DNA from: an uncultured beta proteobacterium
GTDB lineage: Bacteria; Pseudomonadota; Gammaproteobacteria; Burkholderiales; Burkholderiaceae_B
Direction: 5' to 3'
Assembly: GCA_903821335.1 (NCBI GenBank)
Contig: CAIJKV010000005.1
Coordinates: forward strand, 1-64,000
DNA length: 64,000 nt
Made by a program: the position numbers and the translations under genes. Positions 1 through 64,000 of this stretch are shown here, piece by piece (the stretch's first letter is position 1; the number at the start of each line of letters is the position of its first letter). Under the pieces are notes generated by a model that worked only from the letters and a program-made list of their open reading frames with translations, was not told the DNA's origin and did not search any database.

Positions 1-1000
1 CCAGTCCAAGCGCCTGCAGCCCGGACGGCAGCCCCAGACGCTGGTTGAGGTTGGTGAAGACAGCTGACAGATCGGCGTCGCAGCCCAACTTCATGGCTTG
101 GCGCATCACCGGAATTTTGTCGGCGAGGCAATCGGCGTTGCTGGCAAGCACATGAGGCAGCATTAAGGCATTGAGCGTGCCGTGATGGTATCCCAGGGCA
201 CCCACGGAGTGTGAAACAGAATGCACGGCGCCAAGCCCTTTCTGGAAACAGATGGCACCCTCCAGTGCACCCATCATCATGTTCCAGCGCGCGTCACGGT
301 CCTGTCCATTCACCGTGGCGCGTTCAATGTTCGCAAACAGGCGTTTAAGTCCGTCCATTGCAATCGCATCGATAGGCGGATTGACCATCGGCGAACAAAA
401 GGTCTCGATGCAATGCGACAGGGCATCCATGCCTGTCGCCGCAGTCATGTAGGGTGGCAACCCCATCGTCAATTCCGGATCACAAATCGCCACCTTCACA
501 ATCGTCGGGCATCCGACGCCTGCCTTGATGCCATTGTCAAAAATGATCACGGCCGACCTGCCCACTTCGCTTCCACTACCGGACGTGGTGGGCAACAGAA
601 TCACAGACGGAGGATTGATGATAGGCCTGGGGCTAGGATGGCGATTGCAGTAGTCCCACAATGGGGCGGGGTCACCGCAGAGCACGGCGATGGCCTTGGA
701 CAGGTCAAGCGTCGCGCCACCGCCTATGCCGACAATGCCATCACACCTGTTGGCCTGGAAACAGGCAAGCCCCGCTTGCGCGGCGCCTTCAGTGGGATTG
801 GGTGGCGTGTCATCAAAGATCACTGGATCAGTCAAGTGTCCGAGGCCATCGATGGCCATGGCAAACACGCCTGCGGCAATGACCCCTTTGTCCGTCACGA
901 ACAGGGGGCGCGTCATGCCAAGTGCACGCAGTTCCCCTGGTAACGCATTTCGGTTTCCGTGTCCGAAATGCACCTTGGTATTAAAAGTGAGAACCGACAT
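1..1000 (-). CDS. Iron-containing alcohol dehydrogenase (partial, C-terminus beyond left edge)
   Basis: Group III metal-dependent NAD(P)-dehydrogenase of the Fe-ADH/maleylacetate reductase family, expected in the cytoplasm, interconverting an alcohol or hydroxy acid with its carbonyl form. From the ATG at 1000 the reverse strand reads 333 codons without a stop. The NAD-binding GIGGGATLDLSKA lies near residues 91-103, followed by the family motif PTTSGSGSE, the metal-site segment GMDALSHCIE (Asp and His ligands) and a second His-rich metal segment with HSVSH and YHHGT. About 50 C-terminal residues of the usual 380-400 are cut off. It starts 9 bases after the upstream Bug gene ends, so the two are probably one operon. 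Substrate is not determinable; maleylacetate reductases are close relatives. Confidence 0.9.
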   Translation of the reverse strand, partial: MSVLTFNTKVHFGHGNRNALPGELRALGMTRPLFVTDKGVIAAGVFAMAIDGLGHLTDPVIFDDTPPNPTEGAAQAGLACFQANRCDGIVGIGGGATLDLSKAIAVLCGDPAPLWDYCNRHPSPRPIINPPSVILLPTTSGSGSEVGRSAVIIFDNGIKAGVGCPTIVKVAICDPELTMGLPPYMTAATGMDALSHCIETFCSPMVNPPIDAIAMDGLKRLFANIERATVNGQDRDARWNMMMGALEGAICFQKGLGAVHSVSHSVGALGYHHGTLNALMLPHVLASNADCLADKIPVMRQAMKLGCDADLSAVFTNLNQRLGLPSGLQALGL

Positions 1001-1009
1001 CAGGTGCGC

Positions 1010-2044
1010 CTAGCTGACCGTGATATTGGCGCGGCGTATCAACTGCTGCAACAATGTGCGCTGCTGATTCAGCCAGGCCGTGAACTGTTCCGGCGTCACG
1101 TCAACGGGCACCTGACCCGCCTGTTCCATGCTTGAGATCAGAGCCGGGTTCAGCGAAGCCTGCCTGACCGCCTGTTGCAGACGCGGCACAACAGATGGTG
1201 GGATTCCTGCAGCCCCGAATAAACCAAACCAGTCATCCATGTCATAGCCTGGGAAGCCGCTCTGGGCAAGCGTCGGTACGTCGGGGTACGCAGCACTACG
1301 CTCGGCGCTGGTGACGGCCAGGATGCGAATTTTGCCGGCATTGAATGGCCCACGGGCTGACGATGCCGTAATCAAGATGGCGTCAATCTGGCCGCCCATG
1401 ATGTCACGCGCGGCATCGGCGCCACCACGATAAGGTGTATGGATCAGGCGAATGCCTGCACGTTCCTGCAGCAGCGCCAGAGCCAGGTGAGCCATGCCAC
1501 CGGACGGTGGCGTGCCACAGGAAACCTTATCTGGGTTGGCACGGGCGTACGCAAGAAATTCTGTAATGTTTGTTGCGGGAAAATCCTGCCGCACAGCAAT
1601 GACCTGTGGTGCCTTGACGGCCATCGTCACGGGGACAAACGCAGTCTGGTAATCAAACGCAAGGTCCTTGACCAGGACGGGATTCGTCAGGCAGTTGGCA
1701 GCATCCCAGACGAAGGTATAGCCATCCTTTGGTGCCTGAAGCACGGCGCTGGCTGCCACCACGGCATTGCCACCGGTGCGGTTTTCGACAATCACATTCT
1801 GGCCGAGGATCGCAGTCAACTGCACCGCATAGGCCCGGGCCGAGGTATCGGCAGCACCGCCCGCGGAAAACGGCACCACAATGTGCAAGGATCGGTTCGG
1901 CCAATCAGTTTGCGCACGCGCGAAGGACGCCGTCAGCAATGCGCCCATGCCCAACAACACTGTTTGCCGTCTTTTGGTGTCTACGCGACCGTTCGCCAGA
2001 TCACCGGGCCAAGCCGCCAGCCGTTGTTGTTGTTTCGCGTTCAC
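1010..2044 (-). CDS. Bug-family (TctC) periplasmic solute receptor, orphan
   Basis: Tripartite tricarboxylate transporter-type binding protein (344 aa), predicted to bind a carboxylate in the periplasm. The GTG start at 2044 is supported by a GGAG Shine-Dalgarno about 8 bases upstream. The N-terminus has a twin-arginine-like KRRQTVLLG at residues 24-32, a hydrophobic stretch and an ARAQ cleavage region near 42-45, suggesting Tat export, which other Bug receptors also use. The mature part opens with WPNRSLHIVVPFSAGG and carries the DGYT-type motif (KDGYT). No TctA or TctB membrane subunits are nearby. It is the first gene of a two-gene unit with the Fe-alcohol dehydrogenase, so its ligand may be that enzyme's substrate or precursor. 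Confidence 0.93.
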   Translation of the reverse strand: MNAKQQQRLAAWPGDLANGRVDTKRRQTVLLGMGALLTASFARAQTDWPNRSLHIVVPFSAGGAADTSARAYAVQLTAILGQNVIVENRTGGNAVVAASAVLQAPKDGYTFVWDAANCLTNPVLVKDLAFDYQTAFVPVTMAVKAPQVIAVRQDFPATNITEFLAYARANPDKVSCGTPPSGGMAHLALALLQERAGIRLIHTPYRGGADAARDIMGGQIDAILITASSARGPFNAGKIRILAVTSAERSAAYPDVPTLAQSGFPGYDMDDWFGLFGAAGIPPSVVPRLQQAVRQASLNPALISSMEQAGQVPVDVTPEQFTAWLNQQRTLLQQLIRRANITVS

Positions 2045-2199
2045 GTTGTCATCTCCATTATATTTTTATCCGATCGACCGCCGGTGCGTTGTACGGTAGA
2101 CCATTGCGCTACGATTATCAAGGCATGGTTTTTCCAATGCCTCGTCGCGCTCAAGCTGGCAACAGTCCGGAAAAAAATCCAATAAAACCAGAGGCATTG

Positions 2200-3180
2200 A
2201 TGAACATCTACCCACCACCTTTTACGCGTCACCTGCTCGCACTTGGACTGATCATGTTGTTGTCTGCCGCCGTGACGCAGGCTCAGACATTTCCATCCAG
2301 GCCGATTCGCCTCGTCGTGCCCTACTCGGCAGGTGGCGGTGCCGACGGCAACGCCCGCCTGCTGTCGCAGCCGATGTCGACCCTGCTGGGTCAGCCCATC
2401 GTGGTTGAGAACCGGCCGGGTGCGAGCGGCATCCTGGCCGCGACCGCAGTCATCCAGTCCCCGCCGGACGGCTATACCGTGATGTTCGATACCTTCCCCT
2501 TCGCGGTCAATGCCGTACTGCACAAGTTGCCCTACGACCCGATGAAGGATTTACTGCCTGTGTCACAGGCGATCAACATGCCCACCATTCTGGTTGTGCC
2601 CGCTGACGCGCCATACCAGACATTCAAGGAATTCGTGGCCTATGCCCGTGCGCATCCTGGCCAGCTGAACTATGCCTCATACGGTGCCGGCGGCTCGGCC
2701 CACCTGGCGGCCGAGATGCTGGCGCGTGACGCAGGGATCGACTGGGTGCATGTGCCCTACAAGGGTGGCGCCCCCGCGATGGCTGACCTGCTGGCGGGTC
2801 GAGTGTCTGCTTATTTCGCCAATCCGATTTCTGGCCTCGCCCATATCCAGTCCGGACGCGCGCGTGCGCTGGCCACGACCGGGGCGACGCGCATGCAAGC
2901 TTTGCCGGACGTACCGACCATCATGGAAAGCGGTTTCAAAGATTTTGAGGTGCTCGAATGGAACGGATTTTTTGTACCAGCCGGCACGCCGACCGATATC
3001 GTCAACCGGCTTTCAAGTGCCGCCCACGATGCGACCCGGCAACCTGAAATACAGAAGCGACTGCTCGCGATGGGGATTGAGCCAGTCGGCAATACCCCAC
3101 AGGAATTCGCCGTCTTCCTGCAAGGTCAGATTGCCCGCTGGACCGCCCTGGTCAAAAGCAATGGTATCCAGGCGGACTAG
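2200..3180 (+). CDS. Bug-family periplasmic solute receptor
   Basis: 326-aa TctC-type binding protein. The ATG at 2200, preceded by AGAGG, places a Sec signal peptide (hydrophobic LLALGLIMLLSAA, residues 12-24, cleavage near TQAQ) directly before the mature start TFPSRPIRLVVPYSAGG; the open frame extends upstream but without a sensible start. The family motif PPDGYT and the ENRPGASG loop are present. It is a single gene, divergent from the Bug/Fe-ADH pair across a ~155-base gap, and its stop codon overlaps the stop of the convergent Bug gene on the other strand. It is likely to deliver or sense a carboxylate, but no membrane components accompany it. Confidence 0.93.
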   Translation: MNIYPPPFTRHLLALGLIMLLSAAVTQAQTFPSRPIRLVVPYSAGGGADGNARLLSQPMSTLLGQPIVVENRPGASGILAATAVIQSPPDGYTVMFDTFPFAVNAVLHKLPYDPMKDLLPVSQAINMPTILVVPADAPYQTFKEFVAYARAHPGQLNYASYGAGGSAHLAAEMLARDAGIDWVHVPYKGGAPAMADLLAGRVSAYFANPISGLAHIQSGRARALATTGATRMQALPDVPTIMESGFKDFEVLEWNGFFVPAGTPTDIVNRLSSAAHDATRQPEIQKRLLAMGIEPVGNTPQEFAVFLQGQIARWTALVKSNGIQAD

Positions 3181-4208
3181 TCAGCCCGTGCGCCCGACGC
3201 CCTGGCAACAGCCCCCCAGCGATCGGTTTCCTGGCGCATGAACGCAGCAAAGGCCTGGGGAGATGCCTGCGTAAACGGTTCAACCCCCACTTTGCGCAAT
3301 GCTTCGATAATGTCAGGAGCCGCGGCGGCCTGGATGAGTGCCGCGTAGAGTTTGTCGACCACAGGCTTGGGCATTTTTGCGGGGCCCATCACGGCAAACC
3401 AGTTGAAAGCCAGCAACGACGGCATGCCCTGCTCGACCGACGTCCGGGTTTCTGGCAACAGTACAGCACGCTGGCTGTTCGTGATGGCAATCGCACGTAA
3501 ACGCCCATCCTGCACCATCGGATAAAGCGGTGGCAAGTCAACGATGATTCCGTCCACATGCCCGCCCAGCAGGTCGGTGATGGCGGGCCCAGCCCCTTTA
3601 TAGGGTACATGGACAATGTCTCCGCCGGGTACCGCCGTGCGCAACAGCTCGATCGCAAGGTGCGGTAGACCACCATTCCCGGATGAAGAGATGGTGACGC
3701 GGCGGGTCTTGGCCAGCGCAACCAGCTCTTGCAGGTTTTTCGCCGGAACGCCCGGATTGATCGCAAGCAATTCCGGGGTCTGTGCAATGGTGGTGATACC
3801 TGTCAGATCCGTTAATGCGTCAAAAGGCATTTTGGCGTAGGTGTGCGGACTGATGACCAGAGGACTCGCACTCGCAAGCGTCAGGGTGTAGCCGTCGGGC
3901 GCCGACTTCACCACGTAGTCCGTGCCAATCAACGCGTTGCTGCCCGGACGGTTGACCACCACGACGGGTACGCCGAGAATTTCGCCGAGCTTCGGGGCAA
4001 AAATCCGGGCGACCATATCGTTGGAACCACCGGGCGGAAATCCGACGATCAGGGTGATCGGTTTGACGGGAAAGTCCTGCGCCATCGCGCTACCCGTCAG
4101 CGTCGTCAGCGCACAACAGAAAACAGCGATGACCACCCACAAGCTGCGCAAGATTACATTGCGCCGGAGTATCAGCGTCCGGGTCCTTGTCTGTGTTTGT
4201 TTCAGCAT
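3177..4208 (-). CDS. Bug-family periplasmic solute receptor, last gene of the long operon
   Basis: 343-aa TctC-type receptor with a long N-terminal region: a charged stretch with RR at 15-16, a hydrophobic helix (SLWVVIAVFCCALTTL), and AMAQ cleavage near residue 44. The mature protein begins DFPVKPITLIVGFPPGGSND, contains ENRPG-like VVNRPGSNA and APDGYTLTL. It starts 24 bases after the upstream MBL hydrolase stops, so it is probably cotranscribed with it. Its 3' end overlaps the convergent Bug gene by four bases (CTAG shared by both stops). Ligand unknown; the operon context of lactonase-like and PrpD-like enzymes suggests an organic acid. Confidence 0.92.
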   Translation of the reverse strand: MLKQTQTRTRTLILRRNVILRSLWVVIAVFCCALTTLTGSAMAQDFPVKPITLIVGFPPGGSNDMVARIFAPKLGEILGVPVVVVNRPGSNALIGTDYVVKSAPDGYTLTLASASPLVISPHTYAKMPFDALTDLTGITTIAQTPELLAINPGVPAKNLQELVALAKTRRVTISSSGNGGLPHLAIELLRTAVPGGDIVHVPYKGAGPAITDLLGGHVDGIIVDLPPLYPMVQDGRLRAIAITNSQRAVLLPETRTSVEQGMPSLLAFNWFAVMGPAKMPKPVVDKLYAALIQAAAAPDIIEALRKVGVEPFTQASPQAFAAFMRQETDRWGAVARASGARAD

Positions 4209-4232
4209 GGTATTGGCCTGCCTTTTGTCTAT

Positions 4233-5045
4233 TCAGTCTGCGATGGGGTTGAGATCCAGCCGCATCGCAATGCCCTGGAGTTCTGGTGAGACGGCTCGAT
4301 ATCGTTGCACGACAAGCGGATCATGACCGGGGATAACATGACGTGGCGAAGTGGCCAGTTCAAGCAGACGGTCATAGCCCTCCAGCACCTCACCCAGGTG
4401 GTAGACGAGCGAGAACACGCGTTTCTTTTCAAAGTGCTCGTAGTAATGACTGGCATCGGATGCCAGCACGACCCAGCCACGCGCCGTGTGAACCCTGACC
4501 ACCTGCAAACCGGCGGTATGCCCGCCAATCTGGTGCACGCTGACACCAGGAGCGATCTGCGCATCGCCCTTGTGAAAGCACACGCGGTCCTTGTAGACCA
4601 ACCGGATCATGCCAGCCACGTGGTCGACCTCAAAGGCGCGACGAAAACCATCGCAACACATGTGATGCCCCGTGGCGAAGGCCATCTCATCATCCTGCAG
4701 ATGAAACTGTGCGTTAGGAAACGAATCAAACGAACCGACATGGTCATTGTGGAGATGCGTGATCACAATGTCGCGTACGTCGTTGGTGTCGATACCCAGC
4801 AACTTGAGCGCCTCGACGGGCCGGCGCAAGAGTGTGCGGTGGCGCTTAAGCGCCATATCCTCATTAAAACCCGTGTCCACCAGCACCAGGCGCTCGCCAT
4901 TGCGTATCACCCAAAGGTAGTAGTCCATCGGCATCGGCACATCATGGGGGTCGCCCCCCACGAAGTGATCAGGACGCGCGCCACTTCGCGTGGCGTACTT
5001 GATGGCGATGACTTCGTAGGCCGGCAAGCCTGATTCCGTGTGCAT
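4233..5045 (-). CDS. MBL-fold metallohydrolase, N-acyl-homoserine-lactonase-like
   Basis: 270-aa metallo-beta-lactamase-fold hydrolase of the lactonase type. The zinc motif HLHNDH occupies residues 97-102; further metal ligands are seen in GGHTAG, the bridging Asp in ASDASHYYEH and the terminal His in VIPGHDP. The N-terminal GGDPHDVPMPMDYY block is shared with the paralogue at 10092-10916. No signal peptide, so cytoplasmic. It sits 25 bases after a MmgE/PrpD gene and 24 before a Bug gene. Within a catabolic operon it is more plausibly a hydrolase of a lactone or thioester intermediate than a quorum-quenching enzyme, but the sequence does not decide this. Confidence 0.9.
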   Translation of the reverse strand: MHTESGLPAYEVIAIKYATRSGARPDHFVGGDPHDVPMPMDYYLWVIRNGERLVLVDTGFNEDMALKRHRTLLRRPVEALKLLGIDTNDVRDIVITHLHNDHVGSFDSFPNAQFHLQDDEMAFATGHHMCCDGFRRAFEVDHVAGMIRLVYKDRVCFHKGDAQIAPGVSVHQIGGHTAGLQVVRVHTARGWVVLASDASHYYEHFEKKRVFSLVYHLGEVLEGYDRLLELATSPRHVIPGHDPLVVQRYRAVSPELQGIAMRLDLNPIAD

Positions 5046-5070
5046 GGTGTGGCTCCGTCAGCGGGTTCGC

Positions 5071-6429
5071 CTATTTGGCTGTGCGTTGCATCAACTGACC
5101 GACGTCGGCACAGTCATCAATCGACTCGACCAACGCCGCAATTTCAGCTGCACGCTGGGCACCCAACACCGGATGCACCAGGCTGTCGAACTTGGCCCGC
5201 AACTCAGCATCACTCATCGGGTTCTGGATTGATCCTTTCGGATAGTCCACTTGAGAGACATGTTGAGTTCCGTCGTCCATGGTCATGGTCAACAGGCATG
5301 ACACGCCGCGCGGCAGCGAACTGTCACTGGTGATTTCGAGCAGGTCGGACAGGCGCAGCAACTCCGGTTCAGCCAGTCTGGAATCGTTGTACTGGGCGAA
5401 CAACGCCTGCCCGTCCGTCAGCGCGACGGCAACTGAATACGGCAGGCTGACCTGCGCCTCGTGATAGGTCTGGGGTCGCGTGTTCAGGTGGTACTTGGCC
5501 CAGTCTGGGTGTCGCGCCATATGCATGGACTTGATACGAGTCAGATCTGGGGCATGCTTGCGGCGGATCTCCAGCGCACAATCGATCGCGTTGTGAATGG
5601 GGCGCGCGCAGGAGTATGGCTTGAATTCAATGTCCAACTGATAGGGTTTGTCCAGATCGGCCACGAGTTGCGCCGGGTCGCTCTTGTCGGTAAAGGCGGC
5701 GAGAAATCCGCGCTCACCTTCAAAAATCGTAGCGGCCCCGGTGAAGCCCAAACCCGCCATGGTCGCGGCTGTCACGCCATTACGGGCCGCTGGTCCGGGG
5801 TTAAAGCGCTTTTGCATCGACGGTCCATACATTTCCATCAGGCCCGATGCCGACGCCCCGGCCATCCCGAGTGCCGACACCACCTTGTTGCGTGGCAACT
5901 TCTGGAGCAAAGCCGTGGCGATCGTGGCGCCAAACACGCCACAGGTTGGCGTGGTGTGGAAACCGCGATTGCGAAGCGAGGAGTTCGCCGCCTTGCTCAG
6001 ACGTTCCATCATTTCGCAGCCAGCGGCCAGCGCGACCAGCAACTCCTGGCCGCTCGCCCTGACTTGTTCGGCAGTCGCCAATGAGGACGAATAAACCGGA
6101 GGGCTGAAATGGAACAGTGCCAGCACATCAATGTCATCGAGTTCGACACTATGTGAAGAGATCGCGTTGGCAAAAGCCGCCTGCATGGCGGGCACACGTC
6201 CGTCGCCGCCGATCAGTGTCGACTCTGTATGGCCACCGGTGATCGCGGCGAACTTGCGCGCGACCTGGCCGCTCTCTGTCTGGCTACCGGATACGGCCAC
6301 ACCCAGGTAATCAAGCAACAAACGCTTGACCGATTTTTTAGTCGCGTCCGATAGACGGGCGTATTCAAACTGACCAAAGTGTGCAGCGAGTTGGTCTGCG
6401 ATCGTATTGCTGTTGGCTTGATGATTCAT
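5071..6429 (-). CDS. MmgE/PrpD-family protein
   Basis: 452-aa member of the cofactor-free MmgE/PrpD superfamily (2-methylcitrate dehydratase, immune-responsive-gene-1 cis-aconitate decarboxylase and relatives). Visible family features are the all-helical N-terminal domain with LLLDYLGVAVSG near residue 40, SHSVELDDID near residue 90, GFHTTPTCGVFGATIATA and the KRFNPGPAARNGVTAA block typical of the active-site region. It could dehydrate or decarboxylate a hydroxy di- or tricarboxylate. A second MmgE/PrpD gene lies 95 bases upstream in the same operon; the two are clearly divergent in sequence, so they may act on different intermediates or form a heteromer. Confidence 0.9.
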   Translation of the reverse strand: MNHQANSNTIADQLAAHFGQFEYARLSDATKKSVKRLLLDYLGVAVSGSQTESGQVARKFAAITGGHTESTLIGGDGRVPAMQAAFANAISSHSVELDDIDVLALFHFSPPVYSSSLATAEQVRASGQELLVALAAGCEMMERLSKAANSSLRNRGFHTTPTCGVFGATIATALLQKLPRNKVVSALGMAGASASGLMEMYGPSMQKRFNPGPAARNGVTAATMAGLGFTGAATIFEGERGFLAAFTDKSDPAQLVADLDKPYQLDIEFKPYSCARPIHNAIDCALEIRRKHAPDLTRIKSMHMARHPDWAKYHLNTRPQTYHEAQVSLPYSVAVALTDGQALFAQYNDSRLAEPELLRLSDLLEITSDSSLPRGVSCLLTMTMDDGTQHVSQVDYPKGSIQNPMSDAELRAKFDSLVHPVLGAQRAAEIAALVESIDDCADVGQLMQRTAK

Positions 6430-6524
6430 GTGAGTCCAGGACAGATATTGAAGTGATGTGAAATTAAAAAATTGCGGAAGATATCAAATATTGGGCGTGA
6501 TCAAAAAGCGCTGAATAGTGGTTG

Positions 6525-7928
6525 TTAGGGTTGGCGTGGCGCCGCAAGCAGTGCGATCAACTCCGCCATGTTGTCCATCGTGTCGAGCTTGTCGACCAGA
6601 GCGACCACGCGGTCAATGTCATGTGCAGGCAGGCATGATTCGACAACATTGCGGAATTTGTATTCGACATCTTCATGTGACAGGGGGTTTTCAGGACTTC
6701 CGCGACGATTCAGAATCTCATGCTCGAAACTGCGACCGTCGCGCATCGTCACTTTGACGCGTGCGGCATGACGATAAGCCGGGCCCATCGCCTCGATTTC
6801 GTGATCGACGCGCGCATGAATCCGTTTGATGAAGTCAAGGATCCGAGGTTCGGCGAGCCGGTTTTCCGCATACTGCGCGACAAAAGCCTTGCCATCGAAA
6901 GCGATCACGGCGATGCCGTAAAACAGGTTCATCTGGGCGGCCGTGACGCCCTGCGCCTTGTATTCCCAGGCACAGTGGGTGTAGGTCATCGGGCTCATGC
7001 CGATATCAACCTCGGCCACATCCTCGGGTTTGAGCTGGTGTGCCTTGAGCAAATAGCCAAATGCATCCAGCGCGGAATGAATGCTGGTGACGCAGGCATG
7101 GGGCTTGTAACCCACCTTGCCGGTTTCCCATACTGTGCCCAGACCGTCGGTCAGCCGCTGCGCATTGGGCTTGTCGGAATATGAGCTGAGATAGCCACCG
7201 TATCCAGCCTCAAGCACATCGCTGATACCGGTAAAGTCGCGCTGCGCGAGAAAGGCCGAATACACGCCACTTTGGGCGGCGCGTCCGGAATGAAAACGCT
7301 TGACCATCGCGCCCTCCTGCGCGGCCATCAGGCCGCCGGCCTGCGAGCCCACGATACCCAGCGCGTGCTGGGTGTGCGCGGCATCCAGATTCAGCATGCG
7401 CGCCGCGGCCGCAGCGGCGACAAACGCACCCGAAGTACCCTGAGGATGAAAGCCACGAAAAAACAGGCCCATGGTGGCCGCATTGCCGACACGCGTGCCG
7501 ATCTCATAGCCGGTCGTCATGGCCGTGAGCAAGGTGCGTCCCGACACGCCGCCCGCGCGTTCACCCAAGGCCACGACGACCGGCACGGCGATGGAGCCTG
7601 CATGCACGATCGATTCTTTATGAATATCGTCGAGTTCAAAGGCATGGCCCGCGGTGGCGTTAACCAGCACGGCACCCGCGACTGACGTTTTTCGACCGCT
7701 GCCAAAAATCGAAGCGACCGGTCGTGCGCCCTCTTCCTCGATCATGGACTGCACGTGTTGCGTCCAGGGCAGCGTGGCGCCAAACAGGCAGCATCCGACA
7801 CTGTCGAGAAAACTGGTTTTCATGCGCGCAAGCACCTCATGGGGGATCGCGTCAAACTCTACGTTCGCCGCGAATTCGGCGAGTGCCCGGGTCGCGCCTG
7901 GCAATAATGATTCCTGGTGGCTTTCCAT
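6525..7928 (-). CDS. MmgE/PrpD-family protein (second paralogue)
   Basis: 467-aa MmgE/PrpD-family protein. Family landmarks: FLDSVGCCLFGATLPW near residue 40, GHAFELDDIHKES near 100, RGFHPQGTSGAFVAAAAAARML, and MVKRFHSGRAAQSGVYSAF. The lid-domain KPHACVTSIHSALDA is also seen. No signal peptide. It lies between a Bug gene (52 bases upstream) and the other MmgE/PrpD gene. The 95-base spacer downstream is AT-rich and could hold an internal promoter, though none is definable. Reaction unknown; dehydration, decarboxylation or isomerisation of a polycarboxylate are the known family chemistries. Confidence 0.9.
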   Translation of the reverse strand: MESHQESLLPGATRALAEFAANVEFDAIPHEVLARMKTSFLDSVGCCLFGATLPWTQHVQSMIEEEGARPVASIFGSGRKTSVAGAVLVNATAGHAFELDDIHKESIVHAGSIAVPVVVALGERAGGVSGRTLLTAMTTGYEIGTRVGNAATMGLFFRGFHPQGTSGAFVAAAAAARMLNLDAAHTQHALGIVGSQAGGLMAAQEGAMVKRFHSGRAAQSGVYSAFLAQRDFTGISDVLEAGYGGYLSSYSDKPNAQRLTDGLGTVWETGKVGYKPHACVTSIHSALDAFGYLLKAHQLKPEDVAEVDIGMSPMTYTHCAWEYKAQGVTAAQMNLFYGIAVIAFDGKAFVAQYAENRLAEPRILDFIKRIHARVDHEIEAMGPAYRHAARVKVTMRDGRSFEHEILNRRGSPENPLSHEDVEYKFRNVVESCLPAHDIDRVVALVDKLDTMDNMAELIALLAAPRQP

Positions 7929-7980
7929 ATTTTCAACTGGGTCCGTTAACGTATTAAGTGGTTTATGGTCTTGAAGTGAC

Positions 7981-8994
7981 TTAGTGTGCGTTGAGTCCTG
8001 CGAGCTGGACGATCCGGCTCCATTTCGTGACCTCGCCCGCGATCAAATCGCGCCAGCTCTCCGGGGTATTTACGCCAGAGACGACATCAAAGCCCGCAGC
8101 CACCATTTGCTGCTGAAAAACTGGATCCATCAGGATGATGACGACCTCGCGATTGAGTCGTTCAATGATCGGTCGCGGTGTATTGGCTGGCGCAAAGATG
8201 CCACTCCATTGAATGGTCTGAAAGCCGGGCACACCAGCCTCGGCAATGGTCGGATAGTCAGGCAACGACGTGGATCGTCGATCATCACCCACACCCAGCA
8301 CACGAAGCGTGCCAGCCCGCACATGCGGCAAGGGCGCGGCAGCGCCGCTCATGGCCAACTCGACCTGCCCGCCCAGCAGGTCATTGAGCATGGGGCCCGA
8401 GCCGCGATAGGGAATATGCACGATGTCGGTTTGCGTCATGATTTTGAACAGTTCCATCGGCAGCGCATTGGCGTTGGAGCTTGACCCATAGCTGAGTTTG
8501 CCAGGGTTGGCACGCGCGTAGCGCAGTAATTCACTCACGGTGGTGACAGGCAGTTTGGCATTGACCAGCAAGAGCACCTGCTGGATTGCCGTCTGCACAA
8601 CAGGTGCCAGGTCGCGCGCCGGGTCATAAGGCAGCTTTTTGCCAAACGCGACGTTGTAGGCCTGACTGGTGCCATCAATCATTAGGGTATAGCCATCGGG
8701 CGACGATTTGGCCAGGATTTCCGTGCCGATGCTGCCGTCGGATCCCGGTCTGTTGTCAACCACAACCGGCACGCCCAGGGCGTTGGTCAGCCGTCGTGCC
8801 ACCATACGACCAAGTATGTCGGTTCCCCCGCCGGGCGTGTAGGGCACAATCAGCCTGATCGCCTTGTTGGGCCAGTGCTCTGACTGATGATGCTGGTCTG
8901 AGCCAGCTTGCGGTTGTGCACGGACCGACCCGCCCGCGGTCAACACCAGCATAAGACTCGCGACCATGCAGCCAAGCAGTGTGCGGTTTCTCAT
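7981..8994 (-). CDS. Bug-family periplasmic solute receptor
   Basis: 337-aa TctC-type receptor. The signal peptide is clear: RNRTLLGCMVASLMLVLTAGG with cleavage near VRAQ. An unusual polar His/Gln-rich linker (QAGSDQHHQSEHW) precedes the usual mature start PNKAIRLIVPYTPGGG. DNRPGSDG and SPDGYTLMID follow. It is part of the minus-strand operon, 54 bases after another Bug gene. Two adjacent receptors suggest either two ligands or a recent functional split; no membrane subunits are encoded nearby. Confidence 0.92.
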   Translation of the reverse strand: MRNRTLLGCMVASLMLVLTAGGSVRAQPQAGSDQHHQSEHWPNKAIRLIVPYTPGGGTDILGRMVARRLTNALGVPVVVDNRPGSDGSIGTEILAKSSPDGYTLMIDGTSQAYNVAFGKKLPYDPARDLAPVVQTAIQQVLLLVNAKLPVTTVSELLRYARANPGKLSYGSSSNANALPMELFKIMTQTDIVHIPYRGSGPMLNDLLGGQVELAMSGAAAPLPHVRAGTLRVLGVGDDRRSTSLPDYPTIAEAGVPGFQTIQWSGIFAPANTPRPIIERLNREVVIILMDPVFQQQMVAAGFDVVSGVNTPESWRDLIAGEVTKWSRIVQLAGLNAH

Positions 8995-9048
8995 TGGTCG
9001 TTGCCTGGCGGCCGGTCAGTTGTGCGAATCGTCATGACGTGATGTATT

Positions 9049-10014
9049 TCATTCAATGATGGTGCCTGAAGCCTTGATCAGTGCCTGCCATTTTTTGTAT
9101 TCCGATTGCAGGAACGCCTGAGCCTGCTTGGCATCGCCATTGATGATATTCACACCGGCCGCCTGCAGCTTTTCCTGTAACGCGGGCATCTTCAGCACGC
9201 GCGACAACTGGGTCTGGATATAGGTGACGAGTTGGGGTGGCAAATTTGCCGGACCAAGCACCATGTACCAGGTTGTCGAGGAATATCCCTTGACCCCCTC
9301 TTCTTCAATCGTGGGAATGTCCTTGGCGATGGGCGAACGTGTGGTGCCGGTCTGGCCAAGAGCGATCACGCGCCCATCGCGTATGTACGGCATACTTTCT
9401 GAGATCGGCAACATGGTGACGTCAACCTGACCCGATATCAGGTCCACCAGCGCGGGGCCACCACCGCGGTAGGGAATGTGCAGATATTCCATCCCTGTCA
9501 TGCTGCGCAACACATCCATCGCCAGGTGCGAGGAGCTGCCGTTGCCCGAACTCGCGAAGCGGATAGCGTCGGGTGCTTTCTTGCCGGCCGCGACCAGGTC
9601 GCTGACTGACTTGATCGGCAATTTGGCATTGGCCAGAAGCACCAGCGGCGCCTCGCCAATCAGGGCGATCGGTGTGAAGTCCTCAATTTTGAAACTGACT
9701 TTCTTGTATAAACTGGGATTAATGGCGATACCGGGTGTGCTGAACAACAGGGTGTAGCCATCTGGCTTCGCGGCAGCGGTCGCGGTGAAGGCGATGTTGC
9801 CACCCGCGCCAGTTCTGTTTTCCACCACGAACTGATTGCCGGTTGCCTCAGTCATTTTTTGCATGACATAGCGTCCGACGATATCGGCGCTGCCGCCAGG
9901 AGGAAATCCAACAAGGACCTGTACTGGATGTGTCGGATAATCTTGCGCGCCAGCCGGTGCAATACCACCTGACAACAAGGCACTGGTCAGCGCCAGCACG
10001 GAGAGAAGTTTCAT
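9049..10014 (-). CDS. Bug-family periplasmic solute receptor
   Basis: 321-aa TctC-type receptor when started at the ATG at 10014, which begins a compact Sec signal peptide (MKLLSVLALTSALLSGG, cleavage near AGAQ). An upstream in-frame TTG at 10050 would add 12 residues and seems less likely. The mature start DYPTHPVQVLVGFPPGGSAD, ENRTGAGGN and KPDGYTLLF identify the family. It lies 77 bases downstream of the lactonase-like gene and upstream of a second Bug gene, inside the long minus-strand operon. Confidence 0.92.
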   Translation of the reverse strand: MKLLSVLALTSALLSGGIAPAGAQDYPTHPVQVLVGFPPGGSADIVGRYVMQKMTEATGNQFVVENRTGAGGNIAFTATAAAKPDGYTLLFSTPGIAINPSLYKKVSFKIEDFTPIALIGEAPLVLLANAKLPIKSVSDLVAAGKKAPDAIRFASSGNGSSSHLAMDVLRSMTGMEYLHIPYRGGGPALVDLISGQVDVTMLPISESMPYIRDGRVIALGQTGTTRSPIAKDIPTIEEEGVKGYSSTTWYMVLGPANLPPQLVTYIQTQLSRVLKMPALQEKLQAAGVNIINGDAKQAQAFLQSEYKKWQALIKASGTIIE

Positions 10015-10091
10015 GATGTTGAGTAGCCCTGAGCGAATGCAACGGTTCAATGCAGGTACTTTCGACTGGTGTCCGCAAGCCTGTCTGCGCC

Positions 10092-10916
10092 CTAGTCGTT
10101 CGGGTCGGCGTCCAGTCTGACCGCGATGCCCTCGAGTGCCGCCGATACTGCCGGATAGCGCCGCATCACCAGCGGGTCATGCCCTGGCACGATGTGTTTT
10201 GAAGACTGGGCAAGGCGCTGCAATGTGTCGTAGCCTTCGACGGTTTCTCCAACATTGAACATCGTCGTGAACACGCGTTGCTTTTCGAAATGCTCGTAGT
10301 AGTGGCTGGTGTCGGACGCCAGCACCAGCCAGCCTCGACGGGTATGCACGCGCACACACTGCATGCCATGCGTGTGGCCGCCAATTCGATGAACCGACAC
10401 ACCAGGCGCCAGTTGCGCGACACCGTTGTGGAAACTGACGCGATCCTTGTAGACCATGCGCACCATCCCCACGACTTCATCGACCTCATAGCCATGGCTG
10501 AATTGTTGATGGCGCATATGACGTCCCGTTGCATACGACATTTCGTCATCCTGCAGATGAAACTGCGCGATGGGAAAACTGTCGAACGTGCCAACGTGAT
10601 CGTAGTGCAGGTGGGTGATGATGACGTCTTTCACCTGTTTGACGTCCACGCCCATCAAAGCCAATGCCTCTGCGGGTGTGCGCAGCAGCGTGCGGCCGCG
10701 CTTTGCCGCCACTTCCGGACCAAAGCCGGTATCGACCACGAACGTGTGTGCGTCGTTACGAATCAGCCAGACAAAGTAATCCATCGGCATCGGACCATCG
10801 TGCGGGTCACCGCCTATGAAATGATTTTTACGCTGTGCCTCGCGCGTGGCGTAACGAAGGGCGAATACTTCGTACTCGGGCAATGCGCCAGTCGAATTCG
10901 AAAGAGCCTGTGTCAT
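10092..10916 (-). CDS. MBL-fold metallohydrolase, lactonase-like (paralogue of 4233-5045)
   Basis: 274-aa cytoplasmic metallo-beta-lactamase-fold enzyme. The zinc motif HLHYDH is at residues 102-107, with GGHTHG, SDTSHYYEHFEK and IVPGHDPLV downstream. It shares long blocks with the other lactonase-like gene in the operon (for example GGDPHDGPMPMDYF, FHLQDDEM, YKDRVSFHNG), so they are paralogues with divergent C-termini. Its ATG overlaps the stop of the upstream ene-reductase gene (ATGA, 4 bases), implying translational coupling. Two lactonase-like enzymes in one operon suggests two ester or lactone hydrolysis steps or two substrates. Confidence 0.9.
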   Translation of the reverse strand: MTQALSNSTGALPEYEVFALRYATREAQRKNHFIGGDPHDGPMPMDYFVWLIRNDAHTFVVDTGFGPEVAAKRGRTLLRTPAEALALMGVDVKQVKDVIITHLHYDHVGTFDSFPIAQFHLQDDEMSYATGRHMRHQQFSHGYEVDEVVGMVRMVYKDRVSFHNGVAQLAPGVSVHRIGGHTHGMQCVRVHTRRGWLVLASDTSHYYEHFEKQRVFTTMFNVGETVEGYDTLQRLAQSSKHIVPGHDPLVMRRYPAVSAALEGIAVRLDADPND

Positions 10917-12904
10917 CCGTGTTTCTCTGTGGTTGGTTGAACATCAATACTGAGCGCTACCATCCAGGCATCACGGATGCCGGACAGAAAGTCGCCGGGG
11001 ACGTTGCAGTCACCCACGCGGGCAAACGGCACGCCAAGCGATTCGACGACCTCGACAATATCGACATCCGGGCGTGGTCCATTTGCAAAGATCAGTGTCT
11101 GTCCGATGGCCAATTGTGTCGGCGCGTCCTGACCGATCTGCACCTGCAGGTGCCTGCCAGCCAGCTCCTGAATACGACATCGGGTCACAAGGCGCACACC
11201 ACTGGCCTCAAGACGTTCGAGCAATTCAAATTTATTGTTGCGCGCCATGCCGTTGGCCGCGGACGGCAACATCTCGAGTACCTGAATATCACAGCCCTTC
11301 AAGCGCAACAGGTCTGCCACTTCGACGCCCACCATGCCCCCGCCAATCACTGTGACCGCACTGCCCCTCGCCACGATTTCCGGAACCTTGAACACATCCC
11401 ACGCATGGACAACGGCAATATCACTGGCCAGTGCCCCGGTATCGAGCGGAGGGTCCCTGGGTACCGAGCCGGTGGCGATCACCACGTAATCCGGCGCAAA
11501 GGCCAGAATGGCTGCAGCATCGGCCTGGACTCCCGTGCGCACCGGCACCTTCATTTCCATCAACTCGGTCCAGCGGTAGTCCCAGACCGGCTGCACTTCA
11601 GTCTTGTCAGGAGCGGCGACGGCCAGGTGAATCTGTCCACCCACGCGCGCGTTCTTTTCCCAGACTTCCACGACATGCCCACGACCGCTGGCCACGCGTG
11701 CGGCTTCAATGCCCGACACACCCGCACCCAGCACCAGCACACGTTTGCGGGGTGAATCAGGCGGCGCGAAGAGCTGCGGTTCGGCGTATTGCAAGGCTTC
11801 GAACTCAGTCCCCACCATGGGGTTCTGAACACATGACACATCTTTTTCGAGCGTCAGGCGTTCAAAGCAAACGTTGCAGGCAATGCACGCGCGAATCGGT
11901 GCCCTGATGTCGCCAAACGCCTTGAGCGCCCAATGTGGATCGGCGTATAAAGCACGCCCGACAGAGACAAAGTCAGCGCTGCCTGACGCCAGGACTTGCT
12001 CAGCGTCGGCGGCCTCAACGATCCGACCCGCAACAAATACCGGAATGCTGACCGCATCCTTGATCGGCTTGGCCACGGGTGCCAGACATCCTCGCGCAAA
12101 CGATGGCGGCTGGATACAGTACTTGGACAACTGGGGACTTTCGTTACTGCCGCCCGATAAATCAAGCGCGGCAACGCCGGCGCGCTCAACCGCCTGAGCC
12201 AGTTCAATGATTTCTTCCTGTGTGTAGCCGTTGTCCACAAACTCGCTGGCACTGAGCCGCACCAGCAGACACAACTCTGGCAAAGCCTGGCGAACGCGAT
12301 CAACAGTTTCCAGCAACAGGCGCATGCGGTTTTCAATCGAACCACCGTACTGGTCGGTGCGTTGGTTAATGCGTCGCGTAAAGAACTGCTGGAACAGATA
12401 GCCATTGCCGGCATGGATTTCAACGCCGTCATAGCCCGAGAGACTCAGCCTGCGGGCTGCCGCGACAAACAGCTTCTGGATTTCATGTATTTCCGAGACA
12501 GCCAGTGCCCGTACTGCGTCGCCCGTATTCGGATTGATCCAGGGAGAGGGCCCCACAGGCTCCATGTTCAGCACTGAACGGCGCAACAAGGCGCCGCGAT
12601 GATTGAGCTGACCGAACACATGACAGTCATGCTCCTTGATACCCTCGACGAGGCTGGCGAGTCCAGGGATGAAGCGATCGTGATAGCAGCACAGGGAGTT
12701 CGTGTGGGGTCTCGCCTGCTCGGTGACCACCATCGCTTCGGTCATAATCATGGCCACGCCACCGCGTGCGCGCTCGGCGTAGTAGGCACGATCGCGTTGC
12801 GTCGACAGCCCGTCGGTGGTGCTGAAGTTAGTACCCATCGGCGCCATCACGACGCGGTTTTTTAGGCGCAAATCACCGATCAACCCTGGTTGTTGCAAAA
12901 GCAT
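10913..12904 (-). CDS. FadH/2,4-dienoyl-CoA-reductase-like NADH:flavin oxidoreductase
   Basis: 663-aa two-part flavoenzyme. Residues 1 to about 350 form an old-yellow-enzyme FMN barrel (GDLRLKNRVVMAPMGTN at the start, HAGNGYLFQQFFTRRINQRTDQYGG). A cysteine cluster C-x2-C...C (ACIACNVCFERL, CVQNP) near residues 340-360 would hold a [4Fe-4S] centre. The C-terminal half has two dinucleotide-binding GxGxxG segments (VLGAGVSGIEAA; VIGGGMVGVEVA). This matches 2,4-dienoyl-CoA reductase and trimethylamine dehydrogenase relatives. It is the first gene of the 9.7-kb operon (AGGA about 9 bases before the ATG) and probably reduces an enoate or enoyl intermediate. Confidence 0.92.
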   Translation of the reverse strand: MLLQQPGLIGDLRLKNRVVMAPMGTNFSTTDGLSTQRDRAYYAERARGGVAMIMTEAMVVTEQARPHTNSLCCYHDRFIPGLASLVEGIKEHDCHVFGQLNHRGALLRRSVLNMEPVGPSPWINPNTGDAVRALAVSEIHEIQKLFVAAARRLSLSGYDGVEIHAGNGYLFQQFFTRRINQRTDQYGGSIENRMRLLLETVDRVRQALPELCLLVRLSASEFVDNGYTQEEIIELAQAVERAGVAALDLSGGSNESPQLSKYCIQPPSFARGCLAPVAKPIKDAVSIPVFVAGRIVEAADAEQVLASGSADFVSVGRALYADPHWALKAFGDIRAPIRACIACNVCFERLTLEKDVSCVQNPMVGTEFEALQYAEPQLFAPPDSPRKRVLVLGAGVSGIEAARVASGRGHVVEVWEKNARVGGQIHLAVAAPDKTEVQPVWDYRWTELMEMKVPVRTGVQADAAAILAFAPDYVVIATGSVPRDPPLDTGALASDIAVVHAWDVFKVPEIVARGSAVTVIGGGMVGVEVADLLRLKGCDIQVLEMLPSAANGMARNNKFELLERLEASGVRLVTRCRIQELAGRHLQVQIGQDAPTQLAIGQTLIFANGPRPDVDIVEVVESLGVPFARVGDCNVPGDFLSGIRDAWMVALSIDVQPTTEKHG

Positions 12905-13050
12905 GCGCGTTCATCCTGTGCAACCGGCCTGTCGGCCAAGCGCTTGTCCCTGGAATCCCTGTCGGGAACTTGTTATTCATCTCTGGTGTTCATCCTAACT
13001 ATCGATCTTTTGAACGTCAATCAGATAAAATGAAAAACAATACTGAATTT

Positions 13051-13112
13051 AATTCATGAATAGATTGAACCCTGAATAGGTTTAGCCCTCATTCATGAAC
13101 AGGTTTAACCCT
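13051..13112. repeat. Three 16-bp repeats (iteron-like) between ene-reductase operon and LysR gene
   Basis: Three copies of GAAYAGRTTKARCCCT occur at 13058-13073, 13074-13089 and 13097-13112. The first two are in direct tandem; the third follows a 7-base spacer. Copies 1 and 3 are each preceded by ATTCAT, making a longer 23-base unit repeated at 39-base intervals. The array lies between the start of the minus-strand operon (12904) and the LysR start (13131), so it is a good candidate operator for that regulator. Confidence 0.75.
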
Positions 13113-13130
13113 CTCTGAGAAGTTTTCCGC

Positions 13131-14033
13131 ATGCGCAACCTCAATGCGTTGCTGGTCTTTGCCAAGGTTGCAGAAACCCGCAGTTTTACTCTCGCCGCGC
13201 AACGACTGGGGCTGACGGCCTCCGCCGTCAGCAAATCGGTCGCCCGCTTCGAACTCGAACTGGGGGTCAAACTCCTGCAGCGCTCCACCCGCCTGGTCAG
13301 CTTGACGCACGAAGGTGCCAGCTTTTTTGAACGCTGTCGGCATATCCTCGCCGAGGTCGATGATGCTGAAAGCGCACTGGCCCTAAGCACCGCCACCCCG
13401 CGCGGCCGGCTGAGGGTGCAAATGCCCGTGGGGTTCGGCAGGCGCGTGGTAGTACCACAGTTGCTCAGCTTTACCCGGCAATATCCGGACCTGATCGTTG
13501 ACGCGGAACTAAGCGACCGCGTGGTCGATCTGGCCTATGAAGGGCTCGACGCCGTGATCCAGATCGGTCAGGTCAGCGATTCACGCGTGGTCGCCCGCAA
13601 ACTTTGCAGGCTCAGTTTCGCAGCCTGTGCGTCACCTCAATACCTGGCGCAGCATGGTGAGCCCACGACCCCGGACGATCTCGATCGTCATCAGTGCCTG
13701 ACTTATCTACTGCCCATGACCGGTGAAAGCCGCGACTGGCAGTTCGCGCAGAACGGACAGACATTCTCCAAAAAACTGTCAGGCCACCTAAACATCAACA
13801 ACGCCGAATCCTTGCTTGAGGCGGCAGTTGCCGGTGCAGGCATTACGATGATCAGCAACTTCATCGCTGCCGACGCGCTGAGGCAGGGAACACTCAAACG
13901 CATCCTGACAGACTATGTCGTGGAAGGACCCGCCGTCCATGTCGTCTATCTGCCGCGACGCAATCTGTCTGCTAAGGTCCGGGCCTTTATCGACTTCCTC
14001 ACCATCATCGTGACCGGAATTGAGCGAGAATAG
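13131..14033 (+). CDS. LysR-family transcriptional regulator
   Basis: 300-aa LysR-type regulator: winged helix-turn-helix at residues 1-60 (NLNALLVFAKVAETRSFTLA, LGLTASAVSKSVARFE) and a periplasmic-binding-like effector domain from about residue 90 (RGRLRVQMPVGFGRRV). The hydrophobic ITMISNF near residue 242 belongs to the effector domain. It is divergent from the ene-reductase/lactonase/PrpD/Bug operon with the three 16-bp repeats between, so it probably controls that operon and itself. It is followed at 42 bases by a ModA-like gene on the same strand. Confidence 0.93.
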   Translation: MRNLNALLVFAKVAETRSFTLAAQRLGLTASAVSKSVARFELELGVKLLQRSTRLVSLTHEGASFFERCRHILAEVDDAESALALSTATPRGRLRVQMPVGFGRRVVVPQLLSFTRQYPDLIVDAELSDRVVDLAYEGLDAVIQIGQVSDSRVVARKLCRLSFAACASPQYLAQHGEPTTPDDLDRHQCLTYLLPMTGESRDWQFAQNGQTFSKKLSGHLNINNAESLLEAAVAGAGITMISNFIAADALRQGTLKRILTDYVVEGPAVHVVYLPRRNLSAKVRAFIDFLTIIVTGIERE

Positions 14034-14074
14034 ACGCCTGTCCGACACACCATCCACTTGAGACATCATTTTTC

Positions 14075-14785
14075 ATGACCTCTACGCTGACTCCGATCAA
14101 GATCCTGTCCACGCTGGCTGTGCGCAACGTCCTCAACGAGATTGCTCCAGACTATGTGCGACGCACCGGCCGCATGCTGGAGATGACGTTCGCCGCGACG
14201 CTACAAATCCGTGACAAGATCCTCGGTGGCGCGCGCGCCGACATCACCATCATGACCGCAAACGCGGTGGATGAGTTCGAGCGCAGCGGCATTCTCGTCG
14301 CAGGTGGTCGCGTAGACTTGGTTGGTTCAGATATCGGCCTGGCGATCCGGCAAGGCGATGCGGTGCCCGACGTGTCAACAGTGGACGCCCTGAAGGCAGC
14401 ACTCGTGCAGGCGCGCGCCGTGGCCTATTCGGAACGCGGTGCCAGTGGCGTCTATTTTTCCGGTTTACTTAAAAAACTTGGGATCGCTGATGAAATCAAC
14501 GCCCGCGCGGTCATCATTCCAGAGGGGCTGACGGGAACACGCCTGGTTAGCGGGGAAGCCGACTTTGCGGTGCAGCAAATGAGTGAACTGATGCAAGTCC
14601 CTGGCATTAATATTTTTGCCAAACTCCCCCAGGCTGTCCAGGAAACCACAATTTTTTCGATTGGCATTTTCAAGGATGCCCAGGACAAGCGGGCCGTGGC
14701 GGAGTTGATCGCTTTTCTGCGCTCACCTGCCGTCACGACGATGCTGCGCGACCAAGGTCTTGATCCGCTGAGTGCTGCCGCCTGA
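14075..14785 (+). CDS. ModA-like substrate-binding-domain protein lacking a signal peptide
   Basis: 236-aa protein with the fold signature of molybdate/sulfate-type binding proteins: KILSTLAVRNVLNEIAPDY at the start, FAATLQIRDKILGGARADITIMTA, an ARAVAYSERGASGVYFSGLLKKLGI segment and C-terminal AELIAFLRSPAVTTMLRDQGLDP. Typical members are exported, but here the ATG begins directly with the domain (TSTLTPIKILS) and no hydrophobic N-terminus can be gained upstream because the gap to the LysR gene is only 42 bases. It is therefore probably cytoplasmic. Its position behind a LysR gene suggests a sensing or accessory role; no ABC permease or ATPase is nearby. Confidence 0.8.
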   Translation: MTSTLTPIKILSTLAVRNVLNEIAPDYVRRTGRMLEMTFAATLQIRDKILGGARADITIMTANAVDEFERSGILVAGGRVDLVGSDIGLAIRQGDAVPDVSTVDALKAALVQARAVAYSERGASGVYFSGLLKKLGIADEINARAVIIPEGLTGTRLVSGEADFAVQQMSELMQVPGINIFAKLPQAVQETTIFSIGIFKDAQDKRAVAELIAFLRSPAVTTMLRDQGLDPLSAAA

Positions 14786-14828
14786 GTCACCAGGCTGGGG
14801 TGCCGCGCGTCACGTTGTTTAATGCGGC

Positions 14829-16337
14829 CTATTCAGACAACGGTCGTGGCGACCCGGTCTGGCGCAAGGTCCGTTTCAACACTTTGCCGGAGGGGTTGCG
14901 TGGAAGGGCGTCGATCAACCTGAGTTCTTTCGGGATTTTGAAACGCGCCAGATGCCGGGCGCAGTGCTCCACGAGTTCCTCAAACGTCAGACTGGCCTGG
15001 GGTTGCAACACCACAACGGCCACGATTCGTTCGCCCCAGCGTTCATCGGGCGCACCGATCACCGCAGCTTCCATCACCTGGGGCAACTTGTACAGCACGG
15101 CCTCGACCTCGCTGGACGCCACGTTTTCAGCGCCTGTCACAATCATGTCTTTGACGCGATCGGTCAGGAACAAGAATCCGTCCTCGTCCAGGTAGCCGAC
15201 ATCGCCACTGCGCAGCCAGTCACCAAAAAAACATTCAGCGGTTTTTTCCGGTGCGTTCCAATAGCCCCTGGTGACTTTCGGTCCGCGCATGCAGATTTCA
15301 CCGTGGGTATTGGACGGCAAACCCGCCCCGGCCTCGTCCATGATGCACAGTTCCACATGCGGCGTGGCGCGACCGGTTGAGCCAATTTTTTTAAATTCAC
15401 AGCCAGGCTCCATCAACGTGTCGCCACTGCAGGTCTCGGTCATACCGTAGGCATCGATAAACCGACCGGCTTTGAACACACGGGTGAAGTCACGAATTCT
15501 GGATTCTGGTGTTTTTTCACCGCCTGCAATGACCCATCGAAAACTGCTGACATCAAAATTCGCTGCAGACTCGAACGACAGGATACGGCTCACCATGACA
15601 GGTGCCATCCAGGCAGCGGTCAGTTTGTAACGTTCGATCGAGGCCAGTGCGCGTTCGGCGTCAAAGTCCCGGTGAATACAGAACAGACCGCCTAGTGCCA
15701 ACACGGCGATTCCGGGCAAATCAAACGCGCCGACGTGGTAGAGCGGACCCACGATCAGTAATCGCTCTTCTCGTGTGAGGCCCAGCGCGATCACATGATC
15801 AATACATTTCCAGTGGATATTGCCGTAGGTATGCATCACTCCCTTGGGGCGCGAGGTCGTCCCGGACGTGTACATCAGCCGGACCAGATCCTGTTCCTGA
15901 CGCACGCATGGTTCAGGGGTCAGCAGATGCGCGGCGCACAGAATCCGGGAATCAGCCTGTGCCGCAGCGTCAAGCACGACCGTTGCAATGTCCAGCGCCG
16001 CAATGTCGGTGAATTCCGCATCGACAAACAGCAGCCTGGCCTGCGCATCACTCAGGATGTAGTCGGCCTCCGCCGCAGCCAGTCGATAGTTCACCGGCAA
16101 GAAGACTGCACCCAGATAGCTTGCCGCATAGGCGATATCCAGGAACGCAGGGCTGTTCTTCATGAACAGCGCCACGACGTCGCCCGGTCCGATGCCATGC
16201 GCGTGCAGCAAGGCCGCCATGCGCTGAATTCGGATATAGAACTCACCGTAGCCGATATGCCTGTCGTGATAAATCACGGCGGGTCGCTCGGGTGTTTGTC
16301 TGGCATGAAAAGCGATGGACGCACTCAGGTTCAGCAT
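14829..16337 (-). CDS. Class I adenylate-forming enzyme, acyl-CoA synthetase (AMP-dependent)
   Basis: 502-aa AMP-binding ligase expected to activate a carboxylic acid to its acyl-CoA. The P-loop-like MYTSGTTSRPKGV lies near residue 154, the YGMTETCSGD motif near 298, the hinge motif DRVKDMIVTGAENV near 393-406 and the catalytic Lys in NPSGKVLKR near the C-terminus. Closest known types are fatty-acyl and aryl-CoA ligases; the substrate is not clear. It converges on the ModA-like gene (43-base gap) and is divergent from the tartrate-dehydrogenase-like gene; the 193-base gap between the latter two contains two palindromes. Confidence 0.92.
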   Translation of the reverse strand: MLNLSASIAFHARQTPERPAVIYHDRHIGYGEFYIRIQRMAALLHAHGIGPGDVVALFMKNSPAFLDIAYAASYLGAVFLPVNYRLAAAEADYILSDAQARLLFVDAEFTDIAALDIATVVLDAAAQADSRILCAAHLLTPEPCVRQEQDLVRLMYTSGTTSRPKGVMHTYGNIHWKCIDHVIALGLTREERLLIVGPLYHVGAFDLPGIAVLALGGLFCIHRDFDAERALASIERYKLTAAWMAPVMVSRILSFESAANFDVSSFRWVIAGGEKTPESRIRDFTRVFKAGRFIDAYGMTETCSGDTLMEPGCEFKKIGSTGRATPHVELCIMDEAGAGLPSNTHGEICMRGPKVTRGYWNAPEKTAECFFGDWLRSGDVGYLDEDGFLFLTDRVKDMIVTGAENVASSEVEAVLYKLPQVMEAAVIGAPDERWGERIVAVVVLQPQASLTFEELVEHCARHLARFKIPKELRLIDALPRNPSGKVLKRTLRQTGSPRPLSE

Positions 16338-16396
16338 GCTTCTTGTCTCGGGACTGGCCTAATTATTATCATGTGTAACGGGCATCAACTTCGTCA

Positions 16397-16424
16397 CAAT
16401 TGGTGAACGACGGTTCACCAATTG
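16397..16424. promoter_or_regulatory. Perfect 12-bp-arm palindrome, candidate operator
   Basis: CAATTGGTGAAC, spacer GACG, GTTCACCAATTG: perfect inverted repeat lying between the divergent acyl-CoA ligase and tartrate-dehydrogenase-like genes. No T-run follows, so a regulator-binding site is more likely than a terminator. No regulator gene is adjacent. Confidence 0.7.
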
Positions 16425-16441
16425 GAGTATGCATTCTCCAA
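16422..16441. promoter_or_regulatory. Second near-perfect palindrome overlapping the first
   Basis: TTGGAG-T-ATGCAT-T-CTCCAA: 20 bases, symmetric except for one T/T position on each side of the ATGCAT core. It overlaps the right arm of the preceding palindrome by three bases and lies about 90 bases before the dehydrogenase start. Confidence 0.55.
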
Positions 16442-16530
16442 ATCGAGATGTCCAGCGCAGTCGGCAAGATGAAAAGGCGGTCTTTGGTTATCCTATTGCC
16501 CATAGAACCGAACTGCAGAAAAGGAAACGC

Positions 16531-17595
16531 ATGAAAACCTATCGTATCGCCACAATCCCCGGTGACGGCATTGGCAAGGAAGTCATACCCGAGGGACAGA
16601 AGGTGCTTGCAGCACTGGCGGCGCAGGACCATTCGCTGAATTTCGAATTTGAGACCTTTGACTGGGGTGGCGACTACTACCGCTTGCACGGCGTCATGAT
16701 GCCGGAAAATGGCCTGGATGCACTGCGTAACAAGGACGCGATTCTGTTTGGTTCCGCCGGCGACCCGGATATTGCGGATCACATCACCCTGTGGGGATTG
16801 CGTCTGAAGATCTGTCAGGGCTTTGACCAGTACGCCAACGTGCGCCCGACCCGCATCCTGCCAGGCATCGACGCACCGCTCAAACGTTGCACGCCGGCAC
16901 AACTCGATTGGGTGATCGTGCGCGAAAACTCTGAAGGTGAATATTCCGGTGTGGGCGGTCGCGCGCACCAGGGACACCCGATAGAAGTCGCCACAGACGT
17001 CAGCATGATGACCCGGGCGGGCGTTGAACGCATCATGCGCTACGCCTTCAAGCTGGCGCAATCGCGGCCTCGCAAACTGTTGACTGTCATCACCAAGTCA
17101 AATGCGCAGCGTCACGCCATGGTGATGTGGGATGAAATCGCAGTACAAATTGCCAAAGAGTTCCCTGATGTGAAATGGGACAAGGAACTTGTCGATGCAG
17201 CCACTGCGCGGATGGTCAACCGTCCCGCCACACTCGACACGCTGGTCGCCACCAACCTGCATGCCGACATCCTGAGCGACCTGGCTGCGGCGCTCGCCGG
17301 CAGCCTTGGTATCGCACCGACTGGAAATATTGACCCGGAACGTCGCTATCCTTCGATGTTCGAGCCCATCCATGGTTCTGCCTTTGACATCATGGGCAAA
17401 GGACTCGCCAATCCGATCGGAACCTTCTGGTCCGTCGTCATGCTGCTTGAACATCTGGGCGAGCAGGCTGCTGCAGACCGCCTGATGCGCGCGATCGAGG
17501 CCGTAACCGCCAACCCCAGGCTGCACACCCGCGACCTCGGCGGACTGGCGACCACGGCACAAGTCACGGCCGCAGTGCTCGAGCAGATTTCCTGA
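16531..17595 (+). CDS. Tartrate dehydrogenase-like isocitrate/isopropylmalate dehydrogenase family enzyme
   Basis: 354-aa NAD-dependent beta-decarboxylating hydroxy-acid dehydrogenase. The ATG at 16531 has AAAAGGAAA just upstream and starts with IATIPGDGIGKEVIPEG. Lack of the isocitrate phosphate-binding Ser region plus the segment TLWGLRLKICQGFDQYANVRP fits the tartrate/D-malate dehydrogenase (TtuC/DmlA) branch. The metal and cofactor signature NLHADILSDLAAALAGSLG is near residues 245-263, and FEPIHGSAFDIMGKG follows. Likely cytoplasmic oxidation and decarboxylation of tartrate, D-malate or a similar acid. A Bug receptor 91 bases downstream on the same strand may supply the substrate. Confidence 0.9.
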   Translation: MKTYRIATIPGDGIGKEVIPEGQKVLAALAAQDHSLNFEFETFDWGGDYYRLHGVMMPENGLDALRNKDAILFGSAGDPDIADHITLWGLRLKICQGFDQYANVRPTRILPGIDAPLKRCTPAQLDWVIVRENSEGEYSGVGGRAHQGHPIEVATDVSMMTRAGVERIMRYAFKLAQSRPRKLLTVITKSNAQRHAMVMWDEIAVQIAKEFPDVKWDKELVDAATARMVNRPATLDTLVATNLHADILSDLAAALAGSLGIAPTGNIDPERRYPSMFEPIHGSAFDIMGKGLANPIGTFWSVVMLLEHLGEQAAADRLMRAIEAVTANPRLHTRDLGGLATTAQVTAAVLEQIS

Positions 17596-17686
17596 CCGAT
17601 AGCCGGCCATCACACCCGGATCACGATAACAAGGGACACCGACGCAGGGCATGCCACGCCCGCGTACGGTGACCGAGGAGACCACC

Positions 17687-18655
17687 ATGAACCTAAGCAA
17701 TTTTATTAAACACACCGCTGCGACCTTGCTGCTGCTGGCCGCGCAAGGCGCCTGGGCACAAACCTGGCCCACCAAACCTATCAACATGGTGGTGCCTTTC
17801 CCGCCTGGCGGCACGACTGACGTCCTGGCCCGCGCGATCGCCTCACGCCTGTCACCCGTACTGGGTCAACCCGTGGTGGTGGAAAGCAAACCCGGAGCCG
17901 GTGCCACACTGGGTGCGGCCTATGTGGCCAAGGCCGCGCCGGACGGCTACACCTTGCTGATCGGCGCCATCCATCACACGATCGCCACCAGTATCTACAA
18001 GAATCTGAGCTATGACTTCCAGAAAGACCTGACACCGATCACGATGATCGCGTTCGTCCCCAATGTGCTGGTCGTCAATGTCAGCACGCCTGTCAATTCA
18101 GCCCAGGAACTCGTCGCGCTTTCGAAACAATCACCTGGAAAACTCGCCTACGGCTCCGCCGGCAATGGCACGGCTCAGCACCTGATTGGGGAACAGTTCC
18201 AGATCGAAACGGGCACACAACTGTTGCACGTTCCCTACAAAGGCAGCGGACCGCTGGTGACCGACTTGCTGGGCGGTCAAATCACCATGTCATTTGACAC
18301 GGTGACCCCAGTCCTGCCACATATAAAAAGTGGCAAGCTCAAGGCGCTCGCGGTGACCTCAGGCAAACGTTCGAGCGCGCTGCCTGACGTACCCACAATG
18401 AAAGAATCCGGCATCGATATCGACATAGGCACCTGGTTTGGCGTACTGGCTCCTGTGGGCACCCCACCGGCAATCCTCACAACACTCAGCACTGAACTGG
18501 TCAAGATCATCGCGTCACCCGATTTTCGGCAACAGATGGCCGACATTGGTGCCGAACCGATCGGCAACACGCCGACCGAGTTCGCCCTGCAGATCAAGAC
18601 TGATACAGAGAAGTTTGCGGCGCTGGTCAAGGCGGCAAAGCTCAATATCGACTGA
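17687..18655 (+). CDS. Bug-family periplasmic solute receptor
   Basis: 322-aa TctC-type receptor. The ATG at 17687 follows GAGGAG at 17675-17680, a strong ribosome-binding site that decides against the upstream in-frame ATG at 17651. The signal peptide (FIKHTAATLLLLAAQGAWAQ) precedes TWPTKPINMVVPFPPGGTTD; ESKPGAGATLG and APDGYTLLI follow. It is placed behind the tartrate-dehydrogenase-like gene, so a hydroxy-dicarboxylate ligand is a reasonable inference. Confidence 0.93.
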   Translation: MNLSNFIKHTAATLLLLAAQGAWAQTWPTKPINMVVPFPPGGTTDVLARAIASRLSPVLGQPVVVESKPGAGATLGAAYVAKAAPDGYTLLIGAIHHTIATSIYKNLSYDFQKDLTPITMIAFVPNVLVVNVSTPVNSAQELVALSKQSPGKLAYGSAGNGTAQHLIGEQFQIETGTQLLHVPYKGSGPLVTDLLGGQITMSFDTVTPVLPHIKSGKLKALAVTSGKRSSALPDVPTMKESGIDIDIGTWFGVLAPVGTPPAILTTLSTELVKIIASPDFRQQMADIGAEPIGNTPTEFALQIKTDTEKFAALVKAAKLNID

Positions 18656-18660
18656 AGCGG

Positions 18661-18802
18661 TTACTTTTCAGCACCTATCACGTCATCCTGCAGCCAGATC
18701 ACTGTCACCGGAAATATCGTGATGTCGGTTGCCTTGAACAGCGAGGCGTTCGAATGCTCGCCGATTTTTAAGCGATACAGGGGGTTCCCTGTTGGATTGA
18801 GG
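18661..18802 (-). pseudogene. Possible 3' remnant of an unidentified gene
   Basis: The reverse strand from 18802 down to a TAA at 18661 reads about 46 codons (ending FPVTVIWLQDDVIGAEK) with strong G/C at third codon positions, as in real genes of this window. The frame upstream of 18802 turns AT-rich and loses this bias, and has no proper start. This looks like the C-terminal end of a coding sequence left after a deletion. I do not recognise the family. Confidence 0.35.
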
Positions 18803-18873
18803 TAATGGGGGTAAAGTCTGCATAATAATAAACACAGATACAGATAAAATAAATTAAAACCTATGCGTGGTTT

Positions 18874-18891
18874 TGGTGCTCTAAAGCACCA
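18874..18891. promoter_or_regulatory. 7-bp-arm palindrome just upstream of MBL gene
   Basis: TGGTGCT, loop CTAA, AGCACCA. It ends 13 bases before the CGGAGG ribosome-binding site (18905-18910) of the following gene and follows an AT-rich stretch with TAATAATAAA and ACAGATACAGATA. It could be an operator or a leader hairpin. Confidence 0.5.
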
Positions 18892-18918
18892 CAATCGTGC
18901 ACAACGGAGGATGACAAA

Positions 18919-19608
18919 TTGAATGCACGTTACGAGCTACTCGTGCGGGGGAATAGCCTGAGCTTTCGCGGCGGCTTTTTCGGGCTCTGCAATGTCGCGC
19001 TGGTCACGACCGACGACGGTACGCGCATTTTGTTCGACACGGGCCATTACTGCGTGCGCAAGGGCCTGCTGACCGGACTTGCAGAGCGCGGGCTGGCGCC
19101 GGCAGACATTGACTTGGTGTTTCTGTCCCACCTGCATTTTGACCACAGTCACAATCTGGATTTGTTCAAGGGTGTGCCGGTATGCGTGGGTGAAACTGAA
19201 ATCGCCTACGCCCGCAATCCACACCCTGACGATCTCTTCATGCCCTGGAAGATCCACGCCCTGCTTGACGAGTTTGAGGTGCGGGCGTTGCCAGCCCGAG
19301 GTGAAGTCTGCGCGGGCATCGAACACTTTGAAGTGCCAGGCCATACACCCGGCTGCCAGGCACTGCGCTTTACCCAGGCAGATGGCCAGCGGGTCATCCT
19401 TGCCGGGGACGCCATCAAGTATCCAAAAGAGATCCTCGCCCGTCAGAGCGACATGGTTTTTGCATCAATCGAAGAGTCAAAACAATCCATCGCCAAAATC
19501 TGTGGTGGTGCCGAGATCATCGTCCCGGGCCATTACCCGGCACTTTTCAAGCGCGACGGTGGCTGGATCTGGGACGAATCCCCTTCCATTGAACTCTTCC
19601 TGCGATAA
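18919..19608 (+). CDS. MBL-fold metallohydrolase (TTG start)
   Basis: 229-aa metallo-beta-lactamase-fold hydrolase. The TTG start at 18919 is preferred because CGGAGG lies 8 bases upstream and no in-frame ATG fits. The zinc motif HLHFDH is at residues 71-76, with VPGHTPGC, LAGDAIKYPKE and IVPGHYPALF downstream. It differs clearly from the two lactonase-like paralogues at 4.2 and 10.1 kb (shorter, no GGDPHD block). It heads the acyl-CoA gene set and may act as a thioesterase, lactonase or glyoxalase-type hydrolase; the sequence does not decide. Confidence 0.9.
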   Translation: MNARYELLVRGNSLSFRGGFFGLCNVALVTTDDGTRILFDTGHYCVRKGLLTGLAERGLAPADIDLVFLSHLHFDHSHNLDLFKGVPVCVGETEIAYARNPHPDDLFMPWKIHALLDEFEVRALPARGEVCAGIEHFEVPGHTPGCQALRFTQADGQRVILAGDAIKYPKEILARQSDMVFASIEESKQSIAKICGGAEIIVPGHYPALFKRDGGWIWDESPSIELFLR

Positions 19609-19622
19609 ATCGAGACAATTGA

Positions 19623-20789
19623 ATGACTGAGCAAAATGCTGTGCCACACAGCGCCCCCGGTCCGTTTTCAGGGCTGGTCGTCATCGAACTTGGCCACAGT
19701 GTGGCCGCCCCGTTCGCCGGGCAGATTCTTGGTGAACTGGGCGCAAACGTCATCAAAATCGAAAAGGCCGATGGTGACGATGCCCGCAAGTGGGGCCCGC
19801 CTTTCTGGGAAGGCGCCTCCGCTTTCTTCCAGGCACTCAACCGGAACAAGAAATCTGTGGTGTGTGAGTTGCGTGAACCGCAACAACTCAATGACCTCAA
19901 GCAGTTCATCATCGAGCACGCCGACGTCGTGATCCAGAACCTGCGACCGGGGCATGTCCTGCAACTCGGTCTGGATGGCGACAGCCTGCTTGCACAAAAG
20001 CCATCGCTGATCTATTGCAACCTGGGCGCGTTCGGGCGAGTGGGGCCTCTGAAGGACCGACCAGGCTATGACCCCCTGATGCAAGCCTTCGGCGGGATCA
20101 TGAGTACCACTGGCGAACCTGGTCGTCCCTCCGTGCGTGTGGGCGCGTCCATCGTCGACATGGGGACCGGTATGTGGGGCGTGATCGGCATCCTGACTGC
20201 GCTGCACGAAAAGCATACGACAGGACGTGGTCGCGTGGTCGACGTTTCTCTTTTTGAAACTGCCACCTGCTGGGTGTCGTTACTGGCTTCGCAATACCTG
20301 GCGTCTGGAAAACTCGCCGGCAAACAGGGCTCGGGCGCGCCAGGCATCGTGCCTTATAAAGCCTACGCCACCCGTGACGGCGAAGTGGTTGTCGCCGCCG
20401 GTAGCGATGCGTTGTTCAAGGCGCTGGCAGGCGCGCTGGAACGACCGGAATGGCGCGATGACCCGCGCTTTGCAGACAACCCGGCTCGTGTCGCGCATCA
20501 GCAAGAGCTGTACGGCATGATTGACGCCCTGATGACCGAGCACACCACGGACACCTGGATTGCGCGCCTTGAGGCGGTTGGCGTGCCCTGCTCGGCAGTC
20601 AACGACCTGGCCCAGATGATCGCGCACCCCCAGACGCAGGCGCTCGGTCTGGTGCAGGACGTACCCGGCACGGCGATGCGGTTTATCGGACTGCCACTCA
20701 GTTTCGACGGTCAACGTCCCCAGCCTGTTTGCGCCCCGCCCAAGCTGGGCGAACACGACGCTTTGATCATTCACAGGAAACATTCATGA
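19623..20789 (+). CDS. Class III (CaiB/BaiF) CoA-transferase
   Basis: 388-aa family III acyl-CoA transferase, moving CoA from a donor such as succinyl-CoA to a carboxylate. The opening block LVVIELGHSVAAPFAGQILG and GANVIKIEK is typical, and the catalytic Asp is probably Asp150 in RPGYDPLMQAFGG. RKWGPPFWEG, NRNKKS and the downstream GIVPYKAYATRDGEV are family landmarks. It starts 14 bases after the MBL gene, and its stop overlaps the start of the enoyl-CoA hydratase (ATGA), so the three are one operon. It probably activates the acid degraded by the following enzymes. Confidence 0.93.
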   Translation: MTEQNAVPHSAPGPFSGLVVIELGHSVAAPFAGQILGELGANVIKIEKADGDDARKWGPPFWEGASAFFQALNRNKKSVVCELREPQQLNDLKQFIIEHADVVIQNLRPGHVLQLGLDGDSLLAQKPSLIYCNLGAFGRVGPLKDRPGYDPLMQAFGGIMSTTGEPGRPSVRVGASIVDMGTGMWGVIGILTALHEKHTTGRGRVVDVSLFETATCWVSLLASQYLASGKLAGKQGSGAPGIVPYKAYATRDGEVVVAAGSDALFKALAGALERPEWRDDPRFADNPARVAHQQELYGMIDALMTEHTTDTWIARLEAVGVPCSAVNDLAQMIAHPQTQALGLVQDVPGTAMRFIGLPLSFDGQRPQPVCAPPKLGEHDALIIHRKHS

Positions 20790-21586
20790 ACAGCCTTCCC
20801 GCCTACGAAACGATTCTGACCGAGATGGTCGGCCAGTATGTCTTGAAAGTGACATTGAACCGCCCGCAGGTTGGCAATGCCGTCAATACGCAGATGGGGC
20901 ATGACATGCTCGACCTCTGGAATCGCCTGACAGCAGAACCCGGCGCGGTACGTTGCATTGTGCTGACGGGCGCAGGTGAAAAAATATTTTGCGGCGGCGG
21001 CGACCTGAAAGAACGCAATGGCATGACCAAGCCGCAGTGGATGCGACAACACGAATTGTTCGAACGCATGTATTGGACGCTTGTGGACCTGCCTATACCC
21101 GTCATCGCCGCGGTCAATGGGCACGCCTACGCGGGTGGACTTGAAATGGCGTTGTCCTGTGATTTCATCTACGCGAGCAACGCCGCGCGCTTCGCACTCA
21201 CCGAGGTGACGCTTGGCATCATGCCCGGTGCCGGTGGCACGCAGAATCTGCCTCGCGCGATTGGTGAACGACGCGCCAAGGAAATCATCATGACTGGCAA
21301 ACCCTTCAGCGCACAGCAGGCCGATGCGTATGGTTTGCTCAATGCCCTGTGTGAACCCGCCGAGGTCGTGACCCAGGCACTGGAGACCGCTGCCGTCATC
21401 GCGGGCAATGCACCGCTGTCGGTGCGCCAGGTCAAAAAGTCAGTCCGTTACGGCGGACAAATGGAGTTGCGCACGGCCTATCGGTTCGAGGTCGAAGCGT
21501 ACAACCATCTCATTGATACGCAAGATCGTATGGAAGGCGTCAAGGCCTTCAATGAAAAGCGCAAGCCCGATTTCAAGGGCTGCTAA
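20786..21586 (+). CDS. Enoyl-CoA hydratase/isomerase family protein
   Basis: 266-aa crotonase-fold enzyme. Start at the ATG overlapping the previous stop, with CAGGAAA upstream. The oxyanion-hole segments are GEKIFCGGGDLKER and VNGHAYAGGLEMALSCD, followed by ALTEVTLGIMPGAGGTQNLPR in which Glu after LT marks a hydratase-type active site. Expected to hydrate a 2-enoyl-CoA. With the downstream HMG-CoA-lyase-like enzyme this resembles 3-methylglutaconyl-CoA hydratase chemistry, which is an inference from context. Confidence 0.92.
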   Translation: MNSLPAYETILTEMVGQYVLKVTLNRPQVGNAVNTQMGHDMLDLWNRLTAEPGAVRCIVLTGAGEKIFCGGGDLKERNGMTKPQWMRQHELFERMYWTLVDLPIPVIAAVNGHAYAGGLEMALSCDFIYASNAARFALTEVTLGIMPGAGGTQNLPRAIGERRAKEIIMTGKPFSAQQADAYGLLNALCEPAEVVTQALETAAVIAGNAPLSVRQVKKSVRYGGQMELRTAYRFEVEAYNHLIDTQDRMEGVKAFNEKRKPDFKGC

Positions 21587-21620
21587 AACAATATTCGAAA
21601 ACTTTCCGGGGAAAACAATC

Positions 21621-22565
21621 ATGCGTCAACACATTACTTTGCGCGAAGTGGGCCTGCGCGATGGACTTCAGATCCATCCCACCTTCATGCCAACCGAAGA
21701 CAAGCTGGCCTGGATCGCAGCTGAAGCGGCCAGCGGCATGCGCGAAATCGAAGTCACCTCCTATGTCCCGCCAAAACTGATCCCGCAATTCGCCGATGCC
21801 GAGGCCGTCACGCTTGGCGCGTTGCGCATCCCTGGCCTGACCGTCGCAGCACTGATTCCAAACCTGCGCGGCGCCCAACGCGGGATTGAACTCGGTGTGC
21901 ACAAGCTCAACTTCGTGATGTCGGTCAGCGAGACCCACAACATGAAAAATGTCCGCCGCCCGCCAGCGGATTCTGTCATTGATTTTCGGGCAATCGTGGA
22001 ACTGATCAAGCGCCAGCCAGCGAACCAGCGCCCCATCATCGTCGGTGGCCTGTCTACCGCGCTTGGCTGTTCCTACGAGGGGCGTGTTGCCGTTTCACAG
22101 GTCGTCAAATACGCCACGCAACTCGTCGAGGCCGGTGCCGACGAGATTGTGGTCGCCGATACCGTCGGCTACGCTGATCCCAACCAGGTGCGTGAGGTGT
22201 TCAAGGCCGTGCTGGCAGAAGTGGGCAAGATCCCCGTGGCAGCGCATTTTCATGACACCCGGGGCACCGGTCTGGCCAATGTCAGCGCAGCACTTGATTG
22301 CGGCATTACGCATTTCGACGCCTCACTCGCGGGCCTGGGTGGCTGCCCCTTTGCCCCGGGCGCCAGCGGCAATATCGTGATGGAAGACCTGTGCTTCATG
22401 CTCGATTCCATGGGCTTCGATACGGGTGTCGACATTGAAAGACTGATTGAAGTGCGCAGCCTGATCGCGCGCTCCCTGCCCGACATCCCGATGCAAGGCG
22501 CGCTCGCCAAGGCCGGACTTCCCCGCAATTACGTGATGGCTGCCGCACGCGCGGTTTCTGCCTGA
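21621..22565 (+). CDS. Hydroxymethylglutaryl-CoA lyase family protein
   Basis: 314-aa HMGL-like TIM-barrel lyase cleaving a 3-hydroxy-3-methyl acyl-CoA to acetyl-CoA plus a keto acid or ketone. GLRDGLQ at residues 11-17 is the substrate/metal loop, VADTVGYADP is in the middle, HFHDTRGTGLANVSAAL provides metal-binding His residues and GLGGCPFAPGASGN near residue 240 contains the catalytic Cys. The start ATG at 21621 has GGGGAAAA upstream. The order CoA-transferase, hydratase, lyase, acyl-CoA dehydrogenase supports a pathway for a branched acid; (R)-citramalyl-CoA or HMG-type substrates are possible. Confidence 0.92.
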   Translation: MRQHITLREVGLRDGLQIHPTFMPTEDKLAWIAAEAASGMREIEVTSYVPPKLIPQFADAEAVTLGALRIPGLTVAALIPNLRGAQRGIELGVHKLNFVMSVSETHNMKNVRRPPADSVIDFRAIVELIKRQPANQRPIIVGGLSTALGCSYEGRVAVSQVVKYATQLVEAGADEIVVADTVGYADPNQVREVFKAVLAEVGKIPVAAHFHDTRGTGLANVSAALDCGITHFDASLAGLGGCPFAPGASGNIVMEDLCFMLDSMGFDTGVDIERLIEVRSLIARSLPDIPMQGALAKAGLPRNYVMAAARAVSA

Positions 22566-22582
22566 CAAGTGAGACAACAACC

Positions 22583-23776
22583 ATGAACCAGACCCATGCA
22601 GCAGAAAACTGCCCGACCATCGCCACAGGCGAGGACTACGTCGAAATTCGCGAAAGTGTGCGCAAGCTCTGCGCCGGTTTTCCCGGATCTTACTGGCGCA
22701 ACCTCGAAGCGGCCGAGGCATACCCCACCGAGTTCGTCCGTGCGCTGACCGACTCGGGCTTTCTCGGCGCCCTGATCCCGGAGGAATATGGCGGCAGTGG
22801 CATGCCCCTGCGCGCGGCAGCCGTCATCCTTGAGGAGATTCATGCCTCGGGGTGCAACGCGGGTGCCTGCCATGCGCAGATGTACACCATGGGCACCGTC
22901 TTGCGTCACGGCAGTGCCGAGCAAAAGCAGCGATTCCTGCCCGATATCGCGAGCGGAAAATTGCGCCTGCAGGCATTTGGCGTGACTGAGCCCACCACAG
23001 GCACCGACACCACGAAGCTGAAAACACGCGCAGTGCGTGACGGTGACAGCTATGTCATCAATGGCCAGAAAGTCTGGACCTCGCGTGCGCTGCACTCCGA
23101 CCTGATGCTGCTTCTTGCGCGCACCACACCCGTGGACGAAGTCCGGAAGAAAAGCGATGGCCTGTCGGTATTTTTAATTGATATCCGCGAGGCGATTGGC
23201 AAGGGGCTCGATATCAAGCCGCTCAAGGCGATGGTCAATCATCACGCCACTGAAGTGTTTTTTGACAATCTTCGCATTCCCGCCGATAGCCTGATCGGTG
23301 AGGAAGGCAAAGGATTCAAATACATTCTCGATGGCATGAACGCTGAGCGCATTCTGGTGTCCTCCGAGGCAATCGGTGACGCCAAATGGTTTACCAAAAC
23401 CGCAGTAGCGTATGTCAGTGAACGTCGCGTGTTTGACCGGCCTATTGGCCAGAACCAGGCGGTGCAGTTTCCCATTGCGCGCGCGTATGCCGAAACCGAA
23501 GCCGCCGACCTGGTGCTGCGCCGGGCCGCCGCGCGCTTTGCCGCTGGACTGCCTTGCGGCGACGATGCCAACATGGGCAAACTGCTGGCGTCCGAAGCGA
23601 CGTGGCATGCAGCGGAAGCCTGCATGCAAAGCCATGGCGGCTTTGGCTTTGCCAAGGAATACGATGTTGAGCGCAAATGGCGCGAGACCAGATTGTTCCA
23701 GATCGCCCCGATTTCCACCAACCTGGTGCTGTCCTATATCGGCGAGCATATGCTGGGCATGCCACGCTCGTTCTGA
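22583..23776 (+). CDS. Acyl-CoA dehydrogenase
   Basis: 397-aa FAD-dependent acyl-CoA dehydrogenase. The FAD-binding FGVTEPTTGTDTTKLKT and INGQKVWTSRA segments lie near residues 133-170, and the C-terminal SHGGFGFAKEYDVERKWRETRL block near 355-375 is the usual signature region. No membrane segment. It probably introduces a 2,3-double bond in the acyl-CoA made by the CoA-transferase, feeding the hydratase. It starts 17 bases after the lyase gene; an 8-bp-arm hairpin follows its stop. Confidence 0.93.
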   Translation: MNQTHAAENCPTIATGEDYVEIRESVRKLCAGFPGSYWRNLEAAEAYPTEFVRALTDSGFLGALIPEEYGGSGMPLRAAAVILEEIHASGCNAGACHAQMYTMGTVLRHGSAEQKQRFLPDIASGKLRLQAFGVTEPTTGTDTTKLKTRAVRDGDSYVINGQKVWTSRALHSDLMLLLARTTPVDEVRKKSDGLSVFLIDIREAIGKGLDIKPLKAMVNHHATEVFFDNLRIPADSLIGEEGKGFKYILDGMNAERILVSSEAIGDAKWFTKTAVAYVSERRVFDRPIGQNQAVQFPIARAYAETEAADLVLRRAAARFAAGLPCGDDANMGKLLASEATWHAAEACMQSHGGFGFAKEYDVERKWRETRLFQIAPISTNLVLSYIGEHMLGMPRSF

Positions 23777-23782
23777 CGCAAC

Positions 23783-23803
23783 ACGGGCGGCATCACGCCG
23801 CCC
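23783..23803 (+). terminator. GC-rich hairpin after acyl-CoA dehydrogenase
   Basis: CGGGCGGC, loop ATCAC, GCCGCCCG: perfect 8-bp stem beginning six bases after the stop. A weak T-run (TTTT) follows about ten bases later, so it may be a partial terminator or an mRNA-stabilising stem before the downstream PrpD gene. Confidence 0.5.
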
Positions 23804-23856
23804 GCATCGCGCCATTTTCCTGTCTCTGACCGTTTTTAATTCTGGAAGAACACAAC

Positions 23857-25248
23857 ATGACTGGACTGACCAAAGCGCTGGCTTCCTACGTCGCGCAACC
23901 CCATTTCGCCGGGCAGCAGCATGCCGCCTTCGAGATCGCGAAAACCGGCTTTATTGACACCATTGCCACCATGATGGCGGGCAGCAACGAGCCCGTCGTG
24001 CGGATTGTGCGTGAATATTTCGCGTCGACCCAGGGACCGGACGAAGCACCGATCCCCTTTGCTGGCCTCATGCGACCCGCCACCCAGGCGGCCTGCATCA
24101 ACGGGGTGGCGGCGCATGCGCTGGATTACGACGATGTCGCCCTGTCTGGCCATACCAGCACGGTACTGGTGCCAGCGATTCTCGCCGAGGGTCACGTATT
24201 GAATGTTTCAGGCCTCGATGCCCTGCGCGCCTACGTCGTCGGCTATGAGGTCTGGGCAGAACTTTTTTCCCGGGAGTCTGACCAGTACCACCTGAAAGGC
24301 TGGCACCCCACGGGCGTGCTGGGTTGCGTCGCTGCTGCCGCCGCCGTGGCGACACTACACAAACTCAACGTGGAACAGACTCAGCGTGCGCTGGCGATCG
24401 CCGCTAGCCTGGCCAGTGGTCTGGTGGCCAATTTCGGTACCATGACCAAGCCTTATCACGCCGGGCGCGCCGCCGCGCATGGCATTGAGGCCGTGCGCCT
24501 GGCAATACTCGGTATGACGGCAGCGCCAGATGTGTTTGAGCACCCTGCCGGCTATATGCACGCCATCTCCCTGGCTGGCCGGATTGACCGGGAACGCCCC
24601 GCGACGTCTCTTGGAAAAGCACCTCGCATTCTCGAAAGCGGCGTATCAATCAAACGCTATCCGGTCTGCTATTCGGGCCACCGCACGATAGACGGCGTGT
24701 TGCAGATCGCTGAACGGGAAAACCTGCAACCGGATCAAATCAAGCGTGTGCACCTGACCATGGGCCCGGCACAAGCCTCGATGTTGCGCAACCATCACCC
24801 CACCACGGGGCTTGAGGCCAAGTTCAGCGCGGAATTTGCCGTGGCCTCGGCAATCGTGGCGCGTGCCGTGGGTCTGACGCAATTGACCGATGACTTCGTG
24901 CGGCGTTCGGATGTCAGCGCGCTCTTTGGCAAGGTCTCAATTGCAGTGACCTCCGAGCGCGCCTGCCCCCTGGACCCCGCCTTCTCCTATACAGACCGGG
25001 TGGTGATCGAAACCGTTGATGGACGCACCTTCGATTCCGGCGAAATTCGGTTCGCGCTTGGCAACTCGCAGCACCCACTTGACGCCGCCGGCCTGCGCGA
25101 CAAGTTCATGGATTGCATCCAGACCGGTCATGCAAGCAACCGTGACTTGCAAGGCGCGGATGCCGGGCTTTACGATCGCATCGCCGGGCTGGAACACCTG
25201 CCAAGCCTGCGCGACCTGTTCGTCATGTCGACCCGATCCACTTCGTGA
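23857..25248 (+). CDS. MmgE/PrpD-family protein
   Basis: 463-aa cofactor-free MmgE/PrpD protein, third of its family in the window. Landmarks: FIDTIATMMAG near residue 30, NGVAAHALDYDDVALSGH near 85-102, KGWHPTGVLGCVAAAAAVATL, MTKPYHAGRAAAHGIEAVRLA and a C-terminal lid domain with KRYPVCYSGHRTIDGVL. GGAAGAA lies before the ATG. It follows the acyl-CoA genes on the same strand but after an 80-base gap with a hairpin. It may dehydrate or isomerise a hydroxy-polycarboxylate entering the pathway. Confidence 0.9.
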   Translation: MTGLTKALASYVAQPHFAGQQHAAFEIAKTGFIDTIATMMAGSNEPVVRIVREYFASTQGPDEAPIPFAGLMRPATQAACINGVAAHALDYDDVALSGHTSTVLVPAILAEGHVLNVSGLDALRAYVVGYEVWAELFSRESDQYHLKGWHPTGVLGCVAAAAAVATLHKLNVEQTQRALAIAASLASGLVANFGTMTKPYHAGRAAAHGIEAVRLAILGMTAAPDVFEHPAGYMHAISLAGRIDRERPATSLGKAPRILESGVSIKRYPVCYSGHRTIDGVLQIAERENLQPDQIKRVHLTMGPAQASMLRNHHPTTGLEAKFSAEFAVASAIVARAVGLTQLTDDFVRRSDVSALFGKVSIAVTSERACPLDPAFSYTDRVVIETVDGRTFDSGEIRFALGNSQHPLDAAGLRDKFMDCIQTGHASNRDLQGADAGLYDRIAGLEHLPSLRDLFVMSTRSTS

Positions 25249-26189
25249 ATCTTTTTGTATCGCTCAAGTACCTGGTTGCACTGGACGATCATCGACATTT
25301 TGGCCGGGCGGCGCTGGCGTGCAACGTCACGCAACCCGCCTTGTCGAACGCACTCAAATCACTTGAAGAAAACCTGGGGACGGCGATTATCACGCGCGGG
25401 CGAAGCTTTGCGGGCTTCACCTCCGAGGGTGAACGCGTACTGCTGTCTGCCCGGCGTATCATCCGTGAACACGAGTTGTTGCAACAGGATTTGCACAGCA
25501 CGGCCAATTACCCGCGTGGGCATCTGCTGATCGGCGCGATCCCGACCGCCGTTCCCGTTGCCGCGCGTTTCGCCGCCATGTTGCAGCATCGTCATCCCGG
25601 TATCATGCCCACGGTACGTTCGATGAGTTCAGTCGAGCTTGAAGCGGGTCTTGAAAGCCTCGCACTGGACATGGGCCTGGGCTACACAGAACGCATTCAG
25701 CACGGTCGCACGAAACTGCGGGTGCTGGACCAATATAGCGAGCAATACTATTTATTGAACGCTTGTCCGGGTGGCACTGGTGTGCCGCTGCGTATCGGAA
25801 CCCCCATCAGCTGGGCCAACGCTGCAGAACTTCCACTCTGTTTACTGAGCGCCGATATGCACAACCGCACGATCATCGAGCGTGCGTTCGAAGCGGCGGG
25901 GGTCCATCCCACACCCTCCATCGAGACAAATTCAATCACCACACTTGCCCTCACAGTCGTGGCGGGAAATGTTTGCAGCATCATGCCAGGCGCGCTAGTC
26001 AGCGTTGTGCAGACATACCCGGGACTCGAGGCCCGGCCCCTGTTTGGTCCGCATGTCGAGGTGCCGATTTCCTTCATCGTGCCCGACATCGACCGAAGCG
26101 CCCGATCACTTCAGGCCGCGCTCGCTTTCGCGATTGATCCGCTCTGGCTTGAACATCTGGCTCTGCATTCCGGCGATCTTGCCGGCTAA
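25245..26189 (+). CDS. LysR-family transcriptional regulator (GTG start)
   Basis: 314-aa LysR-type regulator. The GTG start overlaps the PrpD stop by four bases (GTGA), so it is translationally coupled to the gene before it. The helix-turn-helix spans residues 1-60 (HFGRAALACNVTQPALSNALKSLEENLG, here shown in part as NVTQPALSNALKSLE), with the effector domain from about residue 90 (RGHLLIGAIPTAVP). It could regulate the preceding acyl-CoA operon, the following OFA/formate-dehydrogenase operon, or both; the downstream gap holds nested inverted repeats. Confidence 0.92.
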   Translation: MNLFVSLKYLVALDDHRHFGRAALACNVTQPALSNALKSLEENLGTAIITRGRSFAGFTSEGERVLLSARRIIREHELLQQDLHSTANYPRGHLLIGAIPTAVPVAARFAAMLQHRHPGIMPTVRSMSSVELEAGLESLALDMGLGYTERIQHGRTKLRVLDQYSEQYYLLNACPGGTGVPLRIGTPISWANAAELPLCLLSADMHNRTIIERAFEAAGVHPTPSIETNSITTLALTVVAGNVCSIMPGALVSVVQTYPGLEARPLFGPHVEVPISFIVPDIDRSARSLQAALAFAIDPLWLEHLALHSGDLAG

Positions 26190-26218
26190 GACATGCCGCG
26201 CCTCGCGCGCGCTGCCAG

Positions 26219-26235
26219 GGCCTGCCGTGCAGGCC
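26219..26235 (+). terminator. Hairpin downstream of LysR gene
   Basis: GGCCTG, loop CCGTG, CAGGCC, beginning 30 bases after the LysR stop. A second stem with a T-run follows immediately, so this is probably the first part of the transcription end. Confidence 0.45.
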
Positions 26236-26245
26236 TTGACCCAAA

Positions 26246-26265
26246 CAGGGAAAACCCTGATTTTT
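26246..26265 (+). terminator. Short rho-independent-type terminator
   Basis: CAGGG, loop AAAA, CCCTG followed by ATTTTT. The stem is only 5 bp, but the T-run directly after it is in the right place to end the LysR transcript before the OFA/formate dehydrogenase promoter region. Confidence 0.55.
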
Positions 26266-26270
26266 CATTT

Positions 26271-26305
26271 GAATCGACCGATTCACCAAATAAATTGGAT
26301 GAATC
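26271..26305. promoter_or_regulatory. Nested inverted repeats upstream of the OFA/fds operon
   Basis: GAATCG-AC-CGATTC forms a palindrome at 26271-26284. The GATTCA of its right half is echoed as TGAATC shortly downstream, around an AT-rich core (CCAAATAAATTGG). Alternating half-sites of this kind are typical of LysR-type binding regions. AGGAGAT directly precedes the transporter start at 26366. Confidence 0.45.
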
Positions 26306-26365
26306 ACAACCCATCTGGGATACTCATTTTGCTAAAAATAAGCAAAATAATAATAGGAGATATGC

Positions 26366-28030
26366 ATGTCCGTTGCCATTGGATCAACAGCCGGCGAGCA
26401 AGACAAGTCAGGCTGGCTTGACAAGGAACACACCATCGCTGGTCCGGGTTTCAACCGGTGGCTGGTACCACCCGCCGCACTGGCCATCCATCTTTGCATC
26501 GGCATGGCCTACGGTTTCTCGGTGTTCTGGCTGCCGCTGTCTAAGGCGATTGGTATCAGTGCCGCCAAAACGTGCCCACCGGACATGAGTCTGTTTTCCG
26601 AGTTGTTCGCAGCCAACTGCGATTGGCGCATTTCCAGTCTGGGCTGGATGTTCACGCTGTTCTTCGTACTGTTGGGCTCGTCCGCAGCGGTCTGGGGCGG
26701 CTGGCTCGAACATGCGGGCCCACGCAAAGCCGGCGTTGTTTCAGCGCTGTGCTGGTGCGGTGGATTGGTCATTTCCGCTTTCGGCGTCTACGTCCACCAA
26801 CTCTGGATGCTGTGGGTCGGCTCTGGCATCATTGGCGGTATCGGCCTGGGGCTTGGCTACATTTCGCCCGTATCCACCTTGATCAAATGGTTCCCGGACC
26901 GGCGCGGCATGGCCACCGGCATGGCCATCATGGGTTTTGGCGGCGGTGCCATGATCGGCTCTCCACTGGCCGCCGAACTGATGAAACACTTTGCCACGCC
27001 CACCAGCGTGGGCGTGATCCAGACCTTCCTGGCGATGGCTGCGATTTACTTTCTCTTCATGATGGCTGGCGCGCTGGCCTACCGCATTCCGCCGAGCGGC
27101 TGGAAACCAGCAGGCTGGAAGTTGCCGCACTCGCACGGCAAGAACCTGATGATCACACAGCATCATGTCCATGCGAAAAAAGTCTGGGGCATCCCCCAGT
27201 TCTGGCTGATCTGGATCGTGTTGTGCATGAATGTCAGCGCCGGTATCGGCGTGATCGGCATGGCCAGTCCGATGTTGCAGGAAGTCTTCGGTGGCAGCCT
27301 GATTGGCGTGGCCAAGAAGTTTGGCGAACTGAATGTCGCTGAACTGGCCTCAATCGGGCTGGTCGCCGCAGGCTTCACCGCGTTGTTGAGTCTGTTCAAT
27401 ATCGGCGGACGTTTTGTCTGGGCCAGCTTCTCTGACAAGCTGGGGCGCAAGATGACCTATATCGTTTTCTTCGTGCTGGGTGGCGTGCTGTACGCAAGCA
27501 TTCCCGCCAGCGCCGGTGCGGGCAGCAAGGTGCTGTTCGTGTCGGCCTTCTGCATCATCCTGAGCATGTACGGCGGCGCGTTCGCCACCGTACCCGCCTA
27601 CCTGGCGGACATCTTTGGTACCCAGATGGTGGGCGCCATCCATGGTCGCCTGCTGACGGCCTGGGCCACGGCAGGAATCATCGGTCCGGTCGTCGTGAAC
27701 TACATGCGCGAATACCAGATTGGCCTGGGCTTGCCCCGCGACCAGGTCTATAACCAGACCATGTACATACTGGTCGGCTTTCTGGTGATCGGACTGATTG
27801 CCAACCTGTTGGTACGACCGGTCGCCGACAAGTGGTTCATGACCCCCGACGAACTTGCCGAGGAAAAGCGACTGGCGCACGACCGCGCAGTCGCCAATGA
27901 CGTTGGCACCGGCTCTGGTGCGGCAGATCAAACACCGACCTTCGTAGTCGTCATTGCCTGGCTGGTTGTCGGCATTCCGCTGGCATGGGGCGTATGGCGC
28001 ACGCTTCAAAGCGTATCGAAGTTTTTCTAA
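26366..28030 (+). CDS. OFA-family MFS transporter (oxalate/formate antiporter type)
   Basis: 554-aa inner-membrane major facilitator protein with about 12 transmembrane helices and an extended loop after the first helix (residues ~50-80, containing CPP and NCDW). SPVSTLIKWFPDRRGMATGMAIMGFGGGA is the OFA-type signature (here in two overlapping parts), and GRFVWASFSDKLGRK is the MFS motif between helices 8 and 9. AGGAGATATGC gives a strong ribosome-binding site. It lies 12 bases before the formate dehydrogenase genes, so it probably imports formate or exchanges oxalate for formate. The usual oxalyl-CoA decarboxylase is not present in the window. Confidence 0.92.
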   Translation: MSVAIGSTAGEQDKSGWLDKEHTIAGPGFNRWLVPPAALAIHLCIGMAYGFSVFWLPLSKAIGISAAKTCPPDMSLFSELFAANCDWRISSLGWMFTLFFVLLGSSAAVWGGWLEHAGPRKAGVVSALCWCGGLVISAFGVYVHQLWMLWVGSGIIGGIGLGLGYISPVSTLIKWFPDRRGMATGMAIMGFGGGAMIGSPLAAELMKHFATPTSVGVIQTFLAMAAIYFLFMMAGALAYRIPPSGWKPAGWKLPHSHGKNLMITQHHVHAKKVWGIPQFWLIWIVLCMNVSAGIGVIGMASPMLQEVFGGSLIGVAKKFGELNVAELASIGLVAAGFTALLSLFNIGGRFVWASFSDKLGRKMTYIVFFVLGGVLYASIPASAGAGSKVLFVSAFCIILSMYGGAFATVPAYLADIFGTQMVGAIHGRLLTAWATAGIIGPVVVNYMREYQIGLGLPRDQVYNQTMYILVGFLVIGLIANLLVRPVADKWFMTPDELAEEKRLAHDRAVANDVGTGSGAADQTPTFVVVIAWLVVGIPLAWGVWRTLQSVSKFF

Positions 28031-28042
28031 GCTGAGGAACCA

Positions 28043-28504
28043 ATGCTCGCCACGATCGAACATGCACTCGCCCGTCATGCAGGAGAGCTTGGTGCGCTGC
28101 TCCCCATCCTGCACGACATCCAGGACGAAATCGGACATATTCCAGAGCAGGCAGTGGCCCACATTGCCCGTGCCCTGAACCTGTCGCGTGCGGAAGTGCA
28201 TGGCGTGGTGACGTACTACCATCACTTTCGGACTGTGCCAGCCGGTCGCCACGTGATCCGCATTTGTCAGGCGGAAGCCTGTCAGTCGATGGGCTCTGAA
28301 GCACTCGTTGCGCACGCACAGCGACACCTGGGCTGCGCGGTACACGCCACGACGCCGGACGGTGCCTTCTCACTTGAGGCGGTCTATTGTCTGGGCTTGT
28401 GCGCGTCGTCACCTGCCCTCTCGATCAACGATGCGGTGCATGCCCGCATGACCCCCCAGCGCTTTGATGCGCTGGTCGCCAACCTTGTCAAGAGCGATTC
28501 ATGA
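28043..28504 (+). CDS. fdsG: NAD-dependent formate dehydrogenase gamma subunit
   Basis: 153-aa subunit homologous to the 24-kDa NuoE protein of complex I, carrying one [2Fe-2S] cluster between the formate-oxidising and NADH-forming parts of the soluble enzyme. Cluster ligands are visible in ICQAEACQSMG (C-x4-C) and VYCLGLCASSP (C-x3-C). GAGGAAC precedes the ATG. Its stop overlaps the next start (ATGA). The gene order G-B-A-C-D matches the known fds operon of Cupriavidus and Rhodobacter. Confidence 0.95.
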   Translation: MLATIEHALARHAGELGALLPILHDIQDEIGHIPEQAVAHIARALNLSRAEVHGVVTYYHHFRTVPAGRHVIRICQAEACQSMGSEALVAHAQRHLGCAVHATTPDGAFSLEAVYCLGLCASSPALSINDAVHARMTPQRFDALVANLVKSDS

Positions 28505-30057
28505 GTATCAACGTTTATGTTCCGCGCGACTCGGCTGCGCTGGCAGTGGGTGCGGACGCGGTCGCCTTGAAAATCGCTCAGCAAGCGCAGGCGCGTGGCG
28601 TGGACTTGACCATTGTGCGCAATGGTTCGCGCGGAATGTTCTGGCTTGAGCCACTGGTCGAGGTGTCAACGCCCAACGGACGTGTGGCCTACGGCCCGAT
28701 CACCGAGGTGGATGTCGAAGGACTGTTCGACGCTGGTTTTGAACAAGGCGGTACGCATTCGCTCGGCCTGGGGCTGACCGAAGAAATTCCCTATCTGAAA
28801 CGCCAGGAGCGCCTGACCTTTGCGCGCATGGGTGTGACAGACCCGCTGTCACTGACGGACTACCAGACCCATGAAGGTTTCGCAGGGCTGCGCCAAGCGC
28901 TGGCCATGACACCGGCCGATATCGTGCAGGCAATCGTGGACTCGGGTCTGCGCGGACGCGGGGGTGCAGCCTTTCCGGCGGGTATCAAGTGGAAAACAGT
29001 ACTCGACGCACCCGCCTCGCAAAAATATATCGTCTGCAATGCTGACGAAGGTGACTCGGGCACTTTTTCAGATCGCATGGCCATGGAGGGCGATCCCTTC
29101 ATGCTGATTGAAGGAATGATCATTGCCGGTTTGGCTACGGGTGCCACGCGTGGTTATGTCTACGTGCGTTCGGAATACCCGCACGCGATTGCCGTGCTGA
29201 GCCAGGCCATCGAACTGGCGGAACGGTCCGGTTTCCTGGGCGCCGACATTCTTGACAGCGGCAGGGCGTTCTCGCTTTCAGTGCGCAAGGCCGCGGGCGC
29301 CTATGTTTGTGGCGAGGAAACTGCCCTGCTGGAAAGCCTTGAAGGCAAGCGCGGCATTGTGCGCGCCAAGCCACCCTTGCCTGCCCTCAAGGGACTATTC
29401 GGTCAGCCAACCGTGGTCAATAACCTCATTACCCTCGCCAGCGTGCCGTTGATCCTGGCGCGCGGAGCCGCCTATTACAAAGACTTTGGTGTCGGACGCT
29501 CGCGCGGCACCCTGCCGTTCCAGTTGGCGGGCAACATCCGTTACGGCGGTCTGGTTGAGAAAGCCTTTGGCTTGACCCTGCGTGAACTGCTGCATGATTT
29601 CGGTGGCGGCTCCGCCTCGGGACGACCGATCAAGGCCGTTCAGGTTGGGGGTCCCCTTGGCACCTACATCCCTGAATCACAATGGGACCTGCCACTCGAC
29701 TATGAGGCCTACCTGGCGATCGGCGGCACCGTCGGCCACGGCGGACTGGTCGTCCATGACGACACGGCGGACATGGCACGACTGGCGCGATATGCCATGG
29801 TGTTCTGTGCAGCCGAGTCCTGCGGCAAATGCACACCGTGCCGCATCGGTTCTACACGCGGTATTGAGGTCATCGACAAAATCACTGGCAACAAAGACCG
29901 CGCGCAGCAAGTCGTGCTACTCAAGGATCTATGCGACACCATGATCTATGGATCACTTTGTGCCATGGGCTCGATGACCCCCAATCCCGTGGTCTCGGCG
30001 CTGAAGCACTTCCCCGAGGATTTTGGCCTGGAACCGGCTGACCACGCATCCTCGTGA
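28501..30057 (+). CDS. fdsB: NAD-dependent formate dehydrogenase beta subunit
   Basis: 518-aa NuoF-like diaphorase subunit binding FMN, NADH and a [4Fe-4S] cluster. An N-terminal thioredoxin-like domain (residues 1-100) precedes the flavin domain with GLRGRGGAAFPAGIKW, CNADEGDSGTFSDR and GAYVCGEETALLESLEGKRG. The cluster motif AESCGKCTPCRIG is near residue 440. It passes electrons from the gamma/alpha subunits to NAD+ in the cytoplasm. Overlaps fdsG by four bases and lies 31 bases before fdsA. Confidence 0.96.
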   Translation: MSINVYVPRDSAALAVGADAVALKIAQQAQARGVDLTIVRNGSRGMFWLEPLVEVSTPNGRVAYGPITEVDVEGLFDAGFEQGGTHSLGLGLTEEIPYLKRQERLTFARMGVTDPLSLTDYQTHEGFAGLRQALAMTPADIVQAIVDSGLRGRGGAAFPAGIKWKTVLDAPASQKYIVCNADEGDSGTFSDRMAMEGDPFMLIEGMIIAGLATGATRGYVYVRSEYPHAIAVLSQAIELAERSGFLGADILDSGRAFSLSVRKAAGAYVCGEETALLESLEGKRGIVRAKPPLPALKGLFGQPTVVNNLITLASVPLILARGAAYYKDFGVGRSRGTLPFQLAGNIRYGGLVEKAFGLTLRELLHDFGGGSASGRPIKAVQVGGPLGTYIPESQWDLPLDYEAYLAIGGTVGHGGLVVHDDTADMARLARYAMVFCAAESCGKCTPCRIGSTRGIEVIDKITGNKDRAQQVVLLKDLCDTMIYGSLCAMGSMTPNPVVSALKHFPEDFGLEPADHASS

Positions 30058-30088
30058 GTCACCAACCAGACGTCAGAAGGAAACGAAC

Positions 30089-33007
30089 ATGCAAGAGCTA
30101 ATCGTACAGCGTGACTTTGGCACGCCGGCACGCGAGTCCACTGAGCGGGTCACCCTGACTATCGATGGTGCGCAAGTCACGGTGCCGGCTGGCACCTCGC
30201 TGATGCGCGCCGCGTTGATGGCTGGCACCCAGATCCCGAAACTGTGTGCAACCGATAGCCTCGAGCCGTTCGGCTCATGCCGTCTGTGCCTGGTGGAAAT
30301 CGAAGGCCGCAAAGGCTTTCCGGCCTCATGCACCACACCGGCGCAAGACGGCATGCGTGTCCTGACCCAGACACCCAGGCTGCAAGAATTGCGCAAAGGG
30401 GTCATGGAACTCTACATCTCGGACCACCCGCTTGATTGCCTGACCTGCGCGGCCAATGGTGACTGTGAATTGCAGGACATGGCTGGCGTGACGGGCCTGC
30501 GCAACGTGCGCTACGGCTTTGACGGGGCCAATCACCTGAACAGTGCCAAGGACGAATCCAACCCCTACTTCACGTATGACCCGTCAAAGTGCATCGTATG
30601 CAACCGGTGTGTACGCGCCTGTGAGGAAACACAGGGAACCTTCGCACTGACAATTAGCGGACGAGGCTTTGACTCGCGCGTCTCTGCCGGACAGGATCAG
30701 CCTTTCATGGAATCGGAGTGCGTCAGTTGCGGAGCCTGTGTCCAGGCATGCCCGACGGCTACGCTACAGGAAAAATCGGTAATCTGGCTGGGTCAGCCCG
30801 AGCACAGTGTCGTCACGACCTGCGCATACTGTGGCGTGGGCTGCGGCTTCAAGGCTGAGATGAAGGGCAATCAAGTGGTGCGCATGACGCCCTGGAAAGA
30901 TGGCAAGGCCAATGAAGGACATTCGTGCGTGAAGGGCCGGTTTGCGTGGGGCTATGCCACGCACCAGGACCGCATCACCAAACCCATGATTCGCAAACAC
31001 ATCACCGACCCCTGGCAGGAAGTCAGCTGGGAAGAGGCCATCGGTTACGCTGCCAGCGAATTCAAGCGTATTCAGGCAACGTACGGTAAGGACGCGATCG
31101 GCGGCATCACCTCCTCACGCTGCACCAATGAAGAAACCTACCTGGTCCAGAAACTGATCCGCGCGGCCTTTGGCAACAACAACGTCGACACTTGTGCACG
31201 CGTCTGCCACTCGCCCACCGGTTATGGCTTGGGCCAGACACTGGGCACCTCTGCCGGCACGCAAACCTTCAAGTCGGTCGAACATGCGGACGTCATGCTT
31301 GTCATGGGTGCTAACCCGACCGACGGTCATCCGGTCTTCGCCTCGCGCATGAAACGACGCCTGCGCGAAGGCGCACGCCTGATCGTGATTGACCCCAGAC
31401 GCATCGACCTGGTCGAGTCAGCACACGTCAAGGCCGATTTTCACCTCGCCCTGAAACCCGGCACCAACGTGGCGATGATCACTGCGCTGGCACATGTGGT
31501 GGTGACAGAAGGCCTGCTGGACGAGGCCTATATTGCCGAGCGTTGCGACGGCAAGTCTTTTGACGACTGGCGCGCGTTTGTCGCCAAGCAGGAAAACTCA
31601 CCCGAGGCCACCGCGGACATCACGGGCGTCCCGGCTGAACAGGTCCGAGGCGCCGCGCGCCTTTACGCCCAAGGCCTGCCGGGCCAGAAACTGAGCGGCC
31701 CGTCCGGGCGGGTCAACAGCGCAATCTATTACGGCCTTGGCGTCACGGAACACGCCCAAGGTTCGACCGCCGTCATGGGCATCGCCAATTTGGCCATGGC
31801 CACCGGCAACATTGGCCGCGAGGGTGTTGGCGTGAACCCGCTGCGCGGACAAAACAACGTCCAGGGGAGTTGCGACATGGGCAGCTTCCCGCACGAACTT
31901 CCCGGCTACCGTCACATCTCCGATACGACCACCCGCAACTTGTTTGAAGCGGCCTGGGGTGTCACGCTGGACCCGGAGCCCGGACTGCGCATTCCCAACA
32001 TGTTTGACGCCGCGCTCGACGGCAGTTTCAAGGGACTGTATTGCCAGGGCGAAGATATCGTGCAATCAGATCCGGACACCCAGCACGTCGCCGCGGCAAT
32101 GATGGCGATGGAATGCATCGTGGTGCAAGATATCTTCCTGAACGAAACTGCCAAGTACGCCCATGTGTTCCTGCCAGGTTCCTCATTCCTGGAAAAGGAC
32201 GGCACCTTCACGAATGCGGAACGACGTATCAGCCGGGTACGCAAGGTCATGCCACCGATGGCCGGCTATGCCGACTGGGAATCGACACAGTTGCTGGCCA
32301 GCGCGCTGGGCTACCCCATGCACTACACCCACCCCAGCCAGATCATGGACGAGATCGCGGCGCTGACACCGTCGTTTGCCGGGGTCAGTTTTGACAAGAT
32401 TGATCGGCTTGGCAGTGTGCAGTGGCCCTGCAATGACACGACAGCCGAGGCGGGCACCGCGATCATGCACATCGACCGGTTCGTGCGTGGTAAAGGACGC
32501 TTCATCATTACACAGTACGTCGCCAGCGACGAAAAAGTGACCCGCAAGTTCCCGCTGATACTCACGACCGGACGCATCCTGTCACAGTACAACGTGGGCG
32601 CGCAAACCCGTCGCACACCCAACAGTCAGTGGCACCACGAAGACCTGCTCGAGATTCATCCGCATGACGCCCAAGAGCGAGGCATCAAGGACAATGACTG
32701 GGTCGGCATCCAGAGTCGTGCCGGTGACACGGTCTTGCGTGCACGTGTGACATCGCGGATGCAGCCAGGCGTGGTCTACACCACCTTCCACTTCCCGGAA
32801 TCGGGTGCGAACGTCATCACGACGGACAGTTCGGACTGGGCCACCAACTGCCCCGAATACAAAGTGACTGCCGTGCAGGTGATGCCCGTGACACAACCGT
32901 CGACCTGGCAAAAAGACTATAGCCGCTTTAACACGACCCAGATGAACCTGCTTAAAGGCAAGGACCATGCTGACCACGCCACGCCTGGAGTCGGACAGCC
33001 AACGTGA
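30089..33007 (+). CDS. fdsA: NAD-dependent formate dehydrogenase alpha (molybdopterin) subunit
   Basis: 972-aa catalytic subunit oxidising formate to CO2 at a bis-molybdopterin-guanine-dinucleotide Mo centre. The ATG at 30089 follows AGAAGGAAAC and begins the 2Fe-2S ferredoxin domain (cysteines in CATDSLEPFGSCRLC). A His-Cys cluster (DHPLDCLTCAANGDC) and two 4Fe-4S motifs (CIVCNRCVRAC; CVSCGACVQAC) follow, then CAYCGVGCGF and the Mo domain. The active-site residue is Cys373 in ARVCHSPTG, a cysteine rather than selenocysteine. FdhD-type maturation is provided by the next gene, whose GTG start overlaps its stop. Confidence 0.96.
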   Translation: MQELIVQRDFGTPARESTERVTLTIDGAQVTVPAGTSLMRAALMAGTQIPKLCATDSLEPFGSCRLCLVEIEGRKGFPASCTTPAQDGMRVLTQTPRLQELRKGVMELYISDHPLDCLTCAANGDCELQDMAGVTGLRNVRYGFDGANHLNSAKDESNPYFTYDPSKCIVCNRCVRACEETQGTFALTISGRGFDSRVSAGQDQPFMESECVSCGACVQACPTATLQEKSVIWLGQPEHSVVTTCAYCGVGCGFKAEMKGNQVVRMTPWKDGKANEGHSCVKGRFAWGYATHQDRITKPMIRKHITDPWQEVSWEEAIGYAASEFKRIQATYGKDAIGGITSSRCTNEETYLVQKLIRAAFGNNNVDTCARVCHSPTGYGLGQTLGTSAGTQTFKSVEHADVMLVMGANPTDGHPVFASRMKRRLREGARLIVIDPRRIDLVESAHVKADFHLALKPGTNVAMITALAHVVVTEGLLDEAYIAERCDGKSFDDWRAFVAKQENSPEATADITGVPAEQVRGAARLYAQGLPGQKLSGPSGRVNSAIYYGLGVTEHAQGSTAVMGIANLAMATGNIGREGVGVNPLRGQNNVQGSCDMGSFPHELPGYRHISDTTTRNLFEAAWGVTLDPEPGLRIPNMFDAALDGSFKGLYCQGEDIVQSDPDTQHVAAAMMAMECIVVQDIFLNETAKYAHVFLPGSSFLEKDGTFTNAERRISRVRKVMPPMAGYADWESTQLLASALGYPMHYTHPSQIMDEIAALTPSFAGVSFDKIDRLGSVQWPCNDTTAEAGTAIMHIDRFVRGKGRFIITQYVASDEKVTRKFPLILTTGRILSQYNVGAQTRRTPNSQWHHEDLLEIHPHDAQERGIKDNDWVGIQSRAGDTVLRARVTSRMQPGVVYTTFHFPESGANVITTDSSDWATNCPEYKVTAVQVMPVTQPSTWQKDYSRFNTTQMNLLKGKDHADHATPGVGQPT

Positions 33008-33852
33008 GCAAGACCACCCGATCCGCTGCGCGTCAGGTTGTTCGTGGCGCATCTGCCGCAAACGTTTTGCGTGTCCAGGCCGGCCAGGCTGAGCGCGACA
33101 CGGATATGCTTGCCGAAGAATGGCCCATCGCACTTGAGTTCAATGGTGTCACCCACGCAGTGATGCTGGCATCACCTTGCGATCTCGAAGACTTTGCGCT
33201 GGGCTTTGCACTGTCCGAGGGCATCATCGATCAGGAAGCGCAATGCTACGGAATTGAAGTCGTCGTGGCGCCTGCGGGATGGACCGTGCGCGTGAACATC
33301 GCGACGAGTTGTTTCGCACGCCTGAAGGAAAAACGCCGCAACCTGACTGGCCGCACAGGCTGCGGACTGTGTGGCGCGGAAAGTTTGCAACATGTGATGC
33401 GCCCTCTTCCTGACCTGACAGCCTCTGTTCAGCGCGTGAGTGGGAAGTCGATTGACCTGGCCTTGCAGAACCTGCGCGCGCATCAGGTCATGCAACAAGC
33501 CACCGGCGCCACCCATGCCGCGGCATGGTTTGACGCCTCGGGCAAACTGCGCCTATTGCGAGAGGACGTGGGGCGCCACAACGCGCTGGACAAGGTGATC
33601 GGTGCCGGCGTGCGCGGCGGTGATCCAGACTGGCAGCAAGGCATGCTGCTGGTGACCAGCCGCGCCAGCATGGAAATGGTACAGAAAACAGCAGTGGCTG
33701 GTTTTCCGGTGCTGGTCGCCATCTCGGCACCCACGCGCCTGGCCGTGCAAATCGCCAACGATCATGGGGTATGCCTGATCGGTTTTGCCAAACCAGGTCG
33801 CTGGACGATCTACAGCCATCCGCAGCGTGTGCCGGGGCTTACCTCGCAGTGA
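33004..33852 (+). CDS. fdsC: Formate dehydrogenase accessory sulfurtransferase FdhD/FdsC
   Basis: 282-aa FdhD-family protein that delivers sulfur from IscS to the molybdenum cofactor and inserts it into the alpha subunit. GTG start overlapping the fdsA stop (GTGA). The sulfur-carrying CxxC is in TGRTGCGLCGAESL near residues 115-130, and LREDVGRHNALDKVIG near 185 is the family signature. Position fourth in the operon matches fdsC of described fds operons. Confidence 0.94.
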   Translation: MSKTTRSAARQVVRGASAANVLRVQAGQAERDTDMLAEEWPIALEFNGVTHAVMLASPCDLEDFALGFALSEGIIDQEAQCYGIEVVVAPAGWTVRVNIATSCFARLKEKRRNLTGRTGCGLCGAESLQHVMRPLPDLTASVQRVSGKSIDLALQNLRAHQVMQQATGATHAAAWFDASGKLRLLREDVGRHNALDKVIGAGVRGGDPDWQQGMLLVTSRASMEMVQKTAVAGFPVLVAISAPTRLAVQIANDHGVCLIGFAKPGRWTIYSHPQRVPGLTSQ

Positions 33853-33888
33853 CCTTCAACACGATTTCTTAAGTGGATACGACACAGT

Positions 33889-34113
33889 ATGGATGCCGAA
33901 AATCTTGTTCACATGGTCAATCGCATTGGCGATTTCTTCCAGGCCATGCCCGACCAGCACGAAGCGCTTGATGGAATCGTCGACCACATCCGAAAATTCT
34001 GGGATCCGCGCATGCGTCGGGCGCTGGTCGCCCACATGGACGCGAGCAAGGGCAAGGACATCCATCCTTTTGTCCTGCAAGCACTTGAATCACGCCGTGA
34101 GAAATGGATCTGA
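33889..34113 (+). CDS. fdsD: Formate dehydrogenase delta subunit
   Basis: 74-aa FdsD protein, a small stabilising or accessory subunit of the fds complex. It begins with a helical [16 protein letters not shown] and has the conserved [14 protein letters not shown] followed by a short HPFVLQAL. It lies 36 bases after fdsC and completes the fdsGBACD set. Its 3' end overlaps the next gene by 10 bases. Confidence 0.93.
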
Positions 34114-34583
34114 CCTTGGAAACCAAACCACCACTTCCGCCTTTCAGTCGGGAAAGCGCCACACAAAAAGTCCGCATGGCCGAAGATGCCTGGAACTCGC
34201 GCGATCCGGCACGCGTCGCAATGGTCTACACGGAAGATACCCAGTGGCGTAATCGCGCCGAATTTCCCGTCGGACGCGACCAGGTCAAACTGTTTCTGGA
34301 ACGCAAATGGGCCAAGGAACTGGACTACCGACTGATCAAGGAACTGTGGGCGCATGACGGCAATCGCATCGCCGTGCGTTTTGCCTACGAATGGCATGAC
34401 GACTCCGGGCAGTGGTTCCGGTCGTATGGAAATGAAAACTGGGAATTCAACGAACAGGGTTTCATGATGCGGCGTTTTGCCAGCATCAACGATACGCCTC
34501 TCAAGGAATCGGATCGCAAGATGCACTGGGCACTGGGTCGTCGGCCGGACGACCATCGGGGCTTGACCTCACTAGGGCTTTGA
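34104..34583 (+). CDS. DUF1348 (SnoaL/NTF2-like) protein
   Basis: 159-aa protein with the DUF1348 pattern: [33 protein letters not shown] near residues 30-60 (seen as [11 protein letters not shown] and TQWRNRAEF), [19 protein letters not shown], and [16 protein letters not shown]. The fold is a small alpha/beta cone barrel of the nuclear transport factor 2 type; members are functionally unassigned. Its ATG lies inside the end of fdsD (10-base overlap), so it is translationally coupled to the formate dehydrogenase operon, which hints at a link with that enzyme that is not established. Confidence 0.88.
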
Positions 34584-34658
34584 CTGGACCGTTGCCAAGT
34601 GCTACGACCCGAGCCTGTCCAAGCCGCCACAAATGATTATTTTTTGACCTGACCGGTG

Positions 34659-34952
34659 TCAGGCAAGACACAACGCACTGATGGCGCGCGCCATCGCGAT
34701 ATCGCGCTTGGACAGCCCGCCAATATCGTGGCTCGTGAGCGTGATATCGACGCGGTTGTATACGTTGAACCATTCCGGGTGATGGTCCATTTGCTCGGCC
34801 ACCTGCGCCACCTGTGTCATGAAGGCAAAGGCCTGGGTAAAGTCTGCGAACGTGAAGGCACGCTGCAACATGCCACCGCGGTCTGCGGAAAATTGCCAGC
34901 CCGAGGCCTCACCCAACGCAGACATGACCTGGTCAACCGTCAAGCCCGACAT
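34659..34952 (-). CDS. phhB: Pterin-4a-carbinolamine dehydratase
   Basis: 97-aa PCD/DCoH-family enzyme that dehydrates 4a-hydroxytetrahydropterin during recycling of the aromatic amino acid hydroxylase cofactor. The active-site pattern is complete: [18 protein letters not shown], then H in TSHDIGG and D in SKRDIA. Its ATG overlaps the stop of the upstream MFS gene by one base, so it is the last cistron of the FolE-BLUF-MFS unit. No phenylalanine hydroxylase gene is visible in the window. Confidence 0.92.
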
Positions 34953-36166
34953 CAGGCGCGCACCGGCTTGTTGGCCTCGACCGATTCGCCCGGCAACAAG
35001 GAAACCACAGCGACCGTCGCAAGTGCCAGGCCACCCATGCCGATGAACAGAATGCCAAAACCAAGGTCTTTGACTGCCGGCCCGAGCAGCCAGACTGCGA
35101 TTGAACTGATGCTCATGGAAATAGCCAGCCGCATGCCCGCCACACGGGACCGCACACGGTCATCGACATACCGAACGATGACCACGTCAACAAAGGGCAC
35201 CGAGGCAAAAATGAAAATCATCACACCGAACAACGCGGCAAATAGCCACCAGCCTTGGGCGTAGGCCGCGAGCAACAGGACTGGAATTTGCATCAGCACA
35301 ATGCACAGGAAAATTGGCTTGACGGGGTAGCGGTCGACCAGACGCCCGACAATCACCTGCGCCAGCGATGCCACGGCATAAATGAGCGCCAGCAGCGTGC
35401 CCAGCACGGCCGGATCGTCGATGACCCCCTTGAACCGCTCAGCCATCATCTGGCCATTGCCATTGGTCGTGAAGTTAAACGCAATGCTGCCCGTCGCTGC
35501 CGTGACTGTCATCACTACCAGCACGCGTGCGAGCATGGCCGGTGACAACACCACCTTGGCACCACCCTTGCGTTTGGCGGGGGCCTCGGTTTCAATCGGA
35601 CACACCAGCGAAAACCAAACCCCGCAACCGATCGAAATGAAGGCCGGCACTGCGAAAGCGGCACGCCAGCCAATCCACTTGATCAGGAACCCAGTCAGCA
35701 TGGCTGCCAGCGCCACACCAAGATTGCCTGCCAGGCCGTTGACGCCAATCGCAAAACCGGGATTCGGCGACTTCTGCACCAGCAGAGGCAGGCCAACCGG
35801 GTGGTAAATCGAGGCAAAGGCGCCAAGCAGTGTCAACGCTGCGGCCATCTGCCAGGCAGACTGTGTCAGCGCGACCAGCAAGGCCGAAAATCCGATACCC
35901 ACAAAGAACACAATCATCATGCGCCGCCTTCCCCACAAGTCACCCAGGCGACCGGCGGGTATGGAGCCCAGGCCAAATAGTGCGAAGGCACCTACGCCAT
36001 ACGGCATCAGGTCTTCCCAGCTCTTTTGGCCAAAATCAATGGCAATGACGCTGACACCCGCCGCGAAGATCAGCAGGAACATGTGGTCCAGGCCATGGCC
36101 GATATTCAATAACAACCTGACAGATCGGGAATGATCCTGGACGACTAACTGAGATGGGTCGTGCAT
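34952..36166 (-). CDS. MFS transporter
   Basis: 404-aa inner-membrane major facilitator with 12 predicted helices. The first is [21 protein letters not shown], and [20 protein letters not shown] is the A-motif between helices 2 and 3 (near residues 66-85). A cytoplasmic loop with KRKGGAK divides the two halves. The family relation looks closest to sugar/drug efflux-type MFS proteins; the substrate is unknown. It is sandwiched between a BLUF gene (47 bases upstream) and phhB (one-base overlap), so a pterin or related solute is conceivable but unproven. Confidence 0.9.
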
Positions 36167-36213
36167 AAGGAAATGATTCCGGTTGGAGGCGACGCGCCCG
36201 CCCGCTGGCTAAG

Positions 36214-36639
36214 TCAGGCGCGTCCGATAATCGAGGCGGTCAGCATCAGTTCTTCAAGCAATGCCAGCGAGACCTCACCCGACACTGCGTACGGATCGAG
36301 TTCAGGTTGCTCGGAATATTTCAGGACAATCGAGGTGTTGAGTTTAGTCAGGTTGACCTGCCCCATCGTCCAGCCACCAAAACGGCGCTCGGTGATTTCC
36401 TGATAGTGCAGCAACACGATGTCCGTGTGCCTGGGATCTTTAAGAATGTGACTGTAAAGCGTATTGACCTGCCTGCGACCCCCTTCGATGGCCTGAAGGT
36501 AAATACCGCCGCCATAACAAAGGATGCCGGTAATACCCTGACCCACATTGTGAACGCGGGCCGACTCGAGGATGGATTGCGTGGCCTCGTCGGTGTGGGG
36601 TGCTACGGCGCGGCTGACATAAAGCAAACGAACTAGCAT
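36214..36639 (-). CDS. BLUF-domain blue-light sensor protein
   Basis: 141-aa protein made of one BLUF (sensor of blue light using FAD) domain plus a short helical tail. The flavin-site Tyr is in LLYVSRA (residue 7), the Asn in HNVGQGITGILCYGG (around 31), the Gln in GIYLQAIEG (around 49) and the Trp/Met region in RRFGGWTMG (near 90). It has no fused output domain, so it should signal through a protein partner. It begins two bases after the folE stop, with GAGGATT inside the end of folE as its ribosome-binding site, so it is cotranscribed and probably coupled to GTP cyclohydrolase I. Confidence 0.93.
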   Translation of the reverse strand: MLVRLLYVSRAVAPHTDEATQSILESARVHNVGQGITGILCYGGGIYLQAIEGGRRQVNTLYSHILKDPRHTDIVLLHYQEITERRFGGWTMGQVNLTKLNTSIVLKYSEQPELDPYAVSGEVSLALLEELMLTASIIGRA

Positions 36640-36641
36640 GA

Positions 36642-37343
36642 TTAATCCTCTCGGGGAATCAGAGACAGAAACTCTCGGCGCAGGTTGGCGTCTTTCAGGA
36701 AGGCACCACGCATGACAGAGTTGATCATGCGGCTACCCATGTCCTTGACCCCCCGCCAAGCCATGCAGTAGTGGGTGGCACTCATGATGACAGCCAGACC
36801 GTCGGGCTGTGTCTTGTCCTGGATCAGGTCTGCCAGTTGTACGACAGCCTCTTCCTGGATCTGGGGGCGGTTCATGATCCATTCGGCAAGCCGCACGTAT
36901 TTCGAGAGACCGATGACGTTGGTGTGCTCGTTGGGCATGACCCCAATCCATATTTTCCCGATCACCGGGCAAAAGTGATGGCTGCACGCGCTACGCACCG
37001 TAATGGGGCCGACGATCATCAATTCGTTGAGATGCTCGACATTGGGGAACTCGGTAATGGGTGGCGCCGTCACATAGCGCCCGCCAAAAACCTCGTGCAG
37101 GTACATCTTGGCGACACGACGCGCCGTGTCGTTGGTGTTATGGTCCTTGACGGTGTCAATCACCAGGCTTTCGAGGACGCCTTTCATCTTTGACTCGACT
37201 TCGTCGAGCAATTGACCGAGTTCACCGGGTTCGATGAAGTCCGCAATATTGTCGTTGGCATGAAAGCGCTTGCGTGCGTCTTGTAGTCGTTTTCGGATAA
37301 CCACCGAAATCGGCGTTCCCTTGTCCTGATCAGGTGTATTCAT
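36642..37343 (-). CDS. folE: GTP cyclohydrolase I
   Basis: 233-aa FolE enzyme converting GTP to 7,8-dihydroneopterin triphosphate, first step of folate and pterin synthesis. The ATG at 37343 is preferred over an upstream in-frame TTG. Zinc and active-site residues appear in RSACSHHFCPVIG (Cys, His, His), NVIGLSKYVRLAEWIMNRPQ and SATHYCMAWRGVKD (His, Cys). The N-terminal 40 residues are a variable extension. It leads a minus-strand unit continuing with a BLUF sensor, an MFS transporter and phhB. Confidence 0.94.
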   Translation of the reverse strand: MNTPDQDKGTPISVVIRKRLQDARKRFHANDNIADFIEPGELGQLLDEVESKMKGVLESLVIDTVKDHNTNDTARRVAKMYLHEVFGGRYVTAPPITEFPNVEHLNELMIVGPITVRSACSHHFCPVIGKIWIGVMPNEHTNVIGLSKYVRLAEWIMNRPQIQEEAVVQLADLIQDKTQPDGLAVIMSATHYCMAWRGVKDMGSRMINSVMRGAFLKDANLRREFLSLIPRED

Positions 37344-37488
37344 CTGGTTGGAGCCTGCATAATGTGATCGGATGCGGCACACCAAACGGTGAGGCGCCTT
37401 ACCAGTAGATTATTTGCGTTACCTGCCTCTTTGTCCACAAAGACCACACGCTTGGTGCCAGTAAAGTGTGCAACCATCCCGCGCTGAA

Positions 37489-37535
37489 CACCTGGGCAGT
37501 ACAGGTCTGTGAGCACCTAGGCAGTCAAGGTCTGT
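37489..37535. repeat. Two 22-bp direct repeats, 25-base period
   Basis: Copies at 37489-37510 and 37514-37535 share CACCT-GGCAGT and AGGTCTGT, differing at four positions (G/A in the fifth to seventh bases and ACA/CAA in the centre). They sit in the 323-base gap between divergent folE and the gamma-glutamyltransferase-family gene. Spacing of about two and a half helical turns fits a dimeric regulator site. Nothing else recognisable is seen in this gap apart from the ribosome-binding site AAGGAG at 37655-37660. Confidence 0.6.
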
Positions 37536-37666
37536 TTCGGTAGATTCTACAGTGAACCCGGCATGGATATTGCTTGCTGTCGTTAAAGATTACGTATGAT
37601 GCTGTCAACACATTCAGACAGCGCAAGCAGGTCGCGCGAGTCATCAGCCATCCCAAGGAGTACAGC

Positions 37667-39268
37667 TTGTCTCAATCCGTTTACGGTCTGCGCGGCATCG
37701 CAGTCGCCCCCCATTCGCTGGCAGCAGAATCAGCGGTGGCCGTTCTGCGCGAGGGCGGTAATGCGCTCGAGGCGATGATTGCCGCCGCAGCCAGCATCGC
37801 AGTGGTCTACCCGCACATGAATTCAATTGGCGGTGACGGCTTCTGGGTGATCAATGGTCCCAACAACCGGCCCGGTGGCATTGATGCCAGCGGCAAAAGC
37901 GCACAGGCCGCCACACGGGACTGGTATCGCCAGCGCGACATGACCGACAGCATTCCCTTTCGGGGGGGCACCGCCGCCCTGACCGTGGCCGGCACCATTT
38001 CAGGGTGGGGTGCGGCCCATGCCCTGTCCAGGCAGCACCTGAGCGGCAAACTGCCACTGTCGCGCCTGCTGGCCGACGCGATCTTCATGGCGCGCCAAGG
38101 CATTGCTGTCACCAACAGTCAGGCAGCCTGCACTGCAGCCAAGCAGGACGAACTCCGGAAACATATCGGCTTTGCCCAGTCCTTCCTGCGCGATGGACAG
38201 GTGCCCGCCGCCGGGACGCTGTTCACACAGACCCGCCTGGCCGACACGTTGAGCGCCATCGCCCGAGACGGAACCGATTCGTTCTACCGTGGCAAGCTGT
38301 CCAGGAGCATGGCAGCGGAACTCGCCCAGGCCGGCAGCCCGCTGACGCTGTCCGACCTCAAGGCACATCGTGCGCTGCTGGTCGATCCGCTGAAGACCTC
38401 CTTTGGCAACAACAAGCTCTACAACATGGTGCCACCGTCGCAAGGTCTGGTGTCGCTGCTGATCCTGGGAATCATGGATCGCGTACAAGGCTGGGATCAC
38501 GACCCTGAGGGCGCGGCATTCATTCACGCGCAGGTCGAGGCCACCAAGTTGGCCTTCGGCGTCAGGGACCAATACCTGACCGACCCGGCCTTCATGAAGA
38601 TCGCAGCCCAGGAACTGCTGTCTGCCGGACGCATTGATGCGCTAGCCGCCCGGCTCAACACTGAGCAGGCTGCGCCCTGGGGCAAAAAAACCTCGCCAGG
38701 AGACACCATCTGGATGGGCGTCATCGATCGCCATGGCATCGCCGTGTCCTTTATCCAGAGCATTTATCACGAATTCGGCTCGGGTGTGGTGCTCCCGACT
38801 TCGGGTGTGAACTGGCAAAATCGTGGTTGCAGCTTCTCACTGAACCCCCTGCACATCAACACGCTGGAACCTGGCAAGAAGCCATTCCACACGCTGAACC
38901 CGGCGATGGCGCAGCGAGGCGACGGCGGCGTGATGGTGTACGGCACGATGGGTGGAGATGGCCAGCCCCAGACGCAAGCCACCATATTCAATCGCGCGGT
39001 GCGCTTTGGCGACCATCCCCAACAAGCGATCGAACGACCACGATGGCTGCTTGGCAGGACTTGGGGACAGTCCAGCGACTCTCTTAAACTTGAAAGCCGG
39101 TTTGATGCGTCCACCCTGACCGCGCTGCGCGCACTTGGCCATGAGGTCGAAACGATTGGCGCCTGGGACGAGGCCGTTGGACATGCAGGCATGCTGATCC
39201 GCCATCCGAACGGCGTGATGGAAGGCGGCTACGACCCGCGCTCAAATGGCGCCGTCGCATCTTTTTAA
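37667..39268 (+). CDS. Gamma-glutamyltransferase family (Ntn-hydrolase) protein
   Basis: 533 aa when started at the TTG at 37667, which has AAGGAG six bases upstream; the open frame continues upstream without a good start. GGT-family landmarks: AAESAVAVLREGGNALEAMIAAA near residues 20-40, NSIGGDGFWVI, and the autoprocessing site with the nucleophile Thr in SPGDTIWMGVIDRHG near residue 345. No signal peptide is evident, unlike periplasmic GGTs, so it is probably cytoplasmic and may be one of the oxamate-amidohydrolase- or acylase-like GGT relatives. Substrate unknown. Confidence 0.88.
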   Translation: MSQSVYGLRGIAVAPHSLAAESAVAVLREGGNALEAMIAAAASIAVVYPHMNSIGGDGFWVINGPNNRPGGIDASGKSAQAATRDWYRQRDMTDSIPFRGGTAALTVAGTISGWGAAHALSRQHLSGKLPLSRLLADAIFMARQGIAVTNSQAACTAAKQDELRKHIGFAQSFLRDGQVPAAGTLFTQTRLADTLSAIARDGTDSFYRGKLSRSMAAELAQAGSPLTLSDLKAHRALLVDPLKTSFGNNKLYNMVPPSQGLVSLLILGIMDRVQGWDHDPEGAAFIHAQVEATKLAFGVRDQYLTDPAFMKIAAQELLSAGRIDALAARLNTEQAAPWGKKTSPGDTIWMGVIDRHGIAVSFIQSIYHEFGSGVVLPTSGVNWQNRGCSFSLNPLHINTLEPGKKPFHTLNPAMAQRGDGGVMVYGTMGGDGQPQTQATIFNRAVRFGDHPQQAIERPRWLLGRTWGQSSDSLKLESRFDASTLTALRALGHEVETIGAWDEAVGHAGMLIRHPNGVMEGGYDPRSNGAVASF

Positions 39269-39275
39269 TAGCGGG

Positions 39276-39764
39276 CTATAGCCACTTCTGCATGAACAAC
39301 GCCTGTCCGGCTTCGGGGTCGAGCGCATAGTGCTCGAAGCCGAAGCCCGTGTAGGCTTGCAACGCCAGGCAATTGCCGCTCAGGACTTCGAGCGTGAGTT
39401 TGCAACACCCACTCTGCAGGGCATGCTGTTCAAGCGCAGCCAGCAAAGCACGGCCGACGCCCTTGCCACGACAGTCGGGTGCGACCGCGATGTCATGAAC
39501 ATTCATCAGGGGACGTGCCTTGAAGGTTGAGTACGCGCGCATGGCGTTGAGCAAACCAATGGGCCGGTTATCGAGCCACGCAATGAAACTCACGGCTCCG
39601 GCAAGCCCGGCGAGGTCATCGCACAGACGCGCCTGGACATCCACGGCCAGTGGCTTGCCGCCTCCCATCGGATCTCGCGCATACATATCCAGCAGCGATA
39701 CCAGCGCCACGCGATCTTTGGGAGAGAGGTAGTCGACGACCCGGACGGAAACATGATCATGCAT
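39276..39764 (-). CDS. GNAT-family N-acetyltransferase
   Basis: 162-aa GNAT-fold protein. The acetyl-CoA pyrophosphate-binding motif is VAPDCRGKGVGRALLAAL near residues 90-107, followed by the motif-B strand/helix LTLEVLSGNCLALQAYTGFGF. It converges on the gamma-glutamyltransferase-family gene (7-base gap). The acceptor is not predictable; ribosomal, small-molecule and antibiotic acetylation are all possible within the family. Confidence 0.9.
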   Translation of the reverse strand: MHDHVSVRVVDYLSPKDRVALVSLLDMYARDPMGGGKPLAVDVQARLCDDLAGLAGAVSFIAWLDNRPIGLLNAMRAYSTFKARPLMNVHDIAVAPDCRGKGVGRALLAALEQHALQSGCCKLTLEVLSGNCLALQAYTGFGFEHYALDPEAGQALFMQKWL

Positions 39765-39897
39765 GAGAAACAGACTCCTTTTGCTGCAATGCGGGATGAT
39801 TATCCCGGCTGGCGCGGTGGTATAACGAACCCTTCCATTATGTCAAACATCCAGCCAACCATGCGCCGCTGCACAGGCTTTAAACAAGAGATCTTCC

Positions 39898-41106
39898 ATG
39901 TCTGAATCACTTCCTCTGGACGGCATACGCGTGGTCGAATTCACGCACATGGTGATGGGTCCGACCTGTGGCATGATCCTGGGCGACCTCGGTGCCGAAG
40001 TCATCAAGGTCGAACCGATCGCTGGCGACAACACACGAAAATTGCTGGGCGCAGGCTCCGGCTTTTTCCCCATGTTCAACCGCAACAAAAAAAGTATTGC
40101 GGTCGACGTCAAAGACCCCCGCGGCCGCGAAATCATCCTCAAGCTTGTCGCAGGCGCCGACGTGTTCAGCGAAAACTTCAAGTCCGGCACGATGGACAAG
40201 CTGGGCTTTAGCTACGCGGCCTTATCCACACTCAATCCAAAATTGATTTATGTGTCACATAAGGGATTTTTACCAGGTCCCTACGATCACCGCACCGCAC
40301 TCGACGAGGTCGTGCAGATGATGGGTGGCTTGGCTTACATGACTGGGCCGGAAGGCCGCCCGTTGCGCGCGGGCACTAGCGTCAATGACATCATGGGCGG
40401 GATGTTTGGTGCGATCGGCGTGCTCGCGTCGCTGCAACAACGCGCGCGCACCGGGCATGGGCAAGAGGTTGCCAGCGCTCTGTTTGAAAACAATGTCTTC
40501 CTGGTGGCGCAGCACATGATGCAGTTCGCCGTGACGGGCAAGCCCGCAGACCCCATGCCCAACCGCATCAGCGCCTGGGCAGTCTACGATGTGTTCACCG
40601 TCAAGGATGGCGAACAAATATTCTTATCCGCAGTCAGTGACACACAGTGGGCGATCCTCTGCAAAGAGTTCGCGTTCGATGACCTGAAAAATGACGCGCG
40701 CCTGGTGACGAACAATGACCGCGTCACGATGCGTAAATGGTTGATTCCGATTCTTCGTGAACGTTTTGCACCGTTCAGTGCAAAAGAGCTCAGTGACCGG
40801 TTTGAAAAAACCGGCCTGCCCTTTGCGCCCATTACCCGGCCAGAGGAACTGTTTGACGATCCACACCTGCTGGCGACCGGTGGGCTGACGCCGGTCACGA
40901 TTCCAGCCGACAACACCGGCGCGGGGCGCGAAATTCAAACGCGCGTCGCGCTGCTACCGCTGGCCCTGGACGGCAAGCGCCTGCCATTACGTAAAGGCCC
41001 GCCCAAGCTTGGTGCGGACACCGTTGATTTACTCCTCGGCATAGGCTATAGCGCTGAGGACATTGCAGTGCTGCGCGCCGAGGGCGTGGTGGGTTGCCAG
41101 CCATGA
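39898..41106 (+). CDS. Class III CoA-transferase
   Basis: 402-aa CaiB/BaiF-type CoA-transferase. The start SLPLDGIRVVEFTHMVMGPTCG and LGAEVIKVEP are typical; the catalytic Asp is probably Asp136 in TALDEVVQMMGG. FNRNKKSIAVDVKDP and the C-terminal KGPPKLGADT are also family features. It overlaps the next Bug gene by four bases (ATGA), an unusual tight coupling of a cytoplasmic enzyme with a periplasmic receptor. It likely activates the acid bound by the following receptors. Confidence 0.93.
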   Translation: MSESLPLDGIRVVEFTHMVMGPTCGMILGDLGAEVIKVEPIAGDNTRKLLGAGSGFFPMFNRNKKSIAVDVKDPRGREIILKLVAGADVFSENFKSGTMDKLGFSYAALSTLNPKLIYVSHKGFLPGPYDHRTALDEVVQMMGGLAYMTGPEGRPLRAGTSVNDIMGGMFGAIGVLASLQQRARTGHGQEVASALFENNVFLVAQHMMQFAVTGKPADPMPNRISAWAVYDVFTVKDGEQIFLSAVSDTQWAILCKEFAFDDLKNDARLVTNNDRVTMRKWLIPILRERFAPFSAKELSDRFEKTGLPFAPITRPEELFDDPHLLATGGLTPVTIPADNTGAGREIQTRVALLPLALDGKRLPLRKGPPKLGADTVDLLLGIGYSAEDIAVLRAEGVVGCQP

Positions 41107-42083
41107 ACAGCTTAGTCCGTGTCCTGACCATCACCGGTCTCGCAGCATGGTTCATGGCAGGTCCTGCGCGCGCAACGGCGCAGCCTGCCTGGCCCGAACA
41201 TGCCATACGATTGATCGTGCCCTACACGCCAGGCGGCGGCACGGACGTCGTCACGCGCAATCTTGCCGACAAGATGGCACGTGATACACACTGGACGTTC
41301 GTAGTCGAAAACAAACCCGGTGCCGGTGGCAACATTGGCATGGACAATGTAGCGAAAGCCAAACCCGATGGGTACACCCTAGGCATGGGGCAGACCTCGA
41401 ACCTGGCCATCAACCCGGCCATCATGCCCGCCATGCCGTTCAACGCCAGCAAGGATTTCGCACCCATCGCTCTGGTCGCCGAAGTCCCCATGCTATTGAT
41501 CGTGCGCGCCGAGTCACCCTATCAAACCATGGCCGACCTCATGGCCGCCGCCAGGCAAGATGCTGGCGGCCTGCGCCAGGGTGTCGCGGGCCTGGGTACG
41601 GTGGGGCACCTGGCCGGTGAAATGCTGGCCCAGCGCGCGGGGTACAAAATATTGATCGTTCCGTATAAGGGAGCCTCGCCAGCACTGACTGACTTGATGG
41701 GCGGGCAAACTGACTTCATGCTGGCCACGCCCCAGGGGATCGTGTCGCTCATTCATACGGGTAAGTTGCGTGCCCTTGCTGTCACGTCGTCGCAGCGCCT
41801 GGCCTCACTGCCCAACGTCCCAACCGTTGCCGAGTCTGGTTTTCCAGGGTTTGCGGCGGTCGACTGGAAGGTCGCGGTGACCACGGCGGGCACGCCACCT
41901 GAAGTCGTCGAACGACTGAATGTTGCCGTGAACAACGCACTCAAGAATCCCGTTCTACTCGCACAACTGGCCGCCGAAGGCAGCACGCCGCTGGGGGGCT
42001 CGGCAGCCAAGGCAGCCCAGTACATCCTTTCAGAGCAGCAACAATGGGCCAAACTGATTCAGGAGACGGGCATTTCCTTCTAG
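41103..42083 (+). CDS. Bug-family periplasmic solute receptor
   Basis: 326-aa TctC-type receptor starting at the ATG that overlaps the CoA-transferase stop; an in-frame TTG nine bases earlier is less likely. The signal peptide has the core VLTITGLAAWFMAG and cleavage near ATAQ, then PAWPEHAIRLIVPYTPGGG. ENKPGAGGN and KPDGYTLGM identify the family. The next gene is another Bug, the two not being close duplicates. Confidence 0.93.
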   Translation: MNSLVRVLTITGLAAWFMAGPARATAQPAWPEHAIRLIVPYTPGGGTDVVTRNLADKMARDTHWTFVVENKPGAGGNIGMDNVAKAKPDGYTLGMGQTSNLAINPAIMPAMPFNASKDFAPIALVAEVPMLLIVRAESPYQTMADLMAAARQDAGGLRQGVAGLGTVGHLAGEMLAQRAGYKILIVPYKGASPALTDLMGGQTDFMLATPQGIVSLIHTGKLRALAVTSSQRLASLPNVPTVAESGFPGFAAVDWKVAVTTAGTPPEVVERLNVAVNNALKNPVLLAQLAAEGSTPLGGSAAKAAQYILSEQQQWAKLIQETGISF

Positions 42084-42136
42084 AAAGTCTTGGACCCAGT
42101 CGTTTTACATGCCCAATAAAAACAAACGGAGACACC

Positions 42137-43114
42137 ATGCCTACCAGGAACATCATTCATCGTCTGATCGCGGTGGCAAGTCTGGCGTGCGCTTTCAGTG
42201 GCGCAGCCGTTGCCCAGTCCGGCAACCCAAGGCCCATCACCATCATCGTTCCGTTCGCCACGGGCGGCACGACCGACATCGTGGCGCGCCTGATCGCGCA
42301 GCAACTCGGCACGCGCACGCACACGCCAGTCATCGTCGAGAACCGCCAGGGTGGCGGTGGTGCCGTGGGCCGAACCAGTGCCGCGCGCGCGACACCGGAC
42401 GGCAGCACACTACTCGCCATGGAGATGTCCTACACCATCGCTGCCGGCCTCGCGCCCAACCTGCCCTACGACTCAAAGACCGCCTTTGCGCCGATCGACA
42501 TTGCCGTATCGGTTCCGCATGTGCTGGTGATCAATCCCGCCGTACCTGCCAATAATGTCAGGGAGCTGATTGCCCTGGCACACGCACAGCCGGGCAAACT
42601 CAATTTTGGGTCTGGTGGCATCGGCACCAATACGCACCTTGGCGGGGAACTGTTCAAGAGCATGGCCGACATCTCGATCGTGCATGTACCTTACCGCGGA
42701 GCCGGCGCGGTACTGGCTGACCTGATGGCCGGCCAAGTTCAGGTACTTGTCACCACAGTCACCACCGTGCTCCCCTATATTCAAAGTGGCAAACTACGTG
42801 CGCTGATGGTGCTGTCAGATAAGCGTTCCGCTGTGTTGCCCGATGTGCCGACCTCGGCCGAGGCTGGCATGCCCGGCATGGAGATGGATTTCTGGGTCGG
42901 TTTCGCCGCGCCGCGTGGCACACCGGCGCCAGTGATTGCCCGTCTGAATCACGACATCAATACCGGCTTGAAAACACCCGAAGCACAAAAAATGATTCAC
43001 GACATGGGGCTGACCGTCGTGGCCAGTACCAGCGAACAAGCGGCAAAACAGATAGACACTGAAATCGACCGATGGGCAGCGCTGGTCAAACAGCAAGGCA
43101 TTCAGCCCGAATAA
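42137..43114 (+). CDS. Bug-family periplasmic solute receptor
   Basis: 325-aa TctC-type receptor. ATG at 42137 with CGGAGA upstream. Signal peptide NIIHRLIAVASLACAFSGAAVAQ, then NPRPITIIVPFATGGTTD, ENRQGGGGAVG and TPDGSTLLAM, where the usual Tyr of PDGYT is replaced by Ser. It lies 53 bases after another Bug gene and 29 before an SDR gene, all on one strand. Confidence 0.92.
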   Translation: MPTRNIIHRLIAVASLACAFSGAAVAQSGNPRPITIIVPFATGGTTDIVARLIAQQLGTRTHTPVIVENRQGGGGAVGRTSAARATPDGSTLLAMEMSYTIAAGLAPNLPYDSKTAFAPIDIAVSVPHVLVINPAVPANNVRELIALAHAQPGKLNFGSGGIGTNTHLGGELFKSMADISIVHVPYRGAGAVLADLMAGQVQVLVTTVTTVLPYIQSGKLRALMVLSDKRSAVLPDVPTSAEAGMPGMEMDFWVGFAAPRGTPAPVIARLNHDINTGLKTPEAQKMIHDMGLTVVASTSEQAAKQIDTEIDRWAALVKQQGIQPE

Positions 43115-43143
43115 TATTTTTCAATCATCATCACGGAGCAAGC

Positions 43144-43944
43144 ATGGACTTACACCTAGGCAACAAGCACGTTCTCATTACAGGTGGCAGCAAGGGCATT
43201 GGCCTGGCCTGCGCACGCGTCTTTCTTGAGGAAGGTGCAAAGGTCAGTCTGGTCTCAAGAGATCAGGCAAACCTGGACGCCGCCAGGCAAACCCTGATGG
43301 CCGAGTTTCCCGCTGCTGCAAACCACATTGCCGTGTTTGCCGCCGACCTCAAGCACCCGGACGCCGCGGTGCGTGTGCTGGACCAGGCGGAACTGGTGTT
43401 TGGAGGACTCGACATTCTTGTTAATTCCGCAGGGGCAGCCAAGCGAACGGCCGCGCCTGATCTGACGCCTGAAATCTGGCGCAATGCGATGGATGCGAAG
43501 TTCTTCACGTATATCAACATGATTGATCCCGCAATCAAACGCATGGCGACGCGTGGACAGGGTGTGGTCATTAACGTCGTCGGCGCGGGTGGCAAGGTCG
43601 CCTCGACGCTACACATCTCGGGTGGCAGCGCCAATGCAGCTCTGATGCTGGCGAGCGCCGGTCTGGCTGCGGCTTACGCACCGTATGGGATTCGCGTCAA
43701 CGCCGTGAACCCAGCCGCCACGCTGACAGAGCGCCTGAAAGAGGGAATGAAAGTGACCGCAAAACATGAGCAGATCAGCGAAGATCAAGCCATGTCGCAA
43801 GCGACCCAGCGCGTGCCTATGGGCCGCCTGGCCACACCCGAGGAAGTCGCCGATACCGTCGTATACCTGTCGTCGGATCGTGCCAGCTACGTCACGGGAG
43901 CCATCGTGACCATGGATGGTGCCGCACACGCCATCGTGGTCTAG
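43144..43944 (+). CDS. SDR-family protein lacking the canonical Tyr-x3-Lys
   Basis: 266-aa short-chain dehydrogenase/reductase fold protein. The NAD(P)-binding ITGGSKGIGLACAR lies at residues 12-25, NSAGAAKR follows, and the C-terminal YLSSDRASYVTGAIVTMDGA is normal. The active-site region is unusual: where most SDRs have Ser, then Tyr-x3-Lys before AAL, this protein reads VGAGGKVASTLHISGG and SANAALML, so Ser, Tyr and Lys are absent in the expected columns. It may use another mechanism or be non-reductive. It ends the CoA-transferase/Bug/Bug set. Confidence 0.9.
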   Translation: MDLHLGNKHVLITGGSKGIGLACARVFLEEGAKVSLVSRDQANLDAARQTLMAEFPAAANHIAVFAADLKHPDAAVRVLDQAELVFGGLDILVNSAGAAKRTAAPDLTPEIWRNAMDAKFFTYINMIDPAIKRMATRGQGVVINVVGAGGKVASTLHISGGSANAALMLASAGLAAAYAPYGIRVNAVNPAATLTERLKEGMKVTAKHEQISEDQAMSQATQRVPMGRLATPEEVADTVVYLSSDRASYVTGAIVTMDGAAHAIVV

Positions 43945-43946
43945 GG

Positions 43947-43978
43947 ATTGCCTTGAACGCAACAGGCCATCAGGCAAT
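43947..43978. terminator. Weak inverted repeat in convergent gap
   Basis: ATTGCCT and AGGCAAT flank an 18-base loop in the 35-base gap between the convergent SDR and DenD-like genes. It could act as a bidirectional terminator, but no T-run follows. Confidence 0.3.
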
Positions 43979-43979
43979 A

Positions 43980-44960
43980 CTATCTGCGTATCATGTGGAT
44001 GTATTGCTCGATGATCTGTTTATAGGAAGCGTCTGGCTTGAGGCCGAAATGGCGGGTACGCTGGCAGTCAAAGCGCGCGGGCCATCCCCCCACGATGCTG
44101 GCGATCGCGGGGTCTGGGGCCACCGTCACCAGGCGCGCAACATCTTTGCCTGCGACCTCTTCGAGTGCCTGCAACATTTTGCCAACCGTGACAGTGAGTG
44201 CAGGCAGATTGAGTGCTGTGCGTCCACCGAAAGCCCCACGGGCTGTTTCGGCGACGGCGATGATGCCCTCGACCGTCCTGGCGGGCGAGGACAGCGCCAC
44301 TTCGGTCGACAACTCAACTGGGCACACGGTGGCCACGCCCGCAAGTGGTTCGCGGATGATGCCAGACAGAAAACTGGAGGCAGCGCCATTGGGTTTCCCA
44401 GGGCGCACCGACACCGTCATCAGCCTGGCCGCACGCCCATCGATGTAACCTTTGCGGGTGTAGTCTGCCACAAGTTGCTCGCAGATGAACTTGTGTATGC
44501 CGTAGCTCGACTGTGGCGTTGGCAGCGTTTCGTCGTGCACGACGCCAGCAAGCGGCAGCGCGGGATCAGAGCCAAACACCGCGACGGAACTGGAAAAGAA
44601 AAAGGTAGGTATCTCACCGGTGCGTGTGTGCTGCGCGCGCAGCCCGTCAAGCAGGGCACGTGTGACATCGAGGTTTGAACGCAAACCCAGGTCAAAATTG
44701 GCTTCGCATTCACCGGACACTGCGGAAGCCAGGTGAAACACGGCATCATGCTCAACTTTCAGAACCTCATCCATGCTATCGAGCAAGTCACCCGTTACAA
44801 CCCTGACAAGGGGATGCCTGGCCAAATCTGGACGTGGCTCAACGAGATCAGTCAGCGTCACGCCGGTCAAGGACACACCACGCAACGTACCTTGATTCAG
44901 AAGCGCCCGGGCCAGCATGGTACCCAGAAAGCCCGCAGCACCAGTTATCAGAATTTTCAT
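43980..44960 (-). CDS. denD: D-erythronate dehydrogenase (DenD-like)
   Basis: 326-aa extended-SDR/epimerase-family enzyme. GAAGFLG near residues 7-13 binds NAD, HLASAVSGECEANFDLG near 77-93 and SSYGIHKFICE carries the Tyr-x3-Lys catalytic pair. The overall pattern (SVRPGKPNGAASSFLSGIIREPL) matches D-erythronate dehydrogenases, which oxidise a four-carbon sugar acid to 2-oxo-tetronate. It follows the OtnC- and OtnK-like genes on the same strand (8-base gap), completing the known D-erythronate/L-threonate route to dihydroxyacetone phosphate, minus the OtnI isomerase, which is not seen. Confidence 0.9.
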   Translation of the reverse strand: MKILITGAAGFLGTMLARALLNQGTLRGVSLTGVTLTDLVEPRPDLARHPLVRVVTGDLLDSMDEVLKVEHDAVFHLASAVSGECEANFDLGLRSNLDVTRALLDGLRAQHTRTGEIPTFFFSSSVAVFGSDPALPLAGVVHDETLPTPQSSYGIHKFICEQLVADYTRKGYIDGRAARLMTVSVRPGKPNGAASSFLSGIIREPLAGVATVCPVELSTEVALSSPARTVEGIIAVAETARGAFGGRTALNLPALTVTVGKMLQALEEVAGKDVARLVTVAPDPAIASIVGGWPARFDCQRTRHFGLKPDASYKQIIEQYIHMIRR

Positions 44961-44968
44961 CGTATGTT

Positions 44969-45661
44969 TTACCAGGAAGTGTTGAATTGCTTGCGAAGCA
45001 CGTCGATCGCTTCGTCAGACAGTGGGGCCGCACTGCATGCGCTGCGCAACCACAATTTTGCCGTTTCCTCCAGCTCTTCGAGCGTGGCCATGGCGCTTGA
45101 AAGCGAGTCGTTCCAGACCTGAGGCCCGAGCCGTTCGCACATCACGGCAAGCAGGGTCTGGCCACGTCGTGCATGCAGAACAATCTGCTGCTCGACCAGA
45201 TCCGCCACCTGCGGATCTCCCGGACGAAAATAGGGGATCAGGGGCACATGACCGACCTTCATCACGTAATACGGCGTGAGAGGAGGCAGGATGTCGGTCG
45301 GACTCCAGACGCCACGCAGCGTCAGGTCGACCAGATGCGATGAATGCGTGTGGATCACACAGCCCGCGCCGGGTGCCGCCGCATAAATGCGCTGATGAAG
45401 CGCCAGGGTTTTGCTTGCGCGGTCGCCTGCCGTTTGTTGCCCGTGCTCATCAACATGCGCGAGCCGTTCCGGATCGAGAAACCCCAGGCAAGCGTCAGTC
45501 GGGGTAATCAGGAACCCGCCGCCCGCCACGACCGGGATGCGCACGCTGATGTTGCCGGTTGATCCGTGCACATAGCCGCGCTCGAAAAGGCTACGGCCGA
45601 CGCGACAGACTTCTTCACGCAAAAATCCTGAGTCAGCGCAGTGAGTGGACACGGCCATCAT
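44969..45661 (-). CDS. otnC: 3-oxo-tetronate 4-phosphate decarboxylase (class II aldolase family)
   Basis: 230-aa class II aldolase/adducin-fold enzyme. The start ATG at 45661 overlaps the otnK stop (ATGA); a second ATG follows directly. The open frame extends further upstream within otnK but is a shadow there. YVHGSTGNISVR is the phosphate-binding start, CVIHTHSSHLVDLT carries zinc-binding His residues and PYYVMKVGHVPLIPY is also family-typical. Decarboxylates 3-oxo-tetronate-4-phosphate to dihydroxyacetone phosphate in the cytoplasm, in the otnK-otnC-denD operon. Confidence 0.9.
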   Translation of the reverse strand: MMAVSTHCADSGFLREEVCRVGRSLFERGYVHGSTGNISVRIPVVAGGGFLITPTDACLGFLDPERLAHVDEHGQQTAGDRASKTLALHQRIYAAAPGAGCVIHTHSSHLVDLTLRGVWSPTDILPPLTPYYVMKVGHVPLIPYFRPGDPQVADLVEQQIVLHARRGQTLLAVMCERLGPQVWNDSLSSAMATLEELEETAKLWLRSACSAAPLSDEAIDVLRKQFNTSW

Positions 45662-46929
45662 GTGATCCTGTCGAAGGCCTTGGCAAAGAAATCGGGAGTC
45701 CCGAAATTGCCTGATTTCAGGGCGATGTGCATCAAGTCGCCAGCCACCGCGCAACGTGCGGCACACCAAGGCACACCCGGATCAATCTGGGCGCCAATCT
45801 GCAACTGCTCCATGCCAAGCGCCTGCACCACGGCACCCGATGTTTCACCACCGGCCACCACCAGTTGTCTGACACCGGCGCGGACCAGGCCCTGCGCGAT
45901 GCGGGCAAGTGCCTGTTCGACTCTCTCTCCGGCCTGCTGTACGCCCAGTTCAAGCTGCACGCGTTTCAGGTCGTCGGGATTGGCCGTTGAATAAATCAGC
46001 ACAGGGCCCTGCGCAAGCGCAGGGATCGCCCACGCGAGCACGGTCTCGATGACCGTATCGTCACCATCAACCAGGCTCAGGGGATCGAGTGCAAGCGCCG
46101 GACGACCCGACTGTAAAAAGGCAGCCACCTGCGTGTTGGTCGCGCGTGAGCAGCTGCCCGAGATGATCGCTTTCAAACCCTGCGCGGCAGGGAGTGCCGA
46201 CGCGGCAGGATTGGGGGCAATGCCGAAATTGGCCGGCAAACCAATCGCCACGCCGGACCCTGCAGTCACCAGCGGCATGTCAGAGAGGGCCGGACCGAGT
46301 CGCTGCAAGTCGGCATTGCTGATCGCGTCAACCACTGCGATCCCGACGCCGTCGGCGCGCAAGGCCGCGATGCGGGCACGAATGGCTGCCTCGCCTTGGG
46401 CGACCACCGTGTAGTCGATCAGGCCAACCTTGTGGCGCGTCTGTGGCTGCAGCACGCGTGTCAGGCAGGCATCGGTCATCGGCGTCAGCGGGTGATCCTG
46501 CATGCCGCTTTCGTGCAGCAACACATCGCCCACGAACAAATAGCCCTTGAACACGGTGCGCCCCGCGTCGGGGAAGGCAGGTGTTGCAATGGTGAAGTCT
46601 GTGCCGAGCGCATCCATCAGCGCGTCAGTCACGGGCCCGATATTGCCAGTGGGCGTTGAATCAAACGTCGAACAGTATTTGAAATAAATTTGTTGCGCGC
46701 CCTGGGCACGCAACCATGCCAGCGCCTCGACTGACTGGCGTGCAGCCGCAGCGGGCGCGATCGTGCGTGACTTGAGCGACACCACGACCGCGTCAACCTC
46801 GGCGTCGAGCGGATGCGCAGGAACGCCTATCGTTTGCACCACCCGCATGCCCGATCGCACGAGGTTATTGGCCAAGTCCGTGGCACCGGTAAAATCGTCG
46901 GCGATGCAACCCAGTAAAAGTTTTTTCAT
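45658..46929 (-). CDS. otnK: 3-oxo-tetronate kinase (DUF1537/four-carbon acid sugar kinase)
   Basis: 423-aa OtnK-type kinase phosphorylating 3-oxo-tetronate. The ATG at 46929 gives the family start KLLLGCIADDFTGATDLANN; the longer frame upstream lacks similarity. FKYCSTFDSTPTGNIGPV near residues 95-112 and the C-terminal nucleotide-binding domain with VVAGGETSGAVVQALG near 360 are typical. It is the first gene of the operon with otnC and denD. The 125-base gap upstream to the convergent-in-space DoxX gene contains no recognised site. Confidence 0.92.
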   Translation of the reverse strand: MKKLLLGCIADDFTGATDLANNLVRSGMRVVQTIGVPAHPLDAEVDAVVVSLKSRTIAPAAAARQSVEALAWLRAQGAQQIYFKYCSTFDSTPTGNIGPVTDALMDALGTDFTIATPAFPDAGRTVFKGYLFVGDVLLHESGMQDHPLTPMTDACLTRVLQPQTRHKVGLIDYTVVAQGEAAIRARIAALRADGVGIAVVDAISNADLQRLGPALSDMPLVTAGSGVAIGLPANFGIAPNPAASALPAAQGLKAIISGSCSRATNTQVAAFLQSGRPALALDPLSLVDGDDTVIETVLAWAIPALAQGPVLIYSTANPDDLKRVQLELGVQQAGERVEQALARIAQGLVRAGVRQLVVAGGETSGAVVQALGMEQLQIGAQIDPGVPWCAARCAVAGDLMHIALKSGNFGTPDFFAKAFDRIT

Positions 46930-47054
46930 GATCCGGGTGAAACAAAACCCAGCGTGCGCTGGACATTGCACAGTATGCCCGAAATCATCACTCGGGTGAC
47001 ACGATGCAACGTCCGCTGAGCTGGGTTCAGGCACGGTTTTCCTGCAACACGGGT

Positions 47055-47465
47055 TTAGTTGCCGCGCTTGGCGTCAAGGCTCCAGCCGCCGGCACCAAAG
47101 GCCACCAGGAACAGCAGGCCACCCACGACAGCGATGTTCTTGTAGAACAACAAAGACACGATCATGTGCTGCTCAGCCGGGGCCGCCCAGTAGGCGTGGA
47201 AGAAAAACGAGGCGACCAGCGTGAAGACAGCCAGCACCAGCGCTGCGGTACGGGTGCCAAAACCGATCACCAGTGCGATACCACCCGCGACCTCAACAAT
47301 CAGGGCAATCACCGCCGAGACTGCTGGCATCGGCATGCCCACCGAGGCGATGTAGCCAACTGTTGCTGCGAAGCCAGTGAGTTTGGCAATGCCAGCAGGC
47401 AGAAACAGCGAAGCCATCAATAATCGGCCAAGAAACGAGAGAGGGTTCTGAAGAACGGTGAACAT
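47055..47465 (-). CDS. DoxX-family membrane protein
   Basis: 136-aa four-helix inner-membrane protein of the DoxX type: FLGRLLMASLFLPAGIAKL, AVIALIVEVAGGIALVIGFG, AALVLAVFTLVASFFFH and VVGGLLFLVAFGAGGWS are the helices. AAAGGAAAG lies before the ATG. DoxX proteins are linked with redox or sulfur stress in some organisms but mostly unassigned. It lies downstream of a pirin gene on the same strand, a common pairing, with a hexanucleotide repeat in the gap. Confidence 0.9.
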   Translation of the reverse strand: MFTVLQNPLSFLGRLLMASLFLPAGIAKLTGFAATVGYIASVGMPMPAVSAVIALIVEVAGGIALVIGFGTRTAALVLAVFTLVASFFFHAYWAAPAEQHMIVSLLFYKNIAVVGGLLFLVAFGAGGWSLDAKRGN

Positions 47466-47521
47466 GGTGCTTTCCTTTAAATACGCTGGGATTCAGCTAT
47501 AAAATAGTGTGAAAAAATTAC

Positions 47522-47551
47522 AAAATCAAAATCAAAATCAAAATCAAAATC
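47522..47551. repeat. Hexanucleotide microsatellite, five AAAATC units
   Basis: Five perfect AAAATC copies in the 100-base gap between the pirin stop and the DoxX start, about 57 bases before the DoxX start codon. Simple repeats of this size near promoters can change length by slippage and alter expression. Confidence 0.9.
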
Positions 47552-47565
47552 AACATTCAAATTTT

Positions 47566-48267
47566 CTAGGCAGCAAGGTCAAACACCAGCACTTCGGCGT
47601 CCAGGCCCTGCGTCAACGACACCATGCTTTCCTGGTCCAACAGGGCGGCATCACCCGCGACCAACTGCAGGCCATTGACCAGCAACTCGCCACGCACCAG
47701 GAACACGTAACCCTTGCGCTGAGGATTCAGTGCGAGATGCGCCTCTTGCGCGCCATCAAGCAAACCGGCGTACAACGAGGCGTCGGCATGCAGGGTGACC
47801 GACCCGTTCGTGCCCTCTGGTGACGCGACCAGTCTCAACTTGCCGCGTTTGTCCGCAGCAGGAAAGGTCTTCTGCTCATACCCGGGCTCAATGCCCTGCA
47901 CATTCGGCTCAATCCAGATCTGCAGAAAATGTGTTGTCTGGCCTTGCGCATGATTGAATTCGCTGTGACGCACGCCGCTACCCGCACTCATGCGCTGCAC
48001 ATCGCCGGGCGGGATGCCCTTGACGTTGCCCATGCTGTCCTTGTGAGCAAGATTGCCTTCCAGGACATAACTGATGATTTCCATGTCGCGATGACCATGG
48101 GTGCCAAATCCCTTGCCTGGTTCAATGCGGTCTTCATTGATCACCCGCAAATTTCCCCAGCCCATGTGGGCCTCGTCAAGGTAATTGGCAAAGGAAAAGC
48201 TGTGGAACGACCTGAGCCAGCCGTGATCGGCGTACCCGCGTTCCTGCGATCGGCGAAGCTTGATCAT
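47566..48267 (-). CDS. Pirin-family protein
   Basis: 233-aa bicupin pirin-like protein. Metal ligands appear in GFGTHGHRDMEIISYVLEG (His, His, Glu near residues 56-72) and SGVRHSEFNH near 98-107 supplies a further His. The second cupin is degenerate (HLALNPQRKGYVFLVRGEL). Some bacterial pirins have quercetinase-like activity or act on pyruvate dehydrogenase, but the function here is not known. It is divergent from the LysR gene at 48401 and upstream of DoxX, so a redox-linked LysR/pirin/DoxX set is likely. Confidence 0.92.
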   Translation of the reverse strand: MIKLRRSQERGYADHGWLRSFHSFSFANYLDEAHMGWGNLRVINEDRIEPGKGFGTHGHRDMEIISYVLEGNLAHKDSMGNVKGIPPGDVQRMSAGSGVRHSEFNHAQGQTTHFLQIWIEPNVQGIEPGYEQKTFPAADKRGKLRLVASPEGTNGSVTLHADASLYAGLLDGAQEAHLALNPQRKGYVFLVRGELLVNGLQLVAGDAALLDQESMVSLTQGLDAEVLVFDLAA

Positions 48268-48355
48268 GATGACATTGCCTTTTTTGTCCCTGAGTCAGGG
48301 TCTTGTTTGCATGAGTGAAACTTTAAAGCTGACAAGGGTGCTGATCATCAAGCCA

Positions 48356-48371
48356 AATTGATGGCATCATT
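48356..48371. promoter_or_regulatory. Candidate LysR box between pirin and LysR genes
   Basis: AATTGATGGCATCATT, containing the symmetric TGATG-G-CATCA, lies in the 133-base divergent gap about 30 bases before the LysR start, a place typical for autoregulatory LysR sites. Confidence 0.4.
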
Positions 48372-48400
48372 CAAATATTCTGAACGATAATGGAAATATC

Positions 48401-49342
48401 ATGCGAAAACCGCAAGATGTTCTGACCCCGGAAGCGCTCGGCATGCTGCAGACGATTGCTGAAACGGGGAGTTTTGCCGCGGCGTCCCGCAAACTGGGCC
48501 TGGTGCCCAGCGCCCTGACTTACCGGGTGCGGCAACTCGAGGACGCCCTGGATGTGCTGCTGTTCGACCGTCGTTCGCGTCAGGCAAAACCCACGGCGGC
48601 CGGCCAGGAACTCATGCGCGAGAGCGCCAAACTCCTTGAAGACCTGGATGCCATCGCCAACCGCGTCAAGCGCATTGCGACAGGCTGGGAAGCCCAGTTC
48701 ACCATCGCCGTGGACACCATCATCGCGCGTGCGGCGATCATGGAGTTATGCGCAGCCTTTTTGGCCACAAACCCACCGACACGCCTGCGACTGCGCGACG
48801 AGGCGTTATCGGGAACAATCTCTGCGCTCAACAATGGTCAGGCTGACCTGGCGATCGGAGTTCCCGAGGAAGCCATGATGGTCGGCCGGGCCATCCATCA
48901 TCAGCCTATCGGCGACGTGTCGTTTGTATTTGCCGTCGCGCCGCACCACCCGCTGGCCAGCGCAGACGAGCCCCTCGCGCCGGAACAGACAGCAAAGTAT
49001 CGCGTGATCTCGGTCGCTGACTCCGTGCAGCGCGGCAGCGGCATGACCATCGGCGTGACACGCGGACAGGACGTCATGACCGTTGCCACCATGCAAGAAA
49101 AAATGGACGCGCAGATACGCGGGCTGGGTGGTGGTTTTGTACCCGAGGCCATGGCACTGCCCTACCTGGAAAGTGGTCGTCTGGTCATCAAGACCGTTGC
49201 GCAACCCGAACGCATCACGAGTCTGCGTTACGCCTGGCGGCAAAGCGACACACAACCCGGCCGCGCGTTGCAGTGGTGGCTTGAGCGCCTGGCGCAACCC
49301 ACCACGCGCGAGGCACTGCTCACGCGGCATCGCACGGCCTGA
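48401..49342 (+). CDS. LysR-family transcriptional regulator
   Basis: 313-aa LysR-type regulator. The helix-turn-helix is residues 8-65 (GSFAAASRKLGLVPSALTYR, QLEDALDVLLFDR), with an effector domain from about residue 90 (WEAQFTIAVDTIIARAAIM). Divergent from the pirin/DoxX pair, which it probably controls, and convergent with a small exported-protein gene. The effector is unknown. Confidence 0.93.
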   Translation: MRKPQDVLTPEALGMLQTIAETGSFAAASRKLGLVPSALTYRVRQLEDALDVLLFDRRSRQAKPTAAGQELMRESAKLLEDLDAIANRVKRIATGWEAQFTIAVDTIIARAAIMELCAAFLATNPPTRLRLRDEALSGTISALNNGQADLAIGVPEEAMMVGRAIHHQPIGDVSFVFAVAPHHPLASADEPLAPEQTAKYRVISVADSVQRGSGMTIGVTRGQDVMTVATMQEKMDAQIRGLGGGFVPEAMALPYLESGRLVIKTVAQPERITSLRYAWRQSDTQPGRALQWWLERLAQPTTREALLTRHRTA

Positions 49343-49351
49343 GGATCGTGA

Positions 49352-49798
49352 TTACTTCTCCATTTTGACGGTCACGCCACTGGCACCCAGGTTGAACTGC
49401 AGGCCTTGCTGCGTGCTTTGCAAACGCATGATGACGCCATTCTCGTTCTTGAGCACGGTGCCACCCACGCCGCCACCCAGAGTGATGTTGCCGTCCAGCT
49501 TGGCATAAGTGCCCGGGAATTTAGACATGTCGGCCAAGTCATACACCTCGCCCGACGCGGCTAGTTTGGAGATGCCGATATTGGCACCCAGGCTGATGCC
49601 ACCAATCTTGAACGGATACTTTTTACCCTTGTAGGTCAACTCGCCACCCCCTACGCTGCCGCCCACGATCAGACCAAACTGCGTCTCATTGATGGTCACG
49701 GTTCCGGATGGTTTCTTGGCTTCCTGGGCATACACCGCGCCTGCGGACATCACTGCCAGGCCCAGCACGGCAGCAGTCAGAATTTTGCGTATTTTCAT
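49352..49798 (-). CDS. Exported glycine-rich small protein, function unknown
   Basis: 148-aa protein with a clear Sec signal peptide (KIRKILTAAVLGLAVMSAGAVYAQ). The mature part is beta-rich and glycine-rich: FGLIVGGSVGGGELTYKGKKYPF, here seen as LIVGGSVGGGELTYKG, then SLGANIGISKLAASGEVYDL, GNITLGGGVGGTVLKNENGV and QGLQFNLGASGV. I recognise this as a pattern of uncharacterised exported proteins but cannot assign a family. Probably periplasmic or outer-membrane associated. It converges on the LysR gene with a 9-base gap. Confidence 0.8.
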   Translation of the reverse strand: MKIRKILTAAVLGLAVMSAGAVYAQEAKKPSGTVTINETQFGLIVGGSVGGGELTYKGKKYPFKIGGISLGANIGISKLAASGEVYDLADMSKFPGTYAKLDGNITLGGGVGGTVLKNENGVIMRLQSTQQGLQFNLGASGVTVKMEK

Positions 49799-50014
49799 GA
49801 TGATTCAATTCCTGAAGTTTCGTTCAACACCAACCCCACACCCAAACAGAACATGACCAGAGGGTCAACAAAGCGTGCGTGCAGGACAACGCACTCAGGT
49901 TAACACCCGCCCAGGACACTTGCCGCCCTTCAATCAGTTATAAATCCATATTCAGCTGTGCGTCGACCGAAACCACGCGTCTGACTCTGCACGATCTGTA
50001 GAGACGTATAAAAA

Positions 50015-52150
50015 TTGAATCACCGGAGATTCCATGCACACCGACCTGCGATCGAAAAAAAAGTGCGCAAGCTTGTTGGCCAGCCAGTCATGGTTGACAG
50101 CCACCCTGGGGTCGGCGCGATACTGGGCACCGCCACTGTGATCAAGTCCGTGCCCGACGGCAACACCCTGAGCGTGGCGTCCAATCACCCGATCACTTTC
50201 GCCCCGCGCATTCTGTTCCTGAGCGAAGATCCGGCAATCATTCAGGCACAGCTTGTCGGGACGCAACTGAAGCCAGACGCTGCGGGCAAGTTACGGGACG
50301 ACGTGTCGACTGACGAGATTTCGCCCCTGCCCATCATGGTGCACTTCGATGACCAGCTTGGGCGCTACCCCTATACCGGCCTGAGCGTGGGTGCTCAACT
50401 GCCGGTCGGGCGTGACGCCATCCGCACGGCCGGAATCGAGGTTGTCGTCGCGGGAAAACGCTACGGCAAGGGCAGCTCGCGCGAACACAGCGTGGTCGCC
50501 GAGCAAGCGGCGGGTGTGCGCCTCATCATCGCCGAAAGTTTTGAACGGATCTACCGTCAGAACGCTGACAACCTTGGCCTGTTCACCTCGTCGGACTTCG
50601 GCCTGATTGAGCGAATCAGGCGGGGTGAACCCATTTCGCTTGATGAACTGCTGGTGGGACGCGACGCCGTTGCCGCCGCAATTCTTCGGGTGGGCGGCCT
50701 GCTCCACTACGGCCAGCTGAAGTTGCGTGCGGCGAGCGCCACTGCGGCAGCACCGACGACCAGGCCTCTCACGCTATTTGAAAAAATCGTTGCGCGACAT
50801 CTGCTGTCGAACGAAGACGCGCCGGGTTGGCTGCGCGCCGGCGAAGGTGGTTTTGTGCGTGCTGATTTGCGCTTCATTCATGAGTACTACACCGGCATGG
50901 CGGCGCACGTGCTCGACAAGCACTTTGGCGACACGCTGACCTTGCACGATCCCGCGACCATCCTCTGTTTTGAAGACCACCTGTCGTATGTGCATCGCAG
51001 CCCGGTGCACTTGAAACACGGCCTGGTGGGTGGGGTCAAGGCACTGTCAGTCGCGCACCGCAACTTTGTCCGGCGCCACAATCTGACAGATCACGGCTAC
51101 CTGCAACAGCTTGATGCCGGGGACCCGAACAACACAGGATCGCAAGGCATCTCGCACGCGCTGATGACGGAAAATTATGCGCTCCCTGGCCAACTGATCG
51201 CGGGAACGGATTCACATACGCCGCACAGTGGCGCCGTGGGTTGCGTCGCGTTTGGCGTGGGCACCACTGACATGGCCAACGCCTTCGTGACCGGGGCGGT
51301 GCGCTTTACCATGCCCGAGACGTTGCGCATCAACGTGCGCGGCCCCCTGTCGGCCGGCATCACGGCCAAAGACGTCGTGCTGCACTTGCTGGCCGACCGG
51401 GCGATTCGTGCCGGCGCAGGCGTGGGCAAGGTGTTCGAATTCGGGGGCTCCGCCGTGCGGGCAATGTCCGTCGATGAACGCGCAACGCTCACCAACATGA
51501 CTGCCGAGCTGGGTGGTTTCACCGGGCTGGTCGAACCCGACGAACAGAGTGTGCTTTTCATCAAGGAACGACGGGGTATCGATGTCGTCCTCGAACCCTG
51601 GATGAAGAGTGACGCGGGTGCGACGTATGCCAAGACAATCGAGATCGATGGAACCGTGCTCACACCCATGGTGGCGCGCCCCGGCGACCCCGGCAATGGC
51701 GTTGCACTGTCGTCACTCACGGATCGGGTCGCCATCGACATCGCCTATGGGGGTTCCTGCACGGCAGGCAAACGGGAAGACTTCGATCAGTACTACGCGG
51801 TGCTGTCCTGGGCTGCAGCGCGTGGGCTGAAAACGGCTCCCGGCGTCAGCCTCTATCTGCAATACGGCACGCAAGGCGTGCGCGACTACTGTGTGGAAAA
51901 AGGCTATCTCGCCGCTTTCGAAGCAGTGGGTGCGGAAATCCTCCAGCCCGCCTGTGGCGCGTGTGCCAACTGCGGCCCGGGGTCGTCTTCCGAATCCGGT
52001 CAGGTCACTGTCAGCGCGATCAATCGCAATTTTCCGGGCAGGTCGGGTCCGGGAGATGTCTGGCTGGCCAGCCCGGCCACCGTTGCGGCGAGCGCCATCG
52101 CCGGCAAACTGGTTTCGTTTGCAGAGCTTGTGGCAAGCACCATGCCGTGA
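50015..52150 (+). CDS. Aconitase-family hydro-lyase with N-terminal swivel domain and Bug-derived 5' end
   Basis: The open frame (711 codons) has three parts. Codons about 17-65 (VRKLVGQPVMVDSHPG, VPDGNTLSVASNHPIT) are the middle of a Bug receptor, without signal peptide or first lobe. From about codon 66 (RILFLSEDPAIIQAQ) an aconitase-superfamily swivel domain follows, with YGKGSSREHSVVAEQAAG. From about 240 is the 4Fe-4S catalytic domain, with GTDSHTPHSGAVG and the cluster cysteines in GGSCTAGKR and CGACANCGPG. The swivel-first order resembles AcnB rather than LeuCD. The start is unclear: no in-frame codon has a good ribosome-binding site, while the ATG at 50034 with CGGAG is in another frame joined through A AAA AAG. 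Likely dehydrates or isomerises a hydroxy-tricarboxylate. Confidence 0.85.
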   Translation: MNHRRFHAHRPAIEKKVRKLVGQPVMVDSHPGVGAILGTATVIKSVPDGNTLSVASNHPITFAPRILFLSEDPAIIQAQLVGTQLKPDAAGKLRDDVSTDEISPLPIMVHFDDQLGRYPYTGLSVGAQLPVGRDAIRTAGIEVVVAGKRYGKGSSREHSVVAEQAAGVRLIIAESFERIYRQNADNLGLFTSSDFGLIERIRRGEPISLDELLVGRDAVAAAILRVGGLLHYGQLKLRAASATAAAPTTRPLTLFEKIVARHLLSNEDAPGWLRAGEGGFVRADLRFIHEYYTGMAAHVLDKHFGDTLTLHDPATILCFEDHLSYVHRSPVHLKHGLVGGVKALSVAHRNFVRRHNLTDHGYLQQLDAGDPNNTGSQGISHALMTENYALPGQLIAGTDSHTPHSGAVGCVAFGVGTTDMANAFVTGAVRFTMPETLRINVRGPLSAGITAKDVVLHLLADRAIRAGAGVGKVFEFGGSAVRAMSVDERATLTNMTAELGGFTGLVEPDEQSVLFIKERRGIDVVLEPWMKSDAGATYAKTIEIDGTVLTPMVARPGDPGNGVALSSLTDRVAIDIAYGGSCTAGKREDFDQYYAVLSWAAARGLKTAPGVSLYLQYGTQGVRDYCVEKGYLAAFEAVGAEILQPACGACANCGPGSSSESGQVTVSAINRNFPGRSGPGDVWLASPATVAASAIAGKLVSFAELVASTMP
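50034..50141 (+). other. Short leader frame ending in TGA that contains an in-frame A AAA AAG slippery heptamer
   Basis: ATG at 50034 preceded by CCGGAGATTCC opens a 35-codon frame ending at TGA 50139-50141. Codons 8-10 are AAA AAA AAG within an eight-A run (50055-50062), so the heptamer A AAA AAG at 50057-50063 is read in the phase known for -1 frameshifting in E. coli dnaX. A -1 slip there joins this start exactly to the aconitase frame. Whether slippage happens is not shown by the sequence. Confidence 0.55.
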
Positions 52151-52237
52151 CGCCAAGCCGTTTACCATCGCAAGAATCGGGTGGAGTTTTTCCGCCACAT
52201 CCTTAAACTGGCCACTCACCCCACAGGCCGCCATATC

Positions 52238-53122
52238 ATGTCCGAGATTCAACCGCCATCGGTGCATTACCAGACGATCGCGCGCGCCATCCGCTACATC
52301 CGGACGCACGCGGGTGTTCAACCGACGCTGGCCGACGTTGCCGCTGCAGTCGGCTTGAGCGAACACCACCTGCAACGTGTCTTTTCCGAGTGGGCCGGTA
52401 TTTCGCCCAAGCGATTCCTGCAATACCTGACCAAAGAGCATGCGAGACAGTGCTTGCGAGCCTCGGCGGACGTATTGAGCACCTCTTTGCACGTTGGGCT
52501 GTCCGGACCCGGACGCCTGCATGACCTGATGGTGACATGCGAGGCCATGACACCGGGCGAGGTGCAGACGGGCGGGCTCGGCGTCGAGATCGGTACCGGT
52601 ATTGCCCGAACACCTTTTGGGCATTGCCTGCTTGGCTGGACCACTCGCGGCCTTTGTTTTCTGCAGTTTTTCGACTGCGAGGCACGTCAAAGTCATGTGC
52701 CCGCAGACGATGCGACTGAAAGTGATGTGCAACCCGTCCTTGCACAACTTCAGAGCCAGTGGCCTGCGGCGCATGTCGTGCGCGATGATGCGCAGGGCCA
52801 GCGCTCGGCGGACCTGATCTTTTCCAGGACCGCCCGGCCAGGCACGTTGCACCTTCTGCTGCGCGGCACCAATTTCCAGCTCAAGGTCTGGGAGGCCTTG
52901 CTACGCCTGCAGCCCGGCCAACTTCTGTCGTATGGACAGCTGGCACAACGCGCGGGCAGCCCCAAAGCCGCGCGCGCAGTCGGCACGGCCATGGCAGCCA
53001 ACACGATCGGCTACCTGATCCCCTGCCACCGGGTGATCAGGGAAACGGGTGACAGCGGACAATATCGCTGGAGCCCGGAACGCAAGGCCGCCATGCTGGC
53101 CTGGGAGCAGGCCACGGCCTGA
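52238..53122 (+). CDS. Ada-like AraC/methylated-DNA-protein cysteine methyltransferase
   Basis: 294-aa protein with an AraC-type DNA-binding domain (residues ~10-105, with TLADVAAAVGLSEHHLQRVF) fused to an O6-methylguanine-DNA methyltransferase domain whose acceptor Cys is in IPCHRVI near residue 262. RAVGTAMAANTIG precedes it. The N-terminal phosphotriester domain of full Ada is absent. It probably repairs O6-alkylguanine by irreversible self-alkylation and may regulate its own expression. The ATG at 52238 lacks a strong ribosome-binding site; an upstream in-frame start at 52181 is possible. Confidence 0.92.
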   Translation: MSEIQPPSVHYQTIARAIRYIRTHAGVQPTLADVAAAVGLSEHHLQRVFSEWAGISPKRFLQYLTKEHARQCLRASADVLSTSLHVGLSGPGRLHDLMVTCEAMTPGEVQTGGLGVEIGTGIARTPFGHCLLGWTTRGLCFLQFFDCEARQSHVPADDATESDVQPVLAQLQSQWPAAHVVRDDAQGQRSADLIFSRTARPGTLHLLLRGTNFQLKVWEALLRLQPGQLLSYGQLAQRAGSPKAARAVGTAMAANTIGYLIPCHRVIRETGDSGQYRWSPERKAAMLAWEQATA

Positions 53123-53188
53123 CTTGCGGGCACCGCCGCCAGCCAGTAGCATCGACGTCATCTTTTCACCCAAACATGGACTCCCTCA

Positions 53189-54301
53189 ATGAGCAAGCTT
53201 TTCTCGCCGTTTGCCCTCGGCCCCGTCATGCTGGAAAACCGCATCGTGATCGCACCGATGTGCCAATACTCGGCCATTGACGGCAATGCTAACGACTGGC
53301 ACCTGATTCATCTTGGCCAGATGGCCCTATCGGGCGCCGGCGCACTCATCATCGAGGCGACCGCCGTCGAAGCCGTGGGGCGGATCACGCCAGGATGCCT
53401 GGGACTGTGGTCTGACGAAACTGAAGCGGCTCTTGCGCGCGTGTTCGATTCCATCAGCGAGTACGCGTCCATGCCGATCATGATTCAGCTCGGCCATGCC
53501 GGACGCAAAGCCTCAAGCCACCGCCCCTGGGACGGCGGCCTGCTGCAGTTGCCACAGGACGGCGGCTGGCGCCCCTACGGCCCCTCTGCCACGCCTCACC
53601 TGGTGGACGAGCCCGCCCCGATCGCGATGGAACAAGCCGATATGGTTCGCATCGTTCAGGCGTTCGTCGACTCGGCAAAACGGGCCGTGCGCATCGGTTT
53701 CAAGGGTGTCGAGTTGCACCATGCGCATGGTTACCTGCTGCACCAGTTCATGTCACCGATTTCCAACCAGCGCACCGATCAATATGGCGGATCGCTTGAA
53801 AACCGCATGCGTTTCCCACTCGAAGTGTTTGAGGCCGTGCGGCGGGTCGTGCCATCAGACGTGGCGCTGGGTGTGCGGGTATCGGCTACCGATTGGGTCG
53901 AAGGCGGCGTGACGCCCGAGGAAAACATTGAACTGGGCCTGCGGCTCAAAGCACTTGGCTGCGACTTCATCCACGTTTCAAGCGGTGGTGTGTCGCCACT
54001 GCAACAAATTCCGGTCGGACCCGGCTACCAGGTGCCACTGGCCACCCAGATCAAGCATGGCACGGGCCTGACCACGATCGCCGTCGGCATGATCACCGAC
54101 CCCCAACAAGCCGAGGACATCATCGCCAAAGGCGAGGCCGACCTGGTCGCCCTGGCCCGCGCGATGTTGTATGACCCGCGCTGGCCATGGCATGCCGCGG
54201 CGGCACTCGGCGCACAAGTCCAGGCGCCTAAGCAGTACTGGCGCTCGCAGCCGCGCGGCCTGGGCAAGCTGTTTGGCGATGCCAGGACGGGCCAGCGTTA
54301 A
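53189..54301 (+). CDS. Old yellow enzyme family NADH:flavin oxidoreductase (YqjM-like)
   Basis: 370-aa FMN-dependent ene-reductase. Starts with LFSPFALGPVMLENRIVIAPM; the active-site Cys is in PMCQYSAIDG (residue 26), the His pair in GFKGVELHHAHGYLLHQF, and QRTDQYGGSLENRMRF follows. This fits the YqjM/thermophilic-like subclass, which uses a Cys to tune the flavin. It reduces activated C=C bonds of aldehydes, ketones or maleimides. It abuts the convergent yajQ gene with no gap. Confidence 0.93.
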   Translation: MSKLFSPFALGPVMLENRIVIAPMCQYSAIDGNANDWHLIHLGQMALSGAGALIIEATAVEAVGRITPGCLGLWSDETEAALARVFDSISEYASMPIMIQLGHAGRKASSHRPWDGGLLQLPQDGGWRPYGPSATPHLVDEPAPIAMEQADMVRIVQAFVDSAKRAVRIGFKGVELHHAHGYLLHQFMSPISNQRTDQYGGSLENRMRFPLEVFEAVRRVVPSDVALGVRVSATDWVEGGVTPEENIELGLRLKALGCDFIHVSSGGVSPLQQIPVGPGYQVPLATQIKHGTGLTTIAVGMITDPQQAEDIIAKGEADLVALARAMLYDPRWPWHAAAALGAQVQAPKQYWRSQPRGLGKLFGDARTGQR

Positions 54302-54784
54302 TCAGTCCCTGAAATTATTGAACTGAAGCGGCAATTCGACATCGACGGTTTTCAGCAAAGCAATCGCACCCTGGAGATCGTCGCGCTTCTTGCCGATGAT
54401 GCGCAGTTTTTCACCGGTGATCTGGGTTTCCACTTTCAGTTTTTTTTCTTTGATGGCTGCGATCAGCTTTTTTGAAATCGGCTGTTCAATACCCTGCTTG
54501 ATGGTCACTTTCTGGCGGGCACCACCCAAGTTTTCAAGCGGGTCGGCCACATCCATGCAACGGGTATCGATGCCGCGCGCACTCAGTCTGGCACGCAAGA
54601 TATCAATCATCTGCTTGAGCTGGAACGCGCTCGACGCCACCTGCGTCACCACCAGATCGTCCAGTTCAAACTTGGCCTGCGTCCCTTTGAAATCAAAGCG
54701 CGTGGAAAGCTCGCGATTGGCCTGATCGACCGCATTGGTCAATTCATGTTTATCAACTTCGGAAACAACGTCAAATGAGGGCAT
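54302..54784 (-). CDS. YajQ-family nucleotide-binding protein
   Basis: 160-aa two-domain RNP-like YajQ/XC_3703 protein. MPSFDVVSEVDKHELTNAVD at the start, TRFDFKGTQAKFEL, KVTIKQGIEQPISKKLIAAI and VETQITGEKLRIIGKKRDDLQ are conserved blocks. Members bind cyclic di-GMP or other nucleotides and act as cytoplasmic effectors in virulence or regulation. Full length, own strand, immediately convergent with the old yellow enzyme gene. Confidence 0.95.
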   Translation of the reverse strand: MPSFDVVSEVDKHELTNAVDQANRELSTRFDFKGTQAKFELDDLVVTQVASSAFQLKQMIDILRARLSARGIDTRCMDVADPLENLGGARQKVTIKQGIEQPISKKLIAAIKEKKLKVETQITGEKLRIIGKKRDDLQGAIALLKTVDVELPLQFNNFRD

Positions 54785-54879
54785 GGTTCAATCCTGGCAA
54801 TATATCCACTGCGACAGCGTTAGTTTAAGCCTTCTGGCGGCTAGAATGAACTCGCCTTCCCTCGATCCGGAACCCTGAC

Positions 54880-55740
54880 ATGGCAGACTGCACTGGCGTG
54901 ATTGCACAACTATTCATTTACCCGGTCAAATCGTGCGCCGGCATTGAGCTGAGTGTGTCGGATGTCACGGCTTGCGGACTGAAATGGGACCGGGAGTGGA
55001 TGATTGTCGATCAGACCGGGCAATTCCTGACGCAACGACAGATTCCGCACATGGTCTGGATCGTCCCGCTGCTGACCGATACTGCCCTGATTCTTTCCGC
55101 ACCCAATTGCCCGACCATTGAGGTACCGTTTGCGACAGCAGGCGTCGCACGCCCGGTGTCGATCTGGAACGACACGGTCTTGGGCGACGACATGGGCGAC
55201 GAGATTGCCGCCTGGCTTGATGCGTTCCTGGCTGTACCCGGCAAGCAATTCAGATTGGTGCGCTTTTCCGCCCAGTCCCGACGACTGTCCAGTACGCAAT
55301 GGACCCAGGGCGTCGAAGCCCCCAATCAGTTCAGCGACGGCTTCGCTGTCAATATCGTCACACAGAGCGCGCTCGACGCACTCAATGAACGACTCGGCGA
55401 CGCGGGCGGTGAACCGGTGAGCATCCACCGGTTTCGACCTAACATCGTGATCGAAGGGCTGGAGCCCCACGAAGAAGACAACCTCGACACCCTCACCATC
55501 CACACGGTGACAGGGGCCGTCGAATTCGTGCTGGTCAAGCCTTGCCCCCGCTGCGCGATACCCAATATCGACCCTTACACCGCCAGCAGTTCGCCCGAGG
55601 TCGGCCTGACCCTAGCCGAGTATCGGTCGCTGGCGCGCATGGATGGCGCCATCTGTTTTGCCATGAATGCGATTGTGCGCTCCGGTGCGGGCCGCACCCT
55701 GCACACCGGTGCGCCGTTCGACGCCGACTTCGCGATCTGA
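54880..55740 (+). CDS. MOSC-domain protein with N-terminal beta-barrel domain
   Basis: 286-aa protein with a MOSC N-terminal beta-barrel (residues 1-120, IAQLFIYPVKSCAGIELS) and a C-terminal MOSC domain (QFSDGFAVNIVTQSALDALNE and FRPNIVIEG). The conserved Cys is in VLVKPCPRCAIPNIDP near residue 227. MOSC proteins bind or transfer the molybdenum cofactor, as in mARC and YcbX reductases. Since an Mo formate dehydrogenase lies elsewhere in the window, a Moco-dependent reductase is plausible; no partner flavoprotein is adjacent. Confidence 0.92.
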   Translation: MADCTGVIAQLFIYPVKSCAGIELSVSDVTACGLKWDREWMIVDQTGQFLTQRQIPHMVWIVPLLTDTALILSAPNCPTIEVPFATAGVARPVSIWNDTVLGDDMGDEIAAWLDAFLAVPGKQFRLVRFSAQSRRLSSTQWTQGVEAPNQFSDGFAVNIVTQSALDALNERLGDAGGEPVSIHRFRPNIVIEGLEPHEEDNLDTLTIHTVTGAVEFVLVKPCPRCAIPNIDPYTASSSPEVGLTLAEYRSLARMDGAICFAMNAIVRSGAGRTLHTGAPFDADFAI

Positions 55741-55838
55741 CGGCAGCCTCTCATCTGCCCAGCCCATCCTCGCATGCTAAATTCAATCACCGACTCTCGC
55801 CCCTGCACGATGCGGGCAACCTACTGGAAACAGCAATC

Positions 55839-55997
55839 ATGATCATGATGTTGCCGTTCTTGACGTTAGCCATTTCCATATGGCTCAGTATGCGCGGCCA
55901 ACGTAGCGGCGCGATCAGTGCCTGGGTCGTGACATTCATCATTTTCCTGGCTTGGTCGAAATACCACATGACCGACCCGCTGCATCTTTCTCTCTGA
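55839..55997 (+). CDS. DUF5993-type small membrane protein
   Basis: 52-aa inner-membrane peptide: two hydrophobic segments (LPFLTLAISIWLS; AISAWVVTFIIFLAW) separated by RGQRSG, ending with KYHMTDPLHLSL. This C-terminal HMTDPL motif and size match DUF5993. Such genes are usually located next to dsbB, as here (10-base gap), so a helper role in periplasmic disulfide formation is likely but unproven. The ATG at 55839 is followed by further ATGs at 55845 and 55848. Confidence 0.8.
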   Translation: MIMMLPFLTLAISIWLSMRGQRSGAISAWVVTFIIFLAWSKYHMTDPLHLSL

Positions 55998-56007
55998 GGC
56001 GCGACGC

Positions 56008-56583
56008 ATGAACAATCTCGATCTGCGCCAGGCTGGTTTTGCCGGCAAAAGCTGGTCACACTGGTTAAACCTGTTTGCCCTGGTCTGCGTGTGCGGTTCG
56101 CTCGTCGAGGCGTTTTATTCGCAAATTTTCCAGAACGAAATGCCCTGTCCGCTATGCCTGCTGCAGCGTGTCGCCTTGATGATGGCGGGAATCGGCATGA
56201 TGTTAAACGTGCGCGATGGCCCGTCGTCAGTCCACTACGCGATGATCCTGGCCTCCGCCATGGGCGGCGTGCTCACTTCGGGGCGCCAGATCTTGCTGCA
56301 CATCGCGCCAGGCGACAAGGGGTACGGGTCGACACTCTGGGGTCTGCACTTTTACTCGTGGGGCTTCGCGGCCTTCGTCGTCATGATGGTGTTTTGCGCA
56401 GTGATGCTGTGCATAGACCGCAACCACATGAAACTGGCCAGGGTCGCCGTTCTGGGCGGCCTGGGTGCCCTCGTGGTGTGGGTGTTTTTTGCCTTGGCCG
56501 CAGCCAATACCGTATCGACCATCATGGTCTGCAAATTCGGCGCTTGCCCGGAAAACCCAACCGAGTACCTCTGGAAGCTTTAA
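56008..56583 (+). CDS. dsbB: DsbB-like disulfide bond formation protein
   Basis: 191-aa four-helix inner-membrane quinone reductase-type protein. The first redox pair is CPLC at residues 47-50, followed by LQRVALMMAGIGM. The loop between helices 3 and 4 (PGDKGYGSTLWGLHFYS) has no Cys, while two cysteines occur near the C-terminus in VCKFGACPENP. This differs from E. coli DsbB, where the second pair is in the periplasmic loop. It follows DUF5993 at 10 bases and is 6 bases before an M23 peptidase gene. Confidence 0.9.
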   Translation: MNNLDLRQAGFAGKSWSHWLNLFALVCVCGSLVEAFYSQIFQNEMPCPLCLLQRVALMMAGIGMMLNVRDGPSSVHYAMILASAMGGVLTSGRQILLHIAPGDKGYGSTLWGLHFYSWGFAAFVVMMVFCAVMLCIDRNHMKLARVAVLGGLGALVVWVFFALAAANTVSTIMVCKFGACPENPTEYLWKL

Positions 56584-56589
56584 CAGGCG

Positions 56590-57450
56590 ATGCGTGTGAC
56601 AAGCAAGGTAAACGTACTGCGTGTGGTGATCATGCTGATCGCCGGTGCCATCAGTCAGCAGGTTTGGGCGGCATCTCCCAACCCACTTGATACCCTGAAC
56701 CACCCGGTGCCAGGCGGCGTGGCCGTCATACCGATTGAATCGTCCAGGCCACCTGGCGCAAAATTTCAGGGTAAGCAGGTACTGATCGTTCCGACCGGGC
56801 CCGGTCTCTGGGTGGCGCTGGTGGGTATCCCGCTGTCCACGCCTGCGCAACCACAGACTCTCGACGTGCAGACTTCGCAGGGCGCACGAACCCTATCATT
56901 TAGCGTGCAAGACAAAAAGTACAAGGAACAGCGCATTACGTTGAAGAACACCCGACAGGTCAACCCATTGCCCGAAGATCTCAAGCGCATCGAGATCGAA
57001 CTCAAGGAGCAGAGCCAGGCCTATCAGCAGTTCAGCCCTGGTCAACCCAGCAACGTCCTGTTCGACAAACCCGTGGACGGCCCCCTTTCAAGCTCCTTTG
57101 GACTGCATCGCTTTTTCAACGGCGAGCCGCGCGCCCCGCATTCGGGGGCTGACTTTCCAGTGCCGACCGGAACCCCGGTGCGGGCGCCGGCCGCTGGGCG
57201 TGTCATTCTTGTAGGCAACTATTTCTTTAACGGGCAAACCGTGTTTGTTGACCATGGGCAGGGCCTGATCAGCATGTTCTGCCATTTGTCGGTCCTCGAT
57301 GTCAAGCCAGGCGACTCGCTGTTGCGTGGCCAGACACTGGGCAAAGTTGGGGCGACTGGTCGGGTGACCGGTGCGCATCTGCACTGGAACGTCAGCCTGA
57401 ATGACGCCCGCGTGGATCCCGCAATATTTATCGGTGCGTTCAAACCCTGA
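56590..57450 (+). CDS. M23-family (LytM) metallopeptidase
   Basis: 286-aa exported murein hydrolase-type protein. Signal peptide VVIMLIAGAISQQVWAA, an N-terminal beta domain (residues 35-135) and a C-terminal M23 domain. Zinc ligands are His and Asp in APHSGADFPVPTG near residues 182-194 and HLHWN near 262. It probably cleaves peptidoglycan cross-links in the periplasm. The start ATG is 6 bases after dsbB, so these are likely cotranscribed. Confidence 0.93.
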   Translation: MRVTSKVNVLRVVIMLIAGAISQQVWAASPNPLDTLNHPVPGGVAVIPIESSRPPGAKFQGKQVLIVPTGPGLWVALVGIPLSTPAQPQTLDVQTSQGARTLSFSVQDKKYKEQRITLKNTRQVNPLPEDLKRIEIELKEQSQAYQQFSPGQPSNVLFDKPVDGPLSSSFGLHRFFNGEPRAPHSGADFPVPTGTPVRAPAAGRVILVGNYFFNGQTVFVDHGQGLISMFCHLSVLDVKPGDSLLRGQTLGKVGATGRVTGAHLHWNVSLNDARVDPAIFIGAFKP

Positions 57451-57485
57451 ACACGCGCGGCATCTCGCCCGGGATGCGGCAGGCC

Positions 57486-57950
57486 CTAGAGGAAGCGATC
57501 GAGAATGCGGCGGCTCGCCTTGTCGAGTTTCTGCATGTCACGCAGCAAAAAACGCAAGCCGTGGCTATCGGTGATGATGAGCGTCCACAACGCCAGCCGG
57601 CGGATATCTTCCTCGCCCTTGAGGATAAATCTAGTGTGTCCGCGGTCTGTTTCGACGTCCCAGGTACTCGGCGTCGAGACCGTCGACACGGAATTGATGC
57701 GATGGATTTCCGGCATGAGTTCGCGCGAAGAAACTTCCTCTTGTACCAACCCGCGCACATCTTCGGGCAAGTCAGCCGGCTTGTCCACCCAGACAATTTC
57801 CTTGCCTTCGGCACTCATGATCGCAATCGACCCCTCGGGCTCCGTCACCGGGAAGGCGCGCACTGGCGTCACACCGTCAAAAAGCTGACCGTCTGGCATG
57901 GTCAGCACCAGTCTGCCCGCACTATTACGCGACAGCAAAAAATCAAACAC
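57486..57950 (-). CDS. Cyanophycin-associated DUF1854 protein (GTG start)
   Basis: 154-aa DUF1854 protein. The GTG at 57950 overlaps the end of the ABC transporter gene by 8 bases and has AGAGG upstream; the longer frame is a shadow of the transporter. SAGRLVLTMPDGQLFDGVTPVRAFP, seen as LVLTMPDGQLFDGV, EGKEIVWVD, DRGHTRFILKGEEDIRR and DSHGLRFLLRDMQKLDKASRRILDRFL's core RFLLRDMQKLD are its features. DUF1854 proteins are known neighbours of cyanophycin genes; exact role unknown, presumably working with the adjacent transporter. Confidence 0.9.
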   Translation of the reverse strand: MFDFLLSRNSAGRLVLTMPDGQLFDGVTPVRAFPVTEPEGSIAIMSAEGKEIVWVDKPADLPEDVRGLVQEEVSSRELMPEIHRINSVSTVSTPSTWDVETDRGHTRFILKGEEDIRRLALWTLIITDSHGLRFLLRDMQKLDKASRRILDRFL

Positions 57951-60225
57951 TTTGCACCTCTTTGGCAGGTTCCAGAGGTGGTTCGGCCTCGACCCTGAGT
58001 TGCGCCTGGTAAAGCGCGTAGTAATGCCCTTGACGGGCGAGCAATTCTTCGTGCGGCCCAATTTCAACGACCTGACCCCGATCAAGCACGACCAGCCTGT
58101 CGGCCTTGCGCAAGGTACTGAGCCGGTGAGCAATCGCGATCGTCGTGCGTCCCTGGATCAGGTTATCGAGCGCTTCCTGGATTTCCATTTCTGTCGTCGT
58201 ATCGACTGAGGAGGTTGCTTCGTCCAGGATCAGGATACGTGGATCAATCAGCAGGGCGCGTGCGATCGAGATGCGCTGGCGTTCGCCACCGGACAAGGCC
58301 TGACCGCGTTCGCCAACGAGAGAGTCATAGCCTTGGGGCAGACGCAAAATAAATTCATGCGCGCGCGCGGCGCGCGCAGCCGCGACAATTTCCTCGCGTG
58401 TGGCCTCGGGCTTGCCGTACGCAATATTTTCGGCGATGGTGCCAAAAAACAGGAAAGGTTCCTGCAACACCAGGCCAATATTGCGGCGATAGGAAGTCAG
58501 GGAATAGGAGCGGATATCGACGCCATCGACACGAATGCCGCCTTCGGTGACATCATAAAAACGGCAGATCAGGTTGACCAGCGAGCTTTTGCCAGAACCG
58601 CTGTGGCCCACCAGACCAATCATTTCCCCGGCGCCGATACTCAGGTTGACGTTGCGCAAGACGGTACGGCTGCCATAGCGCAAGCCGGCATTACGGATTT
58701 CAATCCGACCTTCCACGCGTTCGAGAGGTACCGGACGCGCGGCGTCTGGAACACTTGAAACGTGGTCGAGAATATCGAAAATGCGCTTGGCACCGGCCGC
58801 AGCCTGCTGCGTATGTGAAACGATCCGGCTCATGGAATCGAGCCGTGTGTAGAACCGCCCGATATAGGCCAGGAACGCGGCCAGGACCCCGACGGTGATG
58901 GTGCTGCTGGCCACCTGCGAAATACCAAAGATCCAGACGACCAGCAGGCCGATTTCAGTCAGAAAGGTCACCGTCGGGGCAAACAGCGCCCAGATCTTGT
59001 TGATCCGGTCGTTCACGCCCAGGTAGCGGTCATTGGCCTCGCGAAAACGGGCGACTTCCCGGTGCTCTTGCGCAAACGCCTTGACCACGCGAATACCGGG
59101 TATCGTATCGGCCAGCACGTTGGTGACATCGGCCCAGGCCCGGTCGACTTTTTCAAACCCGTGACGCAGGCGACCACGCACCATGTTGATCATCCAGACG
59201 ATCATCGGCAGCGGTATCAGGGTCGTGAGCGCCAGCCAGGGGTCGATCGAAATCAGGATCGCAGCCGTCATGACGATCATCAGGACATCGTTGGCAAAAT
59301 CCAGCAGGTGCAGTGATAAAAAGAGATTAATCCGATCGGTCTCGCTACCGATACGGGCCATCAAGTCTCCCGTGCGTTTGCCACCAAAATATTGCAATGA
59401 CAACGTCTGCAGGTGCGTGAACGTGGTGGTGCGCAACCCGGCACCGATACGTTCGCTGACCCAGGCCAGCAGGTAAGTACGCGCCCAACTCAGCAACCAG
59501 GCCAGGAAGGCAGACACGACCAGGCCGGTCAGGTACAGCGTGACCAGGTCGTAGTTGATGGGCTTGCCGTTCTGGAACGGGATCAGGATGTCATCCATCA
59601 ACGGCATCGTCAGGTATGGGGGTACCAGCGTGGCGGCTGTCGACAGCAAGGTCAGGATGAACCCGAAAATCAGGGGTGCGCGATAGGGCTTGGCAAACCG
59701 TGCCAGTCGCAGTAACGCCCAGGTGTTACTGGGGCCAGGGGCATTCTCGTTGCAGACCGCGCACTCGTCCTGGTCGGGCGCGAATGGCGTACCGCACGTC
59801 GGACAGGCTGCCAGGTCGGCCTCGATCACGAGCGTCGGGTCAGCAAGCTGCTTCTGGCGCCTGGCAAACTGCTCGGCCAGCCGGCGCACCGCCGGCGTCA
59901 TGCCCAGCGTGTGGTGCCAGGCACCGAGCCGGACCCCCGCATCAAACAGCTCAATCGTGCCCACGCCTGCATGGTCCCGGTGCAACAGGGACTGCGCGGG
60001 CGCCAGCTGCCAGACCAGCCAGTCTGTCTCGCCGGGCGCGCGCGAGAGCAGCCGGTGCGAGGTCAGCACCAGCGCGCCTGAGGCAAAAAATAAATATTGA
60101 TCCAGATCAGGTGCGACCCAGGCCAACACCCTCTCATCCGGCAGGAGAAGCGGCCTTAATGCATCCGCCCAGCCTGTCGGCAGGGTAGGATCAAACACTG
60201 GATCAGTTGTTGAAAGAGATGTCAT
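57943..60225 (-). CDS. Cyanophycin-associated ABC transporter (fused permease/ATPase)
   Basis: 760-aa homodimeric-type ABC protein. A cytoplasmic N-terminal region (residues 1-165) ends in a zinc-ribbon with C141, C144, C155 and C158 (CPTCG and CAVC). The transmembrane domain follows with about six helices (residues ~180-460). The ATPase domain carries Walker A GHSGSGKSS near 530, the signature LSGGERQR and Walker B ILILDEATSS. An exporter topology is expected but the ribbon is unusual. It runs divergently from the cyanophycin synthetases and overlaps DUF1854. Possibly moves the amino acid building blocks or products; unproven. Confidence 0.92.
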   Translation of the reverse strand: MTSLSTTDPVFDPTLPTGWADALRPLLLPDERVLAWVAPDLDQYLFFASGALVLTSHRLLSRAPGETDWLVWQLAPAQSLLHRDHAGVGTIELFDAGVRLGAWHHTLGMTPAVRRLAEQFARRQKQLADPTLVIEADLAACPTCGTPFAPDQDECAVCNENAPGPSNTWALLRLARFAKPYRAPLIFGFILTLLSTAATLVPPYLTMPLMDDILIPFQNGKPINYDLVTLYLTGLVVSAFLAWLLSWARTYLLAWVSERIGAGLRTTTFTHLQTLSLQYFGGKRTGDLMARIGSETDRINLFLSLHLLDFANDVLMIVMTAAILISIDPWLALTTLIPLPMIVWMINMVRGRLRHGFEKVDRAWADVTNVLADTIPGIRVVKAFAQEHREVARFREANDRYLGVNDRINKIWALFAPTVTFLTEIGLLVVWIFGISQVASSTITVGVLAAFLAYIGRFYTRLDSMSRIVSHTQQAAAGAKRIFDILDHVSSVPDAARPVPLERVEGRIEIRNAGLRYGSRTVLRNVNLSIGAGEMIGLVGHSGSGKSSLVNLICRFYDVTEGGIRVDGVDIRSYSLTSYRRNIGLVLQEPFLFFGTIAENIAYGKPEATREEIVAAARAARAHEFILRLPQGYDSLVGERGQALSGGERQRISIARALLIDPRILILDEATSSVDTTTEMEIQEALDNLIQGRTTIAIAHRLSTLRKADRLVVLDRGQVVEIGPHEELLARQGHYYALYQAQLRVEAEPPLEPAKEVQSV

Positions 60226-60629
60226 CTCTGCGGCACACGACGCCCATCGGCCTAAACTACCGACTTCAACAGGAAGCGGCTCAGTAAGCTAGTTTTATCG
60301 AATAATCCCGTAAGTATAACGACCAACCCCGCCCGCGCCCGACAACAGGGCAACAGGCCTGAAGCCCGCAAGGCTTTTTGCTGCGATAATGACGGATACA
60401 CAACGTTGCTGCGGTGCAGCACTCAATAAGTACTCTGCAGCCTGTGTCTATTTCTATTTCTATTTCTATTTCTATTTCAATTTCAATTTCAATTTCAATT
60501 TCGTAACGCACTGCAACATGAACTGATGGCCTCGCCATGAACTTGTGACGTAATTTGGTATCCATTGCTTCAGTGGCGCTAACATCCGCCGTATAGATTC
60601 GAAAACTCAGACCGACTTTACCTGTCACC
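60226..60629. other. 404-base divergent gap between ABC transporter and cyanophycin synthetase genes
   Basis: No convincing gene. It holds the hexanucleotide tract described next and presumably both divergent promoters; a -35/-10 pair cannot be named with confidence. A reverse-strand frame across the tract encodes an Ile-Glu repeat and looks fortuitous. Confidence 0.6.
60449..60502. repeat. Hexanucleotide microsatellite: five TATTTC then four AATTTC
   Basis: Nine perfect 6-base units in two blocks differing at the first base. The tract ends 127 bases before the cyanophycin synthetase start and is 223 bases from the transporter start. Repeat-number changes here could modulate promoter spacing. 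Confidence 0.92.
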
Positions 60630-62810
60630 ATGAACAAACGCGATATCGTTATCCAGCGCATGACGCACTTGCGCGGCCCCAGCATGTGGACCTACCAGCC
60701 GGCAATCGAGGCTTGGGTCGATATCGGGGAACTGGAAGAATGCCCCTCCGACACCGTCCCGGGCATGTACGAACGATTAACGGCCTGGCTACCGGGCCTC
60801 ATCGAACATCGCTGCAGTCCAGGCGTGCGCGGGGGCTTTCTGCAGCGGCTGAAAACAGGCACATGGCCCTGCCACGTCATGGAACACGTCACACTCGAAC
60901 TTCAGGACCTTGCCGGCATGCCGGGTGGTTTTGGACGGGCACGCGAGACCTCAAAGCGCGGCGTCTACAAAGTCGTCGTCAGCGCCTGGCATGAAGAAGT
61001 TGCCAAGGCCTCGTTGTACGCAGGCCGAGACCTGGTGTTGGCGGCCATCGAAGACACCCCCTTTGACGTCGAGGCCGCAGTCGAAAACTTGCGCGACCTC
61101 ATGCAGGAATACTGCCTGGGGCCCAGCACCGCATGTATCGTCGAGGCCGCAACCGAGCGCGTGATTCCAGCGATTCGCCTGAGCGCGGGCAACCTGCTGC
61201 AGCTGGGCTACGGTGCCAACGCGCGCCGTATCTGGACCGCTGAAACTGACAATACCGGCGCGATTGCCGAAACGATTTCGCGCGACAAGGACCTGACCAA
61301 ATCACTGCTCGAAGCCTGTGGCGTGCCGGTTCCGTCCGGGCGCGCTGTCGACAGCGTGGAAGACGCCTGGGATGCCGCGCAAGACCTGGGCCTGCCGGTA
61401 GTCGTCAAACCCAGCGACGGCAATCATGGTCGCGGCGTATTTACCAACCTGATTTCAAAAGATGAAATCGAGGCGGCCTACGCCGTTGCAGTCGGAGAGG
61501 GTTCAGGCGTGCTGGTCGAGCGCTTCATCCAGGGCGAAGAACACCGCCTGCTGATCGTGGGCGGCAAGCTTGCCGCCGCCGCCAAGGGCAGGACTGCGCT
61601 CGTGGTCGGGGACGGGCGCAGCACCATCGTTGAACTGATCGAAAGCCAGATCAACGCCGACCCGCGCCGGGGGCGAACCGAAGATGCTCCCCTGAACTTC
61701 ATTCGCATCGACTCCGCTGCCCGCCTCGAAATCACCAGGCAAGGCTTTACCGAGCATTCCGTCCCGCCCGAGGGGCGTGAAGTCCTGATCCAGCGCAGTG
61801 GGAACGTGGCGTTTGACTGCACGGATGACGTGCACCCCGAGGTCGCGGCCGTGGTGGCGACCGCCGCGCGCATCGTCGGGCTCGATATTGCCGGCATCGA
61901 TCTGGTAGCCAAAGATATTTCCCGCCCCCTGCACGAACAGGGAGGCGCCATCGTCGAAGTCAATGCCGGCCCCGGTCTGCTGATGCACCTCAAGCCCGCC
62001 GAAGGCAAGCCACGTCAGGTCGGACGTGCGATTGTCGCGCACACCTTTCCGCCTGGCGATATGGCCAGAATCCCGGTCGTGGGCATCTCCGGCACACGCG
62101 GTAAGACGTCCGTGGGACGCCTGCTGTTTCGTCTGCTCAGTCTGCATGGCTGGCAATGCGGACTGGCCAGCAGTGACGGCCTGTTTGTTCACCGCCGTCA
62201 GTTGCGCCAAGGTGACTGCGCGCGCTTTGACGACGCACGGCGGTTGCTGCTCAACCGTGAAGTGCAGGCTGCCATCATCGAAAACGACGGCAACCAGATC
62301 ATCACCGAAGGCCTGTGCTATGAACGCTGCGAGGTCGGCATCGTGACCAACATCGCCTGGACCGAAGATATGGTCGAGCACGATTTGCTTGACCTGGACG
62401 ACCTGATCAAAGTCTTTCGTACCCAGATCGACGTGGTGCTTGCCACTGGCATGGCGGTTCTGAACGCGGAAGACCCTCTGGTGGCGGACCTGGCTGAATA
62501 TTGCGATGGAAAAGTCACGTTCTTCAGCACAAAGTCCGACCTGCCGGTCGTGGCCGAGCATCTGGCGAACGGATCACGCGCCGTGCTCGCCGAGGGCGGA
62601 AAACTGGTTCTGGCCGAAGGGTCGAATCGTCAGGTACTTTGTGACCTCAGTACGATCCTGGTCACGATGAACGGTCAGGACGCCGAGCAAATCCAGAACG
62701 TGCTTGCTGCCGCTGCGGCAGGCTGGGCGCTTGGACTGTCGCCAGAACTCATCGGCGCCGGCCTGAGCAGCTATGCCCGCGAACCCGCCACACCACCGCC
62801 CGCCGCCTGA
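60630..62810 (+). CDS. cphA: Cyanophycin synthetase, short form
   Basis: 726-aa ATP-dependent ligase building multi-L-arginyl-poly-L-aspartate. An N-terminal domain (residues 1-200, RGPSMWTYQPAIEAW) is followed by an ATP-grasp domain (KSLLEACGVPVPSGR, VVVKPSDGNHGRGV, residues ~225-470) adding Asp, and a Mur-ligase-like domain (P-loop GTRGKTSVGR near 485, EDMVEHDLLDLDDL) adding Arg. The C-terminus stops at about 726 residues, while many CphA proteins exceed 850, so it lacks the last Mur-type domain. A second, separate synthetase gene begins 54 bases downstream; such paired genes are known in betaproteobacteria. Confidence 0.93.
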   Translation: MNKRDIVIQRMTHLRGPSMWTYQPAIEAWVDIGELEECPSDTVPGMYERLTAWLPGLIEHRCSPGVRGGFLQRLKTGTWPCHVMEHVTLELQDLAGMPGGFGRARETSKRGVYKVVVSAWHEEVAKASLYAGRDLVLAAIEDTPFDVEAAVENLRDLMQEYCLGPSTACIVEAATERVIPAIRLSAGNLLQLGYGANARRIWTAETDNTGAIAETISRDKDLTKSLLEACGVPVPSGRAVDSVEDAWDAAQDLGLPVVVKPSDGNHGRGVFTNLISKDEIEAAYAVAVGEGSGVLVERFIQGEEHRLLIVGGKLAAAAKGRTALVVGDGRSTIVELIESQINADPRRGRTEDAPLNFIRIDSAARLEITRQGFTEHSVPPEGREVLIQRSGNVAFDCTDDVHPEVAAVVATAARIVGLDIAGIDLVAKDISRPLHEQGGAIVEVNAGPGLLMHLKPAEGKPRQVGRAIVAHTFPPGDMARIPVVGISGTRGKTSVGRLLFRLLSLHGWQCGLASSDGLFVHRRQLRQGDCARFDDARRLLLNREVQAAIIENDGNQIITEGLCYERCEVGIVTNIAWTEDMVEHDLLDLDDLIKVFRTQIDVVLATGMAVLNAEDPLVADLAEYCDGKVTFFSTKSDLPVVAEHLANGSRAVLAEGGKLVLAEGSNRQVLCDLSTILVTMNGQDAEQIQNVLAAAAAGWALGLSPELIGAGLSSYAREPATPPPAA

Positions 62811-62864
62811 CCACATCGACCCCCAGCAAACCTTGACTGTCACTGCACCGACACAGGAATAAAC

Positions 62865-64000
62865 ATGGAAGTGTCCCGCATTCGCGCCCTGCGTGGTCCA
62901 AATTTGTGGATCCGCCAAACTGCCATCGAGGCCGTGGTCACCTGCACTGGATCCGAGTGCGATCTCGATCAGATCCCTGAGTTCGTCACCCGTCTGCGTG
63001 CCCGGTTCCCCGACGTCAAATCGTTGCGTCCGTTTGGCCACAAAGAGCCAATCACGATGGCACACGCCCTCGAGGCCGTCGCACTTGGCCTGCAAGCCTC
63101 AGCCGGCTGCCCGGTGGCGTTTAGCCAGACCGCGCGCACGGCCGACCCTGAAGTGTTCCAGGTCGTTGTCCAATATACCGAAGAGCCAGTCGCCCGACTC
63201 GCCCTGGATCTGGCAATCTCACTTTGCCAGGCCGCAATGGCCGACGAACCCTTTGACATCCAGCAGGCTCTCGCGCGCCTGCGCGAGCTCGATGAGGATG
63301 TGCGTCTGGGTCCCAGTACGGGTGCCATCGTCCATGCTGCGGTCGCACGCGACATTCCCTACCGTCGCCTGACGCAAGGCAGCATGGTGCAATTTGGCTG
63401 GGGCAGCAAGCAACGCCGCATCCAGGCCGCGGAAACAGACAACACCAGCGCCATCTCGGAAGCCATCGCGCAAGACAAGGATCTGACCAAGATGCTGCTT
63501 GATGCAGCTGGGGTACCCGTCCCCAAGGGCTATGTCGTATCAGACGAAGACCAAGCCTGGGAAGTCGCCTGCAAGATCGGACTGCCAGTCGTGCTCAAGC
63601 CACGCGACGGCAACCAGGGCAAAGGCGTGGCGGTCAACATAGAAACGCGCGAGCAGCTGCGCGAGGCGTTTGCGGCAGCATCCGACATCAGCAGTGATGT
63701 CATTGTCGAGTCCTATATCCCAGGTCATGATTTTCGCATGCTGGTGATCGGCAATCGTCTGATTGCCGCGGCGCGACGCGACCCCCCCCGTGTCATCGCC
63801 GATGGCACCCATACGGTTCGTCAACTGGTTGACCAGGTCAATACCGATCCCCTGCGTGGCGACGGGCATGCCACGCCGCTGACCAAGATTCGTCTTGACG
63901 ATATTGCGCTGGCGACCCTTGCCACGCAAGGTTTGACCGCTGACTCCATACCTGTCAAGGGCGAACGGGTGCGACTGCGCAGCAATGCCAACTTGAGCAC
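62865..64000 (+). CDS. cphA: Second cyanophycin synthetase (partial, C-terminus beyond right edge)
   Basis: 378 codons are visible. It starts MEVSRIRALRGPNLWIRQTA with ACAGGAA about 8 bases upstream. The N-terminal domain contains HAALEAVA-type helices and LGPSTGAIVHAAVARDIPYRRL; the ATP-grasp begins with MLLDAAGVPVPKGY and VVLKPRDGNQGKGVAVN near 235-260. It is homologous to the preceding gene throughout but well diverged, so it is not a recent duplication. The two may form a heteromeric or sequential synthesis system. Confidence 0.93.
   Translation, partial: MEVSRIRALRGPNLWIRQTAIEAVVTCTGSECDLDQIPEFVTRLRARFPDVKSLRPFGHKEPITMAHALEAVALGLQASAGCPVAFSQTARTADPEVFQVVVQYTEEPVARLALDLAISLCQAAMADEPFDIQQALARLRELDEDVRLGPSTGAIVHAAVARDIPYRRLTQGSMVQFGWGSKQRRIQAAETDNTSAISEAIAQDKDLTKMLLDAAGVPVPKGYVVSDEDQAWEVACKIGLPVVLKPRDGNQGKGVAVNIETREQLREAFAAASDISSDVIVESYIPGHDFRMLVIGNRLIAAARRDPPRVIADGTHTVRQLVDQVNTDPLRGDGHATPLTKIRLDDIALATLATQGLTADSIPVKGERVRLRSNANLS

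Follow-up and report, generated by a model that had tools for sequence, protein, structure and literature searches.

The odd start of an aconitase-family gene in a beta proteobacterium as a probable remnant of an adjacent transporter gene

In the stretch of DNA that we analysed (the window, 64,000 nt), the best start for an aconitase-family gene lies in another frame, joined to it by an A AAA AAG heptamer. The sequence comparisons below explain this odd start best as what is left of an adjacent transporter gene, tctC, most of which was lost, and exotic frame-shifting would not be needed. We think it quite likely that gene erosion in a tctC-enzyme pair produced the arrangement. For the whole explanation, in which an eroded tctC was fused to the enzyme and stop-restart coupling at the leader expresses it, our confidence is about even.

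Leader frame, heptamer and candidate starts

The features of the locus, in window positions, are:

48401..49342, + strand: LysR regulator, which adjoins the enzyme gene in relative G028 too
49352..49798, - strand: EipA-like gene between regulator and enzyme (28.2 bits, under the Pfam cut-off of 30.8)
50021..50036, + strand: ribosome-binding site CACCGGAGATTCC and ATG 50034 of a short leader frame (from anti-SD energy)
50034..50141, + strand: 35-codon leader ORF (read from the sequence)
50048..50191, + strand: remnant of tctC (tripartite tricarboxylate transporter receptor) in the enzyme's frame (Pfam PF03401)
50055..50063, + strand: A8 run and G, containing A AAA AAG in the -1 phase
50138..50141, + strand: GTGA, enzyme-frame GTG overlapping the leader TGA at distance -4 (putative start)
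50174..50176, + strand: GTG, the in-frame start closest to the orthologues' start position (SD energy -2.1)
50192..52150, + strand: aconitase/isopropylmalate-isomerase family enzyme body (Pfam PF00694, PF00330; 77-79% identity to orthologues)

A preliminary description of this DNA had reported a leader ATG with a good Shine-Dalgarno (SD) sequence, and we confirmed it at 50034-50036, with CACCGGAGATTCC directly 5'. The leader does run for 35 codons to a TGA at 50139-50141, and its codons 8-10 are AAA AAA AAG as described (A8 at 50055-50062, G at 50063). A -1 slip at A AAA AAG leads, as had been claimed, into the long frame that ends at 52150. The absence of a downstream structure also held, because 50064-50140 folds at z = +0.99 with 171/200 shuffles equal or better; neither side of the heptamer has unusual folding (z +0.99 and +0.33). 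In the 64 kb, AAAAAAG occurs three times on the + strand and four times on the - strand. We estimate, after the fact, about 0.002 in-phase copies of A AAA AAG per given 105-nt leader. The same chance over 57 ORFs gives an estimated 0.1 or so in-phase copies per window, the 57 being a greedy list of the longest ORFs with some antisense shadows included.

A second 8-base run, T8 on the + strand (A8 in the gene), lies at 54440-54447 inside an open yajQ-like gene, so A8 can stand within a coding frame here.

The anti-SD pairing of ATG 50034 is -6.6 kcal/mol, equal to that of 5/7 genus enzyme starts tested. The six in-frame starts that we tested (TTG 50015, GTG 50063, ATG 50090, GTG 50138, GTG 50150 and GTG 50174) have energies of -2.9 to +0.5 kcal/mol. 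This bears out the statement that none of them has a comparable ribosome-binding site (-6.6 against -2.9 or weaker). The values are -1.5 for ATG 50090, -2.4 for GTG 50138, +0.5 for GTG 50150 and -2.1 kcal/mol for GTG 50174. Besides the last of these, GTG 50150 and ATG 50090 are candidate starts. Initiation is compatible with a poor SD, because the orthologue in G028 begins at an ATG with an anti-SD energy of only -0.7. A promoter scan of 49780-50210 and an Rfam search of 49300-50400 returned nothing.

The TctC remnant, the enzyme and tctC-enzyme pairs in relatives

The long frame has three Pfam matches, in the order TctC, Aconitase_C, Aconitase. When the remnant stretch is searched alone, PF03401 matches with 33.8 bits (cut-off 27) at profile positions 6-49 of 274. 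The remnant is about 48 codons long, with a 5' edge that is uncertain by a few codons, and the signal peptide and most of the TctC protein are absent. Compared with the acn-linked TctC of Sphaerotilus (L044), it has 50% identity across 42 aa. Twelve TctC columns are conserved in at least 90% of a set of 35 acn-linked TctC proteins. The remnant matches 8 of the 12 and every one of the 35 matches 11 or 12, a test biased by the fact that the 35 proteins compared also define the columns. The G+C pattern of the remnant in the long frame is coding-like (0.67/0.45/0.81, from only 42 codons, against 0.67/0.48/0.72 for the enzyme). The TctC match starts at about the A run and in the long frame, and therefore the long frame past the run would be the old tctC frame; the codons before the run gave no clear TctC match. 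The preliminary description spoke of a chimera that might depend on recoding. The chimera stands, as a TctC remnant fused to an aconitase-family enzyme by the Pfam matches, and the dependence on recoding is not supported.

The enzyme carries its swivel (small-subunit) domain first and its Fe-S (large-subunit) domain second in one chain. Six Cys are invariant in 9/9 sequences, and the Fe-S ligands presumably lie among them. The enzyme body has no stop. Of the 347 columns that are invariant apart from it, 12 carry a private change, compared with 9/344 in L037, 10/345 in both L044 and L046 and 39/374 in L050; L038 and L040-L042, which are four near-copies, have 0-2. Against L037, L038 and L040-L042, dN is 0.15-0.17 and dS is >2. 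By these comparisons the enzyme body looks intact. A simply decayed gene, which had also been suggested, is thus right for the upstream tctC and wrong for the enzyme body, which shows none. The best solved relatives of the enzyme by sequence are isopropylmalate/citramalate isomerase large subunits.

The enzyme has 11 genus orthologues at 77-79% identity. We read the N-termini of nine of them (leaving out G009 and G027): eight begin M-T-A-[IL]-T-F-A-P, and the one in G028 begins M-H-T-L-N-F-A-P. A partial enzyme copy in G007 begins M-T-A-I-I-F-T-P.

We looked for tctC (E <= 1e-8) around the enzyme gene in 80 related loci, the best 80 named of 308 candidates, some of which end near contig ends. 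It adjoins the enzyme gene on the upstream side in 16 and on the downstream side, at no more than about 220 nt, in 16. Four more distant enzymes of the genus (about 58-59%) have tctC directly downstream. The presence of tctC on either side of the enzyme gene suggests a functional link between uptake and enzyme. Across L013-L017 and L044-L116, it is the immediate upstream neighbour in part of the Burkholderiales and the immediate downstream neighbour in the rest.

None of the 11 close genus orthologues (L002-L012, flanks of up to 1.5 kb) carries the tctC stretch, so the former presence of tctC in the genus rests on the outgroups. For these we used an enzyme tree of 36 hand-chosen rows (the window, 31 of the 80 loci and 4 genus loci) with a midpoint root. 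The window branches off first inside its genus clade (100/100). Seven rows, the nearest to that clade, join in the next starred set (100/99), and 7/7 have tctC upstream. Just outside this 15-row set is L048, without an adjacent tctC (fork 84/93, not starred).

Measured from the tctC stop, an in-frame enzyme start stands at -4 to +16 nt in 15/16 of the upstream pairs, all but L116, where it is at +118. In L080 the sole such start is a GTG at -4. The pairs of Sphaerotilus L044, Leptothrix L052 and Rubrivivax L113 are like the window in enzyme family and gene order, and their tight stop-to-start spacing resembles that at the window's leader. They differ in that the window keeps no more of tctC than a start region and about 48 codons, and that the enzyme there has lost the start it once had. 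In the literature (titles and abstract starts), we found nothing on a TctC-aconitase pair.

Routes to expression

Since the leader stop overlaps an in-frame GTG, there is a simpler route to the enzyme than recoding. Our best guess for enzyme expression is stop-restart coupling, in which ribosomes would end at the leader TGA and restart at GTG 50138, 50150 or 50174. These lie at -4, +8 and +32 from the end of the TGA, and this spacing resembles that of the enzyme gene behind tctC in relatives' operons. Taken together, the window's GTG distances and the spacing in 15/16 pairs support coupling. There are two caveats. The GTGA is nearly automatic, as any TGA after A, G or T gives a start codon there, and the SDs of the three GTGs are weak (-2.4, +0.5 and -2.1 kcal/mol, the best of them for a restart being -2.4). 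In E. coli pairs, according to PMC6728339, SD removal lowered reinitiation by 60-90% in 3/5 and abolished it in one, and the SD contribution went from essential to none across the five. The overlap of the window's leader stop with a start codon of the following frame recalls the ATGA/TGATG type of termination-reinitiation pair described there; in the window, by contrast, the upstream ORF is a 35-codon remnant, the start is GTG and the SD is weak.

The enzyme may instead be begun directly, independently of the leader, at a weak internal start (ATG 50090 or GTG 50138, 50150 or 50174). The G028 orthologue, with its ATG at only -0.7, gives a precedent, and the N-terminus from GTG 50174 would be close to those of the orthologues. 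However, the four starts are weak in SD (-1.5, -2.4, +0.5 and -2.1) and the strong SD is at 50034, and we consider direct initiation unlikely.

If A AAA AAG served for programmed -1 ribosomal frameshifting, the product would be a TctC-remnant/enzyme chimera of about 705 residues. The heptamer is of the X XXY YYZ form, in the zero frame and in the correct phase. PMC4066793 places A_AAA_AAG among the most efficient E. coli motifs given stimulators, and PMC5009743 calls it one of the most shift-prone in E. coli. The title of one reference speaks of 2 to 50 percent frameshifting on some signals. Against this, by eye and with motifs as in PMC4066793, there is no SD 6-17 nt before the second base of the heptamer; the only GGAG nearby is about 30 nt upstream. 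There is also no downstream stem-loop (z +0.99, folding without pseudoknots). PMC4066793 counts 39/64 heptamers as shift-prone without stimulators, at 2.1- to 10-fold over a background of 0.055% in E. coli. The site is not conserved, as 0/11 close orthologous loci of the genus (flanks of up to 1.5 kb) carry the stretch. The window's own genome encodes both tRNA-Lys(CUU) and tRNA-Lys(UUU) (ctt and ttt, G000 contig 34), and the CUU species should pair fully with AAG and lower slippage there. The paper behind this expectation nevertheless counts IS elements with such motifs in 46/83 species having both tRNA-Lys.

The obvious comparison is the E. coli dnaX -1 frameshift (PMC3711429 and PMC5009743), where A_AAA_AAG stands in the same phase as in the window. 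Compared with dnaX as presented there, the window is without SD, hairpin and conservation, has tRNA-Lys(CUU), and would shift near the N-terminus. In the E. coli dnaX setting tRNA-Lys(UUU) alone reads AAG, whereas the window's genome has CUU too. We found no second genome with the remnant-enzyme fusion, and a narrow literature search on A AAA AAG recoding found nothing. With no stimulatory SD, structure or conservation, and with tRNA-Lys(CUU) encoded, the dependence on recoding that was proposed earlier is poorly supported, and we give ribosomal frameshifting only the slimmest chance.

Transcriptional slippage, or a length-variable A8, might bring the two frames together in some mRNAs or cells. 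PMC3711429 names runs over 7 A as sites of slippage, and PMC4256274 describes an A11 run by which the tssM frame is restored at about 20-25%. The A8 is eight bases long, at the lower limit of the eight or more for transcriptional realignment, which weakens the case. Two further points against slippage are that the T8 on the + strand at 54440 sits inside the open yajQ-like gene and that we saw no conservation of the A8 stretch. In Citrobacter tssM (PMC4256274), an A run stands between two frames of one gene as in the window, but it is A11 there and A8 here. We judge slippage or a variable run to be very improbable.

Homopolymers are error-prone in sequencing. If the A run were miscounted in the assembly, the true gene could be one frame from ATG 50034, as a one-base change would join the leader and enzyme frames. 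Set against a miscount, the window's longest ORFs are closely packed and we noticed no clearly broken gene. This we regard as improbable. A more speculative proposal is that the eroded transporter gene acts as a recoding leader, with slippage on the A8, ribosomal or transcriptional, setting the amount of chimera and so switching the enzyme; we think it a long shot.

Origin of the fusion and loss at the locus

Returning to gene erosion in a tctC-enzyme pair, the ancestor would have been an ordinary two-gene unit, tctC for the periplasmic receptor and then the aconitase-family enzyme gene. In the window's lineage tctC would have been mostly deleted, probably by two deletions, leaving its start region and about 48 codons. 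With the second deletion the remnant codons would have come to lie in frame with the enzyme, whose original ATG would have been lost. ATG 50034 is possibly the old tctC start, whose SD and ATG now open the 35-codon leader. The simplest history would start from an ancestral pair; the branch leading to the seven other genus rows would have lost tctC, of which the window retains a scrap.

Alternatively, the tctC piece may have come in by insertion, directly after the start codon that the enzyme originally had. This concerns origin and is compatible with any of the routes to expression. The G028 enzyme start has the same ATGCACACC as the leader, which fits an insertion into the enzyme's 5' end, and the two have 12/13 bases in common (TTC.ATGCACACC). 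This likeness is matched by 6/1000 shuffles for the short stretch and 23/300 for the long stretch. However, the remnant sits exactly at the place of tctC in the tree's nearest outgroups, our own-genome DNA search found no donor at E <= 0.001, and CGGAGA, the best local match common to 4 of the other 6 genus leaders, is at shuffle level. An insertion therefore seems to us rather unlikely.

As for a DNA donor for 49800-50200, the own genome gave only the stretch itself. In 60 relatives, the DNA of 49800-50200 has matches of 71-88% over about 100 nt or less in G034, G002 and G012, and the remnant protein fragment has matches in 2/60 (E <= 1e-9; 49 and 50% identity). A plasmid donor was rejected too: 67 records match, none of the 10 listed is above 53% identity, and one further record is at 60-80%. 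The 10-nt inverted repeat AATTGAATCA (49801-49810 and 50013-50022) stands just 5' of the start of the EipA-like gene and, likewise, of the leader SD, and by our estimate it is near chance.

The neighbours of the enzyme gene allow the locus to be followed in sister species. The order in the window is LysR, EipA-like (reverse), remnant-enzyme, Ada-like, old yellow enzyme-like and YajQ-like. G028 has LysR, enzyme, old yellow enzyme-like and YajQ-like; G017 has LysR, EipA-like, Ada-like and old yellow enzyme-like; and a short G002 contig (3.5 kb) has LysR, EipA-like and Ada-like. The EipA-like gene thus holds the same place in the sister species G002 and G017, and neither has an enzyme match at this locus. 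In G002 (L129, contig 56), a scrap alignable to the enzyme 3' end lies between the EipA-like and Ada-like genes (score 40 against 27 for the best of 200 shuffles). From this scrap, the enzyme gene was probably once present at the G002 locus and has since been lost. We found no such scrap at this place in G017, and the upstream DNA of the window gave no match above shuffles to G002 or G017.

The EipA-like gene is present in 6/61 genomes (own included, E <= 1e-8), with two copies each in G017 and G028. Import of the tctC piece together with the EipA-like gene in a single block was considered and rejected. Other genomes have 7 EipA-like hits, and the check covered six of them (all but the second G017 copy); none of the six has tctC directly beside it. 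A tctC does lie about 6.5 kb from the hit in L128 and 5.3 kb from that in L131.

The window's gene might also be newly silenced and on its way to being lost as in G002 and G017, which may hold alongside the history by erosion. Two facts fit: the sisters are without the enzyme at this locus, and in the window the original start codon of the enzyme is missing. The enzyme body has no excess of unusual changes, which speaks against silencing, though a recent loss would leave no trace yet. We find it doubtful that the gene is silent.

Apart from being a snapshot of gene erosion, the fusion appears otherwise ordinary. The snapshot would be of an operon gene vanishing, with tctC in the outgroups, an in-frame scrap in the window and nothing beside the 11 orthologues. 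The picture of erosion would extend to the enzyme itself, of which only a scrap is left in one sister species. Erosion of this kind can create an apparent slippery site together with a good start in another frame, which is a warning for scans that look for recoding.
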